From: an uncultured Clostridia bacterium
GTDB lineage: Bacteria; Bacillota; Clostridia; TANB77; CAG-465
DNA: 64,000 nt
Direction: 5' to 3'
Assembly (NCBI GenBank): GCA_944383015.1
Contig: CALWOC010000001.1
Span: forward strand, 62,001-126,000
Both the position numbers and the translations under genes were made by a program. Positions 1 to 64,000 of this stretch are shown here, piece by piece; positions within the stretch are counted from its first letter, which is position 1, and every line of letters begins with the position of its first letter. The notes beneath the pieces were generated by a model. That model had not been told where the DNA came from. It made no database searches and saw only the letters and a list, made by a program, of their open reading frames with translations.

Positions 1-548
1 TCAAAATTAGGATGAGCTTTTAATGCAATATATACAAGTACAATACCTAGTAAAATTATTGCAACAATATATACTAATGAAAGTTTTGGACTTATACTTA
101 ATACCATAAGCAAAGCAAAAAGCATCATTACAGGTCCACGAACTAATATACGAATTATCATTTGAAAAGCCATTTGAACATTTGTAACATCAGTTGTCAT
201 TCTAGTAACCAAACTTGATGTAGAAAATTTATTAATATTTTCAAAAGAATAGTCTTGAATTTTATGAAACATCTCTTTTCTTAAATTTTTAGAAAAACCA
301 GCACTTGCTTTTGCAGCAAATTTTCCAGAAAGCATTCCAAAAGCAAGTGATAACATTGCACTTATAATTAAAAATGTACCAATTTTTACAATATAATGCA
401 CATCTCCATTATTAATACCAACATCTATTATTTTTGCCATTAAAAATGGAATTAGCACTTCCATAATAACTTCAAGAACAACAAAAATTGGTGTTATTAA
501 TGCAGATTTTTTATACTCTTTTAAGTAACTAGCTAATTTTTTTACCAT
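1..548 (-). CDS. ABC exporter subunit, N-terminal part (cut by window edge)
   Basis: The first 182 codons of a type I ABC exporter; the ATPase half lies outside the window. Reading the minus strand gives MVKKLASYLKEYKKSALITP followed by several membrane segments and the cytoplasmic loop RKEMFHKIQDYSFENINKFS and TSSLVTRMTTDVTNV, which is typical of the transmembrane domain of MdlB/LmrA/BmrC-like multidrug exporters. The start codon overlaps the stop of the MarR gene (TAATG), so the two are translationally coupled. Such MarR plus ABC exporter pairs often form a heterodimeric drug exporter under local repression; that role and the substrate are inferred. No ribosome binding site of its own is obvious, in keeping with coupling. 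Confidence 0.88.
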   Translation of the reverse strand, partial: MVKKLASYLKEYKKSALITPIFVVLEVIMEVLIPFLMAKIIDVGINNGDVHYIVKIGTFLIISAMLSLAFGMLSGKFAAKASAGFSKNLRKEMFHKIQDYSFENINKFSTSSLVTRMTTDVTNVQMAFQMIIRILVRGPVMMLFALLMVLSISPKLSLVYIVAIILLGIVLVYIALKAHPNF

Positions 549-991
549 TAATTTTTACTCCTTTCATTTATATTCTTTAAAATTTTATTAATAATTTCAA
601 TAAACAATTTATATTCTTTTTCACTCACATCTTTTAATAAATTATAATCCATATTAAGTATTGTTTTATTTACTTGTACTAATAGTTTTTCTGCCTTTTT
701 TGTTAGTACAAGTTCTTTATACCTATTATCATCACATAAAGACTCTCTTTTTATTAGTCCTTTTTGTTCTAAGAGCTGAATTATACCAGCTACAGTAGAC
801 TTTCTTTTATCAAATTCATTTTCTAAATCTTTAGCATATACTTTACATTTTAAACTGTTATCTGCAATATATTTTAAAAATATAGTTTGCTCATAAGTAA
901 TATCATACTTTGATACTTCTTCATTTAAAATCCTTTTTATATTTCTTGAAAGAATGCTCACATATTTTCCTAATTTTTCTTCATTTTCCAT
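548..991 (-). CDS. MarR-family transcriptional regulator
   Basis: A 147-residue winged-helix protein. Residues about 30-100 carry the MarR fold: an initial helix, the recognition region KRKSTVAGIIQLLEQKGLIK and the wing RESLCDDNRYKELVLTKKAE, then a C-terminal dimer helix. Members of this family bind palindromes as dimers and usually release DNA when a toxic small ligand binds. It is the first gene of an operon with an ABC exporter (stop and start overlap) and is divergent from the 1171 gene, so it probably represses its own promoter and perhaps the divergent one. The start ATG follows TAGGAGA at a 9-base spacing. Confidence 0.88.
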   Translation of the reverse strand: MENEEKLGKYVSILSRNIKRILNEEVSKYDITYEQTIFLKYIADNSLKCKVYAKDLENEFDKRKSTVAGIIQLLEQKGLIKRESLCDDNRYKELVLTKKAEKLLVQVNKTILNMDYNLLKDVSEKEYKLFIEIINKILKNINERSKN

Positions 992-1014
992 ATGGTTCGT
1001 CTCCTAACTATCAG

Positions 1015-1043
1015 ATTATAATACAATTTAAAATATAAGTCAA
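1015..1043 (-). promoter_or_regulatory. Promoter of the marR-ABC exporter operon
   Basis: On the minus strand a -35 TTGACT (1038-1043), a 17-base spacer and a perfect -10 TATAAT (1015-1020) precede the MarR start at 991. This is a consensus-like sigma-A promoter. Confidence 0.75.
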
Positions 1044-1054
1044 ACATTTTTAAT

Positions 1055-1070
1055 AAAAATACGTATATTT
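1055..1070. promoter_or_regulatory. Candidate operator palindrome between divergent promoters
   Basis: ATACGTAT (1059-1066) is a perfect palindrome, and its A/T flanks extend the symmetry to 16 bases with one mismatched pair. It lies between the -35 boxes of the divergent promoters (1038-1043 minus and 1075-1080 plus), where a MarR dimer could affect both. Binding is inferred. Confidence 0.4.
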
Positions 1071-1074
1071 TTCG

Positions 1075-1103
1075 TTGACTATAAAAGCTCATTATGTTAT
1101 AAT
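1075..1103 (+). promoter_or_regulatory. Promoter of the first pseudo-HD gene
   Basis: TTGACT (1075-1080), a 17-base spacer and TATAAT (1098-1103) form a strong sigma-A promoter on the plus strand, giving a leader of about 60 bases before the ATG at 1171. Confidence 0.75.
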
Positions 1104-1131
1104 TTTTATGTAAACATACTTTTTAAAAATA

Positions 1132-1145
1132 TACTTAATTAAGTA
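1132..1145. promoter_or_regulatory. Perfect 14-base palindrome in the leader
   Basis: TACTTAATTAAGTA is a perfect palindrome downstream of the expected transcription start of the 1171 gene. The position is that of a repressor roadblock operator; the binding protein is unknown (the nearby MarR is a candidate). Confidence 0.4.
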
Positions 1146-1170
1146 ATATTATTTTTTAGGAGGTTTGAAA

Positions 1171-1719
1171 ATGAATGAATCTAAAGAAAAATTAATTTTA
1201 AATTCTTTACTTAAGCCAGAAAAGGAAATAAGAATTGCAAAAATAGCAAAGTCTATAGCAGAAGAATTAAATAGCTCTGGATTTTCTATTCCTATAGATA
1301 TTGTATATGATACAGCACTAATTATGAATTTAGGACAAAAACAAATATCATATATCTATAAAAAAAATTATGACTGGGATAAACATCCAAAAGCTAAAGA
1401 ATTAAATAAAATGCATGGTAAATTTTCTGTAAAAAAAGCTGAAGCATTAGGTATTGAGCTAACAAATTTACAAAAGGAAGTTATAGAAAAACATTCAAAA
1501 GGTGATTATCCTTATATGCTTGGTTTAATTTTAAAAACTGCTGAAATTTGTGAATCTGCATTAAAGAGAAGAAAATACAATAATAAATTTCAAGAGCCTG
1601 CAAAAACTTGGGAAGATGTTGAAAAAATTCTAAAAGAAGATTCCAAAATTTCACCTAGAATATTTCCATATGCAAAAAAAGTAATTGAACCATTATTAAC
1701 TAAAAAACAACAAGAATAA
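1171..1719 (+). CDS. Degenerate HD-domain-like protein (first of a tandem pair)
   Basis: A 182-residue soluble protein. The pattern resembles the HD/HD-GYP phosphohydrolase fold: a first helix KIAKSIAEELNSSGF, then DTALIMNLGQ at the place where catalytic proteins have ALLHDIGK, then MHGKFSVKKAEALGIEL, then IEKHSKGDYP, then the terminal LKRRKYN region followed by TWEDVEKIL, matching the usual RpYr...eAl ending. The key His-Asp pair is replaced by Met-Asn, so catalysis is doubtful. The fold assignment is my reading, not a known annotation. ATG at 1171 is preferred over a TTG six bases upstream because AGGAGG (1158-1163) is then seven bases away. It has its own promoter and terminator and a homolog immediately downstream. 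Confidence 0.75.
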   Translation: MNESKEKLILNSLLKPEKEIRIAKIAKSIAEELNSSGFSIPIDIVYDTALIMNLGQKQISYIYKKNYDWDKHPKAKELNKMHGKFSVKKAEALGIELTNLQKEVIEKHSKGDYPYMLGLILKTAEICESALKRRKYNNKFQEPAKTWEDVEKILKEDSKISPRIFPYAKKVIEPLLTKKQQE

Positions 1720-1733
1720 TTCTTGTTGTTTTT
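1703..1733 (+). terminator. Intrinsic terminator of the first pseudo-HD gene
   Basis: A near-perfect hairpin with about 14-base arms (1703-1716 and 1720-1733) overlaps the stop codon; the right arm ends in a run of T. Confidence 0.75.
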
Positions 1734-1757
1734 ATAATTAAGAAATAATACTAAAAT

Positions 1758-1786
1758 TTGACATGTATTTAAAAAAATGTTATAAT
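1758..1786 (+). promoter_or_regulatory. Promoter of the second pseudo-HD gene
   Basis: TTGACA (1758-1763), 17 bases, TATAAT (1781-1786): both hexamers match consensus exactly. The leader before the ATG at 1843 is about 50 bases and ends in AAAGGAGGG. Confidence 0.8.
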
Positions 1787-1842
1787 TATTATGTAATGTT
1801 AATTTAATATTTGCACTGAAATATGTGTAAAGGAGGGTAAAT

Positions 1843-2364
1843 ATGAATAAAAAAGACCGCGCTATTGTAGCAAGTTTTCTTATCGACTCTGAGAAAGGAT
1901 TACGGACAGCTCAAATAGCAATGGCAATAGCAATTAAAGCCAAAAATAGCGGGTATAAAATCTCTTGCGAACTAGCATATGATACTGCTCTCATTATGAA
2001 CATGGGACAGCTTCCTATTTCGTACATCTACGAAAAAGACTTCGACTGGAGTAAACATCCAGAAGCTCGGAACCTTAATCGTAAGCATGGGGAGGAATCA
2101 GTTAAAATTGCTGAGCAATTAGGCATTGAACTTAGTTCAGAACAAATTGATGCCATTGTTGCCCACTGCAAGGGAGAATGTCCAAATCTTTTGTGTGAAA
2201 TTATAACGATTGCCGAAACATGTGAAGCAGTCACACACACAAGAGTATATAACAACAGGTCTAAAAAGCCTGCAAAGGATTGGACTGAAGTTGAGATCAT
2301 CCTAAGGGAAAATAAATCTCTATCTTATGAGATGATTTCAATCGCAAAGGAAGCTTTAAGCTAG
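1843..2364 (+). CDS. Degenerate HD-domain-like protein (second of pair, different base composition)
   Basis: A 173-residue paralog of the preceding protein, aligned along its whole length: YDTALIMNMGQLPISYIYEK, the HPEARNLNRKHGEESVKIAE block, VAHCKGECP and the terminal TRVYNN...DWTEVEIIL. It again has Met-Asn at the site expected to be His-Asp, so the change predates the split of the pair. Base use is unlike its surroundings: hand counts gave 24/60 and 28/60 G+C in rows 1861 and 2041, against 17/60 and 14/60 in rows 1261 and 1381 of its neighbour, and it uses CGC, CGG, ATC and TAC codons freely. This points to arrival from a higher-GC relative. It carries its own consensus promoter, a strong AGGAGGG site and a terminator. 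Function unknown. Confidence 0.75.
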   Translation: MNKKDRAIVASFLIDSEKGLRTAQIAMAIAIKAKNSGYKISCELAYDTALIMNMGQLPISYIYEKDFDWSKHPEARNLNRKHGEESVKIAEQLGIELSSEQIDAIVAHCKGECPNLLCEIITIAETCEAVTHTRVYNNRSKKPAKDWTEVEIILRENKSLSYEMISIAKEALS

Positions 2365-2371
2365 CCTTAAA

Positions 2372-2397
2372 AGCAACGGGATTAATTTCCCGTTGCT
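2372..2397. terminator. Hairpin between convergent genes
   Basis: AGCAACGGGA (2372-2381) and its complement (2388-2397) enclose a 6-base loop. It lies between the plus-strand gene ending at 2364 and the minus-strand gene ending at 2403. The GC-rich stem is strong but there is only a short T-rich tail, so terminator function is likely rather than certain. Confidence 0.6.
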
Positions 2398-2402
2398 CTA
2401 CT

Positions 2403-4061
2403 TTATATAATATTATCTGCAAGCTTTACTTGATTTTTATATAAATATCTATTTACAAAATATGTTAATAATCCATAAACAACAAGTATTATTCCACTTC
2501 CAATATAAACATTTAAAGAATTTGTAATTATTGTTATTAAAACTAGTATACCAATATTTACCATAGAAAGTAACATTGGATACATTAAATTCATATTTTG
2601 TTTTACAACTGCATATTCAGAATCCCAATTAAGTTTTGGTTTTTTCAAATCAATAACTAGCATTAAAATACTTTGAAATGCATTCATTATCATTGATATT
2701 ACAAAAACAATCAATAATGTTATAATTGGCATTTTTAATATAAACTGCAAAATTGCAAGTGTTACTATAACTGTAAATATATTCATTATAAAATTTGGTA
2801 TAATTTTATAAATATACTGCTTATATAATGAAACTGGTACATATTTCATAAATACTGCATTTTCTCCATCTCTAGATATAGCAGTAATTGAAATATAACT
2901 AAACATGTAGAAAAACTGTACTATACCTAAAATTACACTTACAACAACAATTGTATTATTAGGTATAAGAGAAGTAACCTCTTGGAACTCCTCTGCTGGT
3001 ATTCCCCTAAAATTTAATGCAACAATACCTATCATTAAAATTGGTATTAATATTGCTGGTATAAAGCACTGCATTAAAAATATAGGGTTTCTAAGTAATA
3101 TTTTAAATTCTTTTCCAACATAACTTTTATATAATTTACTATTATTAAAATTATTTTTATTTAAGTCTACTTTAGATTTTTTTGAATTTCCACTAAATAA
3201 ATTTCCAACTAGTCCTTTTAAATATATTTTTTCTGCGATAAATAGATATATAATTAGAGCAATTACACTAATACCTATAGTCTCTAAAATAGCTACTATA
3301 ACCTCAAATACTGATGTACTTGTTAATGCTGTTATTAGTGTACTTAATGTTGGAAAGTATCCATCTATAAGATTAACCATACTATTTGCCTGCATAATCA
3401 TTTGCATCATTTGCTCATCTGTTACTTCTCCATTAGTAGAACTAATTAACATTCCAAATGCTACAGAAAAGATTAACACAATTATAGTTGCAACAATTTG
3501 AAACTTATTTTTATTTCTAACAAGCTTTGAAAAACTCATTACAATCATAACAATTGTACTTATTAACACTACTGGTAATATTGGTATTAAAATTAAAGCT
3601 ATAGCCATCGTAATATAATACATTACTCCCATGCCAGTTAATACACCATATAAAATAAGCGGTATTAAACTTATCATAGCTTCGACAAAATACTCCATAA
3701 CAAGTATTACTATAGTTCTTGAAAGTATTATCTCAGATGATTTTAATGGCAGTGGTAAAATGTATTCACTATCTTTTGTAAAATACAAAACATTTATACT
3801 TGAAAAAATACTTTGAAATAAAGTAAAACCAATAGTTATAAGTAAAATTAGTCCAATAAATATAGATTCCTGATTTATTGTTTTTAGCAATTCAATAATA
3901 TTATAACTAAAAATTCCAATTAAACCACCAAGATAAACAATCAAAAAAATATATAACGCGACTATTCCTATTTTATTTTTAGTCTTTATTCCCATCTGAG
4001 AATTCATATTTGAAAAAGAGGTCTTTAAAAATACTTTTGTAAGTTCTAATACTTTTTTCAT
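2403..4061 (-). CDS. ABC-2 type exporter, membrane subunit
   Basis: A 552-residue polytopic membrane protein with about twelve hydrophobic segments in two halves separated by a cytoplasmic stretch near residues 285-325 (LKGLVGNLFSGNSKKSKVDL). It lies 12 bases downstream of an ABC ATPase gene and must be its membrane partner. Large permeases of this kind are common in clostridia; the substrate (peptide, lipid or drug) cannot be read from sequence. The ATG at 4061 is preferred over a GTG nine bases upstream, because that GTG lies within the AGGTGAG ribosome binding site. The 3' end meets a shared hairpin with the convergent gene. Confidence 0.8.
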   Translation of the reverse strand: MKKVLELTKVFLKTSFSNMNSQMGIKTKNKIGIVALYIFLIVYLGGLIGIFSYNIIELLKTINQESIFIGLILLITIGFTLFQSIFSSINVLYFTKDSEYILPLPLKSSEIILSRTIVILVMEYFVEAMISLIPLILYGVLTGMGVMYYITMAIALILIPILPVVLISTIVMIVMSFSKLVRNKNKFQIVATIIVLIFSVAFGMLISSTNGEVTDEQMMQMIMQANSMVNLIDGYFPTLSTLITALTSTSVFEVIVAILETIGISVIALIIYLFIAEKIYLKGLVGNLFSGNSKKSKVDLNKNNFNNSKLYKSYVGKEFKILLRNPIFLMQCFIPAILIPILMIGIVALNFRGIPAEEFQEVTSLIPNNTIVVVSVILGIVQFFYMFSYISITAISRDGENAVFMKYVPVSLYKQYIYKIIPNFIMNIFTVIVTLAILQFILKMPIITLLIVFVISMIMNAFQSILMLVIDLKKPKLNWDSEYAVVKQNMNLMYPMLLSMVNIGILVLITIITNSLNVYIGSGIILVVYGLLTYFVNRYLYKNQVKLADNII

Positions 4062-4073
4062 ATTACTCACCTC

Positions 4074-4796
4074 TTATTCTTCCGTAATCTCTAAGAATAA
4101 CTCTTCAAGGCTACCATTATCTTTAAATTTTTCTTTCATTTGAGCTAGTGTTCCAACAAATACAAGCTTTCCTTTATTTACAATACCTACTCTATCACAT
4201 AGCTTTTCTGCTACTTCTAAAACATGTGTTGAAAAAAATACTGTCTTACCAGATTTTGCATGTTCTTTCATCATCTCTTTTAAGTCAAAAGAAGATTTTG
4301 GATCAAGGCCAGTCATAGGCTCATCTAATATCCAGTTTTTTGGTTCAGACAAAAGAGCACCACAAATTACAATTTTTTGTCTCATTCCATGTGAATAACT
4401 CTGTATTTGACTATTTAAATCATCATATATTTCAAATTTTTTAGTAAGCTCTTCAATTTTTGCTTTTCTTTTTTCGACAGGCACATCATATACATCTGCC
4501 ATAAAATTTAAATACTCAATTCCTTTAAGTCTTAAAAACATATCTGGGCTATCTGGTACAAATCCAATTGATTTTTTTGCTTCTAAAGGATTTGTAGTAA
4601 TACTATTACCATCAATTAATATATCTCCTTCATCTGGATTTAATATACCTGTTATCATTCTTATTGTTGTAGTCTTTCCTGCTCCATTTGGTCCTAGAAA
4701 ACCAAATATCTCTCCATCTTTTATATCAAGATTAAGAGAATCTATTGATTTTTTATTTTTTACATAAGATTTTGATACATTTTTTATCTCTATCAT
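4074..4796 (-). CDS. ABC transporter ATP-binding protein
   Basis: A 240-residue cytoplasmic ATPase that powers the adjacent membrane subunit. Walker A is GPNGAGKTTT near residue 35, the signature is YSHGMRQ (Ser-His-Gly in place of Ser-Gly-Gly, a common variant in this exporter class), Walker B is WILDEPMTGLD and the H-loop is in FFSTHV. It is the promoter-proximal gene of a two-gene operon, with AGGAGG in front of the ATG. Its promoter contains a palindrome that suggests local repression, but no regulator gene adjoins it. Confidence 0.9.
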   Translation of the reverse strand: MIEIKNVSKSYVKNKKSIDSLNLDIKDGEIFGFLGPNGAGKTTTIRMITGILNPDEGDILIDGNSITTNPLEAKKSIGFVPDSPDMFLRLKGIEYLNFMADVYDVPVEKRKAKIEELTKKFEIYDDLNSQIQSYSHGMRQKIVICGALLSEPKNWILDEPMTGLDPKSSFDLKEMMKEHAKSGKTVFFSTHVLEVAEKLCDRVGIVNKGKLVFVGTLAQMKEKFKDNGSLEELFLEITEE

Positions 4797-4826
4797 ATAA
4801 ATTTCCTCCTAACACTATTTAAGAAA

Positions 4827-4855
4827 ATTATATTCTCAATGTACATTTTTGTCAA
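4827..4855 (-). promoter_or_regulatory. Promoter with embedded palindrome for the ABC-2 operon
   Basis: TTGACA (4850-4855), 17-base spacer and TATAAT (4827-4832), both exact consensus on the minus strand. The spacer contains the perfect palindrome AATGTACATT (4838-4847), a plausible operator. GntR/YtrA-type regulators control similar exporters in Bacillota, but none is encoded here. Confidence 0.65.
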
Positions 4856-4860
4856 TATTG

Positions 4861-5580
4861 TCATTTTATCGTTTTTAGTATTTTATCTGTTGTCTTATCC
4901 TTATCTAACTTATTTATTATGTATATAATAACCCCTACAATTAACAATACTGCTCCATATAAAATAATACTCATCTTCCAATCTCCAATAGCTAAATTTT
5001 CTCCAGCAAGTGTTGACGAAAGAACTGAGGGAATTCTTGCAAATGTTGAAATTAGAACAAATGGTAATGTTTTAATTGGCAAAAGTCCTGATACATATGC
5101 AAACAAATCCTTAGGTGTTCCTGGTATTAAATATAATATTAATAATATCATCTCTATTTTTTTAGGGTCTTTAAATAGCTTACTCTTTTCTATTTTAATA
5201 ACTTTTTTCCTATCTACAAAATCATAAACAAATTTTCTTCCAAATTTTTTTACAAGCAAAAAAATTGATGCAGATATTATACATGAAGAGATTAATATAA
5301 ATATTGTGCCCCAAAACCAGCCATAACACATTCCAGATAAAATCTCTATAGGTTCTCCTGGTACAATAAATAAAAAGATCTGCGCAACTTGTAGAGCAAA
5401 TAGAGTCATCATTCCAAATATTCCAGATTCTTCTACTTTTGCTTTAAAATTAGCTTGTCCTTCTGAGGTAGACAAATTCATTACTAACGGAAATAAATAT
5501 ACTATTATAGCAATTATCGCTATAATTATAATAATAGAAATTATAATCTTAAAAATTTTTATTTTATCTTTTCTTTTCAT
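4861..5580 (-). CDS. TVP38/TMEM64 (VTT domain) membrane protein
   Basis: A 239-residue inner-membrane protein. After an N-terminal membrane segment comes the hallmark of the family: FIVPGEPIEILSGMCYGWFW near residues 85-110, then a glycine-poor helix and KKFGRKFVYDF, then LILYLIPGTPKDLFAYVSG near residues 150-165. VTT proteins are related to DedA and have been linked to lipid scrambling and membrane homeostasis; the precise role here is not known. The ribosome binding site GAAGG precedes the ATG. It ends only 5 bases before the next promoter, so some read-through into the ABC-2 operon is likely. Confidence 0.85.
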   Translation of the reverse strand: MKRKDKIKIFKIIISIIIIIAIIAIIVYLFPLVMNLSTSEGQANFKAKVEESGIFGMMTLFALQVAQIFLFIVPGEPIEILSGMCYGWFWGTIFILISSCIISASIFLLVKKFGRKFVYDFVDRKKVIKIEKSKLFKDPKKIEMILLILYLIPGTPKDLFAYVSGLLPIKTLPFVLISTFARIPSVLSSTLAGENLAIGDWKMSIILYGAVLLIVGVIIYIINKLDKDKTTDKILKTIK

Positions 5581-5604
5581 CTTTTACCTTCTTTTATTTT
5601 CAAA

Positions 5605-6249
5605 TTAAACTACTTTTTTATTTGAATATACTCTATCCATAAATTCATCTGGATAAACATTATCTAAAAATGTATCTATTGCATTTTGAGGAGCTACATT
5701 ATTCCTTCTTTCTGTTTGCCTATCTGCTGCAAGACAAGAAAGAGTAATATTAAAAAGCATAAAAATTGCAAATACACCTGTAATAATTTTTAGACTTCTT
5801 TTTGTATTAATTTTTTCTTTTAACTTTTCAATTAGTGGTCCAATATACATAACATATAGTACTCCCGCAAGTCCCCAATATGAACAATGAAGAAGACTAG
5901 TTCTTCCATTAAAATTAATCTTTAAATAAGAATAATCCCATGATATTGTCCCATATAGTTTTTCTTGAACATATGATGCAATATATTCTGTTATTCCTCC
6001 AAGTACCATTGTAATTAAAAATACTTTTCCTATATCCTTTGTCCTTATAAATTTAAAAGCTATATAATAAATAATTCCACCTATACCATATACTGGAGTA
6101 AAAGGACCATATAATAATCCTGATCTTGATTCAATGTATCCTTTTTGAAATAGTACTAAAATAGTTTCAAAAATAAATCCTAATATACTTCCTATTACAA
6201 AAATCCAAAAAATGCTATTTAATTCTTTTAATAAATTTTTCTTAGTCAT
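5605..6249 (-). CDS. CmpB-family (DUF1113-type) membrane protein
   Basis: A 214-residue integral membrane protein with five to six segments. The N-terminal part WIFVIGSILGFIFETI and the stretch RSGLLYGPFTPVYGIGG are characteristic of the Bacillota family named putative ABC transporter permease (CmpB). No ATPase adjoins it and the name is historical, so I do not infer transport. A TTG 21 bases upstream is open, but the ATG at 6249 is the better start because AAGGA lies about ten bases before it. The gene is upstream of, and co-directional with, the VTT gene (24 bases apart). Confidence 0.75.
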   Translation of the reverse strand: MTKKNLLKELNSIFWIFVIGSILGFIFETILVLFQKGYIESRSGLLYGPFTPVYGIGGIIYYIAFKFIRTKDIGKVFLITMVLGGITEYIASYVQEKLYGTISWDYSYLKINFNGRTSLLHCSYWGLAGVLYVMYIGPLIEKLKEKINTKRSLKIITGVFAIFMLFNITLSCLAADRQTERRNNVAPQNAIDTFLDNVYPDEFMDRVYSNKKVV

Positions 6250-6271
6250 AAACCTTCCATCCTTCGACAAT

Positions 6272-6292
6272 ATTATACAATATGTAACATAT
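6272..6292 (-). promoter_or_regulatory. Probable promoter -10 with an adjoining palindrome
   Basis: A TATAAT (6272-6277, minus strand) lies upstream of the CmpB-family gene, and directly behind it is the palindrome ATATGT-T-ACATAT (6280-6292). No good -35 is seen, so the site may need an activator or be weak. Confidence 0.4.
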
Positions 6293-6343
6293 TTTGAGTA
6301 GTCCTTTATAGTAATTTTATATTACATTTTTGTAAGTTTAGAA

Positions 6344-6385
6344 AAAAACCTTAAATACTATTTTTTAGTAGCATTTAAGGTTTTT
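6344..6385 (-). terminator. Terminator of the zinc/cadmium efflux operon
   Basis: Arms 6344-6360 and 6366-6385 pair (13 uninterrupted pairs plus an inner stem after a small bulge). On the minus strand the hairpin ends in a run of T directly after the ATPase stop codon. Confidence 0.75.
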
Positions 6386-6387
6386 AT

Positions 6388-8238
6388 TTATTTAGATATT
6401 TTCTTTACATTTAAAACTCTTAAAGAATTAATTATTGCTATAACAGACACTCCTACATCAGCAAATACAGCCTCCCACATAGTAGAAATTCCAAATGCAC
6501 TTAGAATAAGTACTAATATTTTTATACCTATTGCAAATATTATATTCTGTTTAACAATATTCATTGTCTTTTTAGATAATTGTATAGTATTTACAATTTT
6601 AGATGGCTCATCAGTCATAATTACTACATCTGCTGCCTCTATTGCTGCATCAGAACCTAAAGCTCCCATCGCAATACCAATATCTGCTAATGCTAAAACA
6701 GGAGCATCATTTATACCATCTCCAACGAAAACAAGCTTTCCTTTTTCACTTTTTTCTTTCAAAAGCTTTTCTACTTTCTTAACTTTTCCATCTGGTAAAA
6801 GCTCAGTATAAACTTTATCTAATTCTAATTTTTTAGCAACACTTTCTCCAACATCTTTTTTATCTCCCGTAAGCATGACAGTTTGCTTTACTCCAATTAG
6901 TTTTAGTCTTTTTATTGTTTTATGTGCATCTTTTTTTATTTTATCTGCAATTAATATATAACCTACAAATTTTCCATCAATTGTAACATAAAGTACTGTT
7001 CCTATTTCATCACATTTTTTATACTCAATTTCTTTCTCTTTCATAAGTTTTTCATTTCCAACCAATATATCTTTGTCTAAAGCTCTAGCAACAACTCCTA
7101 GACCAGATAGCTCTTGTGTTGACTCAATTTTTGACTTATCTATTTCTTTTCCATACGCATTTTTAACAGATAAAGATATTGGATGATTTGAATAATTTTC
7201 AGCATATGCAGTATATTTTAAAAGTTCATCTTTTGATATATCTATAGCTTCTACTTTTTGAACTTCAAAATTTCCCTCTGTGAGTGTTCCTGTTTTATCT
7301 AAAACAACTATCTCTGTATTTGAAATTGCTTCTAAATAATTGCTTCCTTTAATTAAAACTCCCATCTTTGAAGCTCCACCAATTCCTCCAAAAAAACTAA
7401 GTGGAATTGAAATTACAAGAGCACAAGGACAAGATACTACAAGAAAAGATAATGCTCTATATATCCAATCTGAAAATAGCGCTCCATCTATTAAAAGTGG
7501 TGGAAAAACAGCAAGTACAACTGCAATCAAAACAACAATGGGAGTATAGTATGCTGCAAATTTTGTAATAAAGTTTTCTGATTTAGATTTTTTGCTACTA
7601 GCATTTTCTACTAAATCAAGTATTTTACTAACTGTAGACTCATCAAATTCTTTAGTAACTTGTACTCTTAATACTCCATTTAAATTAATGCATCCACTTA
7701 AAACTTCTTCTCCTTCTGTGGCATCTCTAGGTAGAGATTCACCTGTTAAAGCTTTAGTATCAAGACTTGATTTTCCTTCCACTATAAAACCGTCTAGTGG
7801 AACCTTCTCACCTGGTTTTATTATAATTATATCTCCTATATTTACCTCATCAGGATCGACCTTTTCTACCTTTTTATCTCTTTCAACATTTGCATAATCT
7901 GGTCTAATATCCATTAAACTTGAAATTGATTTTCTTGATTTATCAACTGCATAACTTTGAAATAGTTCTCCTACTTGATAAAATAGCATAACTGCTACTG
8001 CTTCTGGAAATTCCCCTATTGCAAAAGCACCAATTGTTGCAATTGTCATTAAAAAGTTTTCATCAAAAACTTTACCTCTAAATATATTCCTTATAGCTTT
8101 TTTTATTATTTCAAGCCCAACAATTAAATATGAAATAATATACAATATATTATTTATCCATTCATTATTAAAATTAAAAATAATAGCAACTAGAAAAAGT
8201 ATAAACGAGATGATAATTTTTATTCCTCTTTTTTTCAT
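6388..8238 (-). CDS. cadA: Zn/Cd/Pb-exporting P1B-type ATPase
   Basis: A 616-residue heavy-metal P-type ATPase. In order: two N-terminal membrane segments, actuator motif TGES near residue 165, the metal-binding membrane motif SCPCALVIS (CPC), the phosphorylation motif DKTGTLTEG, and the hinge GDGINDAP near residue 510. The residues around CPC and the co-encoded Cys-based ArsR regulator favour Zn, Cd or Pb over copper; the separate CopA in this window is the copper pump. It lacks the N-terminal HMA domain of many family members, but a free-standing HMA protein is encoded just upstream, as if the domain had been split off. Last gene of a three-gene operon. The symbol is a family-level assignment. 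Confidence 0.88.
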   Translation of the reverse strand: MKKRGIKIIISFILFLVAIIFNFNNEWINNILYIISYLIVGLEIIKKAIRNIFRGKVFDENFLMTIATIGAFAIGEFPEAVAVMLFYQVGELFQSYAVDKSRKSISSLMDIRPDYANVERDKKVEKVDPDEVNIGDIIIIKPGEKVPLDGFIVEGKSSLDTKALTGESLPRDATEGEEVLSGCINLNGVLRVQVTKEFDESTVSKILDLVENASSKKSKSENFITKFAAYYTPIVVLIAVVLAVFPPLLIDGALFSDWIYRALSFLVVSCPCALVISIPLSFFGGIGGASKMGVLIKGSNYLEAISNTEIVVLDKTGTLTEGNFEVQKVEAIDISKDELLKYTAYAENYSNHPISLSVKNAYGKEIDKSKIESTQELSGLGVVARALDKDILVGNEKLMKEKEIEYKKCDEIGTVLYVTIDGKFVGYILIADKIKKDAHKTIKRLKLIGVKQTVMLTGDKKDVGESVAKKLELDKVYTELLPDGKVKKVEKLLKEKSEKGKLVFVGDGINDAPVLALADIGIAMGALGSDAAIEAADVVIMTDEPSKIVNTIQLSKKTMNIVKQNIIFAIGIKILVLILSAFGISTMWEAVFADVGVSVIAIINSLRVLNVKKISK

Positions 8239-8247
8239 ATAATCCTC

Positions 8248-8463
8248 CTATACTTCCTCTACTTTCAAATCTGGTTCTTCTTTTTTTATTAGTTTTTTAA
8301 CTTTCATTATAATATCGTCGTTATCCTCACATTCTATAACTAGTTTTCCTGTCATAAAGCTTACTGATGCACTTTCTATTCCTTCCATCTTTGAAATAGC
8401 ATTTTCAAGTTGTGCTGCACAGTTTGCACAATCAAGACCAATTAATTTAAACTTCTTTTTCAT
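8248..8463 (-). CDS. Small HMA-domain metal-binding protein
   Basis: A 71-residue ferredoxin-like HMA domain. The metal site is GLDCANCAAQLE (Cys-x2-Cys) near residues 8-20; an Asp before the first Cys is typical of Zn/Cd-type HMA domains rather than copper ones. It lies between the regulator and the ATPase, so it probably hands metal to, or replaces the missing N-terminal domain of, the pump. The ATG at 8463 follows GGAGG at eight bases; an upstream ATG overlaps that site and is not used. Confidence 0.85.
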   Translation of the reverse strand: MKKKFKLIGLDCANCAAQLENAISKMEGIESASVSFMTGKLVIECEDNDDIIMKVKKLIKKEEPDLKVEEV

Positions 8464-8482
8464 TATAAATACCTCCATTTAT

Positions 8483-8845
8483 TCAAATTTTATGTTCTAT
8501 ATGCTCTATACCAAGCTCAAATAATCCCTTTACATGATCATCATCTAATGTATAATATACTTCTTTTCCTTCTTTTCTACATCTAACAATGCCAGATCTT
8601 CTTAAAGTTCCAAGTTGATGCGATATAGAAGATTTACTCATTGAAAGGACATTTGCAATGTCGCATACACACATCTCATTTTGATCTAATGCAAATAATA
8701 TTTTAGCTCTTGTTGTATCTCCTAATATTTTAAAAAAATCTGCAAGCCTATTAAACATATCTTGACTTGGCATTTTATCTAAAGTATCTTTTACGACTTC
8801 TTCATGAATTATATTACAATCACAAATAAACTCATTCTTTGACAT
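8483..8845 (-). CDS. ArsR/SmtB-family metal-sensing repressor (CadC type)
   Basis: A 120-residue winged-helix repressor. Cys8 and Cys10 near the N-terminus and Cys59 and Cys61 in MCVCD match the four-cysteine alpha-3N site of CadC, which senses Cd, Pb or Zn. The recognition helix is in SMSKSSISHQLGTLRRSGIV. It heads the efflux operon, and two inverted repeats in its promoter provide the operator. Metal binding should relieve repression. The ribosome binding site is AGGAGGG. Confidence 0.9.
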   Translation of the reverse strand: MSKNEFICDCNIIHEEVVKDTLDKMPSQDMFNRLADFFKILGDTTRAKILFALDQNEMCVCDIANVLSMSKSSISHQLGTLRRSGIVRCRKEGKEVYYTLDDDHVKGLFELGIEHIEHKI

Positions 8846-8872
8846 TTATTATCCCTCCTATACTATTATTGT

Positions 8873-8886
8873 TGAATGTTTATTCA
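8873..8886. promoter_or_regulatory. Second CadC-type operator copy
   Basis: TGAAT-GTTT-ATTCA, an imperfect copy of the main operator, sits in the transcribed leader, 18 bases from the principal palindrome. Confidence 0.55.
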
Positions 8887-8897
8887 TCTATACTTAT

Positions 8898-8927
8898 ATT
8901 ATAGTTGAATATGTATTCAATTGTCAA
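8898..8927 (-). promoter_or_regulatory. Promoter and operator of the Zn/Cd efflux operon
   Basis: On the minus strand TTGACA (8922-8927), an 18-base spacer and TATAAT (8898-8903). The whole spacer is taken up by the 7-2-7 palindrome TTGAATA-TG-TATTCAA (8905-8920), the classical form of an ArsR/SmtB operator. Repressor binding would cover the space between the two hexamers. Confidence 0.85.
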
Positions 8928-8940
8928 CAAAAAAGAAAAA

Positions 8941-8963
8941 AATAATCAAAAAAATTGATTATT
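8941..8963 (-). terminator. Terminator downstream of the nitroreductase gene
   Basis: AATAATCAA (8941-8949) pairs with TTGATTATT (8955-8963); on the minus strand the hairpin is followed by a long T-rich run. It ends the operon that includes the genes from 9026 upward. Confidence 0.7.
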
Positions 8964-9025
8964 CTTTCTAAAATATTACAATTATATATTATTTATCCAA
9001 TATCTTCTTTCATAAAACCATCTAT

Positions 9026-9547
9026 CTATTTTATTTCATTGTAAAATGTAAAGGAATCTATTTCATTTCTTTTATTATGCATATCACTTGGTCTTGATTC
9101 CTCTGATGGATATCCTACTGGTAAAATTGAGACAATTTCATAATTTTTGGGAATATTATACACTTCTCTTATTTTCATAGGATCAAAAGCACCCACCCAA
9201 GTACTTCCAAGTCCTAAGCTATATGCTTCAAACATCATATGAGTAGTTACAATACTTGCGTCAACAATTCCTTCATCTTTTAAATCATATTTTCTCTTCC
9301 ATGACACATCTTTATCATAACAAATTATAAATACTAGTGGTGCACCCCAACCATACGGAGTACATTTACTTAGATTTTCTATTTTTTCTTTTGAATCTAA
9401 AACTAATATTCTTTGAGGTTGAAAATTAACAGCAGTAGGTGCAACTCTTGCTGCTTCAAGTATTTTTAAAATTTTTTCTTTTTCTATCTTTTTATCTTTA
9501 AAACTTCTACATGAATATCTTTCTTTAGCTAGCTCTAAAAAATCCAT
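9026..9547 (-). CDS. Nitroreductase-family flavoprotein
   Basis: A 173-residue FMN-dependent oxidoreductase of the nitroreductase fold. N-terminal ERYSCRSFKDKKI is the family phosphate-binding signature; APTAVNFQPQRILVLD near residue 36 and GLGSTWVGAFDP near residue 112 are further conserved blocks. It probably transfers electrons from NAD(P)H to small nitro, quinone or flavin acceptors; the substrate is unknown. It lies 4 bases downstream of a thioesterase gene and closes that operon. The protein is at the short end of the family. Confidence 0.85.
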   Translation of the reverse strand: MDFLELAKERYSCRSFKDKKIEKEKILKILEAARVAPTAVNFQPQRILVLDSKEKIENLSKCTPYGWGAPLVFIICYDKDVSWKRKYDLKDEGIVDASIVTTHMMFEAYSLGLGSTWVGAFDPMKIREVYNIPKNYEIVSILPVGYPSEESRPSDMHNKRNEIDSFTFYNEIK

Positions 9548-9551
9548 ACTA

Positions 9552-9974
9552 TTACTCCTCTTCTTTTAAATTATTAAATTTATTATATATTTCTAAATTA
9601 TACTTTTTTAAATTGATAGGTCTTAAATTTCTATCTGTAAAACAATGTTTAGTTTCACCTTTTAATACAATATTACCATTTTTCTTGTCTTTAACATTAT
9701 ATCCCATTGTAAGTCTTACACCATTAAACTCCTTAGTAAATACATGAATTTCAATTATATCATCAAAGGTTACATGATATTTGTAATCAACATTTACACC
9801 AAGAACAGGTATTGTTATACCATTTTCTTCTAAATATGAAAAAGGTATTCCTATTTTTTCAAGTAAAGCACATCTTGCCTCCTCTAGAAATCTTATATAA
9901 TTAGAATGATGAACAACTCCCATTCTATCTGTTTCGTAATAATTTATTTTTCTTTCAAATATAAATTCGTTCAC
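9552..9974 (-). CDS. Acyl-CoA thioesterase, 4HBT hot-dog fold (YbgC/FadM-like)
   Basis: A 140-residue hot-dog fold thioesterase. The active-site segment is YYETDRMGVVHHSNYIRFLE (Asp and the His-His pair) close to the N-terminus. The reading frame is open for 17 more codons upstream, but I choose GTG at 9974: it has GAAGG at eight bases and gives the normal family length, while the upstream extension lacks homology-like features. It probably hydrolyses a short-chain acyl-CoA. Cotranscribed with the nitroreductase. Confidence 0.8.
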   Translation of the reverse strand: MNEFIFERKINYYETDRMGVVHHSNYIRFLEEARCALLEKIGIPFSYLEENGITIPVLGVNVDYKYHVTFDDIIEIHVFTKEFNGVRLTMGYNVKDKKNGNIVLKGETKHCFTDRNLRPINLKKYNLEIYNKFNNLKEEE

Positions 9975-10038
9975 CTTTAATACCTTCTTTCTAACATTAA
10001 ATTTTATCATAACTAAATATCTCAAGCAATATATATTT

Positions 10039-10347
10039 TTACATTATTTTAGTATATTTTGTAATATCTACTTTTAAAGATAAATATTCATTAAATTTTT
10101 CCTTGTTTACAATAATTTCCTCTTTTTCATTCTTAGTAAGCTTTTTTATCTGATACTCAAGTTTTGAGGCAAGTCTTCTATCTTCTGTAATCCAATATGC
10201 TTCCAAATTCATTGCTATATGATTTTTAGTATATTTTGCACACTTTTTGCTCTTTGTAATATGCTCTTTTACTCTTCTTTTTAAATTATTTGTTATACCA
10301 GTATATAAAGAATTATCCTTACACCTAATTATATATACATAATACAT
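10039..10347 (-). CDS. GIY-YIG nuclease-domain protein
   Basis: A 102-residue stand-alone GIY-YIG domain (UPF0213/YhbQ-like). YYVYIIRCKDNSLYTGIT contains both halves of the motif (here YVY and YTG), followed by the catalytic Arg in NLKRRVKEH and the Glu in LASKLEYQIKKL. Family members are small, of uncertain biological role; DNA hydrolysis is inferred from the fold. Cotranscribed with the upstream acetyltransferase (5 bases apart). No strong ribosome binding site of its own; coupling is likely. Confidence 0.85.
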   Translation of the reverse strand: MYYVYIIRCKDNSLYTGITNNLKRRVKEHITKSKKCAKYTKNHIAMNLEAYWITEDRRLASKLEYQIKKLTKNEKEEIIVNKEKFNEYLSLKVDITKYTKIM

Positions 10348-10352
10348 ATCTA

Positions 10353-10886
10353 TTATTTCACAATAGAAAACATATACATATCATGATACCCATCTTTAAG
10401 TTTTATATATTTTCTAATTATTCCTTCCTCAGTCATATTACATTTTTGCATTACTCTTTTTGAAGCTTTATTTTCTATTACACAACAAGACTGAAATCTA
10501 TTTACTTCTAACTCCTCAAAGCAAAATCTAATTACTTCTTTTAATGCTTCTGTCATATATCCATTTTTTGAAAATTTATCATCAATTACATAGTTTGATT
10601 CTACACATTCATTAAACTCTTCAACTACTAAAAAAATTCTTCCAATAATTTGTTTTGTATCTTTTAAAGTAATTAGCCAATTATAATAATGTCTTTGATT
10701 ATACTTTTCATCTATTCTTTCTAATGACTCTTTTTCCTCTTGTAATGTCCTTTTTTCCTTATTTGCATAGTATAAAAAAGCTTTTTGATTTATAAATCCA
10801 TTATATATTTCTTCTGCATCTTCTTTTTTAAATCTTCTTAAAATAAGTCTTTTTGTCTCTAAAATTTTTGTTCCTAAATCCTTCAT
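10353..10886 (-). CDS. GNAT acetyltransferase (RimJ/RimL type)
   Basis: A 177-residue acetyltransferase. The N-terminal TKRLILRRFKKEDAEEI is typical of the RimJ/RimL subfamily that acetylates protein N-termini or amino compounds; the acetyl-CoA site lies around KNGYMTEALKEVIRFCFEE near residue 107 and the ending IRKYIKLKDGYHDMYMFSI is standard. The substrate is unknown. AAGGTGAG precedes the ATG. Confidence 0.85.
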   Translation of the reverse strand: MKDLGTKILETKRLILRRFKKEDAEEIYNGFINQKAFLYYANKEKRTLQEEKESLERIDEKYNQRHYYNWLITLKDTKQIIGRIFLVVEEFNECVESNYVIDDKFSKNGYMTEALKEVIRFCFEELEVNRFQSCCVIENKASKRVMQKCNMTEEGIIRKYIKLKDGYHDMYMFSIVK

Positions 10887-10918
10887 TTTTACTCACCTTC
10901 AATATTATTAATAATATC

Positions 10919-10949
10919 AAATAAAGACTTGCAAAGCAAGTCTTTATTT
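10919..10949. terminator. Strong bidirectional terminator
   Basis: A perfect 14-base stem (10919-10932 with 10936-10949) with a three-base loop, A-rich on the left and T-rich on the right. It follows the DUF362 gene (minus) and lies ahead of the acetyltransferase gene. Confidence 0.75.
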
Positions 10950-10954
10950 TTTTA

Positions 10955-10982
10955 TTATATATTATATATTATATATTATATA
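10955..10982. repeat. Four tandem copies of TTATATA
   Basis: A 7-base unit repeated four times in a row. The copies overlap the stop codon and last codons of the DUF362 gene, so copy-number changes could alter its C-terminus. Confidence 0.75.
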
Positions 10983-11857
10983 TTGATTAACTCATAGTCC
11001 CTTGAGCCAAATCCAAGTTTTGAAGCTGCTTCTATAGTATGAACACCATGTCTTGATTCAATTCTTTCTATTAGTTCATCTCTTCCAGGATCATCTGAGT
11101 TATATACTAAATCAAGGCATGCTTGATCTACTGCAATTGGATCTGTACTTGCAAGTATACCGATATCTTTCATACATGGTGCTTTAGCATTACAGTCACA
11201 ATCACAATCAACAGATATATTTTTCATAACATTAATATATGCCGCATTTCCTTTAAAATAATTTACTACACTTGAAGCCGCATCTGCCATTGCTTCTAAA
11301 AACCTATCTTGTTCTGGTAAATTATTAAATAATTCTCTTTGATCATCTGTTGCTCCAGCAGTATGAATTAATGTCTTTCCTGCAGAAGAAGCACATCCTA
11401 TAGAAAGCTGTTTTAAAGCTCCTCCATATCCACCCATTGCATGGCCTTTAAAATGTGATAAAACTAATAGTGAGTCATATTCTTTTAAATCTTTTCCAAC
11501 ATAATTTTTCTTAAGCACTAGTCCATTAGGAATATCTAATTCCATATCAGGACCTTCTTCATCAAGTAAATCAAATGAAAAATATTTATCCCATTCATGC
11601 TCTTTGATTAATTCTTTATGTTTTTGTGTAGAGTTTCTTGCTCCCTCATATGCAGTATTGCACTCTACAACAGTTCCTTTTACATAATTAATTACATCTT
11701 TTACAAAACCCGGTCTTAAGTAATTCTTATTTCCTTTTTCACCAGAGTGCATTTTTACTGCTACTTTTCCAGGAAGTTTTATCCCTAAAGCTTCATATGC
11801 CTTAATAATATTTTCTGGAGTTATCTCTTTTATAAAATAAACTTTTGATTTTTCCAT
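10976..11857 (-). CDS. DUF362 protein (iron-sulfur-type uncharacterised family)
   Basis: A 293-residue protein with the DUF362 pattern: KVAVKMHSGEKGNKNYLRPG near residue 32, LLVLSHFKGHAMGGYGGALK near residue 130, and a Cys-rich segment DCDCDCNAKAPCMKDIG near residue 218 followed by ASTDPIAVDQACLDLV. DUF362 proteins are often described as iron-sulfur centre proteins; their reaction is not established. Four of the cysteines are closely packed and could bind a metal or cluster. Monocistronic: it has its own promoter region and a terminator. Confidence 0.8.
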   Translation of the reverse strand: MEKSKVYFIKEITPENIIKAYEALGIKLPGKVAVKMHSGEKGNKNYLRPGFVKDVINYVKGTVVECNTAYEGARNSTQKHKELIKEHEWDKYFSFDLLDEEGPDMELDIPNGLVLKKNYVGKDLKEYDSLLVLSHFKGHAMGGYGGALKQLSIGCASSAGKTLIHTAGATDDQRELFNNLPEQDRFLEAMADAASSVVNYFKGNAAYINVMKNISVDCDCDCNAKAPCMKDIGILASTDPIAVDQACLDLVYNSDDPGRDELIERIESRHGVHTIEAASKLGFGSRDYELINI

Positions 11858-11883
11858 ACTATAATCTCCTCCTTATAAAGTTA

Positions 11884-11914
11884 TTTATAGCATATTAGAG
11901 CTACTCTAAGTCAA
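11884..11914 (-). promoter_or_regulatory. Promoter-like region with 6-3-6 palindrome
   Basis: On the minus strand TTGACT (11909-11914) and TATAAA (11884-11889) are 19 bases apart, a long spacing. The inverted repeat TTAGAG-CTA-CTCTAA (11895-11909) fills the spacer and could be an operator that compensates for or exploits the poor spacing. Confidence 0.4.
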
Positions 11915-11947
11915 TAGAAATTGCAAAATAACTACTATTTTTTATAA

Positions 11948-13129
11948 CTATTTATTAAATTTCAAATTTATTGTTGTAATCTCTGCTATAGTACCAACTC
12001 TCATGTTTGGACCATAAACTCCAACACCACTTGTCACAATACTTGTCATATCACCAAACTCTTTTATACCATATTTATTTTTAAAATAAAAGTTTACTAA
12101 CAAATTTATTGGAAAAATTTGTCCATCATGTGTATGACCTGATAAATCTAAATCCACTCCACTTTTTGCAAGTTCTTCTAACTCTCGTGGTTGATGATCT
12201 ACAACTATAATTGGCTTTGATTTATCCAAATTTGATACTATATCATTTGGCATTTTTCTAGTTTTAGTACTTTTACTATAATCTGGTCTTCCGTAAATAT
12301 AAAAACTATCATCAATTAAAACAAATTCATCATCTAACAATTTTATATTTGAATCAAATAAAAGTTTATCCATTCTACTGTCACTAGTCTTATTCTCCTG
12401 TGCAAAAGTAAAACCTGCAAGAATTTTCTCATTTACATCATGGTTTCCATAAACAGCATATACCCCATATTTAGAATCTATACTTTTAAATAATTCTGAA
12501 ATTTCATCTGGATTATATATTGCGTCAAATTCATTATCAAAAATATCACCAGCAAAAATTACTATATCAGGATTTTGACTGTTTATTTTCTGTGTCATAT
12601 TTTTTATATGAGAAGCATTTATATTATATCCTAAATGTAAATCTGCTACCATTACTAGTTTTAAGCTATCCAAATTTTTAGCCTCTTTATTTATAATAAC
12701 ATCATATTCTGTATTATGAATTATTCTTGAATTAACAATACCATATGTACTAATAATTAAAGTAATTAATAGTCCTATTATTCCAAAGATAAAATGAAGT
12801 TTTTGTTTGTCTATCTTTTTATTTTTAAATCTTTTTATCTTCCATAAAATAAACCATAAAGCTACTAAAAAAACATTTACCATTAAGGAATATATCATAA
12901 TTCCAAGCCAATAGTTTCCTATAAACTGAAAAATTCTTCTAATATTACCACTAGGAAGCAAAAATGCTATAAGCAAGCAACTAGATAAAAAAAATTGTAA
13001 CACTAAAAGTATTTTTTTAGTAATTTTATATTTAAAAAAATGTCCACAAGAATCTAGCCAATGACTTAAACTTATGTACATAAAAGCATTTAGCAAAATA
13101 TATATTGGTAAAAGCATTATTGCAATCAT
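11948..13129 (-). CDS. Membrane-anchored metallophosphoesterase
   Basis: A 393-residue protein: four hydrophobic segments in residues 1-145, then a calcineurin-like phosphoesterase domain. Motifs in order: VADLHLG near residue 165, FAGDIFD, YGNHDV, VDHQP and SGHTHDGQ near residue 332, giving the usual dinuclear metal ligands. The layout resembles the YkuE/YaeI-type phosphoesterases; the substrate (phospholipid head group or nucleotide) is unknown. First of a group of co-directional genes with short gaps, but it is downstream of the smaller phosphodiesterase gene by 13 bases. Confidence 0.85.
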   Translation of the reverse strand: MIAIMLLPIYILLNAFMYISLSHWLDSCGHFFKYKITKKILLVLQFFLSSCLLIAFLLPSGNIRRIFQFIGNYWLGIMIYSLMVNVFLVALWFILWKIKRFKNKKIDKQKLHFIFGIIGLLITLIISTYGIVNSRIIHNTEYDVIINKEAKNLDSLKLVMVADLHLGYNINASHIKNMTQKINSQNPDIVIFAGDIFDNEFDAIYNPDEISELFKSIDSKYGVYAVYGNHDVNEKILAGFTFAQENKTSDSRMDKLLFDSNIKLLDDEFVLIDDSFYIYGRPDYSKSTKTRKMPNDIVSNLDKSKPIIVVDHQPRELEELAKSGVDLDLSGHTHDGQIFPINLLVNFYFKNKYGIKEFGDMTSIVTSGVGVYGPNMRVGTIAEITTINLKFNK

Positions 13130-13142
13130 TTTTTCCCTCTTT

Positions 13143-13679
13143 TTAATTAAATTTTATTTTATCTATTACATGTTCATCTAAATCTATAAGATTAATATAT
13201 TCATTATCAATAATCAAGTAGCTATTAGGTGTATTATTTTTAGGCAGAGAGATTGAACCGGAATTTACACAAATAATATCTCCTATCTTTTTTATAAATC
13301 CAGTATGAAAATGTCCATAAACAATTACATCTATATTTTCAGGCAAATTGTTTTCATTATATTTATGTCCATGTGTAAAGAAAAATCTTTTTTTATTAAT
13401 TTCTAATCTTATATTATCACTAAATCTAAAATCAGAAATCATCTCGTCTACTTGTGCATCACAATTTCCTCTTATACATAGTATTTTATCTTTATAATTA
13501 TTTAAAACATTTGCTACTTCCTGTGGATTGTATTCCTCAGTTAAAGGATTTCTTGGTCCATGGTAATACAAATCTCCAAGTAGTATTATTTTATCTACAT
13601 TACTTCTATCAATAATATCTTTTATTTTTCTTATATAATATAAAGATCCATGTATATCTGAAATTACTATTATTTTCAT
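13143..13679 (-). CDS. YfcE/MJ0936-type phosphodiesterase
   Basis: A 178-residue soluble metallophosphoesterase. Motifs: VISDIHGS, LLGDLYYHGP, RGNCDAQ and THGH...GHFHTG; these match the YfcE family (active on phosphodiesters in vitro). The biological substrate is not known. It sits between an acetyltransferase and the membrane phosphoesterase, all minus strand with 13-14-base gaps, so probably one operon. Confidence 0.85.
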   Translation of the reverse strand: MKIIVISDIHGSLYYIRKIKDIIDRSNVDKIILLGDLYYHGPRNPLTEEYNPQEVANVLNNYKDKILCIRGNCDAQVDEMISDFRFSDNIRLEINKKRFFFTHGHKYNENNLPENIDVIVYGHFHTGFIKKIGDIICVNSGSISLPKNNTPNSYLIIDNEYINLIDLDEHVIDKIKFN

Positions 13680-13693
13680 AATTTTCTACCTTT

Positions 13694-14251
13694 CTAATTT
13701 AGCTCTTTTATTATCTTAAATGGATTTCCAGCAATTACTACATTATCTGGTACATTTTTATTTACAACAGTTCCTGCTCCAATTACAACATTGTCTCCTA
13801 TAGTAACTCCAGGCAATATAGCAACATTTCCACCAATCCAAACATCATTTCCTATTATAATTTTATGTGCATATTCAAGTCCTTTATTTCTTTTATCTTT
13901 TTCAAGTGGATGACCTGAAGTATATATACCACAATTTGGTCCAATAAAGACATTATCTCCAATCTTTACAGTACCTGCATCTAATATAACTAAATTATGA
14001 TTACTATAAAAATTATTTCCAATTTCTATATTATATCCATAATCACAAGTAAAAGGTTGTTCTATAAAAAAATCACCTTTAATCTTACCTATAATTTTTT
14101 TTATAATTTTTATTCTCTTTTCAAAATTTAAAGGATTTACCATATTATATTTAAAGCACAAATCTTTTATATTTTGTCTTTCTTTAATAAGTTCTTTATC
14201 ATAATTTGCATTATATAGCTCTCCTTTTAACATTTTCTCTTTTTCTGTCAT
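13694..14251 (-). CDS. Hexapeptide-repeat sugar O-acetyltransferase (Maa/LacA-like)
   Basis: A 185-residue left-handed beta-helix acetyltransferase. MTEKEKMLKGELYNANYDKE is the N-terminal signature of maltose/galactoside acetyltransferases; CDYGYNIEIGNNFYSN, YTSGHPLEKDKRN (catalytic His) and the repeats IGNDVWIGGNVAILPGVTIG follow. It probably uses acetyl-CoA to modify free sugars; the substrate is unknown. Confidence 0.9.
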   Translation of the reverse strand: MTEKEKMLKGELYNANYDKELIKERQNIKDLCFKYNMVNPLNFEKRIKIIKKIIGKIKGDFFIEQPFTCDYGYNIEIGNNFYSNHNLVILDAGTVKIGDNVFIGPNCGIYTSGHPLEKDKRNKGLEYAHKIIIGNDVWIGGNVAILPGVTIGDNVVIGAGTVVNKNVPDNVVIAGNPFKIIKELN

Positions 14252-14299
14252 ATATTATCCCTCTAAGTTATATTTTATCACAATAAAAAAATAAAATCA

Positions 14300-15148
14300 C
14301 TATTCATTAGATATTTTTCTTTTATAGCTCATAATTTTATTTAATTTAGCTCCAAGTAATATTGTATAAAAACAAGAATATGTCCACATCATTATTAGCA
14401 TAAGTGTTGTTAAACTTCCATAAGTAATAGAAAAATTTTTAAATATATCTAAATACTTTGCAAAAACTAAAGATACTATATTTAAAGCTATTGCACCAAA
14501 AATTGCTCCATATATTTGACTTTTGAAACTGACCCTATGTTTTGGCATAAATTTATATATAAAATCAAATATAATTATAGTAGCAATTAAGAATATAATC
14601 TTTGCTCCAAATTCTGAGATAATACTTAATTCTTTAAAAAAACCACATTTATTTTGTAAAAACGACAATAAGCTATTACTAAATACTAATAATATAAGTC
14701 CTCCTATTAATAATACAATAAAAATTAATGTACTTATAACAGCTCTTAGTCTTAAAGAAAAATAATTTATATTTTCATCTTCACTAGTCTTATATATAGA
14801 CTGAAATCCCATGCTTAAAGCATAAAGACCTTTTCCTGCCGACCAAATAGTAAATATTATTGATATAGAAATAGTACCAATTGATTTTGAATATACTTCT
14901 TGTATAATTTTAATTATAATATCATTCATATTAGATGGAATAACTCTTGCTATTACATTAAATAATGTATCCTGATTTATTCCAGTATATTGTATTAATG
15001 TCAAAAGTAATATTACAAATGGAATAAAAGATAAAATTGTATAATATGAGCATTGAGCAGAATATTCTCCAATTCTACTATCACTTATACTTTTTAATAT
15101 CTTGTTTAATATATTATATTTACTTTTTAAATACTCTTTTAAACTCAT
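14300..15148 (-). CDS. YihY/BrkB-family membrane protein
   Basis: A 282-residue inner-membrane protein with six predicted segments. AQCSYYTILSFIPFVILLLT near residue 35 and the stretch IWSAGKGLYALSMGFQSIY near residue 105 are characteristic of the family once misnamed ribonuclease BN. Function unknown, membrane-associated. Gene monocistronic or first of the acetyltransferase operon (48-base gap). AGGAG precedes the ATG. Confidence 0.85.
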   Translation of the reverse strand: MSLKEYLKSKYNILNKILKSISDSRIGEYSAQCSYYTILSFIPFVILLLTLIQYTGINQDTLFNVIARVIPSNMNDIIIKIIQEVYSKSIGTISISIIFTIWSAGKGLYALSMGFQSIYKTSEDENINYFSLRLRAVISTLIFIVLLIGGLILLVFSNSLLSFLQNKCGFFKELSIISEFGAKIIFLIATIIIFDFIYKFMPKHRVSFKSQIYGAIFGAIALNIVSLVFAKYLDIFKNFSITYGSLTTLMLIMMWTYSCFYTILLGAKLNKIMSYKRKISNE

Positions 15149-15206
15149 ATTTTCTCCTATTTACTATATAATAATATTTTATGAATAAAACCAAAAAATA
15201 TAAAAA

Positions 15207-15235
15207 AACTTACTAAACTAAAAGTCTAGTAAGTT
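15207..15235 (-). terminator. Terminator of clpB
   Basis: Arms 15207-15219 and 15223-15235 pair with a single G-T wobble on the minus strand; a run of seven T follows. It stands right after the clpB stop. Confidence 0.75.
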
Positions 15236-15241
15236 CTTTAA

Positions 15242-17833
15242 TTATTTAACAATAAGCTCATCACCATTATAATCTATTTCAACTTTAGAATCTGGCAAGA
15301 TTTTTTCTTTTAATATTTCTTTTGCAATTAATGTCTCTAATTTTTTCTGAACAAATCTTTTTAAAGGTCTTGCACCATAAACTTCATCATATCCATTATC
15401 TATTAAATAATCCTTTGCACTTTGAGTTAATTCTATAGTAATTCTTTTATCTTCTAGTCTCTTCTCAAGGTCTTTAATAAGTAATTCTAATATTTTACTT
15501 ACCTCTTGTTTCATAAGTGGTTTATAAAATACTATTTCATCTAAACGATTTAAAAATTCTGGTCTAAAACTCTTTTTAAGAAGCATATTAACTTTATCTT
15601 TTGCATCTTGAGATATAGTTCCATCTTTTTCTATTCCTTCAAGTATATACTCTGATCCTAAATTAGATGTAAGTATAATTATAGTATTTTTAAAATCTAC
15701 TGTTCTTCCTTGTGAATCAGTTATTCTTCCATCATCTAAAACTTGAAGCAATATATTAAATACGTCTGGATGTGCCTTTTCTATTTCATCAAATAATACT
15801 ACAGAATATGGTTTTCTTCTTACAGCCTCTGTTAATTGACCACCTTCTTCATATCCTACATATCCTGGAGGTGCACCAATTAATCTTGAAACAGAATATT
15901 TTTCCATATATTCGGACATATCTATTCTTACCATATTATGCTCATCATCAAAAAGACACTCTGCAAGAGACTTTGCAAGTTCTGTTTTACCAACACCAGT
16001 AGGACCTAGGAAAAGAAATGAACCTATTGGTTTACGAGGATCTCCAATTCCTGCTCTAGAACGCATAATTGCCTCAGATACTTTTTCAACTGCCTCATCT
16101 TGACCTATTACTCTTTTGTGTAGTAATTCTCCTAAATGAAGTATTTTCTCTCTTTCACCTTCCATTAATTTTGCAACAGGTATTCCAGTCCATCTAGATA
16201 CAATTTTTGCAATTTCATCATCAGTAACTTTGTTTCTTAATAGTCCATCTTCTTTACTCTTTTCTGATAACTCTTCTTCAATTTTTAATTCTTGTTGTAA
16301 TTTTGGTAGCTTGCCATACTTAAGTTCAGCAGCTTTGTTTAATTCATAATTTCTTTCTGCCTTTTCTATTTGTGCATTTACACTCTCAATCTCTTCACGC
16401 AATTTTTGAACTTTAACAATTGCTTCTTTCTCATTTTCCCATTTTGCCTTCATTCCATCAAATTTAGATTTTAATTCTGCTTTTTCTTTAGATATATTTG
16501 AAAGCCTCTTTTTTGACATTTCATCTTTTTCTTTACTTAAAGCAGTTTCTTCTATTTCAAGCTGCATTATCTTTCTTGAAATTTCATCAAGTTCTATAGG
16601 CATTGATTCCATTTCTGTTTTTATCATTGCACAAGCTTCATCTACTAAGTCTATTGCTTTATCTGGCAAAAATCTATCTGTAATATACCTATTAGATAAA
16701 GTAGCTGCAGCAATAAGACTACTATCTGAAATTTTAACACCATGATATACTTCATATCTTTCTTTTAATCCTCTAAGTATTGTAATAGTATCTTCTACAG
16801 TTGGTTCATCAACCATTACGGGTTGAAAACGTCTTTCAAGAGCTTGATCCTTTTCTATATATTTTCTATATTCATTTAAAGTAGTCGCACCAATACAGTG
16901 TAATTCTCCTCTTGCAAGCATTGGCTTTAATATATTACCAGCGTCCATTGCACCATCAGTTTTTCCAGCACCTACTATAGTATGTATTTCATCTATAAAT
17001 AATATTATTTTTCCTTCACTCTTTTTTATTTCTTGAAGTACAGCTTTTAACCTTTCTTCAAATTCTCCTCTATACTTAGCACCGGCAACAAGAAGTCCCA
17101 TATCTAGTGAAAATATTGTACAATCTTTAAGTCCTTCAGGAACATCTCCTCTTACAATACGTAAAGCAAGTCCTTCTGCAATTGCTGTTTTACCAACACC
17201 TGGCTCTCCAATCAAACAAGGATTATTTTTAGTCTTTCTTGATAATATTCTAATTACATTTCTAATCTCATTATCTCTTCCTATTACAGGGTCAAGTTTT
17301 TGATTACGTGCAAGTTCAACTAAATTCTGACCATATTTTTTTAATGCATCATATGTCTCCTCTGGATTATCTGTTGTAACTCTTGTATTTCCTCTAACAC
17401 TAGATAGTACTTTCAAAAATCCAGTTTTGGTAATATTATATTTTTTAAATATCTCTTTTAACTCTCCAGTAACTTTATCTATAATTGCAAGCATAATATG
17501 TTCAACAGATACATATTCATCTTTCATTCTTTTTGCAATGCTTTCAGCACTTTGAAGAACAAAATCAACATCTTGAGACACATATATGCCATTACTTGGT
17601 CTTGCACCACCTGTAACTTTTGGCATACTTTTAACTCTTCTTTCTATATCATCTTGTAATGTATCAGCAATTCCCATTTTCTTCATTAGTTCTTTTATTA
17701 AGCTATTTTCTTGCTCTAAAAGTGCAAGTAATATATGCTCTAATTCTATTTGTGGATTTTGATTTTCTATAGCAATTGACTGAGCATTATTAATAGCTTC
17801 AATTGATTTTTGTGTAAAATTTTGTGCATTCAT
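15242..17833 (-). CDS. clpB: ClpB disaggregase
   Basis: An 863-residue Hsp100 protein that rescues aggregated proteins with DnaK. Two N-terminal Clp repeats, AAA-1 with Walker [14 protein letters not shown] near residue 200 and [12 protein letters not shown], a long coiled-coil middle domain (about residues 400-520, distinguishing it from ClpC/ClpA) and AAA-2 with [13 protein letters not shown] near residue 600. No ClpP-binding loop is apparent. The ATG at 17833 is chosen over one 27 bases upstream because AAAGGAGGG stands just before it. The promoter is covered by a CIRCE operator, so HrcA control is expected. Confidence 0.95.
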
Positions 17834-17881
17834 AATTATCCCTCCTTTTAGATAATACATAATTATTTTTACGCAATATAT

Positions 17882-17910
17882 ATTATATCACTTATTTTTA
17901 GCACTTTCAA
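17882..17910 (-). promoter_or_regulatory. clpB promoter
   Basis: TTGAAA (17905-17910), 17-base spacer, TATAAT (17882-17887) on the minus strand. The -35 box lies inside the first CIRCE element. Confidence 0.85.
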
Positions 17911-17924
17911 TGTTAGAGTGCTAA
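17898..17924. promoter_or_regulatory. CIRCE operator 1 (clpB side)
   Basis: TTAGCACTT-N9-GAGTGCTAA: one base differs from the CIRCE consensus TTAGCACTC-N9-GAGTGCTAA, the binding site of the heat-shock repressor HrcA. It overlaps the clpB -35 box. Confidence 0.9.
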
Positions 17925-17937
17925 TTTTTTTATTTTT

Positions 17938-17964
17938 TTAGCACTCTTTTCTTGACAGTGCTAA
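17938..17964. promoter_or_regulatory. CIRCE operator 2 (htpG side)
   Basis: TTAGCACTC-N9-CAGTGCTAA: one mismatch to the consensus, in the other arm than in operator 1. It overlaps the htpG -35 box. The two operators are 13 bases apart. Confidence 0.9.
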
Positions 17965-17980
17965 AAACTAGGTATATAAT
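17952..17980 (+). promoter_or_regulatory. htpG promoter
   Basis: TTGACA (17952-17957), 17 bases, TATAAT (17975-17980): exact consensus in both boxes. The -35 is in the spacer and right arm of CIRCE operator 2. Confidence 0.85.
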
Positions 17981-18007
17981 TACTTAATGAAAAAGGAGAT
18001 GTTATTA

Positions 18008-19888
18008 ATGAGTAAAAAACAATTTAAAGCAGAGTCAAAAAGACTACTAGACTTAATGATTAACTCTATTTATACAAATAAGGAAATATTTTTAAGAGAA
18101 CTAATATCTAATGCAAGTGATGCTCTAGACAAACGTTACTATGGTTCAATGACGCAAAAGAAAGAAAATATAGATAAAAGTAATTTAAAAATTAAAATAT
18201 CTATAGATAAAGATAATAAAACTCTTACAATTGAAGATAATGGTTGCGGAATGAGTAAAGAAGAACTAGAAAATAATTTAGGAACAATTGCAAAAAGTGG
18301 TTCTTTAGCTTTTAAACAAGCACAAGAAAAACAGGAAGATGTAGATATAATAGGTCAATTTGGTGTTGGATTTTATTCTTGTTTTATGGTAAGTAATGAA
18401 GTATCTGTAATTTCTAAGTCATTAGATAATGATGCTTATATTTGGAATTCAAAAGGTGTTGATGGATATACAATTGAGCCAACTCAAAAAGATGAAATTG
18501 GTACTAAAATTATATTAAAAATAAAAGAAGATACAGAAGACGAAAAATACAGTAGATATTTAGAAACATATACTATTAAAAATTTAGTAAAAAAATATTC
18601 AGATTATATTCATTATCCTATAATTATGGATGTTGAACATGAAAAATTAAAAGAAGGTACAAAAAATGAATACGAAAAAATAACTGAAACTGAAACATTA
18701 AATAGTATGGTACCTTTATGGAAAAAGAAAAAATCTGAAATAACACAAGAAGAATATGACTCATTCTATACTTCTAAATTTTCAGATTTTAGTAAACCTC
18801 AAAAAGTTATCCACACACAAGCTGAAGGAACATTTAGCTATAATGCTTTATTATTTATTCCTTCTCATCTACCTTATGATTTTTACACCAAACAATATGA
18901 AAAAGGATTACAATTATATTCTAATGGTGTACTAATAATGGAAAAATGTGAGGAACTACTTCCAGATTACTTTAGTTTTGTTAAAGGCTTAGTTGATAGT
19001 CCAGATTTATCTTTAAATATTTCAAGAGAGATGCTACAACATGATAGACAATTAAAAACTCTTGCTAAAAATATTGAGAAAAAAATTAATTCAGAACTTA
19101 CAAAAATGCTAAATAACGAAAGGGACGAATATATTAAATTATTCAACAATTTTGGCACACAACTTAAATATGGTGCATATGACAATTATGGAATAGACAA
19201 AGATAAACTAAAAGATTTATTAATGTTTTACTCTTCTAATGATAAAAAACTTACTACTTTAAAAGAATATGTAGAAAGAATGAAAGATGATCAAAAAGAA
19301 ATATATTACGCTTGTGGTGAAACTTTAGATAAAATAGATATGCTACCACAAGTTGAAAAAGTTAAAGAAAAAGGATATGAAATACTATATCTAACTGAAA
19401 ATATAGACGAATTTGTTATTCATTCCTTAGCAAACTATAATGATAAAAAATTTACCAATATATGTACAAATGAATTAGATTTAGATTCAGAAGAAGAAAA
19501 AGAAAAACTAAAAAAGGAAAATGAGGAAAATAAAGAGATGCTTGACACAATGAAAACAGCTTTAAATAATGAAGTTCAACTTGTTAGATTTACACATAGA
19601 CTAAAAAATCATCCAGTATGTCTTACTAGTGAAGGTGCAATATCTCTTGAAATGGAAAAAGTAATTAACGCAATGCCTACAGATCAAAATATAAAAGCAC
19701 AAAAAGTGCTTGAAATAAATGAAGATCATCCAATTGCAAATAAACTAAAGGAATTATATATAGAAGATAAAGAAAAACTAAAAGATTATTCTAAAATACT
19801 TTATTCACAAGCTAGACTTATTGAAGGAATGAGTGTAGAAAATCCTACTGAAATTTCTAATTTAATATGTGATATAATGGCAAAATAA
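18008..19888 (+). CDS. htpG: HtpG, Hsp90-type chaperone
   Basis: A 626-residue Hsp90 homolog. The GHKL ATPase domain shows [12 protein letters not shown] near residue 28, [11 protein letters not shown] near residue 78 and [12 protein letters not shown] near residue 116; the middle domain has NISREMLQ near residue 340. Client remodelling with ATP in the cytosol. The ATG at 18008 is chosen because AAAGGAG (17991-17997) precedes it by ten bases; ATGs upstream overlap the ribosome binding site or transcription start. In Bacillus subtilis htpG is not under HrcA; here its promoter carries a CIRCE. Confidence 0.95.
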
Positions 19889-19897
19889 CAAAATGCA

Positions 19898-19933
19898 ATA
19901 AAAAATGTTGAAGTTTTCTTCAACATTTTTTAT
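19898..19933. terminator. Bidirectional terminator between htpG and the GNAT gene
   Basis: A perfect 16-base stem (19898-19913 with 19918-19933) with loop TTTT, A-rich left arm and T-rich right arm. It overlaps the stop codon of the convergent minus-strand gene, so it serves both. Confidence 0.85.
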
Positions 19934-20415
19934 TTATCTAACTTTTTTATATAACTATGCATTCTTGCATGATAATTACTTTTTTCATAAAATTTTTTTG
20001 CATTATCATTATACGCAAATACATCAATATACACATAATCACACCCAAAACTTTTAAAATATTCTTCCATTTTTTCTAAAAGTTTTCTACCAATACCTTT
20101 TGATCTTTCTTTTTGTGTTGTTACAAGTTCTAACACTTCTCCTGCTTTTGGGCACTTATAATCTAAGTAATCTTCCTCTGTATACTTTCTAAGTATTCCC
20201 GCTATCATTCCTTTTATTTTACTATTTTCTATATATAGATATATTTTTCCGTTATTCATTTTAACCTCATTTAATAAATTAACTATATATTTTTCTCTAT
20301 ATTCTTCTCCTACTCTATCAAGCTCATCTTTATCTATACTTACAATATATTCTTCTAGCTCAACAAGTAAATCTCTTACTTCTTCAATATATTTATCTTC
20401 ATATTCTATAATCAT
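19930..20415 (-). CDS. GNAT acetyltransferase
   Basis: A 161-residue acetyltransferase. The acetyl-CoA-binding motif is TTQKERSKGIGRKLLEKMEE near residue 98, then DVFAYNDNAKKFYEKSNY. The substrate is unknown. It follows the TtcA-like gene by 3 bases and is the last gene of the operon that begins with csoR. Confidence 0.85.
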   Translation of the reverse strand: MIIEYEDKYIEEVRDLLVELEEYIVSIDKDELDRVGEEYREKYIVNLLNEVKMNNGKIYLYIENSKIKGMIAGILRKYTEEDYLDYKCPKAGEVLELVTTQKERSKGIGRKLLEKMEEYFKSFGCDYVYIDVFAYNDNAKKFYEKSNYHARMHSYIKKLDK

Positions 20416-20418
20416 TTT

Positions 20419-21273
20419 TTACACATCCTTATTTTCTTGTTTTTTATCATAATCATCTAAAAAGTGATGTACTTTTCCATCTTTTACATATGAAATTATT
20501 GTATTTAAATTAACATTTTTAGTACTATTATATATGTTCATATCTACTTTATCGTAAACACTTCTTAACTGTTTTAAAAGATTTTTCATTTCTTCTCTTT
20601 TTGATGCTGCTTCATTATTTCCTGGATTTGTATACTTTTCTGTTATTTTACATGCACACTGTATAAATTCTAAATTATTATAATCTCTCCATGAAATTAT
20701 ATCTGCCTCTTTAACATAATAAAGTGGTCTTATAAGCTCCATTCCCTCATGATAAGTACTATGAAGCTTTGGCATCATTGTTTGCATTTGAGCACCATAT
20801 AACATTCCCATAAGAATTGTTTCAACGACATCATCAAAATGATGTCCAAGTGCAATTTTATTGCATCCTAATTCTCTAGCTTTTTTATATAAATATCCTC
20901 TTCTCATTCTTGCACATAAATAACACGGATGATCATCTACTTTTTCTACTACCTTAAAAATATTACTTTCAAATATCGTTATTGGAATATTAAGAAGTTT
21001 TGCATTATCTATTATCTTTTGTCTATTTGCATCATTATATCCCGGGTCCATAACTAAAAATACTAACTCAAAATCCATTTGTCTATGTCTTTTTATCTCT
21101 TGCATACACTTTGCAAGAAGCATAGAATCTTTTCCACCAGAAATACATACAGCAATCTTATCTCCATCTTTTATCATTTCAAATTCCTTAATTCCTTGTA
21201 CAAACTTTAACCAAATACTTTTTCTAAAAGTGGATGTAATACTATTTTCTATATCTTTATATCTCTCTTCCAT
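20419..21273 (-). CDS. ttcA: TtcA-like tRNA 2-thiocytidine biosynthesis protein
   Basis: A 284-residue ATP-dependent thiolation enzyme. The PP-loop is ISGGKDSML near residue 44; CYLCARMRRGYLYKKA near residue 117 provides the Cys-x2-Cys pair and CACKITEKY a third Cys, matching the iron-sulfur cluster ligands of the TtcA family; GHHFDDVVETILM is the usual helix after it. TtcA makes 2-thiocytidine in tRNA; a related thiolase for another base cannot be excluded. Its start overlaps the end of the TcdA gene by 17 bases. Confidence 0.8.
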   Translation of the reverse strand: MEERYKDIENSITSTFRKSIWLKFVQGIKEFEMIKDGDKIAVCISGGKDSMLLAKCMQEIKRHRQMDFELVFLVMDPGYNDANRQKIIDNAKLLNIPITIFESNIFKVVEKVDDHPCYLCARMRRGYLYKKARELGCNKIALGHHFDDVVETILMGMLYGAQMQTMMPKLHSTYHEGMELIRPLYYVKEADIISWRDYNNLEFIQCACKITEKYTNPGNNEAASKREEMKNLLKQLRSVYDKVDMNIYNSTKNVNLNTIISYVKDGKVHHFLDDYDKKQENKDV

Positions 21274-21967
21274 TTTCTTCTCCTATTTTAATAATATCTT
21301 TAACTACTTCTCCAGATATAATAAGTCCTGCAACAGAAGGAACAAAAGAAATACTTCCAGGAATATTTTTCTCTTTACATACCTTTGGCTCTTCTTTAGA
21401 ATAGAGTACTTTATATTTTTTTATTCCAGCTTTTTTTATTTCTTTTCTCATAATTCTAGCAAGTGGACACATACTTGTCCTACTTATATCTGATACCTCA
21501 AATTTAGTAGGATCAAGTTTATTTCCTGTTCCCATTGAAGAAATGATTGGAATATTTAATTCTTGTGCATCCTTTGCAAGCTCAATTTTAGATTTAATAG
21601 TATCTATTGCATCAACAATATAATTTACACTTGAATCTAAAATATTATTTTTTTTATTTGATTCGTAAAATTCTCTATATACTTTTACTTTAGCACTAGG
21701 ATTTATATCTAATATTCTATCCTTCATTAAATCTACTTTATATTTTCCAATTGTACTATGGAGTGCATGAAGCTGTCTATTTAAGTTAGTAATATCTACA
21801 GTATCATCATCTATTAAAATAAAATTTCCTATTCCTGCTCTTGCAAGCCCTTCAACAACAAAAGAACCAACTCCTCCTATACCAAATACAGCAACTTTTG
21901 CTAAATGTAATCTATCTATATTTTCTTTTCCAATTAAAAGCTCTTCTCTAGAAAACTCATCTATCAT
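21257..21967 (-). CDS. tcdA: tRNA threonylcarbamoyladenosine dehydratase (TcdA)
   Basis: A 236-residue ThiF/E1-like protein: nucleotide-binding FGIGGVGSFVVEGLARAGIG near residue 29, IDDDTVDITNLNRQ with the ATP-contacting Asn and Arg, and DAIDTIKSKIEL. This short form of the E1 family cyclises t6A to ct6A in tRNA; MoeB/ThiF roles are less likely because no ThiS/MoaD gene adjoins. TsaE and TsaB for t6A are encoded elsewhere in the window. The start codon overlaps the stop of the HD gene (TAATG). Confidence 0.8.
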   Translation of the reverse strand: MIDEFSREELLIGKENIDRLHLAKVAVFGIGGVGSFVVEGLARAGIGNFILIDDDTVDITNLNRQLHALHSTIGKYKVDLMKDRILDINPSAKVKVYREFYESNKKNNILDSSVNYIVDAIDTIKSKIELAKDAQELNIPIISSMGTGNKLDPTKFEVSDISRTSMCPLARIMRKEIKKAGIKKYKVLYSKEEPKVCKEKNIPGSISFVPSVAGLIISGEVVKDIIKIGEENGREI

Positions 21968-22545
21968 TAATTTTCTCCCATTTCTTGATTTACTTTATCT
22001 TCACAGTCTCTCATTGCAAGTATTGTTTTATCTATCAAATCATCTAAAGACCAACCAAGCATTTGAGCTCCTTGAGAAATAACATCTCTTGAACAACCTG
22101 CTGCAAATTTTTTATCTTTAAATTTTTTCTTCATTGACTTTAATTCTAAATCTTTTGAACTTTTTGATGGTCTCATAAGTACAGCTGCACCTATTAGACC
22201 TGTAAGCTCATCTACAGCATATAATACTTTTTCCATCTCATGCTCTGGTTTTATATCTACTGTCAAATTATATCCATGACTTGCTGTAGCATGAATAATA
22301 TCTTCATCTATTCCATTTTCTCTCATTATTTCTTGAGACTTTATACAGTGTTCATCTGGATATTTTTCAAAGTCCAAATCATGTAGTAGTCCAACCATCC
22401 CCCATTTTTCTTCTTCTTTTTCATATCCTAATTCTCTTGCAAAATATCTCATTACTCCCTCTACTGTAAGGCCATGTCTTAAATGAAATGGTTCACTGTT
22501 ATATTCTTTTAATAATTTTAATGCATCATCTCTTGTAATACTCAT
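21967..22545 (-). CDS. HD-domain hydrolase (HDIG type)
   Basis: A 192-residue HD-fold protein: HGLTVEGVMRYFARELG supplies the first His, GLLHDLDFEKYPDEHC the His-Asp pair, and ATASHGY a further His. These are complete metal ligands, in contrast to the pseudo-HD pair at 1171-2364. Members of this group hydrolyse phosphates of nucleotides; the substrate is unknown. It lies between copA and tcdA, 16 bases after copA, with GGGGGAAA as its ribosome binding site. Confidence 0.8.
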   Translation of the reverse strand: MSITRDDALKLLKEYNSEPFHLRHGLTVEGVMRYFARELGYEKEEEKWGMVGLLHDLDFEKYPDEHCIKSQEIMRENGIDEDIIHATASHGYNLTVDIKPEHEMEKVLYAVDELTGLIGAAVLMRPSKSSKDLELKSMKKKFKDKKFAAGCSRDVISQGAQMLGWSLDDLIDKTILAMRDCEDKVNQEMGEN

Positions 22546-22561
22546 TGCTAATTTCCCCCAA

Positions 22562-24766
22562 TCATTTTATTTTAATATTTCTTAATCTAAGTGCATTTAA
22601 TACAACTGTTATACTACTTAATGTCATTGCCAGTGCTCCAAACATTGGATTCATTGTTATTCCAAATGAACTTAATATTCCCATAGCAATAGGTATCATA
22701 CAAATATTATATATAAATGCCCAAAATAGATTTTCTTTAATATTTATTATAGTCTTTTTACTTATAATAATCAAATCATTTATTCTATCTAAATTATCAT
22801 TCATTATTACAACATTACTACTATCCATTGCAATATCTGTTCCACTTGAAACGGACACACCAATATCTGCTGTAACTAAACTTACACTATCGTTTATTCC
22901 ATCTCCACACATCATAACAAGTCCATCTTTTTTTAAATCTTTAACAACTTGTGCTTTTTCAGATGGCAAAACATTTGCCTTTATCTTATCTATTCCAACT
23001 TCTTTTGCTATAGCTTCTGCAGTTTTTTCGTTATCTCCTGTAAGCATTAAAACCTCAATATTTTTTTCTTTTATTTTTCTTACAACTTCTTTTATATTTT
23101 CTTTTATAACATCTTTTACTCCAATTAATGCAAGCAACTTTCCATTTTTTGAAACAAAAAGTATACTATTTCCATTTTCAATAAGAAGATTTAAATCATT
23201 ATTTACATTAACTTCTATATTATTTTTATCCATTAATTTTTTATTTCCTATGATAAAGTTATCTCCTGCAATATTTGCCAATACTCCAAATCCAGCTATT
23301 GCACTAAAATTTTGAACTTCAATAAACTCTATATTTCTTTTAACTGCTTCATTTACAATTGCCATAGCAATAGGATGTTCAGATTTTCTTTCTATACTTG
23401 CAATACATTTTAATAGCTCTTCTTCACTCATATCTGAATAATTAAAAATTTTAGATACAGTAAGTTTGCCTTTAGTAATTGTTCCCGTTTTATCTAAAAC
23501 CACAGTCTTTACTTTATGTGCATTTTCTAATGCTTCACTAGATTTTACAAGAAGTCCTCTTTTTGTACACTCTCCTGATGATATAACTATCGCAAGAGGT
23601 GTTGCAAGTCCTAAACTACATGGACATGCCACAACTAATATACTTACAAAAGTATTAATAGCTACAGTAATATCCTTACTAATTAGTAACCAAATAATAA
23701 AACTTAAAATTGCAATAAGTATTACAATTGGTACAAATATACCACTAATTTTATCTGCGACTCTAGATATTGGTGCTTTAGTATTAGTAGCTTCTGCAAC
23801 CATTCTAACAATTTCTGATACTGTTGATTCTTTTCCTATCTTTTCAGCTTCATAATATATTGATCCTTCATAATTTATACTTCCAGCAATTACCTTGTCA
23901 CCTTTTTGTCTTTTAACAGGAATACTTTCTCCTGTTATAAATGACTCATCTATATGAGTTATACCATCAGTTACTGTACCGTCTACTGCAATCTTTTCTC
24001 CAGGTTTACAAACAACAATATCACCTTTATTTATCTCATCAAGGGTTACTGTTTTTTCTTTACCATTTTTTAGTATAACTGCAAGATTTGGAGTAATTGT
24101 CATAAGCTCTTGTAATGCTTCCTTAGTTTTATCTTTATTTCTTCCTTCAATGTATTTTCCAATTTTTATAAAAGTAATAATTATTGCTACTGACTCAAAA
24201 TACAATTTTCCTGTATAGCTATAATCTCCATTAAATATCTTATATGTAGAATATATACTATAAATCATACTTGCAAATACTCCAATAGTAACTAATGTGT
24301 CCATATTAGGTGTTAAATGTATTAAATTTTTAAAACCATTTTTTAATATATCTTTTCCAATAAACATTACTATAACAGCAAGAACAAATAATGATATAGC
24401 ATAATTTAATGGATAAATACTCATATCTAAAAATGGTATTTGTGGTAATCCAATCATATGAGACATAGAAATATATAATGTAATCACTGCTAAAACTGCA
24501 AGTGCTATTAATTTATATTTTTCATTTGCTTTTTTCTTTTCTTCTTTTTCAAGTCTATCTATTCCTAAACTTTCAAAGCCAGCTTTTGATACAAATTTTT
24601 CTACATCCTCAAGAGTTAGTTTCTCATCATCGTACTCAATTGATGCATTATTCATAACCAAATTAACTGAAGCTGTTACTCCATCTTGTTTGTTTAAATA
24701 TTTTTCAAGTCCAGAAGAACAAGCACTACATGTCATGCCACCTATCTTTAATAATACCTTTTTCAA
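22562..24766 (-). CDS. copA: Copper-exporting P1B-type ATPase CopA
   Basis: A 734-residue Cu+ exporter in the membrane. One N-terminal HMA domain with GGMTCSACSSGL near residue 8, eight membrane segments, TGES near residue 275, ACPCSLGLATPLAI (CPC), DKTGTITKG and GDGINDSV. The start is TTG (24766), eight bases after AAGGAG; no ATG fits. It lies 5 bases after copZ in the csoR operon. The SerVal after GDGIND, where many members have AlaPro, is a minor variant. Confidence 0.93.
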   Translation of the reverse strand: MKKVLLKIGGMTCSACSSGLEKYLNKQDGVTASVNLVMNNASIEYDDEKLTLEDVEKFVSKAGFESLGIDRLEKEEKKKANEKYKLIALAVLAVITLYISMSHMIGLPQIPFLDMSIYPLNYAISLFVLAVIVMFIGKDILKNGFKNLIHLTPNMDTLVTIGVFASMIYSIYSTYKIFNGDYSYTGKLYFESVAIIITFIKIGKYIEGRNKDKTKEALQELMTITPNLAVILKNGKEKTVTLDEINKGDIVVCKPGEKIAVDGTVTDGITHIDESFITGESIPVKRQKGDKVIAGSINYEGSIYYEAEKIGKESTVSEIVRMVAEATNTKAPISRVADKISGIFVPIVILIAILSFIIWLLISKDITVAINTFVSILVVACPCSLGLATPLAIVISSGECTKRGLLVKSSEALENAHKVKTVVLDKTGTITKGKLTVSKIFNYSDMSEEELLKCIASIERKSEHPIAMAIVNEAVKRNIEFIEVQNFSAIAGFGVLANIAGDNFIIGNKKLMDKNNIEVNVNNDLNLLIENGNSILFVSKNGKLLALIGVKDVIKENIKEVVRKIKEKNIEVLMLTGDNEKTAEAIAKEVGIDKIKANVLPSEKAQVVKDLKKDGLVMMCGDGINDSVSLVTADIGVSVSSGTDIAMDSSNVVIMNDNLDRINDLIIISKKTIINIKENLFWAFIYNICMIPIAMGILSSFGITMNPMFGALAMTLSSITVVLNALRLRNIKIK

Positions 24767-24771
24767 AATAC

Positions 24772-24978
24772 CTACTCCTTACATTCAAAACCAGCATCTT
24801 CAATTGCTTCTTTTATATCATCTAAAGATGTAATGTTTTCATCATATTCTATATTTGCTTTTTTTTCTTCAAAGCTTACAGAAGCTTTTACTGTCTCAAG
24901 TCCATTTAATACTCTCTCAAGTCTACTTGAACATCCTGTACAATGCATTCCATTAATTTTTAATTCGATTTTATTCAT
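24772..24978 (-). CDS. copZ: Copper chaperone CopZ
   Basis: A 68-residue HMA domain. NGMHCTGCSSRLERVL carries the Cys-x2-Cys copper site with the Met before it that is typical of copper chaperones. It would hand Cu+ to the adjacent CopA. AGGAGG precedes the ATG. Confidence 0.9.
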   Translation of the reverse strand: MNKIELKINGMHCTGCSSRLERVLNGLETVKASVSFEEKKANIEYDENITSLDDIKEAIEDAGFECKE

Positions 24979-24996
24979 AATAATTACCTCCTAAAT

Positions 24997-25299
24997 TTAT
25001 CTTAATCTTTTTACTAAACTCATCATCTCTTGAACTATATCATCATTTCCTGCTCTTAATTCTCTTGTAATACAATTCTTAATGTGATTTTCTAAAATAT
25101 TATTTTCAAGACTTTCTAATGCCTTATTTACAGCAAGTAATTGAGTTAAAATATCGTCACAATATCTATCATCATCTATCATCTGTTTTATTCCTTTAAT
25201 TTGTCCCTCAATAATATTTAATCTTCTTTTAATATTTTTCTTTTCCTCATCTGTTCTATACGTATGTTTTATACAATTATTACATTTATCTTTTTTCAT
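24997..25299 (-). CDS. csoR: Copper-sensing repressor CsoR
   Basis: A 100-residue all-helical repressor of the CsoR/RcnR family. The copper ligands Cys-His-Cys are all present: Cys in DDRYCDD, then His and Cys in ENHIKNC. Cu+ binding releases the operator, which fills the spacer of its own promoter. First gene of csoR-copZ-copA and of the genes that follow. Confidence 0.93.
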   Translation of the reverse strand: MKKDKCNNCIKHTYRTDEEKKNIKRRLNIIEGQIKGIKQMIDDDRYCDDILTQLLAVNKALESLENNILENHIKNCITRELRAGNDDIVQEMMSLVKRLR

Positions 25300-25316
25300 A
25301 CCTCACCACCAACAAA

Positions 25317-25345
25317 ATTATATACCCCTTGGGGGTATTTGTCAA
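25317..25345 (-). promoter_or_regulatory. csoR-cop promoter with CsoR operator
   Basis: TTGACA (25340-25345), 17-base spacer, TATAAT (25317-25322) on the minus strand. The spacer is the palindrome ATACCCC-TTG-GGGGTAT (25322-25338), matching known CsoR sites. The G tract is conspicuous in this AT-rich DNA. Confidence 0.9.
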
Positions 25346-25352
25346 TATCAAA

Positions 25353-25405
25353 AAGAGTGAATAATTAAAGTGAACCCCATTTAGTTCATAATATTATTCA
25401 CTCTT
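25353..25405 (-). terminator. Long two-part hairpin terminator
   Basis: Outer arms 25353-25365 and 25393-25405 are perfect 13-base complements; an inner stem TGAAC (25371-25375)/GTTCA (25384-25388) closes the loop. On the minus strand a T run follows. It ends the XRE gene and separates it from csoR. Confidence 0.65.
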
Positions 25406-25410
25406 AATAA

Positions 25411-26958
25411 TTATATGTTTCTATATTCATCTATTGTATTTTCTAAAGATTCTATTCTACTATCTTTTTCATATATTGTATTTTCAAGTTCTGTTATTTT
25501 TTCTTCATTATCATATATAGTATTTTCTAATTCATCTATTTCATCTTCCAAATTTGATATTCTTAACTCATAATCTCTATACCTTCTTGCTTCTTCACTA
25601 CTATTTTTCTCGATTTTTTCAATATTTTGTTTTGATGCATGTACATATATTTTAGTATCATAATAATTAACTATTTGTTTATTATTTATGTCGTCTATAT
25701 TTTGACGAATTAGCTCAAAACTTGAAGAATCATTTTGATAATTATATATATTAATTTCATTATCTATTTTCCTAATTTTAGGAATAAAATATTCTGAATG
25801 CTTAACTTCAATTAATATATTATCTCTTTCCTCTTCTACAAACTCAACATCTTGATACGTATCAATACTAATATCATCTTCCATGTTAAACTCTACAGTC
25901 GTAACTTTAGCCATAGATTCATCGATTGTATCAATATAATTAAAATCTTTTACTCCTACAAGTATAAGTCCAATTCCAAAGCCAACACCCACAATAGCTG
26001 AAAGAAAACATATTCCTATTCTAGTTTTAGATGTTTTTCTATTAACTATAAAATTATATACTAATTCTATAATTATTACGTTTGCAAGAATTGCTGCTAA
26101 AATTCCAATTAAGGCTCCAACAAATATTACACCAGTCTTTACAAATATAAAGCTACATACTAAAGATATTATTAAACATACAAGCGAGAATACAAACATT
26201 AAAGCGCAAAAACCAACAAAAGCTTTTATTCCAATCATAATAAGCTTAACAATTGCAGTCAAAAATTTAGATTCGCTATGCTTAGGATCTCTTATTATTA
26301 TCTTTTCTCTTTTATTATCTAAGATTAATTTTGCACTTTGATTATTATCATCTTGTTTTTGTATATCATCAGTTACTTCATTTTTAGTTTCTATTTCTTT
26401 TTCTACAATAATATCATAATAATCTAAATATCTTACTTTAAATATATGAAGTAAAACAACAATTCCTAAAACTAAACTAAATACTAAATAAATTGAAGAT
26501 ACAATATTTCTAAGTATATTATATACACTAGAATTAATCCAACCAAATAAATTAGTAAATATAGAGCCACCTATTGCTCCAATAATACTTACTATTATTG
26601 CAATAACAATTACAATCATAATTTGTTCTATGATACATTTTACTTTTTGTTTAAACTTCATACTTGCAAACATATCTGTTGTCTTTGTAATATAATTAAA
26701 AAAGTCTTTTACAAATTTATCCAAATTTTTCTTTGATTGTGTTTCTTCTCTTACTTCTTTTACATTTTCATTAAGTAATTCATCTATATTATAATTAAAT
26801 AACTTACAAATGTTTAGCACTTTATCCATCTCTGGATAACTTTGTCCTGATTCCCATTTTGAAACCGCCTGTCTAGATACTCCTAATTTTTCTGCAAGTT
26901 GTTCTTGAGATAAATTATTCTCTTTTCTAATTCTTTTTAAATTATCTGGTAATTTCAT
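25411..26958 (-). CDS. Membrane-bound XRE-type regulator with coiled-coil tail
   Basis: A 515-residue protein in three parts. Residues 1-60 are a Cro/C1-type helix-turn-helix (EQLAEKLGVSRQAVSKWESG). Residues about 100-345 hold six or so membrane segments with a charged loop. After that comes a beta-rich region resembling adhesin-like DUF4097 domains, and at the end a heptad coiled coil with a 14-residue repeat (ELENTIYDNEEKIT, ELENTIYEKDSRIE, SLENTIDEYRN). DNA binding joined to a membrane sensor suggests direct signalling from envelope to gene; the signal and targets are unknown. Two direct repeats upstream are candidate binding sites. Monocistronic. Confidence 0.8.
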   Translation of the reverse strand: MKLPDNLKRIRKENNLSQEQLAEKLGVSRQAVSKWESGQSYPEMDKVLNICKLFNYNIDELLNENVKEVREETQSKKNLDKFVKDFFNYITKTTDMFASMKFKQKVKCIIEQIMIVIVIAIIVSIIGAIGGSIFTNLFGWINSSVYNILRNIVSSIYLVFSLVLGIVVLLHIFKVRYLDYYDIIVEKEIETKNEVTDDIQKQDDNNQSAKLILDNKREKIIIRDPKHSESKFLTAIVKLIMIGIKAFVGFCALMFVFSLVCLIISLVCSFIFVKTGVIFVGALIGILAAILANVIIIELVYNFIVNRKTSKTRIGICFLSAIVGVGFGIGLILVGVKDFNYIDTIDESMAKVTTVEFNMEDDISIDTYQDVEFVEEERDNILIEVKHSEYFIPKIRKIDNEINIYNYQNDSSSFELIRQNIDDINNKQIVNYYDTKIYVHASKQNIEKIEKNSSEEARRYRDYELRISNLEDEIDELENTIYDNEEKITELENTIYEKDSRIESLENTIDEYRNI

Positions 26959-26985
26959 ACATAAATTCCTCCTTTTTACAATGAA

Positions 26986-27051
26986 ATTATACCAATTCTA
27001 TCGGTTGCATTCTACCAATTTTTAGTTGTATTTTGTAAATTATCGGTTGCA
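26986..27051 (-). promoter_or_regulatory. Promoter region with two direct repeats ahead of the XRE gene
   Basis: A TATAAT (26986-26991, minus strand) without a good -35. Two exact copies of TATCGGTTGCA (26999-27009 and 27041-27051) are 42 bases apart, about four helical turns; the nearer one covers the place of the -35 box. This is the pattern of an autoregulatory site, inferred. Confidence 0.55.
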
Positions 27052-27086
27052 ATTATAGATTATACCATGGTTTTGCAATGAAAAAA

Positions 27087-27110
27087 AGGTTAGTATATAA
27101 TTTCTAACCT
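27087..27110 (-). terminator. Terminator of the Nudix operon
   Basis: AGGTTAG (27087-27093) pairs with CTAACCT (27104-27110), followed on the minus strand by seven T. Confidence 0.65.
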
Positions 27111-27112
27111 CT

Positions 27113-27526
27113 TTACTTAAAAATTTCCTTTTTATGAAGTTCAACTTGTTTCATCATATGACCAATATTTCCCTCGCCTGCAAATTTTTCTAAATCAAAA
27201 AAATTTTCATCTTTATTTAACCAATATAATTTATTTACTTCTTCTACTACTTTTACATCTTTGTTTAATTTTCCAGCATAGAGTTCAAGTTCCATATCCA
27301 ATATTTTATATTCAAAATTCATAACATTAACAAGTCTAATATCATCTTTTGTAATTGCAGTTTCTTCTTCTAATTCTCTATATGCTGCACATAGTTCATC
27401 TTCACTTTCCTCTACTTTTCCTCCAACTAAATTAAACATTCCTTTATATGGTTCTTTTTCTCGCTTACACATCAATACATTTTTTTCTTGTTTATCATAA
27501 ACTATTATTACATTAAGTTTTTTCAT
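27113..27526 (-). CDS. Nudix hydrolase (MutT/8-oxo-dGTPase type)
   Basis: A 137-residue Nudix protein. GGKVEESEDELCAAYRELEE starts the 23-residue Nudix box (G-x5-E-x7-RELEEE) near residue 35. It hydrolyses a nucleoside diphosphate derivative; the substrate is unknown though MutT-like sanitation is common for this length. Last of a group with the GNAT and ABC-F genes (9- and 14-base gaps). Confidence 0.88.
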   Translation of the reverse strand: MKKLNVIIVYDKQEKNVLMCKREKEPYKGMFNLVGGKVEESEDELCAAYRELEEETAITKDDIRLVNVMNFEYKILDMELELYAGKLNKDVKVVEEVNKLYWLNKDENFFDLEKFAGEGNIGHMMKQVELHKKEIFK

Positions 27527-27534
27527 AGCATCTC

Positions 27535-28170
27535 CTATCTAAAAATTGAATTACTTAAAATATAAAATTCTTCTTGTGTAGGTGTATGAATTTTCTCCAT
27601 TTTCTCTAAAGAATCATCATATCTAAGTGCTTCTTCTTCATCAATATTCATAACAGGACTATCAAAATATGTCCATTTTCTTCCATCTAAAGCATCTTGT
27701 TCTAATTCTTTTACCATCATTGCTGCTGGATATGTATTATCCTTAATACATATATTATATTTTTTACAACTTTTAAAGCCACTACTTACATAGTTACTTG
27801 GACTTCCAAATATTACAATCGTGTCATATCCAAGTTGAATAGCTTTTTTAAATGAATGTTCAAGTAACATTTTTCCATATCCTCTTCTTTGATATTCTGG
27901 TAAAATACTTATTGGTCCAAACGTTAAAATATCTTTTTGATTATTATTCTCATCTACTAATTTTGCTTTTGTATACATTATATTTCCAATAATTTTATCA
28001 TCAACTTCTATTACAAAATCTAATTCTTTTATAAAATCCTCATGTTCTCTCATTATGTGTACTAAATAATGCTCAACACAACCAGGAATATACATATTAT
28101 AAAAAGCTTTTCTTGTAATTTCTTCTACAATCTCATAATCTTTAGGTGTTTCATTTCTTATATTAATCAT
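27535..28170 (-). CDS. GNAT acetyltransferase
   Basis: A 211-residue acetyltransferase with the acetyl-CoA site SILPEYQRRGYGKMLLEHSF near residue 92, followed by GYDTIVIFGSPSNYVSSGF. The C-terminal 60 residues carry an additional region with TYFDSPVMNIDEEEA. Similar proteins are annotated as N-acetyltransferases without a known substrate. Placed between an ABC-F antibiotic-resistance-type gene and a Nudix gene. Confidence 0.85.
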   Translation of the reverse strand: MINIRNETPKDYEIVEEITRKAFYNMYIPGCVEHYLVHIMREHEDFIKELDFVIEVDDKIIGNIMYTKAKLVDENNNQKDILTFGPISILPEYQRRGYGKMLLEHSFKKAIQLGYDTIVIFGSPSNYVSSGFKSCKKYNICIKDNTYPAAMMVKELEQDALDGRKWTYFDSPVMNIDEEEALRYDDSLEKMEKIHTPTQEEFYILSNSIFR

Positions 28171-28183
28171 TTTATTTTCCTCC

Positions 28184-29668
28184 TTATTTTTCTAAATGTA
28201 TAATTTTTGTTGCAATGTTTTCAACAAAAGTCTCATCATGTTCTACAAAAATAAGTGTAGGACAATATTTAAGTATTGCTTCTTCTATTTGTTCTCTTGT
28301 TAATATATCTATATAATTTAATGGCTCATCCCACACATAAAGATTTGCTTGTTCTGATATACTCCTTGCAATTAATATTTTCTTTTTTTGACCTTCACTC
28401 ATATTATTCATATCTTTTTCTAACTCTATATTTGATATTCCCATTTTAGATAACATTGCTCTAAAAATGCCTTCATCAACATGAGTTTCCTTAGCATATT
28501 CTTTAACTGTTCCCTTTAAATTTTCTGTACTTTGAGAAACATATGATATTTTTAATTCATTTATGGTTTTAAATAAGCCATTATATTCTATTCTCTCACC
28601 TAAGATTAATTTTAAAATGCTAGATTTTCCAATTCCATTTTTTCCAGTTATTGCAAGTCTATCTCCATTATTTACTTCAAAAGATATCTTGTTAAAAATA
28701 GCTTTATCGTTATATTTTATCTGGAAATTATCTGCTAAAACTACTGGATTTTTTCTAGATTCCAAAGGAATAATTTTAAGTGAATCATTTCTATCTATAT
28801 TATTAAGTAATAAAGATTTTTCATCTATTGCTTTTTCGATTCTTTTTTCTAAAACTTTAGATCTTTTCATCATTTTTGCAGACTGATGACCAACATATCC
28901 TCTATCAATACTTGCTTCTGAATCAATAGTCTTATATTTAGACTTTTCTACCTTATCAGACCAAATTGAAGTACTTCTTGCTGCATTTTCAAGTCTTGTT
29001 ATATCCTTTTTTAACTTTTCATTTTGTGTTATTTCAAAACTATCTTGTCTATCTTTATTATTCTTCCAACTAGAAAAATTTCCTTTTTGAATATCAATAT
29101 TTGTATTATTTATACAAATTATATGATCAACTACTTTATCTAAAAATTTTCTATCATGTGATACTAAAATAAATCCAGATTTATTTTTTAAATAATTAGC
29201 TAAGTTATTTCTTGTCTCATTATCTAAATGATTAGTAGGTTCATCAATAAGTAAAAAATTACTACCTTTTAAAAAAAGACTAATTAAAAGTATTTTTACT
29301 TGCTCTCCACCACTTAAAACATTAAAATTTCTATATAATATACTACTATCTGCATTTACTAAATTTATTTCTTTTATTATTTCCCAATCTTCTACACTAG
29401 GAGCAATTTCATTTACAATTTCAATTGCCATTCTATTTTTATTTTCCACCTCAAAGGGAAAATAATCAAACAATACATTTTTAGAAATACTACCTTTATA
29501 CTCATATTTACCAAGAAGAAGCTTTAAAAAAGTCGTTTTTCCTTTTCCATTTCTTCCGATAAGTCCAATTTTCCAATTTGTATCTATATTAAAAGAAACA
29601 TTTTCAAATACATTTTCTAAACTTCCTTCATATCCAAAAGTCAAATTACTTATATTTATTAAAGACAT
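28184..29668 (-). CDS. ABC-F ribosome-protection ATPase (Lsa/CplR-like)
   Basis: A 494-residue soluble protein with two ABC cassettes and no membrane part. First Walker A IGRNGKGKTT near residue 37 and LIDEPTNHLD; second ITGKNGIGKSS near residue 340 and WDEPLNYID. The WDEPLNYID ending and the total length near 495 are features of the Lsa/Vga/CplR branch of ABC-F, whose members displace lincosamides, pleuromutilins and streptogramin A from the ribosome. The charged linker between cassettes (about residues 195-275) is the antibiotic-resistance domain in that branch. Resistance is inferred. It has a promoter with a short leader, so no attenuator is seen. Confidence 0.85.
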   Translation of the reverse strand: MSLINISNLTFGYEGSLENVFENVSFNIDTNWKIGLIGRNGKGKTTFLKLLLGKYEYKGSISKNVLFDYFPFEVENKNRMAIEIVNEIAPSVEDWEIIKEINLVNADSSILYRNFNVLSGGEQVKILLISLFLKGSNFLLIDEPTNHLDNETRNNLANYLKNKSGFILVSHDRKFLDKVVDHIICINNTNIDIQKGNFSSWKNNKDRQDSFEITQNEKLKKDITRLENAARSTSIWSDKVEKSKYKTIDSEASIDRGYVGHQSAKMMKRSKVLEKRIEKAIDEKSLLLNNIDRNDSLKIIPLESRKNPVVLADNFQIKYNDKAIFNKISFEVNNGDRLAITGKNGIGKSSILKLILGERIEYNGLFKTINELKISYVSQSTENLKGTVKEYAKETHVDEGIFRAMLSKMGISNIELEKDMNNMSEGQKKKILIARSISEQANLYVWDEPLNYIDILTREQIEEAILKYCPTLIFVEHDETFVENIATKIIHLEK

Positions 29669-29692
29669 TTTTCCTCCTTATTAATTACTCGT

Positions 29693-29721
29693 ATAATAAC
29701 ATAAAAGTAAGTAATTATCAA
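29693..29721 (-). promoter_or_regulatory. Promoter of the ABC-F gene
   Basis: TTGATA (29716-29721), 17-base spacer, TATTAT (29693-29698) on the minus strand, giving a leader of under 25 bases before the ATG. Confidence 0.55.
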
Positions 29722-29737
29722 CTAATTACTTACTTTT
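29703..29737. terminator. Perfect 15-base hairpin overlapping the ABC-F promoter
   Basis: Arms 29703-29717 and 29723-29737 are perfect complements with a 5-base loop. It probably ends the PPC-domain gene, and because it overlaps the -35 box of the next promoter it might also influence that start. Confidence 0.6.
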
Positions 29738-29765
29738 CATATAATCTATAAATAATTTTAATCTA

Positions 29766-30185
29766 TTAAAACTTAAATAAATTTAGTCCTATATCTTCAT
29801 CAAACTTTCTATCTACTACTCCATCTATTATATTTATTATCATCTCACAAGTAGCACTAACAACTGCTTTATTTAAATGTCCACCAAATACTTCTCCTTT
29901 ATCATTACCAGCACTCATGTGAATATGAGTATAAAATTCTCCATTCATAGTGTTGATTGTCCCTGTAAGAGAGACTATTTCAAAATCTCCTTTAAATTCA
30001 TTAGAGTAATATTTTTTCTCTTCTGGTTTAAAAACTCCAACTTTAAATTCATTAGTTGCACCAAGTGCATTAACATTTGCAAGCTTTATATTTTCTTTTA
30101 AAGCAACTTCCTTTATTTTATCTAGTATTTCTTCACCTCTATCAATTCTACAAACAATTGTATTATTAAATCTTCTGTATTCCAT
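29766..30185 (-). CDS. PPC-domain (DUF296) protein
   Basis: A 139-residue protein with the PPC/DUF296 fold. The family metal-binding pattern is present: LANVNALGATNEFKVG near residue 35 and the GEFYTHIHMSAGNDKG segment (two His) near residue 82, then GHLNKAVVSATCE. The fold occurs in plant AT-hook proteins and free-standing in bacteria; the bacterial function is not established. AGGAGG before the ATG; cotranscribed with the kinase-like gene (14 bases). Confidence 0.85.
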   Translation of the reverse strand: MEYRRFNNTIVCRIDRGEEILDKIKEVALKENIKLANVNALGATNEFKVGVFKPEEKKYYSNEFKGDFEIVSLTGTINTMNGEFYTHIHMSAGNDKGEVFGGHLNKAVVSATCEMIINIIDGVVDRKFDEDIGLNLFKF

Positions 30186-30199
30186 TATATCCTCCTAAA

Positions 30200-30715
30200 C
30201 TATATTTTAAAATCCACATCATATTTTTCATTTATTAATATATACTCATTATTATATTTTTTACACATTTTTAAATTATTTTCATTTTCTTCTTTTAACT
30301 TTTTCATGCTAATATCTGCTTTATATAATCGCTTTTCTATTCTATTTTCAAACTTTACTATATCATTATAATGTTCATCTATGTATTTATTAGTCATAAT
30401 TAAGCAAACATATTTAATTTTGTCTAAATATTCTCCCTTAAAATCTTCTTTATAATTAAAAGGAATATAGCATCCTTCAACTATTAAATTTTGATCATTC
30501 TCTATATTAGTCTTAATTATTTCTCTTACAATAGGCCACAAATATTCTATTAATTTTTCATCACTATCTTCTGGTGTTAAATATGTATTTTTACTTCTAA
30601 TAAGTCCCATTTTCAAATGATCTATAGATAAATATGGATAATTATACTTTTCTAATAATCTCTGTGCAAGTAGTGTCTTTCCAGTATGTGATGATCCACT
30701 AATTAAAATTATCAT
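30200..30715 (-). CDS. P-loop kinase-like protein
   Basis: A 171-residue P-loop protein with Walker A SGSSHTGKTLLAQRL at residue 6 onward and the segment YLSIDHLKMGLI after it. It resembles 2-phosphoglycerate-kinase-like or zeta-toxin-like small ATPases that phosphorylate small molecules. Neither substrate nor pathway can be read. It lies between the RlmD gene and the PPC gene. Confidence 0.75.
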   Translation of the reverse strand: MIILISGSSHTGKTLLAQRLLEKYNYPYLSIDHLKMGLIRSKNTYLTPEDSDEKLIEYLWPIVREIIKTNIENDQNLIVEGCYIPFNYKEDFKGEYLDKIKYVCLIMTNKYIDEHYNDIVKFENRIEKRLYKADISMKKLKEENENNLKMCKKYNNEYILINEKYDVDFKI

Positions 30716-30733
30716 ATTATGTTCCTTTCCTTT

Positions 30734-32089
30734 CTATTTAAGATTAAGTACAGTAACACATTCTATATGCTCACTATTTGGAAATAAATCTACAGGGGTG
30801 ATAACATTAGTCTCATAATACTGACTAAGTAATTTTAAATCTCTTGCAAAAGTTGCTGGATTACAGCTAACATACCCAATTTTTTTAGGTCTAAATTTAA
30901 TTATATACTCAATACTTTCTAAGTCTAATCCTTTTCGTGGTGGATCTACAACTATTATATCTGGTTTAATATTTCTTTTTTCAAACTCAACAATTTTATC
31001 TTCTACACTTCCCGCAATATATTCAGCATTACTAACATGATTTAATGTTAAATTCATATTTGCCATCTTAACTGCCTGTTTTTCAATTTCTATTCCATAT
31101 ACTTGTTTTACACTATCACTTAAGAATATTCCTATTGATCCTACTCCACTATATAAATCAAAAAGAATTTCATTTCCCTTTAATTTTAACTTTTCTTTTA
31201 AAATGTTATATAGTACTTCTGCTTGTATTGTATTTACTTGAAAAAAAGATTTTGAGCTAATATAATACCTATATTTTCCAATATAATCTGTAATATATCC
31301 ATTCCCATAAATTATTTTTTCATCTTTTCCAAGTATCTCATTTGTCTTTGATGAATTTAAATTTAAAACTATAGTTTTTATTAAATCATTTTCTTTTAAG
31401 ATATTTACAATTTCTTCCATTCTTACATCTTCAAAAATATCTTTATTATTTATAACTATCACAACCATAATTTCAGATGTATGATATCCTCTTCTAATTA
31501 ATATATGTCTTATATCTCCATTTCCAGTTTGTTCATCATAACCACTAAAACCTTTTAAAAGAAGTAGCTTAAATATTTCTTTAGATAGCTTATCTATCTC
31601 TTCATTTTGAATAAGACATTCTTCATTTTCAACAACCACATGACTTCTTTTGGCATAAAACCCTATCTTACTCTTGCCATCCACAGTCTTTCTTACAGGA
31701 TATTGTGCTTTATTCCTATAATTTAAAGGTATTCCCATACCAACAACATTATCTAAAGATTTATACTCTACCTTTTGTTTGTCTAATGTATTTTTTACTA
31801 TGTCTTTTTTTATCTCTAACTGCCTTTTATAACTTATATGTTGTCCTGAACATCCTCCACATCTTTTATATACACTACAAAAAGGCTCTTGTCTATCTTC
31901 ACTTCTTTTTATTATATTTTCTATTTTTCCAATACAATATGAAGAATTTTCTTTTATTATTTTAGCTAATACCCTCTCTCCTTTTATTGCACCTGGCACA
32001 AAAATAACTTTATTATCCTCTTTTGCAATACCTTCTAAGTTTATACCGTTATCTATGATTTCTAATTCAATTTCATCATTCTTTTTCAA
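30734..32089 (-). CDS. 23S rRNA (uracil-C5)-methyltransferase, RlmD/RlmCD type
   Basis: A 451-residue methyltransferase: N-terminal TRAM domain (residues 1-60), iron-sulfur motif CSVYKRCGGCSGQH near residue 71, SAM-binding DLYSGVGSIGIF near residue 308, and catalytic VSCNPATFARDL near residue 405. It makes 5-methyluridine in 23S rRNA; RlmD, RlmC and TrmA are hard to separate by motifs alone. The start is TTG at 32089 with AAGGTGG seven bases before it. Confidence 0.88.
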   Translation of the reverse strand: MKKNDEIELEIIDNGINLEGIAKEDNKVIFVPGAIKGERVLAKIIKENSSYCIGKIENIIKRSEDRQEPFCSVYKRCGGCSGQHISYKRQLEIKKDIVKNTLDKQKVEYKSLDNVVGMGIPLNYRNKAQYPVRKTVDGKSKIGFYAKRSHVVVENEECLIQNEEIDKLSKEIFKLLLLKGFSGYDEQTGNGDIRHILIRRGYHTSEIMVVIVINNKDIFEDVRMEEIVNILKENDLIKTIVLNLNSSKTNEILGKDEKIIYGNGYITDYIGKYRYYISSKSFFQVNTIQAEVLYNILKEKLKLKGNEILFDLYSGVGSIGIFLSDSVKQVYGIEIEKQAVKMANMNLTLNHVSNAEYIAGSVEDKIVEFEKRNIKPDIIVVDPPRKGLDLESIEYIIKFRPKKIGYVSCNPATFARDLKLLSQYYETNVITPVDLFPNSEHIECVTVLNLK

Positions 32090-32118
32090 ACTTATTCCAC
32101 CTTTTTTAATCCGTTTTG

Positions 32119-32148
32119 ATTATATCATAACGTAACATAATTATTCAA
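32119..32148 (-). promoter_or_regulatory. Promoter of the RlmD-type gene
   Basis: TTGAAT (32143-32148), 18-base spacer, TATAAT (32119-32124) on the minus strand. Confidence 0.6.
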
Positions 32149-32223
32149 GAACTAATTGTATCTTTTATATTTTTGTATTTTTATTTTGTAACAAAAAAAT
32201 ATATTTAGAATATAGTATATTAA

Positions 32224-32240
32224 GTTGAGTAAAGCTCAAC
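32224..32240 (+). promoter_or_regulatory. Inverted repeat ahead of the Cys-rich gene pair
   Basis: GTTGAG-N5-CTCAAC (32224-32229 and 32235-32240) stands between an AT-rich promoter-like region and the AAAGGAG of the first small gene. It may be an operator or a short leader hairpin. In the remainder of 32090-32259 I see no clear sigma-A promoter on the plus strand. Confidence 0.4.
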
Positions 32241-32259
32241 AAACAAAGGAGTGAAATGT

Positions 32260-32391
32260 ATGTGCATAGATAGTGATAATCTAGTATGGCTAATAGTCCT
32301 AGTACTTATACTTATTATTCTGTATTTTATATGTCAAGAAAAGAATTCATCTACACCATTAAACTTCGATACTTTTTTTCAAAGTAATTAG
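32260..32391 (+). CDS. Small membrane protein, 43 residues
   Basis: ATG at 32260 follows AAAGGAG and encodes 43 residues with one long hydrophobic helix (WLIVLVLILIILYFI), a Cys near each end of it and a polar tail TPLNFDTFFQSN. I recognise no family. It lies 33 bases before the Cys/Gly-rich gene in the same direction, so the two are probably cotranscribed. It is too short for routine gene callers, but the ribosome binding site and the hydrophobic pattern support it. Confidence 0.6.
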   Translation: MCIDSDNLVWLIVLVLILIILYFICQEKNSSTPLNFDTFFQSN

Positions 32392-32424
32392 AAGTTTATA
32401 TATAACAAAGAGAGGTGAATTTAG

Positions 32425-32583
32425 ATGATGGATGAAAGATGCGGATGTAATAACTGTGGAGGTTGCGGATGTAACGGATGCGGTAATTGCGGATTTGGTG
32501 GTAACGGATTATTCGGAGGCGGAAACTGCTGCTGTATTTGGATAATACTTATCATAATCGTTCTTTGTTGCTGTTGTTGCTAA
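32425..32583 (+). CDS. Cys/Gly-rich small membrane protein, 52 residues
   Basis: Starts ATG ATG at 32425 after AGAGAGGTGAA. The first half is a Gly/Cys/Asn repeat (MMDERCGCNNCGGCGC, then NGCGNCGFGGNG), then LFGGGNCCC, a hydrophobic helix IWIILIIIVL and a terminal run of five Cys. In all 14 of 52 residues are Cys. The design recalls small Gly-rich spore or coat proteins (YjcZ-like) and metal-binding Cys-rich peptides of clostridia, but no family is recognised and no maturation enzyme (radical SAM or other) is nearby. A strong terminator follows. Codons are G+C-richer than usual because of Gly and Cys. Confidence 0.7.
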   Translation: MMDERCGCNNCGGCGCNGCGNCGFGGNGLFGGGNCCCIWIILIIIVLCCCCC

Positions 32584-32598
32584 TTGCACATAATACAT

Positions 32599-32627
32599 AA
32601 AAGTGGAAGATGTTCTCTTCCACTTTT
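32599..32627. terminator. Bidirectional terminator after the Cys-rich gene and uvrA
   Basis: AAAAGTGGAAGA (32599-32610) pairs with 32616-32627; T run on the plus strand, A run (T on the minus) on the other side. It serves the small gene pair and the convergent uvrA. Confidence 0.8.
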
Positions 32628-32629
32628 TT

Positions 32630-35473
32630 CTATTTTTTATTTAAAACTTTTCTTAAAAACTCTCCTGTATAGCTTTCTTCTACTTTTGCTACTTGTTCAG
32701 GTGTACCTTGTGCTACTATTGTTCCACCATTGTCTCCACCTTCTGGTCCTAAATCTACTATATAATCCGCACTTTTAATAACATCCAAATTATGTTCAAT
32801 TACAAGTAATGTATTTCCACCATCTACAAGTCTTTGCAAAATATCTATAAGTTTATGTACATCTGCCATATGAAGACCTGTTGTTGGTTCATCTAGTATA
32901 TACATTGTTTTTCCTGTAGAACGTTTTGATAATTCTGTTGCTAGTTTTATTCTTTGTGCTTCGCCTCCAGAAAGAGTTGTTGATGGTTGACCAATTTTTA
33001 TATATCCAAGCCCTACGTCCATTAAAGTCTGTAGTTTATTTTTTATTGTTGGAATATTTTTAAAAAATTCAAGTCCTTCTTCAACTGTCATGTCTAATAC
33101 ATCACTAATGCTCTTTCCTTTATATTTTACCTCTAGTGTTTCTCTTGAATATCTTTTTCCTTTGCATACTTCACATGGAACATAAACATCAGGTAAAAAG
33201 TTCATTTCAATTTTTATAATTCCATCTCCTGAACATGCTTCACATCTTCCACCTGGAATATTAAAACTAAATCTACCTTTTGCATATCCTCTAAGCTTTG
33301 CTTCATTTGTATTTGCAAATATGTCTCTTATGGCATCAAACATTCCTGTATATGTCGCTGGATTTGACCTTGGAGTTCTTCCAATAGGAGACTGATCAAT
33401 ATTTATAACTTTATCAAAAAACTCAAGTCCTTTTATTTTTTTATATTTACCAGGTCTAGTATATGCTCTATTTAAGTCTCTCTCCATAGTTTTACATATT
33501 ATCTCATTTACAAGCGTAGATTTTCCAGAGCCTGACACTCCTGTAACACAATTAAATACTCCAACAGGTATTTTTACATCAATATCTTTTAAATTATGCT
33601 CCTTTGCTCCCTTTACCTCAAGATATCCAATTTTAGTTTTTCTTCTTTCTTTTGGTACTGGAATTTTAAGTTTTCCACTTAAATATTTTCCAGTAATAGA
33701 TTCCTCACAATTTAATATATCTTTAGGCTTTCCAGCAAATACCACATTTCCTCCATGTACACCTGCACCAGGTCCAATATCTACTATATAGTCTGCTTCG
33801 TTCATTGTATCTTCATCATGTTCAACTACAATTAATGTATTGCCAAGATCTCTCATCTTCTTTAAAGAATTTAAAAGTTTTTCATTATCTTTTTGATGTA
33901 AACCTATACTTGGCTCATCAAGTATATATAATACACCTGTAAGACCAGAGCCAATTTGAGTTGCAAGTCTAATTCTTTGAGATTCTCCTCCAGATAAAGT
34001 TCCTGCACTTCTTGATAAAGTTAAATAACTAAGTCCAACGTCAATTAAAAATTGCAATCTATAATTTAGTTCCTTTACAATTTGTTCTGCAACCATTCTA
34101 TCTTTTTGACTCATCTTTTCATATTCTTTATTTATATAATTTTTTATATCAACTACATTCTTATTACATAATTCATGAATATTAAGTCTTCCTATTGTAA
34201 CTGCTAAAGATTCCTTTTTAAGTCTTGCTCCATCACAATAATCACAATGCGAACTAGACATAAATCCCTCATAAAAGGTCTTCATTCCTTGAGATTTTGT
34301 CTCATTAAATCTCCTTTGTAAAGTATTTACAACTCCTTCAAACTCATCTTCAAAGTCTCTTTGAAATGACTTACCACTGTGAGAAAATTTTATTTTTTCT
34401 CCATTACTACCATATAATAACACTTGCATAAAATTATCTGGCAAATCTTTTAACTTAGTATCTGGATCTACATTATAATGCTTACAAAGTCCTTCAATAT
34501 ACATTCTACTTATACCATCTACTATACTTCCAGCACCGGTCCATCCTTTAATACATCCATAATCAGATAATTTTTTATCTTTATTTGGAATTATTTTATC
34601 TGGATCTATCCTTAAAATCTCTCCAAGACCAGTACAATATGGACAAGCACCAAAAGGACTGTTAAAAGAAAACATTCTTGGTGTAAGCTCTTCTAAACTT
34701 ATACCACAATCAACACAAGCATAGTTTTGTGAAAATACTTGTTCTGTACCATCACTCAAATTTGAAATTATAACTAGATTTTCTGCATATTTTAATGCTA
34801 ATTCAACAGAATCTGCAAGTCTTTTTCTAATATCATCTCTTACTACTAATCTGTCAATAACAATTTCAATATTATGCTTCTTCTGTTTATCTAAAGTAGG
34901 AATTTCTTCTGAGAGATCATAAGTTTCTCCATCAATTCTTGCACGAATGTATCCATCTTTTAAAACTCTTTCTAAAACTTTTTGATGTTCACCTTTTCTT
35001 CCACGAATTACAGGTGTCATTACTAATATCTTTGTTCCTTCTTCATATTCTAAAATTTTATCTACTATTTCATCTACAGTTTGCTTTTTTATTCTTTTTC
35101 CACATTTTGGGCAGTGAGGAATACCAACTCTTGCATATAATAGCCTTAAATAATCATATATTTCAGTTACAGTTCCAACTGTTGAACGTGGATTTTTTGA
35201 TGTAGTCTTTTGATCTATTGAAATTGCAGGAGATAGACCTTCAATAGATTCAACATTTGGTTTTTCCATTATCCCTAAAAATTGTCTAGCATAAGAAGAT
35301 AAAGATTCAACATATCTTCTTTGCCCTTCAGCATATATAGTATCGAAAGCTAAAGATGATTTTCCAGAACCAGAAAGTCCTGTAAATACAACTAATTTAT
35401 CTCTTGGTATTTCAAGATTAATATTTTTTAAATTATTTTCTTTTGCTCCTTTTATTATTAATTTATCATTCAT
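32630..35473 (-). CDS. uvrA: UvrA, nucleotide excision repair
   Basis: A 947-residue damage-sensing ATPase. First Walker [21 protein letters not shown] near residue 32, zinc-finger Cys pairs (CPKCGKR, CVDCG, CPYC), first signature [12 protein letters not shown], second Walker [14 protein letters not shown] near residue 640, third zinc finger CEAC...CEVC near residue 740, second signature [15 protein letters not shown] at 35473 is used because AAGGTGAG precedes it; the open frame runs 39 bases further upstream. UvrB and UvrC are not in the window. Confidence 0.95.
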
Positions 35474-35556
35474 TTTCTCACCTTCAAAATCATAAGTATT
35501 ATACCACAGCATAAATAATTTTACAATCTTTTTTAGAACAAATGTACGTTTTAATA

Positions 35557-35593
35557 AAAATACACTTATAACTTAAAATTATAAGTGTATTTT
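35557..35593 (-). terminator. Terminator of the methyltransferase gene
   Basis: A perfect 15-base stem (35557-35571 with 35579-35593), loop of seven bases; on the minus strand the stem ends in a T run just after the stop. Confidence 0.8.
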
Positions 35594-35595
35594 AT

Positions 35596-36459
35596 TTATT
35601 TTATTCTCTTTATTATTGTTCTCATAACATTATCATTAATAAAACTATTTGTTACTTCAAACTTATCTTCTGGTAGTAGTTCTTCAATAAATGTAACTGA
35701 TGGAACATAATGCCATTTTCCACCAATTTTTAACGAATTTAATATTTTCATATAGCTTTGAGCATACTCTATACATTCTTCATCATTTTGTTCTTCTGAA
35801 TTTGCATCATTAAAATACTTTGTAAAAGTTAAATTTGAAGTAATTAAATCATATGTATCTTTTGGATAATCTTTAATTAACCAATCTTCTTGCTCAAGAA
35901 TTTCACTATCTTCACATTCCATATCTATTCCGTAAGCATCTAATCCCTTTGTTTTTAAATATTTTACTAGTTCACCATTTTTTCCACAACCAATATCTAA
36001 AGCTTTTCCTTTTAAATCAGAATCTTTTATATCTAATATTTTTAAAATAAATTCTGGTGAATAAGAAGAATTAGACACTTCATCTTCTTTTCTTGAAGTA
36101 AACTCATTAATAAAATTTCTTACTTCTGTAAAATGTTCTAAAGCAATTCTTTCATAGTTTTTTTCAAAATTAGAAATATTTTCAATAAGCCTATGATATA
36201 TTTCTAATATTTTATTGCAGTCTTCTTTAGTAAACTTCTTACCATTTGTTCCCTTTGCAAGATTAGTTAAAAAACTCTTTGATAGTTTATCCATTACCTT
36301 TTTATATTCATCTGTATTCATAGCATTTATTATTTTTTCTCTATAGTCATTTTCAAATGAATCCTTAAACTCAGTATTTCTTTTGTTTAATATTAAATTT
36401 TCAAAACTTTTTCCTTCAAATACTGTTAGTATATATGTATATAATTCTTCTGTACTCAT
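35596..36459 (-). CDS. SAM-dependent methyltransferase-like protein
   Basis: A 287-residue protein. Residues 1-130 are helical and highly charged; residues 145-220 carry the SAM site ALDIGCGKNGELVKYLKTKG and the following acidic GIDMECED, then YDLITSNLTFTKYF. The C-terminal part (WHYVPSVTFIEELLP) fits the class I methyltransferase fold. The substrate is unknown. ATG at 36459 follows GGAGG by six bases; the upstream ATG overlaps that site. Monocistronic, with a terminator. Confidence 0.75.
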   Translation of the reverse strand: MSTEELYTYILTVFEGKSFENLILNKRNTEFKDSFENDYREKIINAMNTDEYKKVMDKLSKSFLTNLAKGTNGKKFTKEDCNKILEIYHRLIENISNFEKNYERIALEHFTEVRNFINEFTSRKEDEVSNSSYSPEFILKILDIKDSDLKGKALDIGCGKNGELVKYLKTKGLDAYGIDMECEDSEILEQEDWLIKDYPKDTYDLITSNLTFTKYFNDANSEEQNDEECIEYAQSYMKILNSLKIGGKWHYVPSVTFIEELLPEDKFEVTNSFINDNVMRTIIKRIK

Positions 36460-36523
36460 TTTATCCTCCATAAACAATATTATTATATCACAAGTTATGT
36501 AAATTTTCTATACTAAATTCTTT

Positions 36524-37135
36524 CTAATTTTCTAAATGTGGTATTTTACCGACATAGCATATTTCTTTACTACTTTCATTAATTACAATTTTTGTTATTG
36601 ATGTTTTAGGAAGTTTTAATGCTTTTCTTTTATTTGACCATCTTTTTTTGCTTAATATATGCCAAACTATTCCTATTACACCTGCATGAGTAACAATCAT
36701 TAAGTTTTCCACATCTTTATTTTCTTTTATAATTTCAAAAAAATCTTTTCTAATTCTATGAAAAAATTCTTTTGGAGATTCTCCACCTGGAAATCTTTCA
36801 TTATACTTTAAACTTGAAAAAAAAGCGTGTGGATACTTTTTTATAGCTTCCTCATTTAGCATTCCTGCAAGTATACCATTATTATTTTCTCTTAATCTTT
36901 TATCATATGAAATTTTAACTCCTAGTTTTTCATTAATTAAATCTGCTGTCATCTTAGCTCTTTTTAAATCACTAGATATTATTTTATCTATCTTTATATC
37001 TTTATTTTCATTACTTGAAAGATAATCTCCTAATTTTTTTGCTTTTTCAATTCCTGACTCAACAAGTGGCAAATCACTCCAACCACCTCTATATCTTTCA
37101 TCATCATCTCCATGTCTTACTAGATAAATATTCAT
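36524..37135 (-). CDS. Histidine phosphatase family protein
   Basis: A 203-residue phosphatase of the phosphoglycerate mutase-like fold. YLVRHGDDDERYRGGWSDLP contains the RHG motif with the catalytic His at residue 7; SSDLKRAKMTADLI, the ENNNGILAG segment and MIVTHAGVIG with the second His follow. Substrate unknown; the length and lack of an extended insertion argue for a general phosphatase and not a glycolytic mutase. AAAGGAG precedes ATG 37135. Confidence 0.85.
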   Translation of the reverse strand: MNIYLVRHGDDDERYRGGWSDLPLVESGIEKAKKLGDYLSSNENKDIKIDKIISSDLKRAKMTADLINEKLGVKISYDKRLRENNNGILAGMLNEEAIKKYPHAFFSSLKYNERFPGGESPKEFFHRIRKDFFEIIKENKDVENLMIVTHAGVIGIVWHILSKKRWSNKRKALKLPKTSITKIVINESSKEICYVGKIPHLEN

Positions 37136-37197
37136 AATTTTTTCTCCTTTAAACATTATATATATTTTAACATATTTGTAAAGAGAAAAGTAAGGGG

Positions 37198-37923
37198 TTA
37201 TATTCCCTTACTTTCTCTTATTTGATTTATTAAATTATTTGCTTCTACTTCATCTAAATATCCACATTCAACCATTGCATTTATAACTATTATTTGTCTT
37301 TCATATGTATAATTAGAATTATTGCTAAGCTGATATGCACTTGGAGCATTTGGAATACCTGCAAGAAGTGTTGCTTCATTTAAGTCAAGTTCACTTGCCT
37401 CTTTATTAAAATATCCATTACTTGCTTCTTTAATTCCATAATATCCATCTCCAAAATATATAACATTTACATATAATTCTAAAATATCATCTTTTGAATA
37501 ATTTTCTTCTAAATTAAATACAACAAATAGTTCTGCTACTTTTCTTGTAAGTCTTTTTTTCTGATCAAAGTACATATTTTTAGCAAGTTGTTGAGTTATT
37601 GTACTTCCTCCTCCAATTATCTTTTTATTTTCTATATTATTCATTAAAGCTCTTCCAATTGAGTATATATCTATTCCAAAATGGTCATAAAATCTCTTAT
37701 CCTCAACTGCAATAACAGCATTAAGATAGTCTTTACTTATATCATCTATGTCTATATATTCTTCACTGGCCTGTATTTGAGCAATTTTTTCCTCTATACT
37801 AATTTCTTGAGTAACACTTTTATATAATTTATATCCATCATATACAAAATATCCAATGATAAAAATTATAATTAAAAATACTAATATAATTATTCCTTTA
37901 ATACCTTTAAACAATGATTTCAT
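37198..37923 (-). CDS. Monofunctional peptidoglycan glycosyltransferase (GT51)
   Basis: A 241-residue membrane-anchored GT51 enzyme that polymerises lipid II. After an N-terminal membrane helix (residues 8-28) come AVEDKRFYDHFGID with the catalytic Glu near residue 72, GGGSTITQQLAKN near residue 100 and ELYVNVIYFGDGYYGIKEA near residue 145. No transpeptidase domain follows, so cross-linking must be done elsewhere (MtgA-type layout). AAGGCGG before the ATG. Confidence 0.9.
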   Translation of the reverse strand: MKSLFKGIKGIIILVFLIIIFIIGYFVYDGYKLYKSVTQEISIEEKIAQIQASEEYIDIDDISKDYLNAVIAVEDKRFYDHFGIDIYSIGRALMNNIENKKIIGGGSTITQQLAKNMYFDQKKRLTRKVAELFVVFNLEENYSKDDILELYVNVIYFGDGYYGIKEASNGYFNKEASELDLNEATLLAGIPNAPSAYQLSNNSNYTYERQIIVINAMVECGYLDEVEANNLINQIRESKGI

Positions 37924-37967
37924 ATAATCACCGCCTTATGTATTAATTATATATTATAATTTTATAT

Positions 37968-38399
37968 TTAACAAGTTTTATCTTTACGTATTTGTATTCC
38001 ATCACTATTTAAGTAATAATCATGAGTAGCTATAATATCTGATATATTACTCTTTATATCCATTATGTTGTAACAATTAATAACTAAAATTTCATTTTGA
38101 ATAAAGCACATATACTCATTTACTTTTGATATAAAACTCTCACTTCCATTTATAACTAACACGATGTTTTCATTTACATAGTCATTTACAATTTCTTCAT
38201 TTAACCATTCCATATATATAATTTTTTTATTAATATTTTTAAAATACTTATTTACAATTTTTTTTAATTTTTCTTTTTCACTATTTTCATTAATATATAT
38301 CACCTTTGCTTTGTCAAATTCTTTAGATATAAAATTATTGGCAACTATACATGAATGTGTATAGTTTGCAACAAAACTACATACCTTTATAATTTTCAT
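37968..38399 (-). CDS. Hypothetical soluble protein, 143 residues
   Basis: ATG at 38399 follows AGAGGTGTGATT; the frame is open 24 bases further upstream but without a second ribosome binding site. The sequence alternates beta and alpha (KIIKVCSFVANYTHSCIVA, KVIYINENSEKEKLKKIV, NIVLVINGSESFISKV) and may be a small Rossmann-like domain. It has five Cys and no membrane segment. No family recognised. Stands alone between the glycosyltransferase and a divergent region. Confidence 0.65.
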   Translation of the reverse strand: MKIIKVCSFVANYTHSCIVANNFISKEFDKAKVIYINENSEKEKLKKIVNKYFKNINKKIIYMEWLNEEIVNDYVNENIVLVINGSESFISKVNEYMCFIQNEILVINCYNIMDIKSNISDIIATHDYYLNSDGIQIRKDKTC

Positions 38400-38464
38400 A
38401 ACAATCACACCTCTGATTATCATTTTAAATTATTTTAATTAAAAATTTTGTTTTATTATATTCA

Positions 38465-38782
38465 TTGACATTATTAGAATTTATTTTCATAGTAATTATT
38501 TTTATTTTACACATCATATTAATGGTGATTATATTGAAACAAATCAAAGAAAAATTTTGTAAAACTTTAAATAACAAATTTATTAAAAAAAATATTTTTG
38601 TTTATATTTATGTATTTATAATATTTTCTTCAATGCTACCAAATAAAGATAATATAAATAACATATCTAAATTGAATACAATTATTCCTGGAATAAATAG
38701 ATTAAGTAATGATGATAAAAAAAATAATAATGAATTAAAATATTCTTTTAAATTATTTGAAATATTTCAAAATATTTTCTAA
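38465..38782 (+). CDS. Doubtful small membrane protein, 105 residues
   Basis: An open frame from a TTG (38465) with two hydrophobic segments (EFIFIVIIFILHIILMVII and KKNIFVYIYVFIIFSSMLP) and a polar tail. No ribosome binding site precedes the TTG or the internal ATG near 38522, and the composition (Ile, Asn, Lys) is what very AT-rich non-coding DNA gives by chance. If not real, the stretch 38400-38818 holds no gene; apart from this frame I see nothing in it but an AT-rich spacer and a minus-strand leader for the 38399 gene. Confidence 0.3.
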   Translation: MTLLEFIFIVIIFILHIILMVIILKQIKEKFCKTLNNKFIKKNIFVYIYVFIIFSSMLPNKDNINNISKLNTIIPGINRLSNDDKKNNNELKYSFKLFEIFQNIF

Positions 38783-38818
38783 TTTGTAATATATTATATA
38801 AATCTACACAAAATATTT

Positions 38819-38843
38819 CTGACAAAATAATTTTGTCAGGAGG
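38819..38843 (+). promoter_or_regulatory. Hairpin touching the ribosome binding site of the DUF378 gene
   Basis: CTGACAAAA (38819-38827) and TTTTGTCAG (38831-38839) form a 9-base stem with a three-base loop. Its last two bases are the first two of AGGAGG (38838-38843), which serves the ATG at 38849. It may be the terminator of an upstream transcript or a small translational control element. Confidence 0.45.
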
Positions 38844-38848
38844 TATTT

Positions 38849-39064
38849 ATGAAAACTTTATACAATATATTACTTACCCTAGTTATAATAGGTGCCTTAA
38901 ACTGGGGAATACTAGGGTTATTCAAAGTAGACCTAATAGGTTCTATATTTGGCGGAATGACTAGTATGCTAAGTAGAATCATCTTTGTTTTAGTAGGTAT
39001 CTGTGGTATAGGAGCAATAGCTTTATACAAACCAATTAATGAAGAAGAGATGAGTCATTCCTAA
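38849..39064 (+). CDS. DUF378 membrane protein
   Basis: A 71-residue protein with two membrane helices and the DUF378 signature: TLVIIGALNWGILGLFKVDL, then IFGGMTSMLSRIIFVLVGICG and the ending ALYKPI. Such proteins are widespread in clostridia and of unknown role. Start ATG after AGGAGG. A bidirectional terminator follows. Confidence 0.88.
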   Translation: MKTLYNILLTLVIIGALNWGILGLFKVDLIGSIFGGMTSMLSRIIFVLVGICGIGAIALYKPINEEEMSHS

Positions 39065-39070
39065 CACTCA

Positions 39071-39100
39071 AAAAACATCTAGAAAAGTCTAGATGTTTTT
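39071..39100. terminator. Bidirectional terminator (DUF378 gene / rRNA methyltransferase gene)
   Basis: A perfect 13-base stem (39071-39083 with 39088-39100) with a four-base loop and A/T-rich ends on both sides. It overlaps the end of the convergent methyltransferase gene. Confidence 0.85.
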
Positions 39101-39907
39101 GCTTTTATTTCTATATTGTTCATATAATATAATTGAAGTTGCCACTCCTACATTTAATGACTCGATTTTATCTGTCATTGGGATTTTTACAAGCATATCT
39201 GATTTTGAAAAAAGCTCATCTGACACTCCATTTGCTTCATTTCCCATTACAAAAGCATATTTTTTATTATTAAAATCAATATTTTCTAAAGAATTTTCAG
39301 TTTTAAGACTTGTTGAAACAACTATATATCCTAATTTTTTAAGATTGTCTATTATACTTAAATCATTAAAATATATTATCTTAGTGTTTAGTACTCCTCC
39401 CATTGTAGACCTTAATGCCTTAGGGGAATATATGTCTGCTGTATCTTTAGTACAAAGTATAATATCTATATCAAAAGCATTACAGCTTCTAACTATTGTT
39501 CCTATATTTCCTAAATCCTGTACTCTATCTAAAATAACAATATTTTTTTTATTATTCTTAAGTTCTTCTAAAATATCATAATTTGGAATTTTAATTACAG
39601 CCAAAACACCTTGTGGTGTAACTGTATCAGTCATATATTTAAAAATATTTTCTTCAAAATCTAGTACTTTTATATCTTTTAAATTTTCTAACCTATTTAG
39701 AAGAGACTTTCCACCGTTAAGATTTTCTAATATAGATTTAGAATAAGCGATAAACATAATGTCTATCGCTCTATCTTTATCTAATATTTCGTTTACAACT
39801 TTAATTCCTTCTAAATAAAAAGCATTATTTTTTAATCTATGTTTCTTTTCATTTAAGCTTCTAACTAACTTTACATTAGAGTTAGATTTACTAAAGATTG
39901 TATCCAT
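39089..39907 (-). CDS. TrmH/SpoU-family RNA 2'-O-methyltransferase
   Basis: A 272-residue SPOUT methyltransferase. The N-terminal substrate-binding part (SNSNVKLVRSLNEKKHRLKN) precedes the knot domain: VILDRVQDLGNIGTIVRSCN near residue 125, FVMGNEANGVSDEL near residue 222 and the C-terminal IPMTDKIESLNVGVATSIIL. It methylates the ribose of an rRNA or tRNA nucleotide; the target is not readable (RlmB- and TsnR-like members are similar). First gene downstream in a chain with the parvulin, mfd and ligA genes. Confidence 0.88.
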   Translation of the reverse strand: MDTIFSKSNSNVKLVRSLNEKKHRLKNNAFYLEGIKVVNEILDKDRAIDIMFIAYSKSILENLNGGKSLLNRLENLKDIKVLDFEENIFKYMTDTVTPQGVLAVIKIPNYDILEELKNNKKNIVILDRVQDLGNIGTIVRSCNAFDIDIILCTKDTADIYSPKALRSTMGGVLNTKIIYFNDLSIIDNLKKLGYIVVSTSLKTENSLENIDFNNKKYAFVMGNEANGVSDELFSKSDMLVKIPMTDKIESLNVGVATSIILYEQYRNKSKNI

Positions 39908-39915
39908 ATTTTCTC

Positions 39916-41010
39916 CTATTCTTCAGTTGTTGTATCTGTTGATGTGTCTGTAGATGTATCTGTAGATGTATCTGTTGTAGTATCATCTGTTGTAGTATCA
40001 GCCTCATCTTCTTGTGCATACACATTTGGATCAATTGAATTTACAAATTTTTTAAATTCTTCTTCATCATATTGTAAATTTTTTTCTTCAATTATATTGT
40101 TAAATAGAGTATTAGCATATGCTGTTCTTTCAGTGTCATTTGCTAATCTTCCATTTTCTGTTTTAGCATTAAGTTTTATAATGTGATATCCGTATGTTGT
40201 CTCTACTAGCTCACCATATACTTCTCCAACTTTCATTTTTTTAACTGTATCAGTGTATTGTGAAACTGTATATCCATCATCATACATTGTGTATTGTCCA
40301 CCTTGTGATGCTGTAGTATCATCTGAATACTCTTTTGCAAGACTTGCAAAATCTTCACCATTTAAAGCTTTTTGAAGTACTTCTTCTGCTTCAGTTTTTA
40401 AAGTTGCTTTCTCATCATCATTCATTGTTGTTCCATCATCTTTTGTAAATGAGAATAAAATGTGTGATGTATCATATTCATTCATATCTACTTCTTCACC
40501 ATCAGTAGCATTTGATTTAATATATTCTTCAATTGTAGCATCATCTGCTTCTGCTGCAAGTTTTTCAATGTATGCTTGAATTAAATAATCATTATAATAT
40601 ATTTGTTTTAATGAATCTATACTAAAAGTATAATATTGTTTAAAATAATCTAGATACTCTTCATTGCTAAATGTATCATCAATTTCTTTTTTATCTTCTT
40701 CAGATAATTCAACACCAGCTGCTTTTGCATCAGTTAAAATCATTTTATCTGAAGCAGCTTTTTTTAATATTTCTTCTGGAATTGATTCTGAATCATACCC
40801 ATATGATTGTAAATATGATGCAAACATTTCATAATATACTTGGTATTCTTTCTTTGTAACTTTACCACCATCAAAAGTAGCAATTGCAGCATTATCTTTT
40901 GCTACCACCACTCCTACAATAGCAACAACTATAATTAATAAAATAGCAAGTATTACAATAATTACACCATTTTCGCTTCCAGCTTTTAGTTTTCTTGTTT
41001 TAATGTTCAT
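39916..41010 (-). CDS. Membrane-anchored parvulin-type peptidyl-prolyl isomerase
   Basis: A 364-residue extracytoplasmic foldase with an N-terminal membrane helix (VIIVILAILLIIVVAIVG, residues 15-38), a SurA/PrsA-like helical region and a PpiC domain near residues 180-290 (YDTSHILF, FASLAKEYSDDTTASQGGQY, YGYHIIKL). No lipobox Cys is seen, so it is anchored by the helix, unlike lipoprotein PrsA. The C-terminus is a low-complexity TTTDTSTD tail encoded by a 12-base tandem repeat near 39935-39995. Five bases after mfd, AAAAGGGG as ribosome binding site. Confidence 0.85.
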   Translation of the reverse strand: MNIKTRKLKAGSENGVIIVILAILLIIVVAIVGVVVAKDNAAIATFDGGKVTKKEYQVYYEMFASYLQSYGYDSESIPEEILKKAASDKMILTDAKAAGVELSEEDKKEIDDTFSNEEYLDYFKQYYTFSIDSLKQIYYNDYLIQAYIEKLAAEADDATIEEYIKSNATDGEEVDMNEYDTSHILFSFTKDDGTTMNDDEKATLKTEAEEVLQKALNGEDFASLAKEYSDDTTASQGGQYTMYDDGYTVSQYTDTVKKMKVGEVYGELVETTYGYHIIKLNAKTENGRLANDTERTAYANTLFNNIIEEKNLQYDEEEFKKFVNSIDPNVYAQEDEADTTTDDTTTDTSTDTSTDTSTDTTTEE

Positions 41011-41014
41011 ATTT

Positions 41015-44000
41015 TTACCCCTTTTCTTTTATAGTATTTTCTAATTTACTAATCTCTAACTGTACACGGATAAGTATATCATTATTAAAATCATTTGTCA
41101 ATGTGATTTTTAAATTCATAGGTTCAAATTTAATCATCTTTTCTGTAGCTAAAATTCTAGTAATTCCAAGCTTTCTAGCTTTATTTCTTATTTCGACAAT
41201 TTTTATTAGATTTTCTGTTTCTTTTGGAATGTCTCCAAATCTATCAAGAAGCTCGTCTACAACTTCCATTGATTCTTCTTCATTTTTAATATCAGATATC
41301 TTCTGATACATATCAATTTTTTGAATAGGATCTTTTATATACATGTCACTAATATATGCTGATACGTTAATATCCATCTTAACTTCTTTATATACTTCTT
41401 CTTTAGCAACTGCATCTTTACCTTCTTTTTCTTCTCTAATTGCCTTTTCAAGTAATGCCAAATATAACTCATACCCTACTTTTGCCATATGACCATGTTG
41501 TTCTCTTCCAAGCAAGTTTCCTGCCCCTCTTATTTCAAGATCTCTTAGTGCTATTTTAAAACCGCTTCCAAATTCAGTAAAGTCTTTTATTGCCTTTAAT
41601 CTTTTTTGAGATACCTCAGATAAAGATTTGTTCGCCTGATAAGTTATATATGCATATGCAAGTCTATTAGATCTTCCAACTCTTCCTCTTATCTGATAAA
41701 GTTGTGCAAGTCCTAACGTATCTGAATCTTCAACAATTAAAGTGTTTGCATTTTGAACGTCTATACCAGATTCAAGTATTGTTGTACATACAATAATATC
41801 TATATCATGTGTAATAAATCTTAGCATTACATCTTCTACAATATCTGGTGGCATTTGTCCATGTGCAACTCCAATTCTTGCTTCTGGTACCAAATTTCTT
41901 AAATGTGCGACTATTTCGTCTAATTTATTTACTCTGTTATTTAAATATATAACTTGACCATCTCTAGAAAGTTCTTTTTCAATTGCCTCTTTAATTACAT
42001 TATCATTATACTCTAGTACATATGTATGCACAGGTAGTCTTTCCATTGGTGGCTCACTTAAAGTACTCATACCTCTAATTCCAATCATTGACATATGTAA
42101 TGTTCTTGGAATTGGAGTTGCTGTCATAGAAAGTACATCCACCGTTTCTTTTAAAACCTTTATTGCTTCTTTATCTTTTACCCCAAATCTGTGTTCCTCA
42201 TCAATTATAAGAAGTCCTAAATCTTTAAAAAATACATCTTTAGATAGTATTCTATGAGTTCCAACAATTATATCTATTTTTCCATCTACTAAATCTTTTA
42301 ATATGTCTGTTTGTTCTTTTTTTGTCTTAAATCTACTTAAAAATTCAACTCTAACACCAAAATCTTTCATTCTAGATTCAAAGGTTCTATACTGTTGAAG
42401 AGCTAAAACTGTAGTAGGAACAAGATATGCAACTTGCTTATTACTCATGACAGCTTTAAAAGCAGCACGAAGTGCAAGCTCTGTTTTACCATAACCAACA
42501 TCTCCACAAAGAAGTCTATCCATTGGCTTATCACTTTCCATATCTTCTTTTATTTCTTCTAATGCTGTTTTTTGATCTCTAGTAAGTTCATATTCAAATG
42601 AATCTTCAAATTCCTTTTGCCAAGGTGTATCCTTTTCAAAAGCAAAACCTTTCATTTTTTCTCTTTTTGCATATAATAGCATAAGTTCTTTTGCTATTTC
42701 TTTTACATGAGTCTTTACTTTACTCTTTGTCTTATCCCACTCTTTTCCACCTAAAGAATTAATTTTGGGTTTTGCATCATCATCACATACATATTTTCCA
42801 ACACAATCAAGTTGTGCAATTGGTACATATAGCATACCTTTATTTGCATACTCAATTTTTATATAGTCTTTTTGTACATCTTGTACTCTTATTGTCTCAA
42901 CTCCACGATAAATACCTATACCATGATTTTCATGTACAACAAAATCTCCTTCTTGAAGATCTGCATACGTATTTATCTTTTGACCAACACTTGTCTTTTT
43001 TATTCTCTTTGTAGTAGTAGATAGTCCACTTACGGGCTCTGCAATTACAAGTATTTCAAACTCATCTGAATAAAAGCCACCAGACACAATTCCTTTTGTT
43101 ATATATACTTTTCCATTTTCAAGTTCATCAAGAGCAAAAATATTATTTACTTCTTCAATTTTTATTTTATTATCTAGTAAATAATTTTTTACTTGTGTAT
43201 ATCTTGTATCAGTTGGAAATACTAAAAGAATAGCTTTATCTTTTGCTCTTTTTATATCTAAATTTAAAACTTCTAATGAGCTTTTATAAAAATTAGCTTC
43301 CTTAATGCTAAAATTATATACAATTCTATTTCTTTGAACCAGTTTATCTATATTTATTCTTTCAAGATATATACTCATCATATTTTCAATTCTTGTTTCT
43401 ACTTCTTCAAAAGATAAATATGTATTTACAAAAGGCATATAAATATATTCTCTTTGTGCTAACACCTTTATAGTCTCTGTATTTTCATAAGCAATACTAT
43501 TTGCCTTATCTTTACATTTAGTAGGTTCATCTATAATAATATTATACTCACTTAAATAATCTAACAAACTTTCTGGTCTTTTAACTAATATATTAAAATA
43601 TTTATCTATTAAATTATCTAAAGAACCATCTTTTATTTTTTCAATATCTTCTCTAATATTGCCTTTTAACTCTTCACTAATACTTCCTTCATCACAAAAC
43701 TTTTTTAATTCAGTTACTACAGCATCTACTTTTTCTTTAGTAACATAATTTTCTGATACTTGTGACATATCAATCTTTTTTACTGTATCAATACTTCTTT
43801 GTGTAATTGTATCAAACGTTCTAATACTATCTACTTCATCTCCAAAAAATTCTATTCTAAATGGAAAATCATTATTTATACAAAATACATCAATTATTCC
43901 ACCACGTACGGCAAATTGCCCTTTTCCCTCTACATTTTCTGTTCTTTCAAATCCAAATTTAGATAACTTTTCAACAATTTCATTTATTGAAATATTTTCT

Positions 44001-44437
44001 CCAACTTTAATACTAAATTCTTCTCCTTTATATCTTGCATTAGGAAACATTTTAACCAGTAATGAATCAATTGTTGTGACAACTATATTCCTATCTCCAC
44101 TAAGTATCTTTTCTATTGCATACATTCTCTGATTTGAAATATCTTTACTCTCAGCATCAATATCGTAATATTGAACTTGACGTGCAGGCAAGTATATTAT
44201 TTCAATTTCATTAGATAAAAATTTCAAGTCTTGAATAATTTTATTTGCTTGAAAAACATTATTGCATACAACAATTGAATTCCTATTCGTATTTTGCGTA
44301 ATACCATAAACCATCCAAGCCTTACTGCTATCAGTAAGGCCAGATATACTTAATCTATTTTTATCTTTTTTAGTAATTTCTCTAATTAATGACGTATAAT
44401 TACTACTATTTGCTAATGTTTTTATTAGTGGATTCAT
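41015..44437 (-). CDS. mfd: Transcription-repair coupling factor Mfd
   Basis: A 1140-residue SF2 translocase that removes stalled RNA polymerase and recruits UvrA. UvrB-homology N-terminus (residues 1-330), RNA-polymerase-interacting domain GDFVVHENHGIGIYRG near residue 490, helicase motifs GDVGYGKTELALRAA near residue 640, DEEHRFG near residue 745, and GRVGRSNR near residue 910, then the C-terminal TRCF domain. The start codon overlaps the ligA stop (TAATG), so ligA and mfd are coupled. Confidence 0.95.
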   Translation of the reverse strand: MNPLIKTLANSSNYTSLIREITKKDKNRLSISGLTDSSKAWMVYGITQNTNRNSIVVCNNVFQANKIIQDLKFLSNEIEIIYLPARQVQYYDIDAESKDISNQRMYAIEKILSGDRNIVVTTIDSLLVKMFPNARYKGEEFSIKVGENISINEIVEKLSKFGFERTENVEGKGQFAVRGGIIDVFCINNDFPFRIEFFGDEVDSIRTFDTITQRSIDTVKKIDMSQVSENYVTKEKVDAVVTELKKFCDEGSISEELKGNIREDIEKIKDGSLDNLIDKYFNILVKRPESLLDYLSEYNIIIDEPTKCKDKANSIAYENTETIKVLAQREYIYMPFVNTYLSFEEVETRIENMMSIYLERINIDKLVQRNRIVYNFSIKEANFYKSSLEVLNLDIKRAKDKAILLVFPTDTRYTQVKNYLLDNKIKIEEVNNIFALDELENGKVYITKGIVSGGFYSDEFEILVIAEPVSGLSTTTKRIKKTSVGQKINTYADLQEGDFVVHENHGIGIYRGVETIRVQDVQKDYIKIEYANKGMLYVPIAQLDCVGKYVCDDDAKPKINSLGGKEWDKTKSKVKTHVKEIAKELMLLYAKREKMKGFAFEKDTPWQKEFEDSFEYELTRDQKTALEEIKEDMESDKPMDRLLCGDVGYGKTELALRAAFKAVMSNKQVAYLVPTTVLALQQYRTFESRMKDFGVRVEFLSRFKTKKEQTDILKDLVDGKIDIIVGTHRILSKDVFFKDLGLLIIDEEHRFGVKDKEAIKVLKETVDVLSMTATPIPRTLHMSMIGIRGMSTLSEPPMERLPVHTYVLEYNDNVIKEAIEKELSRDGQVIYLNNRVNKLDEIVAHLRNLVPEARIGVAHGQMPPDIVEDVMLRFITHDIDIIVCTTILESGIDVQNANTLIVEDSDTLGLAQLYQIRGRVGRSNRLAYAYITYQANKSLSEVSQKRLKAIKDFTEFGSGFKIALRDLEIRGAGNLLGREQHGHMAKVGYELYLALLEKAIREEKEGKDAVAKEEVYKEVKMDINVSAYISDMYIKDPIQKIDMYQKISDIKNEEESMEVVDELLDRFGDIPKETENLIKIVEIRNKARKLGITRILATEKMIKFEPMNLKITLTNDFNNDILIRVQLEISKLENTIKEKG

Positions 44438-46467
44438 TATTCATTCCCTTCTTTAATTATATTTATAAAATCCTCTATAGATAAAACTTTAATTCCAAGC
44501 TCTTGTGCTTTAGCAAGCTTAGAACCAGCAGCATCTCCTGCAATTAAATAGCTTGTTTTTTTAGACACAGATGAAGAAGATTTTCCAGAATTATCCTCTA
44601 TCATAGCTACAATATCATTTCTTGTATAATTATCAAAAGAACCAGTTATGCAAATAGTCTTTCCTAAAAGAATTTCAGAAGATCTATTTTTAATAGTTCC
44701 TTGTAAATTAACTCCTGCTTTTTGTAATTTATCAATAATAATATCAGTTTGCTCTTTTTTAAAAAATTCATATACAGATTCTGCCATAATATTTCCAAAA
44801 TCTTCTAAAGCATTTAGCTCTTCAACAGAAGCCTCTTTAATTTTATATATATCTTCAAAGTTTTCAGATAAGATTTTTGCAGCTCTTTTTCCTATATGTC
44901 TTATTCCAAGACCAAAGAGTAATTTATCTAAAGAATTAGATTTACTCTTTTCTATTGCATTTACTAAATTTTGTGACGATTTTTCTTTAAAGCCCTCAAG
45001 AGACATAAAGTTTTCAAACTTTAAAGAATAAATATCTCCTACATCACTTAGCAAATTTCTATCTATCAAAGCATCTACTATTGCTTCCCCCATTCCAGAT
45101 ATATCCATACAATCTCTTGATACAAAATGAGTTATACTTCTATAAATTTGTGCTGGGCACTCACTATTAGTACATCTAAGTGCTACTTCATCATCTTCTT
45201 TTTCTAGCTCTTCGCCACATACAGGACATAACTTTGGTATATCAAATTCTTTTTGTGTTCCGTCCCTTTTTTCTTTAAGCACTCTATCTACTTCTGGTAT
45301 AACATCTCCCGCTTTTTGTATTACAACACTGTCTCCAATACGAATATCCTTTTGTCTCATAAAATCAAAATTATGTAGAGTTGTTTTTGAAATAATACTG
45401 CCTGCAACTCTTACAGGCTCTAATATAACTACTGGAGTTACTTGACCAGTTCTTCCAACTTGTAATACAATATCTAAAACTTTAGTCTCTTTTTGCTCTG
45501 GAGGGTATTTATACGCAACTGCCCATTTAGGAACTTTTACTGTTTGCCCCATTTCCTGACGAATAAGAAGATTATCTACTTTAACAACAGCACCATCAAT
45601 ATCATATTCAAGTTCATCTCTCATCTTTCCAATTTTTTTTATTGCTTCAATTACCTCTTCTTTTGTTGTGCAAAGATATCTTAATGCTATTGTTTTTATT
45701 CCAGCTTTTTGTAAATAATCTAAGCTCTCATAGTGACTTGAAAAAGTTTTTCCTCTTTGCACATTAAATACAAATATGCTTAAATTTCTTTTCTTTACAA
45801 GTTCGCTATCAAGTTGCCTTAATGTTCCTGCTGCAGCATTTCTAGGATTAGACAATTGCTGTTTATTGTTTTTTATAAGCTCCTCATTTATTTTTTCAAA
45901 TTCTTTTCTTGGAAGATATACCTCTCCTCTTACTTCTATAGTATCTGACGTAGCAAGTTTCTGAGGTACATCCTTTATCATCTTTATGTTTGGTGTTACA
46001 TCTTCTCCTACAAAGCCGTCTCCTCTTGTAGAACCTCTTACAAGTACCCCATCTTTATATTCTAAAGATACTGATAATCCATCAATTTTAGTTTCAACAC
46101 AAAATTTAGTTTGATCTTTATATTCTCCCTTAACTTTATCTACAAATTCCTCAACTTCTTCTAAAGAAAACACATCTTGTAAACTCTGCATTTGAACATC
46201 ATGTACAACTTGTGTAAATATGTTTTTTGTTTTTCCACCAATTTTTTGAGTTGGAGAACTATTTACAATAAACTCTGGATTTTCTTTTTCTAATTTTTTT
46301 AATCTTTGTGTAAGTTTATCATACTCATAATCTGATATTTCTGGTTCATCTTGTTCATAGTATAATTTATTGTGATACTCTATTTCTTTTCTAAGTTTTT
46401 CAATTTCTTTTTTTATATTATTTTTATTATTATCTATTTCAAATAAATTAATTTGTTCTTCTTTCAT
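44437..46467 (-). CDS. ligA: NAD-dependent DNA ligase LigA
   Basis: A 676-residue replicative ligase. Adenylation domain with the Lys of CVETKIDGLSVS near residue 122, OB fold, zinc finger CPVC...CTNSECPAQIYR near residue 410, helix-hairpin-helix region and a C-terminal BRCT domain (KTICITGSFDNYTRNDI, residues 595-676). Ribosome binding site GAGGTG. First gene of the ligA-mfd-parvulin-SpoU chain. Confidence 0.96.
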   Translation of the reverse strand: MKEEQINLFEIDNNKNNIKKEIEKLRKEIEYHNKLYYEQDEPEISDYEYDKLTQRLKKLEKENPEFIVNSSPTQKIGGKTKNIFTQVVHDVQMQSLQDVFSLEEVEEFVDKVKGEYKDQTKFCVETKIDGLSVSLEYKDGVLVRGSTRGDGFVGEDVTPNIKMIKDVPQKLATSDTIEVRGEVYLPRKEFEKINEELIKNNKQQLSNPRNAAAGTLRQLDSELVKKRNLSIFVFNVQRGKTFSSHYESLDYLQKAGIKTIALRYLCTTKEEVIEAIKKIGKMRDELEYDIDGAVVKVDNLLIRQEMGQTVKVPKWAVAYKYPPEQKETKVLDIVLQVGRTGQVTPVVILEPVRVAGSIISKTTLHNFDFMRQKDIRIGDSVVIQKAGDVIPEVDRVLKEKRDGTQKEFDIPKLCPVCGEELEKEDDEVALRCTNSECPAQIYRSITHFVSRDCMDISGMGEAIVDALIDRNLLSDVGDIYSLKFENFMSLEGFKEKSSQNLVNAIEKSKSNSLDKLLFGLGIRHIGKRAAKILSENFEDIYKIKEASVEELNALEDFGNIMAESVYEFFKKEQTDIIIDKLQKAGVNLQGTIKNRSSEILLGKTICITGSFDNYTRNDIVAMIEDNSGKSSSSVSKKTSYLIAGDAAGSKLAKAQELGIKVLSIEDFINIIKEGNE

Positions 46468-46496
46468 TGTAACACCTCATCAAAACAGCACGAAAA

Positions 46497-46519
46497 CATA
46501 GAATAATAATTATTCTATG
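46497..46519. promoter_or_regulatory. Perfect 23-base palindrome ahead of ligA
   Basis: CATAGAATAAT (46497-46507) and ATTATTCTATG (46509-46519) are exact inverted repeats around one base. On the minus strand TTTTCG follows. It stands about 30 bases before the ligA start, so an operator or a leader attenuator is possible. Confidence 0.5.
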
Positions 46520-46582
46520 TTAAACTATATTTATATTTTACTATATTTTTACTCTAAATTCAATAAATTATACATTATATAA

Positions 46583-46613
46583 AAAATCTGGTAAATTATA
46601 TTTACCAGATTTT
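46583..46613 (-). terminator. Terminator of pgsA
   Basis: A perfect 13-base stem (46583-46595 with 46601-46613), loop of five, T run on the minus strand. It lies 5 bases after the pgsA stop. Confidence 0.85.
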
Positions 46614-46617
46614 ATAA

Positions 46618-47262
46618 TTAATTTTCAACATCAATATCTTCTTTAAATCTAACAAAATAATCAACAAAAGACCATATTGTTGCAATAAGTGTTGCCAAAA
46701 CTGCTATTGACATTGCTACATTTATTACTAACTCTATTGTATCCATTGTTAGTGAGTTCTCTATAAAAGCAAACATTGAAACTGTTGGTGAAACAGTATA
46801 ACTAACTAATGCTAAAGTTATTGCTAGCATTTGAAATAGAGTCTTTACTTTACCACTTAGCCCTGCTGCTAAATCTTTAGAATTATCAGAGCCAAACATT
46901 CTTAACGCATTAACAAAGAAATCTCTAAATACAACTATTGCTGTTACATATGCTGGTACAACACCAAGACCTGTTAACATTATAAATCCAGCAGAAACAA
47001 GTAATTTATCTGCAAGAGGATCCATAATTTTTCCAAACTTAGTTACAATTCCTTGGCTTCTAGATATTCTTCCATCAAGGCAATCAGTTAAAGCTGCAAT
47101 AACAAAAATTGCTAATGCAACCCAACCCATAATAGTTGTTCCATTGTCTATTTCTAAAGATTCAAAGAAGCTCTCAGGTATACTTAAACATATAATAAAT
47201 AAAGGTACTAGTATTATTCTTAACATAGTTAACTTGTTAGGTAAGTTCATTTTATTTAGCAT
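46618..47262 (-). CDS. pgsA: CDP-diacylglycerol-glycerol-3-phosphate phosphatidyltransferase
   Basis: A 214-residue membrane enzyme that makes phosphatidylglycerol-phosphate. NLPNKLTMLRIILVPLFII opens the protein; the CDP-alcohol motif is present as DCLDGRISRSQGIVTKFGK and then DPLADKLL (the usual Ala-Arg is Ser-Arg here). Five or six membrane segments. Starts with ATG after AGGAGG; monocistronic. Confidence 0.92.
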   Translation of the reverse strand: MLNKMNLPNKLTMLRIILVPLFIICLSIPESFFESLEIDNGTTIMGWVALAIFVIAALTDCLDGRISRSQGIVTKFGKIMDPLADKLLVSAGFIMLTGLGVVPAYVTAIVVFRDFFVNALRMFGSDNSKDLAAGLSGKVKTLFQMLAITLALVSYTVSPTVSMFAFIENSLTMDTIELVINVAMSIAVLATLIATIWSFVDYFVRFKEDIDVEN

Positions 47263-47327
47263 ATCTATACCTCCTCTTTCACTTGTAAATTATAGCAAAC
47301 TAAAATTACATAGTCAATATTTTGTAG

Positions 47328-48182
47328 CTATTTCACATTATTTTCACTAATTTGAACAATAGTTGCCATTGTAGCATAATCTTTTTTTCCACTTTGTACA
47401 GCTGCTCTATATGAATAAAAATCATCTGTATTACATCTTGTACAAATATCTGCAACGTAAATATTCTTATCTAAAACATTTGCTTTTTTTAGTTCAGTTT
47501 TTAAAATTTCAATTAAATCAATATGAAAAGTCTCTTTATCTTCTTCATAAGATAGATATCTATCAGTATATTCAAACACACTAGTAAACTTCTCCTTAAA
47601 AGCTTCTTCTTTACTTGTAAAACAACATTTTCTAATTGATGGACCGATACATACAACCAAATCTTTTGGATCACTTAAGAATTCTTTTTTCATTATATTT
47701 ATTGCATTAATGTAAATTCTATTTATTACACCTTTCCAACCCGCATGAACATTAGCAACAATATTTTTTTTAGTATCATATATAATAATTGGATTACAAT
47801 CTGCAGTTGTAATTAAAGTTGCAATATCTTTATCTTTTACAACATAACCATCTACTTTTTGAGCATTCAATTTTTCAAATAAAAATTCATCTTTGTTTTT
47901 ATTATCTATTATAATTACATTATCTGTATGATCTTGTTTTCCTTTACAGACATAATTTATTCCTAACTCCTCTTTTACTATTTCTAAATTTTTTAAAACA
48001 TTTTTTATATCATCATTACCAAGAGTTCTAAAATTTAAGCTCTCATAATCACCCTTACTTACTCCTCCTCTTTTTAATGTTATACAATGTTTTACATTAT
48101 ACTTATTTAATATTTTAAACTGTAAATACTCTAGCTCTCCAGATTTTACATGTTCTATTATTTGACTACTATACTTATTCAT
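47328..48182 (-). CDS. pgeF: YfiH/LACC1-family purine nucleoside phosphorylase-like protein
   Basis: A 284-residue protein of the YfiH family (once called polyphenol oxidase). Zinc-ligand motifs are present: ATLITTADCNPIIIYDT near residue 122, NVHAGWKGVINR with His, and CIGPSIRKCCF near residue 185. Recent family members act on purine nucleosides; older work tied them to peptidoglycan editing. The start overlaps the addA stop by 8 bases. Confidence 0.85.
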   Translation of the reverse strand: MNKYSSQIIEHVKSGELEYLQFKILNKYNVKHCITLKRGGVSKGDYESLNFRTLGNDDIKNVLKNLEIVKEELGINYVCKGKQDHTDNVIIIDNKNKDEFLFEKLNAQKVDGYVVKDKDIATLITTADCNPIIIYDTKKNIVANVHAGWKGVINRIYINAINIMKKEFLSDPKDLVVCIGPSIRKCCFTSKEEAFKEKFTSVFEYTDRYLSYEEDKETFHIDLIEILKTELKKANVLDKNIYVADICTRCNTDDFYSYRAAVQSGKKDYATMATIVQISENNVK

Positions 48183-51100
48183 TTAACTCCTCCTTAATTT
48201 CAATTTCCTTATTTAGATTAAATGAGTATATATACACTTTATCTACACTATAATCTGTTAAAGTATTAATTGCCTCTTTATATATTTCTAGTTGAATTCT
48301 ATATCTATTTATAAACTCATCTGCATTGTATAACTTATCTGTCTTAAAATCAACAAGCACCACTTTATTTTCACTTGTAACATAAAATAAATCTATCACT
48401 CCTTGAATAAGACTATTTGAATATTTCTTACTGTTAAGTATAAATTCATATTCTCTGTATATTTTTTTTGCTTTTTTTAAGTCATTTCCAATTTTAGAAT
48501 TTAAGAAATTATATATTTTACTTATACTTATATACTTACTATCTTTAGTACTAATTACTTTTTCTAGCTCTAATTTACTTATATAATTTTTTATTTCTTT
48601 TTTTGTATTTAACATGCCAAAATCTAAATTTTGTAAAATAAAGTGAATTAAAATTCCTTTTCTTACTGCTGTATACACTTCTTTTTCTTCATTTAAGCAA
48701 GAAGGTATTTCAAACTGTTTTTCTACATTTATATCCTGATTTTCATCTTTTATAATACTTTTTATTACAATATTTTCTTCTTCACTTTTTGCTTTTTTTA
48801 AGTTACTAACACTAACTCTTGATGGACAATGAGCATCTTCATAAAATTTATATTCCGACTCTAAATTATCTCTTATTTTTTCAATTATACTATTGTTTAA
48901 TAACTCCTTATTAAATAATGATTTTAAAATCTCATTAAGAGATTCTCTCTTTTTATCTTCTTCTTTAGTCATAAGTAGATTTTTTAGTTCTTCATCTGTT
49001 GTACTTGATTTTACTTCAATTTTATTTATCTCTAAATCTTTTTTATCTGCTTCAAACTCATTATAATATTTTATAACTGGTAATATATTTTTATAATAAC
49101 TTGTATTTGAGGCTATTAGAGTCTCATTAAATTTACCATTCTTTAATTTTATTGTCTGCATACTATATTCTTTTTCAAAATCTTTAGTAGTAGCAAACAT
49201 ATATATTTTTTCTTTTGCTCTTGTAAGTGCAACATATAAAAGCCTTAATTCTTCAGATTTTGTCTCTTTTTCAATTACTGATCTAATTGCCTGTTTTATA
49301 ACAGAAGGATAAGTAATACCCAAGTCTTGATTTACAACATCTATACCTATTCCATATTTGTGATGAAATACAACTCTTTGCTTTCTTGAATCTGAAAAAT
49401 TATAGCCTTTTGCCATATCTGCAAGTATCACTATTGGAAACTCTAATCCTTTTGACTTATGTATTGTCATTATCCTTAATACATTTTCATTTTCTCCAAT
49501 TATTTTTGCACTACTTGTTGATGTATCTTGTTTATCTTTTAGCCTATCTATATATTTAATATATGCATTTAAAGTATTTCCAACATTTGAATAAAAACTT
49601 GATGCAAGTTCAATTAGATAATCTAAATTTGCTTTTTTAGATTCAGCATCATCTTCAAGAGCAAATTGATAATATATATCTGTATCTTTATATAGTCTAA
49701 TCAAAAGTTCTGATATACTATATACTTTAGAATAATTTGTATAATCCTTTATAATATTTAAAAAAGATTTAATTTTATCTACAAGCTTAGGTTCTTTTTT
49801 TATATACTCTTCATCATTTAACATATTATTTAACGTATCATATACATATGAATTACTATCATATAGTCTAATTTTAGTAATCTCATCTAAACTAAACCCT
49901 CCAATAATACTAAACATTATACTTATCATATAAATATCTTGATAAGGATTATCTATTATTTTAAGAAAAGATAATACTAGTTTTACTTCATCACCCTCAA
50001 AGATACTACTAGAAGTATCACAAAAAACTGGTATATTATTTCTTTTTAACTCTTCTTCTAAAATATTTGCTTTATTCTTCACTCCACGAAGTAAAATAAC
50101 TATATCTCTATATTTTACATTTCTTAGCGTTCCGTCTTTATCTGAGACTTTATCTTTATTTAGTATCTCCTTTATTTTATATGCAATACATTTAGCTTCG
50201 ATTTGAGTAGAACTTAAATCTTCATCTATCTGTTCTTCGTCATTTTCATCTTCAAATATATTAGATTCTTGATCTTTTAAATCAATTATATTTATTTGAG
50301 TTTTATATGTAACATCTTCACTATTTTGATATGAAGTATTTCCACATTTTAAGCTTTCATCTTCTGAATAATCACATTGTCCATTTTTCATACTCATTAT
50401 TTTTTCAAAGATATAATTTATTGAATCGATTACTTCATGTCTACTTCTAAAGTTTTTAGAAAGAATTATTTTACATTTATTTTCGTTTTCGCTTTCAAGT
50501 GGATAAGCAATATATTTTTCGTTAAATATATCTGGTCTTGCTTGTCTAAAAGCATAAATACTCTGCTTTATATCACCAACCATAAATCTATTATCTTCTT
50601 TTGAAATAGCATCAAGTATTCTCTCTTGTACATAACTTGTATCTTGATATTCATCTGTATATACTTCCTTAAATCTATCTTTTAAATTAACTGCAATATC
50701 TGTAATATTATCTTCTTCATCTACAAGTAATTCTAAAGCATAATGCATTATATCATTAAACTCAGCTACACCTAAATTCTTCTTTTCTTCTTTGAACTTT
50801 TTATCATATTTCTCTAAAAATTCATATAAATATTTTATATAATTATACGCAATTCTATTATCCTCTAAGATATCTTTACTTGTAGCATATATTTTCTTTT
50901 TTACTTTATCTATAACATCCTTTACTTCTTTTTTTCTAAACTCAGCTATTTCATTTTTTAAATCTTCATCACTTACTTTACCTATAACAAATTTTGAAAA
51001 ACTTATATTTGATATATTCTCATATAGTTTATCCCAAGAATTATTTTGAATATAAATACTATTTTTTAAAGCCTGTACATCACTATCTAATATCAAATAA

Positions 51101-51855
51101 CACTTATTAAATTCTTCTAGCCCTTCAATTTTATTTATATAGTCATCATATTTTTCTATACACAATTCTATTTCAGATACAATATCTTCATAAATATCTC
51201 TTCCAAAATCTGTTTCATACAAATCTACATTGTCTTCTATATTATACTTATTAATCTGTTCTTTAAGCCATTTAAATGGATAAGGAAATGCTTGTATATA
51301 ATTATATATTTTTAAAATACTACTAAGTAGTTCCTCATCTTTACCATTAAATAATTCTAATATATTATACAGTCCAAATATATTCTTTTCGTCTATATAT
51401 GACTCATACTCTTCTTCTAATAAGTCTTCAAGAACTCTTGTTTTTATTAATACACTTTGTGACTCCTCACATATTCTAATATTTGGATCAATATCTAATA
51501 TATTAAAATTCTCTCTAACAAGCTTAAAGCAAAAAGCATCAATTGTAGTTATATTTGCCCTATTTATATATATAAGTTGATTTTTTAAATGGTTTATTTT
51601 CTTTGGATCTTTTTCATTTTCTAATGCCTTGTATATTGCATTAAGTATTTTTTCTTTTAACTCTTGTGCCGCAGCATTAGTAAATGTAACAACTAATATT
51701 TTATCTACATCTAAATACTCATTTAATACTTTTTCAATTATTCTTTCAACAAGTACTGCTGTTTTTCCACTACCTGCTGAAGCACTAACAAGTATATTAG
51801 AATTTCTTTTTTCAATTGCTTTTAACTGGTCTTTTGTCCAACTATTTACTCCCAT
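48175..51855 (-). CDS. addA: AddA helicase-nuclease
   Basis: A 1226-residue UvrD-type helicase with a C-terminal nuclease domain, the A subunit of AddAB for double-strand-break repair. VSASAGSGKTAVLVERII near residue 25 (Walker A), FTNAAAQEL, EYQDTSYVQ near residue 420, and the nuclease motif VIDLFYVTSENKVVLVDFKT near residue 1165. In most Bacillota addB lies directly upstream; here upstream is a short spacer and tsaE on the other strand, so AddB is not adjacent. AAAGGAG before the ATG. Confidence 0.92.
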   Translation of the reverse strand: MGVNSWTKDQLKAIEKRNSNILVSASAGSGKTAVLVERIIEKVLNEYLDVDKILVVTFTNAAAQELKEKILNAIYKALENEKDPKKINHLKNQLIYINRANITTIDAFCFKLVRENFNILDIDPNIRICEESQSVLIKTRVLEDLLEEEYESYIDEKNIFGLYNILELFNGKDEELLSSILKIYNYIQAFPYPFKWLKEQINKYNIEDNVDLYETDFGRDIYEDIVSEIELCIEKYDDYINKIEGLEEFNKCYLILDSDVQALKNSIYIQNNSWDKLYENISNISFSKFVIGKVSDEDLKNEIAEFRKKEVKDVIDKVKKKIYATSKDILEDNRIAYNYIKYLYEFLEKYDKKFKEEKKNLGVAEFNDIMHYALELLVDEEDNITDIAVNLKDRFKEVYTDEYQDTSYVQERILDAISKEDNRFMVGDIKQSIYAFRQARPDIFNEKYIAYPLESENENKCKIILSKNFRSRHEVIDSINYIFEKIMSMKNGQCDYSEDESLKCGNTSYQNSEDVTYKTQINIIDLKDQESNIFEDENDEEQIDEDLSSTQIEAKCIAYKIKEILNKDKVSDKDGTLRNVKYRDIVILLRGVKNKANILEEELKRNNIPVFCDTSSSIFEGDEVKLVLSFLKIIDNPYQDIYMISIMFSIIGGFSLDEITKIRLYDSNSYVYDTLNNMLNDEEYIKKEPKLVDKIKSFLNIIKDYTNYSKVYSISELLIRLYKDTDIYYQFALEDDAESKKANLDYLIELASSFYSNVGNTLNAYIKYIDRLKDKQDTSTSSAKIIGENENVLRIMTIHKSKGLEFPIVILADMAKGYNFSDSRKQRVVFHHKYGIGIDVVNQDLGITYPSVIKQAIRSVIEKETKSEELRLLYVALTRAKEKIYMFATTKDFEKEYSMQTIKLKNGKFNETLIASNTSYYKNILPVIKYYNEFEADKKDLEINKIEVKSSTTDEELKNLLMTKEEDKKRESLNEILKSLFNKELLNNSIIEKIRDNLESEYKFYEDAHCPSRVSVSNLKKAKSEEENIVIKSIIKDENQDINVEKQFEIPSCLNEEKEVYTAVRKGILIHFILQNLDFGMLNTKKEIKNYISKLELEKVISTKDSKYISISKIYNFLNSKIGNDLKKAKKIYREYEFILNSKKYSNSLIQGVIDLFYVTSENKVVLVDFKTDKLYNADEFINRYRIQLEIYKEAINTLTDYSVDKVYIYSFNLNKEIEIKEELNE

Positions 51856-51942
51856 ATGACCTCTCCTTTTTTATATATTTTATATTCTATCTTCTAATTT
51901 TGCAAGAACTATTTTTTATACATTTTACTTTATACTATTCAT

Positions 51943-51971
51943 TTGCTATTTTACTACATTTTTGGTATAAT
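51943..51971 (+). promoter_or_regulatory. Promoter of tsaE-tsaB-rimI
   Basis: TTGCTA (51943-51948), 17 bases, TATAAT (51966-51971) on the plus strand. Transcription should begin near 51978, leaving a leader of only about ten bases before GTG 51988. Confidence 0.65.
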
Positions 51972-51987
51972 TATATAGGTGATTTTC

Positions 51988-52470
51988 GTGACAGAAAAAG
52001 ACATAAAAAATATACAAGAATTATTTAATTTTAATAAAAGTTTTGAATTTGAATTTATATCTAATAATGAAGAAGATACAAAAAAACTTGGAAAAGAATT
52101 TGCAAAATATATATCTATTGGAAAAATTATAACATTAAATGGTGAACTTGGTTCTGGAAAAACAGTATTTTTAATGGGACTTGCAAGCTATTTTAACTTA
52201 GAAAATGAAGTATGTAGTCCAACATTTACTATAGTAAACGAATATAATACAAAAGATTTCCCTATCTACCACTTTGATGTTTATAGACTAAAAAATAGTG
52301 ATGAGTTTTTAGAAGGTGTTGGTACAGACTATTTTTATAATGGTGCATGTATTATTGAATGGGGCGATGAAGTAATTGAAGATATACTCCCAAAAGATAC
52401 AATACACATAAATATAACAAAATCTGATACTAATCCAACAGTTAGAACATTTAGAATTTGGAGGAAGTAA
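51988..52470 (+). CDS. tsaE: TsaE, ATPase of the t6A tRNA modification complex
   Basis: A 160-residue P-loop protein: LNGELGSGKTVFLMGLASY near residue 52 (Walker A), SPTFTIVNEY and IIEWGDEV near the end. It helps TsaB-TsaD to make threonylcarbamoyladenosine. GTG at 51988 is chosen because AGGTGAT is about five bases in front; a GTG nine bases upstream overlaps that site. TsaB follows by 1 base. Confidence 0.92.
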   Translation: MTEKDIKNIQELFNFNKSFEFEFISNNEEDTKKLGKEFAKYISIGKIITLNGELGSGKTVFLMGLASYFNLENEVCSPTFTIVNEYNTKDFPIYHFDVYRLKNSDEFLEGVGTDYFYNGACIIEWGDEVIEDILPKDTIHINITKSDTNPTVRTFRIWRK

Positions 52471-52471
52471 C

Positions 52472-53170
52472 ATGAATATTTTAGGAATAGATACAACAAC
52501 TAAAGTTGCTAGTTGCAGCGTTTTATATAATAATACATTTTATACAAAAAGTGTATCAAATGAGATAACTCATTCTGAGAAACTTTTACCAATTATACAT
52601 GAAACATTAAATAAAGCAGATATAACTTTAGATAATATAGATATGTTTGCCGCAATTAACGGACCAGGTTCATTTACTGGTATTCGTATAGGTCTTGCAA
52701 CAATAAAAGCTTTTGCACAAGTTAAAGAAATAGATATATTCTCTATATCTTCAACTGATCTAATCGGATATGTAGCATTTAAAGAAAATAACACTAAAGA
52801 GCAAAAAGTCCTATCTTTAATTGATGCAAGAAATAACAGAGTATACTATGCTTTAAACAAAATAGCTAAAAATGAAAATGGAAAAATAGTTTTTGAAAAA
52901 ATAATAGATGTAGACAATGATACAATAGATAATGTTATCTCTAAAATAAATGAAAAAGATATAATAGTTGCTGGAAATTGTATAAATAATTTCAAAGATA
53001 AGTTAAATTCAATTTCTGAAAAATTAATAGACCTTTATCCAACTACAGAAGATCTTATATCATGCTATTTTGATATAAAAAATAAAGAAGACTACATGTA
53101 TAATGCATATAGCTTAGATGCATTATATGCAAGACAATCTCAAGCAGAAAGAATGAGTAATAATGGATAA
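52472..53170 (+). CDS. tsaB: TsaB, t6A biosynthesis protein
   Basis: A 232-residue inactive ASKHA-fold partner of TsaD. ILGIDTTTKVASCSVL at the start and AINGPGSFTGIRIGLATIKA near residue 66. TsaD itself is not in the window. Ribosome binding site GGAGG; the 3' end overlaps rimI by 8 bases. Confidence 0.93.
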   Translation: MNILGIDTTTKVASCSVLYNNTFYTKSVSNEITHSEKLLPIIHETLNKADITLDNIDMFAAINGPGSFTGIRIGLATIKAFAQVKEIDIFSISSTDLIGYVAFKENNTKEQKVLSLIDARNNRVYYALNKIAKNENGKIVFEKIIDVDNDTIDNVISKINEKDIIVAGNCINNFKDKLNSISEKLIDLYPTTEDLISCYFDIKNKEDYMYNAYSLDALYARQSQAERMSNNG

Positions 53171-53603
53171 TATTACAATACGAAAAATGAGACAAGATGA
53201 TATTGAGCAATGTATTAATATAGAAAAGAGTCATAATATAAAAATACTTAGCAGAGAAATACTTGAAAATGATTTAAAAAAAGACTCTAACTATTATTTA
53301 GTTGCTACTTTAAATAATACACTAATCGGATATATAGGTTTGTCATATGTTCTTGATACAGCAGATATTATATCTATTGTAGTAAAAAAAGATTATACAA
53401 AAAAGGGAATTGCATCTTTACTATTAAGTGAAATTATTTCTTTTTGCTATAAAAAAGAAATAAAAAATATTTTTCTTGAAGTAAGAAAATCCAATACTCC
53501 AGCTCAAACCTTATATAACAAGTTTGGATTTTTTAAAATATCTGAAAGAAAAAAATATTATAATAATATAGAAGATGCATATATATTTGAGAAGAAGTTT
53601 TAA
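53163..53603 (+). CDS. rimI: RimI, ribosomal protein S18 N-acetyltransferase
   Basis: A 146-residue GNAT enzyme: VVKKDYTKKGIASLLLSEII near residue 78, then FLEVRKSNTPAQTLYNKFGF, both typical of RimI. The tsaE-tsaB-rimI order is conserved in many Bacillota. Its stop lies inside the bidirectional terminator. Confidence 0.9.
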   Translation: MDNITIRKMRQDDIEQCINIEKSHNIKILSREILENDLKKDSNYYLVATLNNTLIGYIGLSYVLDTADIISIVVKKDYTKKGIASLLLSEIISFCYKKEIKNIFLEVRKSNTPAQTLYNKFGFFKISERKKYYNNIEDAYIFEKKF

Positions 53604-53615
53604 AAACTTCTTCTC
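53589..53615. terminator. Bidirectional terminator (rimI / small overlapping gene)
   Basis: GAGAAGAAGTTTT (53589-53601) and AAAACTTCTTCTC (53603-53615) are exact complements; a few central bases form the loop. It touches the stop codons of rimI (plus) and of the 49-residue gene (minus), so it ends both units. Confidence 0.8.
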
Positions 53616-53763
53616 ATTCTTTTATATTATTTTTATCATTCATTTCATGTTTTAATAAATTATTATACACTTTTTTACTCACATTATTTTTTTTACATCC
53701 CTCTATTAATATTTTTCTATATACTTGGAGTTGAAGTGCTACTAGTTTCTCTTTTGATATCAT
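53614..53763 (-). CDS. Novel 49-residue protein overlapping the 3' end of the 1675-residue gene
   Basis: Fifty codons from ATG (53761-53763) to TGA (53614-53616), read in another frame than the large gene and overlapping its last 47 bases. An ideal ribosome binding site AAGGAG (53771-53776) lies seven bases before the ATG, inside the large gene. The product is a charged amphipathic helical protein (MISKEKLVALQLQVYRKILI, then a single Cys, KKNNVSKKVYNNLLKHEMND). No family recognised; it does not show the SQ-x-LD motif of Spo0E-type phosphatases. The terminator follows at once, so this is the designed end of the transcript. Possible roles (partner, chaperone or immunity factor of the large protein) are guesses. 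Confidence 0.7.
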   Translation of the reverse strand: MISKEKLVALQLQVYRKILIEGCKKNNVSKKVYNNLLKHEMNDKNNIKE

Positions 53764-56700
53764 ATTTACTCTCCTTATTAATTATACTTTTATCTTGTCT
53801 TTTTAAATATTCATATTCCTTTTCTAATAATTTGCTATATTCCCTCATCTCTTCTTTTTCATAGTTAGATAGATTTGTTTTTTCTATATCTCCAATTTCT
53901 ATCATTCTTGAATTACTCAATATTTGAGTTATTTTCGTTATACTCTCTTCTTCAAGCTCTGATATTCTAAATTTTAATTTTATCTTCTCTTTTTCAACGT
54001 CATTAGAACTGTCTATAATTTTTAGTACAGATGTAAGTAATCTTTCGTTTCTAGTCATAGAATTAATATTAAGTTTATTTAATATTTTTTCTTTATCATC
54101 CTTACTTAAAATTTCAAACTTTTGTGCTTTTAAAGCTAATATTTTATTTTCTTCTGTTAAACCACTATCATTTAATAATTTTTGAGTAAAAATAACTTTT
54201 CTTTCAAAACTATTTTTTTCATCTTGTGTTATATTCTCATCATTGATAAGCTGATTAGATTCATATATTATTTGATTAATATTTTTTATGCTTTCTTTAT
54301 CCAAATTAAATTTATTATTTTCTTCTATTATATCTTTTACTCTAGAGTCTTTATTATAATAATTAATATTTTTTTCAATATCAAATTTATATTTTAAAGT
54401 ATTAATATCTATTGTATTAACTCTTGCAACATTTTCATTTGTAACATCAAATTTTTTTTCTTCTTCAGCTACAAAACATCCTAAAGTTTTAAGATTATAT
54501 TCGAATTCTTTTTGTGATAAATTTCCATCCTCTTTTCCTTTTACTATTTCATCTATTGCATCATTTATTACCTTGTTTACTTTATTACAATCAAAATATT
54601 TTTCAACCAAATCATTTCTTTCAATTCTTAATCCACTTCTATTATTTTCATGTTTTAATATTATGTCCTTTATTTTATTTAAATCTTTAGTATAATTATA
54701 CTCCTCTATTAAAGCATCTATTTCATTAGAATTTTTCTTTGCACATTTTTCTCTATCTATTTCAAGAATAGGAATATTAAAATCTGCTGCACATTTTTTA
54801 GCTTTATCTTTAAATGCATCTTCCATGTCAGTAAACATTATCACATATGATGGTTGAATATTATTATAGTTTCTATCTTTCAAAGGAATAATAGATTTAT
54901 CTCTAAGTTCAAATCTTTCAATATCTATTTCATTATGTGTATGTCTAGTATTGTTTATAATATCATCTGGCATCAAAAATTTATTTTCTCTATCAGATGT
55001 TGTAACAAATCTATCATTATCAGTATAAAGATCATATGGAGCAGCGTGTTGTAATGCCCCTTCATTAAAATCACTAAATCCTAAAAGGACGTCTTTTACT
55101 GGTGCTGTTCCTAAATATTCATCTGAAATCAAACTACAACATATACCATGATTTGATGTTCTATCGCTTTTATTCCACGAGTCTACATAATTTGAGTCTA
55201 TATGTTTCATCATACTATATGCTGATGTACTATTAACAAGCAATTTAAATTTACCATTTAATTCTAATATAGGTATACTCTTTCCTTCATATTCTTCTAA
55301 TCTTGAAAAATCATTTTCATTAGCTTTATATAATTTTTGTGATATTCCTTTTGCTATAATTCTTTTAAAATTACTTTCCATTATTTCAACAGATTCTCTA
55401 CTCAAATTTGTATTAAACTCACCATATTCTTCATATAAAAACTCTAAAGTATTAAATTTATTCTCTATTTCTTCTTTAGTATCATTTTCTATATTTCTTA
55501 AATTAGAGATTGTTTCATATAAAGCTAAAATATTCACTTCTGCTGGTGTCTGTGACATTTCTAATATTTTATTTCCATACCAATTATTTATTCCATCTGC
55601 ATAAGCTGAATATAGATTATTTGCTTCATTATATGAAACTCCTAAATATTTTGTAGTAAATGCATTAATTTTATCTTCTATTTTATTTGAAGAATAAAAT
55701 ATATCGTCACATTTTTTATATAAGTTTTCTTTAAAATTATATATATCCTCTTTATTTTTAATATCAGGTATTATCATATCATCAATTGTTGAATTTCCAT
55801 AAATCACACTCTTATTTCTAAGCATATATTCCTTCAGATTTTCAGCTTGAGATATTGTAAGTATATTATCTAAAGAGTCTATTATTTCTTTATTTTCTTC
55901 ATTTTCAAAAGTTTCTTCATATATTTTGTTTATAATTGGTAAACTTTTATATATTTCATTTCCTTCAACTATTGTTTGTAACATTAAATTAAATTTACCT
56001 AATTTATTATTATTAACTTGCTCAACTAGTTTATTTTGTATTTCAGGGTAACGAACTATTTTTTCTAACAGATCGGTTGAATAACTATAAAATTCTTGTG
56101 ATAAAATATCTTTATTTAATGTTTTTATAGCAAATTTATTTTTTTTCAATATATAATCTAATTTTTCTTTACTTTCACCACTATATTTATTTTCGTTTAA
56201 TATTGCAAATATATTTTTTTGTTCTTGAATACTATTACTTTCATTTAGAATCTCACATAATAATTCTTTATGAGTTAATCCAGTTTTATTTAATATATAT
56301 TCTTTATTAATATTAAAAATTAATTCTCTATCCTTTTCTGAAATATTATCAACAAACCTTTGTAAATCATATTCATCAATTTTAGAAAAACTCTCTATTT
56401 CATTTTTATATCTATCAATAATAATATTTTTCAAATAATCTGTATTTTTAGAATTATCACTATAATCACAAACTGAAATCAACTGTTCAATCTTTAAAGA
56501 TGAAATCAAATTTTCTTTTTCAGATTTATCTAATTTTGAAAGTAACAAATTGAATCTATACTTATAATCTGAAATATCTTCTACAGTTTCAGTATTTTTT
56601 ATACTGTTTAATATAACATTATACTTTTCTTTTTGCCTAAAATCTCTATCTTGAATTAATTCTAATTTAGCATTAATACTAATATTATTAACTATTAAAT

Positions 56701-58744
56701 CAAATTCATTTAATGGTAACTTTTCAATAAATTTTTCTAAAGCATGAGAATATTTAATTTTTTCTTCATTTAGAGAAATATTATCCAGAATTTTATCTTT
56801 AATCTTTAATTTAATAGTTGATTCATCATTAAAACAATTAAATAAGGAAATAGATTTCTCAATAGAAATATTATTTATAACATAGTCTTCAGATACTAAG
56901 CCTTCCTTTATAAAATTGTAAAGATCATAATCTTTAATTTCATTAAACAATTCTTTATCTTGATTAATAATCTCTCTTTTATAATTTCCTATATACTCTA
57001 CTATTTTCTTTCCTTCATCATTTTCTGTACTCCAAAAATTCATCTTAAATAACTGTTCTTTATTAATTTTTTCTTTTATTTCTTTAAATTCTTCTAAAGT
57101 TATATCTTCTATTAACCTTTCAACAGAATATGAGTCTAAGCTTTCTATTAGTTCATCATTTGAAAATAACCTTTTTAATATTTCTTTATCCTTGTTTCTA
57201 CTATAAATTTCAAGTAACATTTTTCCAGACGATTCTTCTAATATCTTTTGTTTTTGAATCTCATTTGCTAAATTATAACAATCTTTTTCAAAAAATATAT
57301 GGTATTTTTCCAATTTTTTTATTTCTTCATCTATTCTATATTCTACATAAGCTTTAAATAATGGCTCATTATTATATTTTGACATATTTTCTAGAGCTGA
57401 ATATGATAATTCATCATATATTTTTTTTCTTTGATTCTTATCTAAAGAATTTAAAATAGTTTCAGGAAAATCTTTAATATTATATATATTATCTTCAGAA
57501 TTTGACATATTAAAAATCCTATCTATTATATATTGTTTATCTTGAAATATATTATCTTTATATAAATTAATTAAATCATTTAATTGTAAGTATTTTAATT
57601 TTTCATTATCGCTAACGATTTTTTTAATTATTTCCTCTTCTAATTTTTTTTCACTATCTAATGTTCCTAACAGTTTTACTCTATCTTTAAACTCATTATA
57701 ATTATCTAAAACGATGTTTTGAATAGATATATCTAAATCGGATAGATTTAAAGAATATTTAATATTATTTAAAATTTCAATTTTGAGTCCATTGCCAATA
57801 TTTTGTCTTAAAAGTTTATTCGCCATTTTCTCGTTTTCGATTATTCTTGTTTTAATATTACTATTATTTAATAAGTCGCTCATTATATTTGGTGAATCAA
57901 CATATGATAGATAGTTACTTAAGAATTTATCACTTTTCCCCTCAAAAATACTATAATCTTTATCTATAATTTTTTTTAATCTTTCTTGACTTTTTTCTCT
58001 TTCATATGTATTGGAATTTTCTTCAAGTTCAACTACACTTATTAGCAATTTACTTAGATTTTCAGCTGTTATTTCATTTATTTTTATTTCTTTTTTTATA
58101 CTATTTAATAATTCGTCTCTAAATTTATCTGACATTTTACTAGCAACATAATACTTATTGTAAGTATCATTTTCATTATTTTTTAGATTATTTACTATAC
58201 TATGTTTTAATAACTCCTGTAACTTTGAATTACTTTTAACTACATCTGATAATTTTTCTATATTATAATAGTCCTCAAAAATTTTTATTCCCTCATCTTT
58301 ATCTTTTGATAAAATTTCTACTATTTTATTATTTTTAAACAATTTACTTATAATATTGTTTTTAATAGCACTATAGTAATAATTTGAAAAATTAATAGCT
58401 TTTATCGATTCAATCATACTTTTATTATTATTATTTGTTTTTATAAATTGTTCTATATCCATAAATTCATCTAAATCATCATCCCTAAATACAGCTTTTA
58501 CATACATTTCTTTAGGTGAATAACCGCTTTTAAATTTTTCTATAAATTCTTTATCTGTATAGCAAATATCATCTATACCATCTTCATCGTCATATGAATA
58601 TAGTAATACTGTTACTTTTTGATCATATGAAAGTTCTTTAAATTTATTTATATAATTTTCTTTAGTTAAATATTTACAAATTTCATTTCCGTCTTTGTCA
58701 ATTTTTTTTTCAACTATCTCTTTAAAATCCTCATATTTTATCAT
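53717..58744 (-). CDS. Giant helical protein of unknown function, 1675 residues
   Basis: No signal peptide, membrane segment, P-loop, kinase or nuclease motif is visible. Residues 1-1130 are Asn/Lys/Glu-rich helices in irregular repeats (such as EIIKKIVSDNEKLKYLQLND), like a helical-repeat solenoid. Residues about 1150-1335 form a more conserved-looking globular domain: SNHGICCSLISDEYLGTAPV, LLGFSDFNEGALQHAAPYDL, NTRHTHNEIDIER, IQPSYVIMFTD and FNIPILEIDREKCA. I have the impression that similar segments occur in other large clostridial hypothetical proteins, but cannot name a function. Residues 1335-1675 are helical again, ending in a Ser/Thr-rich tail. Its codon use and base composition look like the host's. 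It has its own promoter and AGGAGAG site, and a 49-residue gene overlaps its end. Confidence 0.85.
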   Translation of the reverse strand: MIKYEDFKEIVEKKIDKDGNEICKYLTKENYINKFKELSYDQKVTVLLYSYDDEDGIDDICYTDKEFIEKFKSGYSPKEMYVKAVFRDDDLDEFMDIEQFIKTNNNNKSMIESIKAINFSNYYYSAIKNNIISKLFKNNKIVEILSKDKDEGIKIFEDYYNIEKLSDVVKSNSKLQELLKHSIVNNLKNNENDTYNKYYVASKMSDKFRDELLNSIKKEIKINEITAENLSKLLISVVELEENSNTYEREKSQERLKKIIDKDYSIFEGKSDKFLSNYLSYVDSPNIMSDLLNNSNIKTRIIENEKMANKLLRQNIGNGLKIEILNNIKYSLNLSDLDISIQNIVLDNYNEFKDRVKLLGTLDSEKKLEEEIIKKIVSDNEKLKYLQLNDLINLYKDNIFQDKQYIIDRIFNMSNSEDNIYNIKDFPETILNSLDKNQRKKIYDELSYSALENMSKYNNEPLFKAYVEYRIDEEIKKLEKYHIFFEKDCYNLANEIQKQKILEESSGKMLLEIYSRNKDKEILKRLFSNDELIESLDSYSVERLIEDITLEEFKEIKEKINKEQLFKMNFWSTENDEGKKIVEYIGNYKREIINQDKELFNEIKDYDLYNFIKEGLVSEDYVINNISIEKSISLFNCFNDESTIKLKIKDKILDNISLNEEKIKYSHALEKFIEKLPLNEFDLIVNNISINAKLELIQDRDFRQKEKYNVILNSIKNTETVEDISDYKYRFNLLLSKLDKSEKENLISSLKIEQLISVCDYSDNSKNTDYLKNIIIDRYKNEIESFSKIDEYDLQRFVDNISEKDRELIFNINKEYILNKTGLTHKELLCEILNESNSIQEQKNIFAILNENKYSGESKEKLDYILKKNKFAIKTLNKDILSQEFYSYSTDLLEKIVRYPEIQNKLVEQVNNNKLGKFNLMLQTIVEGNEIYKSLPIINKIYEETFENEENKEIIDSLDNILTISQAENLKEYMLRNKSVIYGNSTIDDMIIPDIKNKEDIYNFKENLYKKCDDIFYSSNKIEDKINAFTTKYLGVSYNEANNLYSAYADGINNWYGNKILEMSQTPAEVNILALYETISNLRNIENDTKEEIENKFNTLEFLYEEYGEFNTNLSRESVEIMESNFKRIIAKGISQKLYKANENDFSRLEEYEGKSIPILELNGKFKLLVNSTSAYSMMKHIDSNYVDSWNKSDRTSNHGICCSLISDEYLGTAPVKDVLLGFSDFNEGALQHAAPYDLYTDNDRFVTTSDRENKFLMPDDIINNTRHTHNEIDIERFELRDKSIIPLKDRNYNNIQPSYVIMFTDMEDAFKDKAKKCAADFNIPILEIDREKCAKKNSNEIDALIEEYNYTKDLNKIKDIILKHENNRSGLRIERNDLVEKYFDCNKVNKVINDAIDEIVKGKEDGNLSQKEFEYNLKTLGCFVAEEEKKFDVTNENVARVNTIDINTLKYKFDIEKNINYYNKDSRVKDIIEENNKFNLDKESIKNINQIIYESNQLINDENITQDEKNSFERKVIFTQKLLNDSGLTEENKILALKAQKFEILSKDDKEKILNKLNINSMTRNERLLTSVLKIIDSSNDVEKEKIKLKFRISELEEESITKITQILSNSRMIEIGDIEKTNLSNYEKEEMREYSKLLEKEYEYLKRQDKSIINKESKYDIKRETSSTSTPSI

Positions 58745-58770
58745 AAATATAGCTCTCCTGCTCTAAGTTA

Positions 58771-58799
58771 ATAATAGCATATATATAAACATTACGCAA
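58771..58799 (-). promoter_or_regulatory. Promoter of the giant-protein unit
   Basis: TTGCGT (58794-58799), 17 bases, TATTAT (58771-58776) on the minus strand. It lies between the terminator of the upstream gene and the ATG at 58744, so the giant gene is the first gene of its unit. Confidence 0.6.
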
Positions 58800-58806
58800 T
58801 AAAATA

Positions 58807-58827
58807 ACACCGATTAATCATCGATGT
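58807..58827 (-). terminator. Terminator of the anchored helical protein gene
   Basis: An 8-base stem (58807-58814 with 58820-58827; one G-T wobble on the minus strand) followed by a T-rich stretch, just after the stop of the gene at 58840. Confidence 0.6.
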
Positions 58828-58839
58828 CATTTATTATTA

Positions 58840-59511
58840 CTATAGTTCAATATTTGTCTCTTGTACCATTGAATTATATTCATCTATAAAAGTTTGACTG
58901 TTAGATTTTAAAGTGCCATTTTCAATAAACCAAGACGAACTATTTTCTTTTAAATAATTTAGTACAGCAATTAATGAATCATTATATGCACTATATTTTG
59001 TATCTGCTTCTTTTATTGAAGATATTCCGTCATTTAATTTAATTTGAGCCAATATATCTTTATACATATCTACAAATCTAGATTCAAGTCCTGCAGCAGC
59101 TGCTTTCTCATTTATTTTTGTTTCATCTGTAAGTGCAGTAAGTTCTTCTATTATTTTAGCATTTTCATCTTTAATTCCATTTAATAATCCTAAAGATTCT
59201 GTAAATTCTGGTCCATCATTTTCATAATTATCTAAATTTATTACCTTTGCTTGAGACAGACTCTCATAGTTCTCTCTTAATTTATTTACTGATTCTATAT
59301 ATAATTTATAATCTTCTTTTACCAATTTTTCTACAATACCATATTGTCCTTCACACTTAACCTCTGTATTTATATTAGTCTCAGATAAACTATTTATCTC
59401 ACTTGTAAGTAAATCATTTTGTTTTTTCTCTTTAAAATATAACACTGCTACAGTTGCAAGTACTGCAATAGCAACAATAACAAGTATAAGTATTATCCAT
59501 CTTTTTTTCAT
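58840..59511 (-). CDS. Membrane-anchored helical protein of unknown function
   Basis: A 223-residue protein with an N-terminal helix ILILVIVAIAVLATVAVLYF and a Glu/Lys/Asn-rich extracytoplasmic domain of long helices (EEKQ...SETNINTEV, VNKLRENYESL, IIEELTALTDETK). No lipobox, no recognised family. ATG at 59511 follows GGGAGG; the frame is open 39 bases further upstream without a better site. A consensus-like promoter (TTTACT-17-TATAAT) precedes it. Confidence 0.65.
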   Translation of the reverse strand: MKKRWIILILVIVAIAVLATVAVLYFKEKKQNDLLTSEINSLSETNINTEVKCEGQYGIVEKLVKEDYKLYIESVNKLRENYESLSQAKVINLDNYENDGPEFTESLGLLNGIKDENAKIIEELTALTDETKINEKAAAAGLESRFVDMYKDILAQIKLNDGISSIKEADTKYSAYNDSLIAVLNYLKENSSSWFIENGTLKSNSQTFIDEYNSMVQETNIEL

Positions 59512-59633
59512 ATTTTCCCTCCCAGTATTTTTTTCATTTTTATTATACAACTAAATAAAATTAAAGTAAATACTTTTTATTTTTTTTACATTTTTCGAAC
59601 TTTATTATAAATATAATTTTTTTATTTAATCAG

Positions 59634-59662
59634 TTGAATATTTTTTCCATATACTATACAAT
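59634..59662 (+). promoter_or_regulatory. Promoter of the Lon-like protease
   Basis: TTGAAT (59634-59639), 17 bases, TACAAT (59657-59662) on the plus strand, with a leader of about 35 bases. The rest of 59512-59704 is AT-rich and shows the divergent promoter on the minus strand. Confidence 0.5.
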
Positions 59663-59704
59663 GGAAATAGGATACAAAAGACAAACATGGAGGTAATTAT
59701 ATAT

Positions 59705-62116
59705 ATGAAGAAAATTAAAGAGCTAAAAGCAAATAGCCTAAAAAATTCTTTTAATATTGATTCATTAAAATTTAATACAACTGAAGAAGTTGAACCCTTT
59801 AATGGTATTATTGGTCAAGAAAGAGCACTTGAAGCTATAAAATCTGCTATGCAAATACCGCAAAAAGGATTTAACTTATATATATCTGGTACATTAGGTA
59901 TAGGCAAAACTGCATACGCACTGTCTGTAGTAAATTCTTTAAGTGAAAAAATGCCAGTTCCTAAAGATTACTGCTATATAAATAATTTTGAAAATCCATT
60001 AGAACCTATTGCAATTGCTTTAGAGCCTGGTGAGGGAATGGAATTCAAACAAGATATGAATAGATTTATTAACTCTATTACAACAAGAATAAATAAAGAA
60101 CTTACTGGAGATATGTACGAAAAAGAAAAGAAAACTATTATTGACAGATATAAAAGAGCTAAAGAAAATATAATGCGTGAATTCGATAAATCTACTTATG
60201 AAAAAGGATTTAAGGTAAGAAATACAGAAAATGGAATATATTTCTCACCTGTACATAATGGTGTTGTTTTAGATGAGAAATCCTTTAAAGTACTTGATGA
60301 AAAAACAAAAAAATACTTTGAAGAAAAAAGTCCTGAAATTCAAGAACAAACTCTACAGGTACTAAAAGAAATTGATGCACTAGATAAAAAATGTGAACAA
60401 GTTTTAAAAGAATGGGAAAATAATCTTGCTACTTTTGCTGTTACACAATGTATGAGTGATTTAAAAATTAAATATAAGAAGAATCTTAAAATACAAAACT
60501 TTTTATACTCTATTCAAAGTGACGTTGTAAAAAATGTTGATTTATTTAAGAAAAATAGCCTTGAAAAAGATATGAGAAATGTAACAAATCCATATATGAT
60601 GCAACAGCTAATGCAAAGAAAAAATCAAAAACCATGGGAAAATTATAGAGTTAATCTTATAATTAATAACGACAGACTTCAACATGCACCAGTTATTCTT
60701 TGTAAGAATCCAAATTATTTTGATTTATTTGGTAAACTTGAATTTGAAACTACTCCACAAGGAACTAAAACAAATTATAGTATGTTAAAGCCAGGTCTTG
60801 TTCATAAAGCAAATGGTGGATATTTAATAATAAATGTACGTGATTTACTTGTTAGTGCTCCAACCTGGGAAGCTTTCAAACGTGTTCTTAGAAATCAAGA
60901 ATTATCAATTGATAGCTCTAGAGATATTAATCAGCCAATAACAATACTATCATTAAAACCAGAGCCAATTCCAATTAATATGCAAGTAATACTTATTGGA
61001 TCTGAACTACATTATCAGCAACTTTGTGCAAAAGATGCAGATTTTAAAAAGCTTTTTAAAGTAAAAGCAGATTTTGATGATAACTATGATAGAAATAAAG
61101 AAAATGTAAAAAAATTAATCCAATTTATAGCATATGTCTGTAAAAGAGACTCTCTTTTACCTTTTAATAAGGAAGGAGTAAAAGAAATCGTTGAATATAG
61201 TTCAAGATGTGCAGGAAACCAAAATAAACTTACTGCTATAATGCAAGATATATCAGATATTATAATTGAATCTAATTTTGTTGCAACAACAAATAGAAAA
61301 AAAGTAATATCTGATGTAGAAGTAAAAAAAGCTTTAGAATCTAAAGCAAAAAGATTTTCAAAATATAATGATGCATATAACAAAATGATAAGACAAGGAG
61401 ATATAATAATTTCAACTAGTGGCTCAAAAGTTGGCCAAATAAATGGTCTTACAATTGCTGTGACTGGAGATTGTTGCTTTGGTCAGCCTGTTAGAATTAC
61501 TGCAAATACATATATAGGAAAAAGTGGTGTTTTAAACATAGAACGTGAAGTTGCAATGAGTGGTACAACTCACTCTAAAGGTGTATACATTCTATCTGCA
61601 TACATTGGTGAAAAATATGCACAGGAAGTTCCTCTATCTCTTACTGCTAGTTTATGCTTTGAGCAATTATATAATCCAGTAGATGGTGATAGTGCTTCTT
61701 CAACTGAGCTTTATGCAATACTTTCTTCACTTTCTGATATTCCAATAAATCAGAGCCTTGCAGTAACCGGCTCAGTAAATCAAAAAGGTGAAATTCAACC
61801 AATTGGTGGTGTTACAGATAAAATTGAGGGATTCTTTAAAGTATGTAAAGAAAAAGGGCTAAATGGAGAAAATGGAGTATTAATTCCTTATCAAAATGTC
61901 AAAAACCTTACATTAAGTAATGAGGTTATAGATGCTGTTAAAGAAAATAAATTCCACATCTATCCTGTAAGTACCATTGATGAAGGTATAGAAATACTAA
62001 CTGGCGTCGATGCTGGTAAACTAGATGAAAATGGAAAATATCCAGTTGGAAGTATAAATTACTTAGTATCAGAGAAACTAAAAAAATATGCACAAAATAG
62101 TGCAAAATTTAATTAA
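59705..62116 (+). CDS. Lon-related AAA protease (AAA_32 type)
   Basis: An 803-residue ATP-dependent protease. P-loop ISGTLGIGKTAYALSVV near residue 55, a long insert (residues 130-330) typical of the archaeal/bacterial LonB-like branch, helicase-like LVHKANGGYLIINVRDLL near residue 365, and the C-terminal protease domain with the catalytic Ser in VDGDSASST near residue 655 and Lys in GGVTDKIEGF near residue 700. It lacks the N-terminal substrate domain of classical Lon. Start ATG 59705; GGAGG (59689-59693) is eleven bases ahead. Degrades damaged or regulatory proteins in the cytosol; targets unknown. Confidence 0.9.
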   Translation: MKKIKELKANSLKNSFNIDSLKFNTTEEVEPFNGIIGQERALEAIKSAMQIPQKGFNLYISGTLGIGKTAYALSVVNSLSEKMPVPKDYCYINNFENPLEPIAIALEPGEGMEFKQDMNRFINSITTRINKELTGDMYEKEKKTIIDRYKRAKENIMREFDKSTYEKGFKVRNTENGIYFSPVHNGVVLDEKSFKVLDEKTKKYFEEKSPEIQEQTLQVLKEIDALDKKCEQVLKEWENNLATFAVTQCMSDLKIKYKKNLKIQNFLYSIQSDVVKNVDLFKKNSLEKDMRNVTNPYMMQQLMQRKNQKPWENYRVNLIINNDRLQHAPVILCKNPNYFDLFGKLEFETTPQGTKTNYSMLKPGLVHKANGGYLIINVRDLLVSAPTWEAFKRVLRNQELSIDSSRDINQPITILSLKPEPIPINMQVILIGSELHYQQLCAKDADFKKLFKVKADFDDNYDRNKENVKKLIQFIAYVCKRDSLLPFNKEGVKEIVEYSSRCAGNQNKLTAIMQDISDIIIESNFVATTNRKKVISDVEVKKALESKAKRFSKYNDAYNKMIRQGDIIISTSGSKVGQINGLTIAVTGDCCFGQPVRITANTYIGKSGVLNIEREVAMSGTTHSKGVYILSAYIGEKYAQEVPLSLTASLCFEQLYNPVDGDSASSTELYAILSSLSDIPINQSLAVTGSVNQKGEIQPIGGVTDKIEGFFKVCKEKGLNGENGVLIPYQNVKNLTLSNEVIDAVKENKFHIYPVSTIDEGIEILTGVDAGKLDENGKYPVGSINYLVSEKLKKYAQNSAKFN

Positions 62117-62150
62117 TAAGAATTCTAGTATAAATAAAAGTTACTTATAT

Positions 62151-62180
62151 TAATAACGAGCACTAAAGTGCTCGTTATTA
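62151..62180. terminator. Bidirectional terminator (Lon-like protease / arginase)
   Basis: A perfect 13-base stem (62151-62163 with 62168-62180) with loop TAAA and a GC-rich top. It overlaps the stop of the convergent arginase gene. Confidence 0.85.
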
Positions 62181-63047
62181 TATATTATTTATTAAACTTT
62201 TTAAAATAGTTTTAGCAATTATCTTTGTTTTATTATCCACATCTTTTAAAGGATTAAATTCAACTAAATCTAACGACTTTAATTTATCTTTGTGTTTTAT
62301 TATCTCATCTACAGCCTCATATGCTTCTTCTAAAGTAATTCCATTTACAGCTGGTACTGATACTCCAGGACAAAGTTTAGGATCAATTACATCTAAATCA
62401 TAGCTTATATGCATACCTTGTGTACCGTCACATGCAATTTTTATTGCATCTTCCATTACAGCACTCATTCCCCTTTTATGTATCTCTTCAGTAGAAAAAA
62501 CTGTAACACCTGCATCTTTTAAATTCTCTATTTCAAGTGGATCAATATCTCTTCCTCCAACTATAACTGTATTTTTTGGCAAATATGTATTTGATTTATG
62601 AAAATTAACAAGTTCTTTTTTTTCATATCCTGCAATTGCTGCAAGTGGTAATCCATGTATATTTCCTGTTATTGTTGTATCAAAAGTATTAAAATCTCCA
62701 TGTGCATCAATCCAAATTATCCCTAATGATTTATTCTTCTTTATTGATGCTAATGCTGAAGCAATAACTAAACTATGATCTCCACCAAGTGTAAGTGGAA
62801 AATGATTTTTACTTATAACATCTAAAACTGTGTTATATAATTTTTCATTAAATTCATTTAATTTTAGTAAATTTTTCTTTTTATTATCTCTATCCTTTTC
62901 TTTATTTTCCTCATCAGCATATAATTTATATATAGCTCTTAAATTTTTCCCTTTTAAATCTTTAGTTAATTCATTTGGTCCTAAACAGGCTCCATCAACT
63001 GCTACTCCTAAGTCAGTACAAGCATTTATTATATCTATTTCTTTCAT
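62178..63047 (-). CDS. rocF: Arginase-family ureohydrolase (arginase-like)
   Basis: A 289-residue manganese hydrolase. LGGDHSLVIAS near residue 98, WIDAHGDFNT near residue 122 and SYDLDVIDP near residue 222 contain the metal ligands of the ureohydrolase family. Length and the stretch CPGVSVPAVNGITLEEAYE fit arginase (arginine to ornithine and urea) better than agmatinase, but the substrate is not proven. It lies 15 bases after the MurE gene in the same direction. AGAAGGAGA before the ATG. Confidence 0.88.
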   Translation of the reverse strand: MKEIDIINACTDLGVAVDGACLGPNELTKDLKGKNLRAIYKLYADEENKEKDRDNKKKNLLKLNEFNEKLYNTVLDVISKNHFPLTLGGDHSLVIASALASIKKNKSLGIIWIDAHGDFNTFDTTITGNIHGLPLAAIAGYEKKELVNFHKSNTYLPKNTVIVGGRDIDPLEIENLKDAGVTVFSTEEIHKRGMSAVMEDAIKIACDGTQGMHISYDLDVIDPKLCPGVSVPAVNGITLEEAYEAVDEIIKHKDKLKSLDLVEFNPLKDVDNKTKIIAKTILKSLINNI

Positions 63048-63062
63048 ATTCTCTCCTTCTTA

Positions 63063-64000
63063 TTAATTATGTCTTTTATCATACTCTTCCAAAAATTTTT
63101 CAGTATACTCTACATCTGATATACAAGGTAAATAATCATTACCATATTTTTGCCTAGTCTCTCTTCCTTTTCCAGTAAGTAATATAATTGTTGGCTTCTC
63201 CTCTTTTTCTGCATTTAAAATAGCGTCTTCTATTGCTTCTCCTCTTTCTTCTATTAAAGCATAGTTATTTGTATACTGTTTTACATATTTTGCTATATCA
63301 TTTGAAATGTCTATTACAGGTTCAGCACCAGGATCTTCTGCAACTATATATACAAAATCTGAATTTTGTCCTGCAATAATTCCTAAATCTTTTCTTCTTA
63401 GTAACGCCTTTTTACCAGGGCATCCAAATATAGACACAATTCTTCTTTCTGGATATTCTTCTTTTACTGAAGAAAATAATTTTTCAAAACTTAGTTTATT
63501 ATGCGCATAATCTACAAGTACAATTATCTTCATATCTTTTGTATGAAAAACTTCCATTCTACCACTAGATCTTGCAATTTCTAATCCTCTTTTTATATAC
63601 TTTACAGGTACATCCATAAGATATGTTGCAGCTATTGTTGCTAGTGCATTTTCAACATTAAATAATCCAGGCATAGTAAGCTTAAATTCCTCATCATATG
63701 TTGGAGTATGTACTTTAAAAATTGTATTAAATCCATCTTTTTTGATATCATAAGCATAAAAGTCCGCATCTTTTGTCTTCATAGAAAAAGTAAAAGCTCT
63801 TGCACTATCTCTTCTTGCAACTGCTAAAGTATTTAAAGCTAAATCTGCATCTAAATTAACAATAGCATTTTTAGTATTTTTAAACATCTTTAATTTAGAA
63901 TTATAATAATCTTCAAATGTTGGATGCTCTATCTCACTTATATGATCTTCACTAATATTCATAAATATACCTATATCAAAAAAAACATCTGATACTCTTT
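63063..64000 (-). CDS. murE: MurE-type UDP-MurNAc-tripeptide ligase, C-terminal part (cut by window edge)
   Basis: The frame is open to the window end; the ATG at 63962 is internal (the 12 codons before it read on in frame as VSDVFFDIGIF). It shows the Mur ligase pattern FMNISEDHISEIEHPTFEDY with the catalytic-region Asp-His, MPGLFNVENALATIAATY, VDYAHN and then GKGRETRQKYG. These fit the central and C-terminal domains of MurE (adding diaminopimelate or lysine). The Walker A of MurE should lie beyond the window. Confidence 0.85.
   Translation of the reverse strand, partial: RVSDVFFDIGIFMNISEDHISEIEHPTFEDYYNSKLKMFKNTKNAIVNLDADLALNTLAVARRDSARAFTFSMKTKDADFYAYDIKKDGFNTIFKVHTPTYDEEFKLTMPGLFNVENALATIAATYLMDVPVKYIKRGLEIARSSGRMEVFHTKDMKIIVLVDYAHNKLSFEKLFSSVKEEYPERRIVSIFGCPGKKALLRRKDLGIIAGQNSDFVYIVAEDPGAEPVIDISNDIAKYVKQYTNNYALIEERGEAIEDAILNAEKEEKPTIILLTGKGRETRQKYGNDYLPCISDVEYTEKFLEEYDKRHN

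Follow-up and report, generated by a model that had tools for sequence, protein, structure and literature searches.

A conserved pair of tiny clostridial genes with a SigK-type promoter probably encodes helix-anchored, cysteine-rich proteins of the spore envelope

Cysteine-rich proteins that self-assemble at the spore surface and become disulfide cross-linked are known in both clostridial and Bacillus spores (PMC7333573). In C. difficile, cdeC and cdeM are driven by SigK (PMC6101409), and CdeC self-assembles and multimerises (PMC7677010, PMC6101409); in B. subtilis, yjcZ belongs to the SigK regulon (PMC517825). Many clostridial spore proteins are still uncharacterised, and proteins of about 50 residues are easily overlooked by annotation and by proteomics. 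Here, we describe two such tiny genes in a 64,000-nucleotide stretch of DNA from an uncultured Clostridia bacterium (the window), and we consider it likely that they encode late mother-cell, helix-anchored, Cys-rich spore-envelope proteins that become disulfide-linked. The locus is laid out as follows:

30734-32089, minus strand: RlmD-type uracil methyltransferase gene, from its Pfam tRNA_U5-meth_tr match
32188-32222, plus strand: SigK-type promoter, with the -35 GTAAC at 32188-32192, a 15-nt spacer and the -10 GAATATAGTATATTA at 32208-32222
32224-32240, plus strand: 5'-leader hairpin GTTGAGT-AAA-GCTCAAC, directly after the -10 region and near the presumed transcription start
32245-32251, plus strand: Shine-Dalgarno sequence AAAGGAG of gene 1, from sequence and relatives
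32260-32391, plus strand: gene 1, a single-helix protein of 43 aa, from the ORF, relatives and codon selection
32410-32417, plus strand: Shine-Dalgarno sequence GAGAGGTG of gene 2, from sequence
32425-32583, plus strand: gene 2, a Cys/Gly/Asn-rich protein of 52 aa, from the ORF, relatives, structure prediction and codon selection
32599-32636, plus strand: intrinsic terminator common to the gene pair and the converging uvrA, from a stem search
32630-35512, minus strand: uvrA, assigned from sequence

Both reading frames were located where the original prediction had placed two tiny plus-strand genes, alone and flanked by an RlmD-type methyltransferase gene and by uvrA, which both lie on the minus strand; the first of these neighbours is borne out by its Pfam match and the second by its sequence. 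The ribosome-binding site claimed ahead of gene 1 is the AAAGGAG listed above, and gene 2 has a good one as well. The terminator said to follow the pair is genuine, a 12-bp stem (32599-32627) with a T tail that is terminator-like in both strand directions, and most relatives have a stem of differing sequence at the same position. At 32584-32598, after the stop codon of gene 2 and ahead of the terminator, lies a short non-coding GCACATAAnTACATAAA-like stretch that is kept genus-wide (same place in L002-L022). Gene 2 has 42% G+C in a window of 26%, owing to its Gly and Cys codons. The window gave no Rfam match to an RNA element.

The gene 1 product, MCIDSDNLVWLIVLVLILIILYFICQEKNSSTPLNFDTFFQSN, starts with MC-x-DSDN, continues into a helix and closes with a C-terminal STPLNFDTFF motif; throughout the window's genus it is almost cysteine-free and is not a high-Cys protein. 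In the gene 2 product, MMDERCGCNNCGGCGCNGCGNCGFGGNGLFGGGNCCCIWIILIIIVLCCCCC, an N-terminal region beginning MDERCGC is followed by FGGGN and the helix CCCIWIILIIIVLCCCCC. A recount gave 15 cysteines among its 52 residues, one more than the 14 first reported: seven in the N-terminal part, then CCC, then CCCCC. AlphaFold predicted a single helix at residues 35-51 (pLDDT about 77), which includes the terminal Cys run, and little besides, with pLDDT below 50 for residues 1-28. At about 17 residues, with cysteines at both ends, this helix is short for a membrane span. Alignment of relatives indicated that E-R-C-G at the start, F-G-G ahead of the helix and the cysteines flanking the helix are invariant, while the Cys/Gly/Asn repeat between these parts varies in length. 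Conservation is highest in the C-terminal hydrophobic helix, and a CxC-rich pattern (CGCGCGC) occurs in nearly all homologues.

Compared by features alone, the pair is like the Cys-rich exosporium proteins CdeC and CdeM of C. difficile in its SigK-type promoter, its cysteine richness and its putative assembly at the spore surface; cdeC and cdeM are reported to be monocistronic, whereas the genes described here are paired. CdeC and CdeM are larger than the gene 2 product, and to our knowledge neither has a CCC-helix-CCCCC design. The CsxA, ExsY and CotY proteins are larger as well and form 2D crystals; we know of no hydrophobic-helix design or tandem tiny genes among them. The Bacillus YjcZ/SscA proteins are very small and, like gene 2, combine a Gly-rich N-terminal part with a hydrophobic segment downstream of it, but we know of none with Cys runs flanking the helix on both sides. 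Neither the window proteins nor their class-wide homologues matched the YjcZ/SscA models of Pfam and NCBIfam (PF09680, TIGR01732) at E up to 10, and a further profile comparison with the YjcZ models gave no match at E up to 1. The principle of CsxA, ExsY and CotY, a Cys-rich protein array locked by disulfides, is the one that we propose here (PMC7333573).

Of the 28 genomes in the genus, 26 have gene 2, with gene 1 adjoining upstream across a short gap, mostly of 23-58 nt; the two that lack it have a completeness of 77% and 88%. In the annotated frame, pN/pS was 0.04 over the C-terminal part of gene 2 vs 3.9 and 0.8 in the other frames (19 distinct sequences), and for gene 1 it was 0.22 vs 0.58 and 4.7 (10 sequences). 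Judged by these substitution patterns, both genes are real and under strong purifying selection in the annotated frame only; chance ORFs were ruled out by this frame-specific selection together with the conservation. Within the family of the window's genome the pair stays together while its 3' neighbour varies (uvrA, dapA and others). Another family of the order has the two-gene layout beside mutL, groEL or obg (neighbours assigned from sequence), with a first gene such as MGNCCNSEILWFIILFLLLFCCGNN... and then MPENRGCGCG...GGDCCIWIII...CCCGNNG..., and the layout recurs throughout the order. The first genes of related families, which are Cys-rich and read ...SEILWFIILFLLLFC..., align with gene 1. 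On this alignment gene 1 is their distant homologue, and it therefore looks like a diverged member that has lost the Cys tail and gained the STPLNFDTFF end.

Looser homologues were recovered by a profile search at class level: 112 of the 391 genomes sampled, in 78 of 222 genera, have them, and those of the loci that we examined often carry two or three tiny genes in tandem array. The original prediction had named a lack of homologues and of a transcript, or of conservation in close relatives, as what would speak against it; homologues are instead widespread, and the pair is conserved. We found no convincing Pfam or NCBIfam match for the window proteins or for their distant and class-wide homologues. 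A scan of genome contigs matched two near-identical MAG loci only. Phage origin was rejected, since tblastn against phages gave no match. Literature searches with sequence motifs of the pair, and with SscA combined with coat terms, returned nothing. The kind of protein, a Cys-rich, SigK-type spore-envelope protein, is already known; the family itself, its tandem tiny-gene layout and its Cys-flanked helix are absent from the family libraries and literature searched. The family is widespread but has no model in Pfam or NCBIfam, and its promoter hints at when it is produced.

Upstream of the pair, GTAAC-N15-GAATATAGTATA fits the layout of mother-cell SigK promoters (AC, 16 bp, [C/A]ATAnnnT). This strict GTAAC promoter was present at 36 of the 47 loci of the order, where dinucleotide shuffles led us to expect about 0.1 in total: 17/24 in the genus, 6/8 at the other loci of its family, 13/14 in another family and 0/1 in a further family. 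The genus loci that lack it mostly read GAATATATT. At the pair, the -10 carries AATA in the window's genus and CATA in related genera (CATACTAT or CATATTAT). In C. difficile, SigE and SigK promoters share a common -10 and differ in the -35, which is ATA for SigE and AC for SigK (PMC3789822). We therefore tested a looser pattern, AC-N15..17-[CA]ATAnn[AGT]T, and found it at all 32 family loci (5.4 expected) and at 14 of 15 related-family loci (2.0 expected), 46/47 for the order; as the patterns were chosen after the sequences had been seen, the controls weigh more than these raw counts. The late mother-cell gene yabG, our positive control, had the looser pattern in 23 of 26 cases (4.2 expected), whereas spoIVA, an early gene of SigE type, had it in 4 of 20 (2.6 expected). 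An ATA-type (CATA-type) -35 pattern occurred in 12 of the 20 spoIVA regions and never at the pair or at yabG. A SigE-type promoter for the pair was rejected, as its pattern is absent there and present at spoIVA. The suggested check for a sigma-E/K promoter has thus turned up one of SigK type, shared with yabG and unlike that of spoIVA in the same genomes.

In the spoIVA upstream regions (L163-L182), the mother-cell -10 of this genus is GAATATATT rather than CATA, as it is at the pair, while yabG keeps CATA; this is lineage-specific drift in part of the promoters. A strict-promoter search of the whole genome that carries the window returned, besides the pair, only a single plausible site, which is bofA-like; a regulon therefore cannot be compiled from this motif. 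That second match (L130; G000:C1:316025-316056, minus strand) lies just ahead of a BofA-like gene, which is followed by a cell-wall-hydrolase-like gene.

A stem at the place of the hairpin after the promoter is kept in most leaders, and its sequence is not fixed. Among 23 distinct leaders, with 20 different arm sequences, the best stem had 6-12 pairs vs shuffle means of 4-7 (combined p = 4e-19, a figure that is overstated since the sequences are related). In a small number of leaders, chiefly from another genus, the stem does not stand out. For B. subtilis aprE, a 5' stem-loop and ribosome binding both matter for mRNA stability, according to work cited in PMC7509114. As described there, the aprE leader resembles that of the pair in having a 5'-end hairpin and then a strong ribosome-binding site; the two differ in that they share no homology and that the stability of the pair's mRNA is a prediction only. 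The analogy suggests that the hairpin is a putative mRNA-stabilising element that would make for a long-lived message.

The genome of the window encodes SpoIVA, YabG and a SigK-like sigma factor whose match is near full-length and scores 264 bits, below the TIGR02846 cut-off of 298.65; SigK-like copies of relatives carry the SRSYVSRIE motif in its Arg form. SpoIIR was looked for in this genome and was not found. Across the class, spoIVA was present in 103 of the 112 homologue-bearing genomes vs 175 of the 279 others (OR 6.8, Fisher p 7e-10, kinship ignored), and six of the nine homologue-bearing genomes without it are less than 90% complete. In G015 spoIVA was not found and in G026 it is broken in the assembly; the pair is intact in both. 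Counting yabG as well, one or the other gene is frameshifted, interrupted by an in-frame stop or missing in G026, G012, G004, G017, G032, G015 and G018, with gene 2 intact; these defects reflect either faulty assembly or sporulation genes in decay.

Together, these comparisons make late mother-cell timing of the pair a well-supported inference. Along with the short helix and with flanks that are of low complexity and rich in thiols, this timing points to the spore envelope. The original prediction had offered spore-coat disulfide cross-linking as one of three options, next to metal binding and a modified peptide; it is favoured because homologues are widespread and because the promoter is of SigK type, shared with yabG and unlike that of spoIVA. 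From these features we infer that the pair depends on SigK, that its products are located in the membrane or coat, that disulfide cross-linking takes place, and that the proteins take part in assembling the envelope or in resistance. The pair would be an operon transcribed by SigK RNA polymerase in the mother cell late in sporulation, probably from a message kept long-lived by its 5'-end hairpin. Both products are tiny, with one short hydrophobic helix each and with Cys/Gly/Asn-rich flanks in gene 2 and in the gene 1 counterparts of other families. The helix may insert in, or pack against, the outer forespore membrane, which is derived from the mother cell, or the nascent coat. On lysis of the mother cell, when the surroundings turn oxidising, the abundant cysteines would be joined by intra- and intermolecular disulfides, and the linked proteins would become an insoluble envelope layer. 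Because gene 1 of the genus is almost without cysteine, a cross-linking role of its own is ruled out here.

The main rival to this spore-envelope reading is metal handling in the developing spore, in which metallothionein-like CxC/CGC clusters at the forespore membrane would bind Zn, Cu or Fe, with the helix serving as an anchor only. The near-universal CGCGCGC of gene 2 homologues would suit it, and a paralogue that shares an operon with a peroxiredoxin gene would fit metal or oxidant control. Against this, the number and spacing of cysteines vary freely among relatives, unlike those of ordered metal clusters, many cysteines sit within the hydrophobic helix, and no metal transporter or metal regulator adjoins the pair; we regard storage of metal as unlikely. 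It is more doubtful that the products are vegetative small membrane proteins under an ordinary or ECF sigma factor, with a GTAAC -35 that resembles SigK by coincidence. GTAACA-N17-TATAGT is readable as a weak sigma-A site (9/12), and ECF -35 boxes also contain AAC, but the -10 of related genera (CATACTAT/CATATTAT) is neither TATAAT nor an ECF CGT box, the AC spacing is that of yabG and unlike that of spoIVA, and homologue presence is associated with spoIVA.

Tiny, hydrophobic single-helix proteins from paired genes with SigK-type timing could also be holin-like late mother-cell membrane peptides, which permeabilise or help to lyse the mother cell and so release the spore; the strong constraint on the Cys/Gly flanks would be needless for pore formation, and the tandem runs of related genes, two or three at a time, look structural, making this quite improbable. 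The modified-peptide option has lost its support and a RiPP or bacteriocin precursor, exported or not, was rejected as highly improbable: the products are small and Cys-rich with a composition somewhat like that of azole-forming precursors, but the most conserved part is the C-terminal hydrophobic helix, the promoter is of SigK type, and, in keeping with the early remark that no maturation enzyme is near, no constant maturase or exporter lies beside the pair in any lineage, its neighbours (rlmD-type, uvrA, dapA, mutL, groEL, obg and similar) changing from one lineage to the next.

The spore-envelope reading could extend further. In three relatives a gene 2 paralogue directly follows a peroxiredoxin gene (L027:825-1632; L028:1480-2200, minus strand; L082:2190-3141), and in two of them the operon has a SigK-type promoter (GTAAC...CATACTATA in L082, CAC...CATAGTATA in L027). 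Joint production of a thiol peroxidase and a thiol-rich protein may point to controlled oxidation. A class-wide family of tandem, tiny, membrane-helix, Cys-rich proteins that build a spore layer by redox chemistry, with a peroxiredoxin from the same SigK-type operon that could promote or restrain disulfide formation in some genomes, is a broader claim that we hold to be rather unlikely; if true, it would mean that strict anaerobes couple the oxidation of a spore layer to an enzyme. The locus raises the question of how anaerobes cross-link thiol-rich spore layers, and the family offers concrete targets for spore proteomics and for knock-outs in cultured relatives. An AgrB-like gene (accessory gene regulator type), assigned by sequence, also adjoins gene 2 paralogues in four relatives (L027:26-652, L029:611-1255, L030:1772-2467 and L082:1353-2015).
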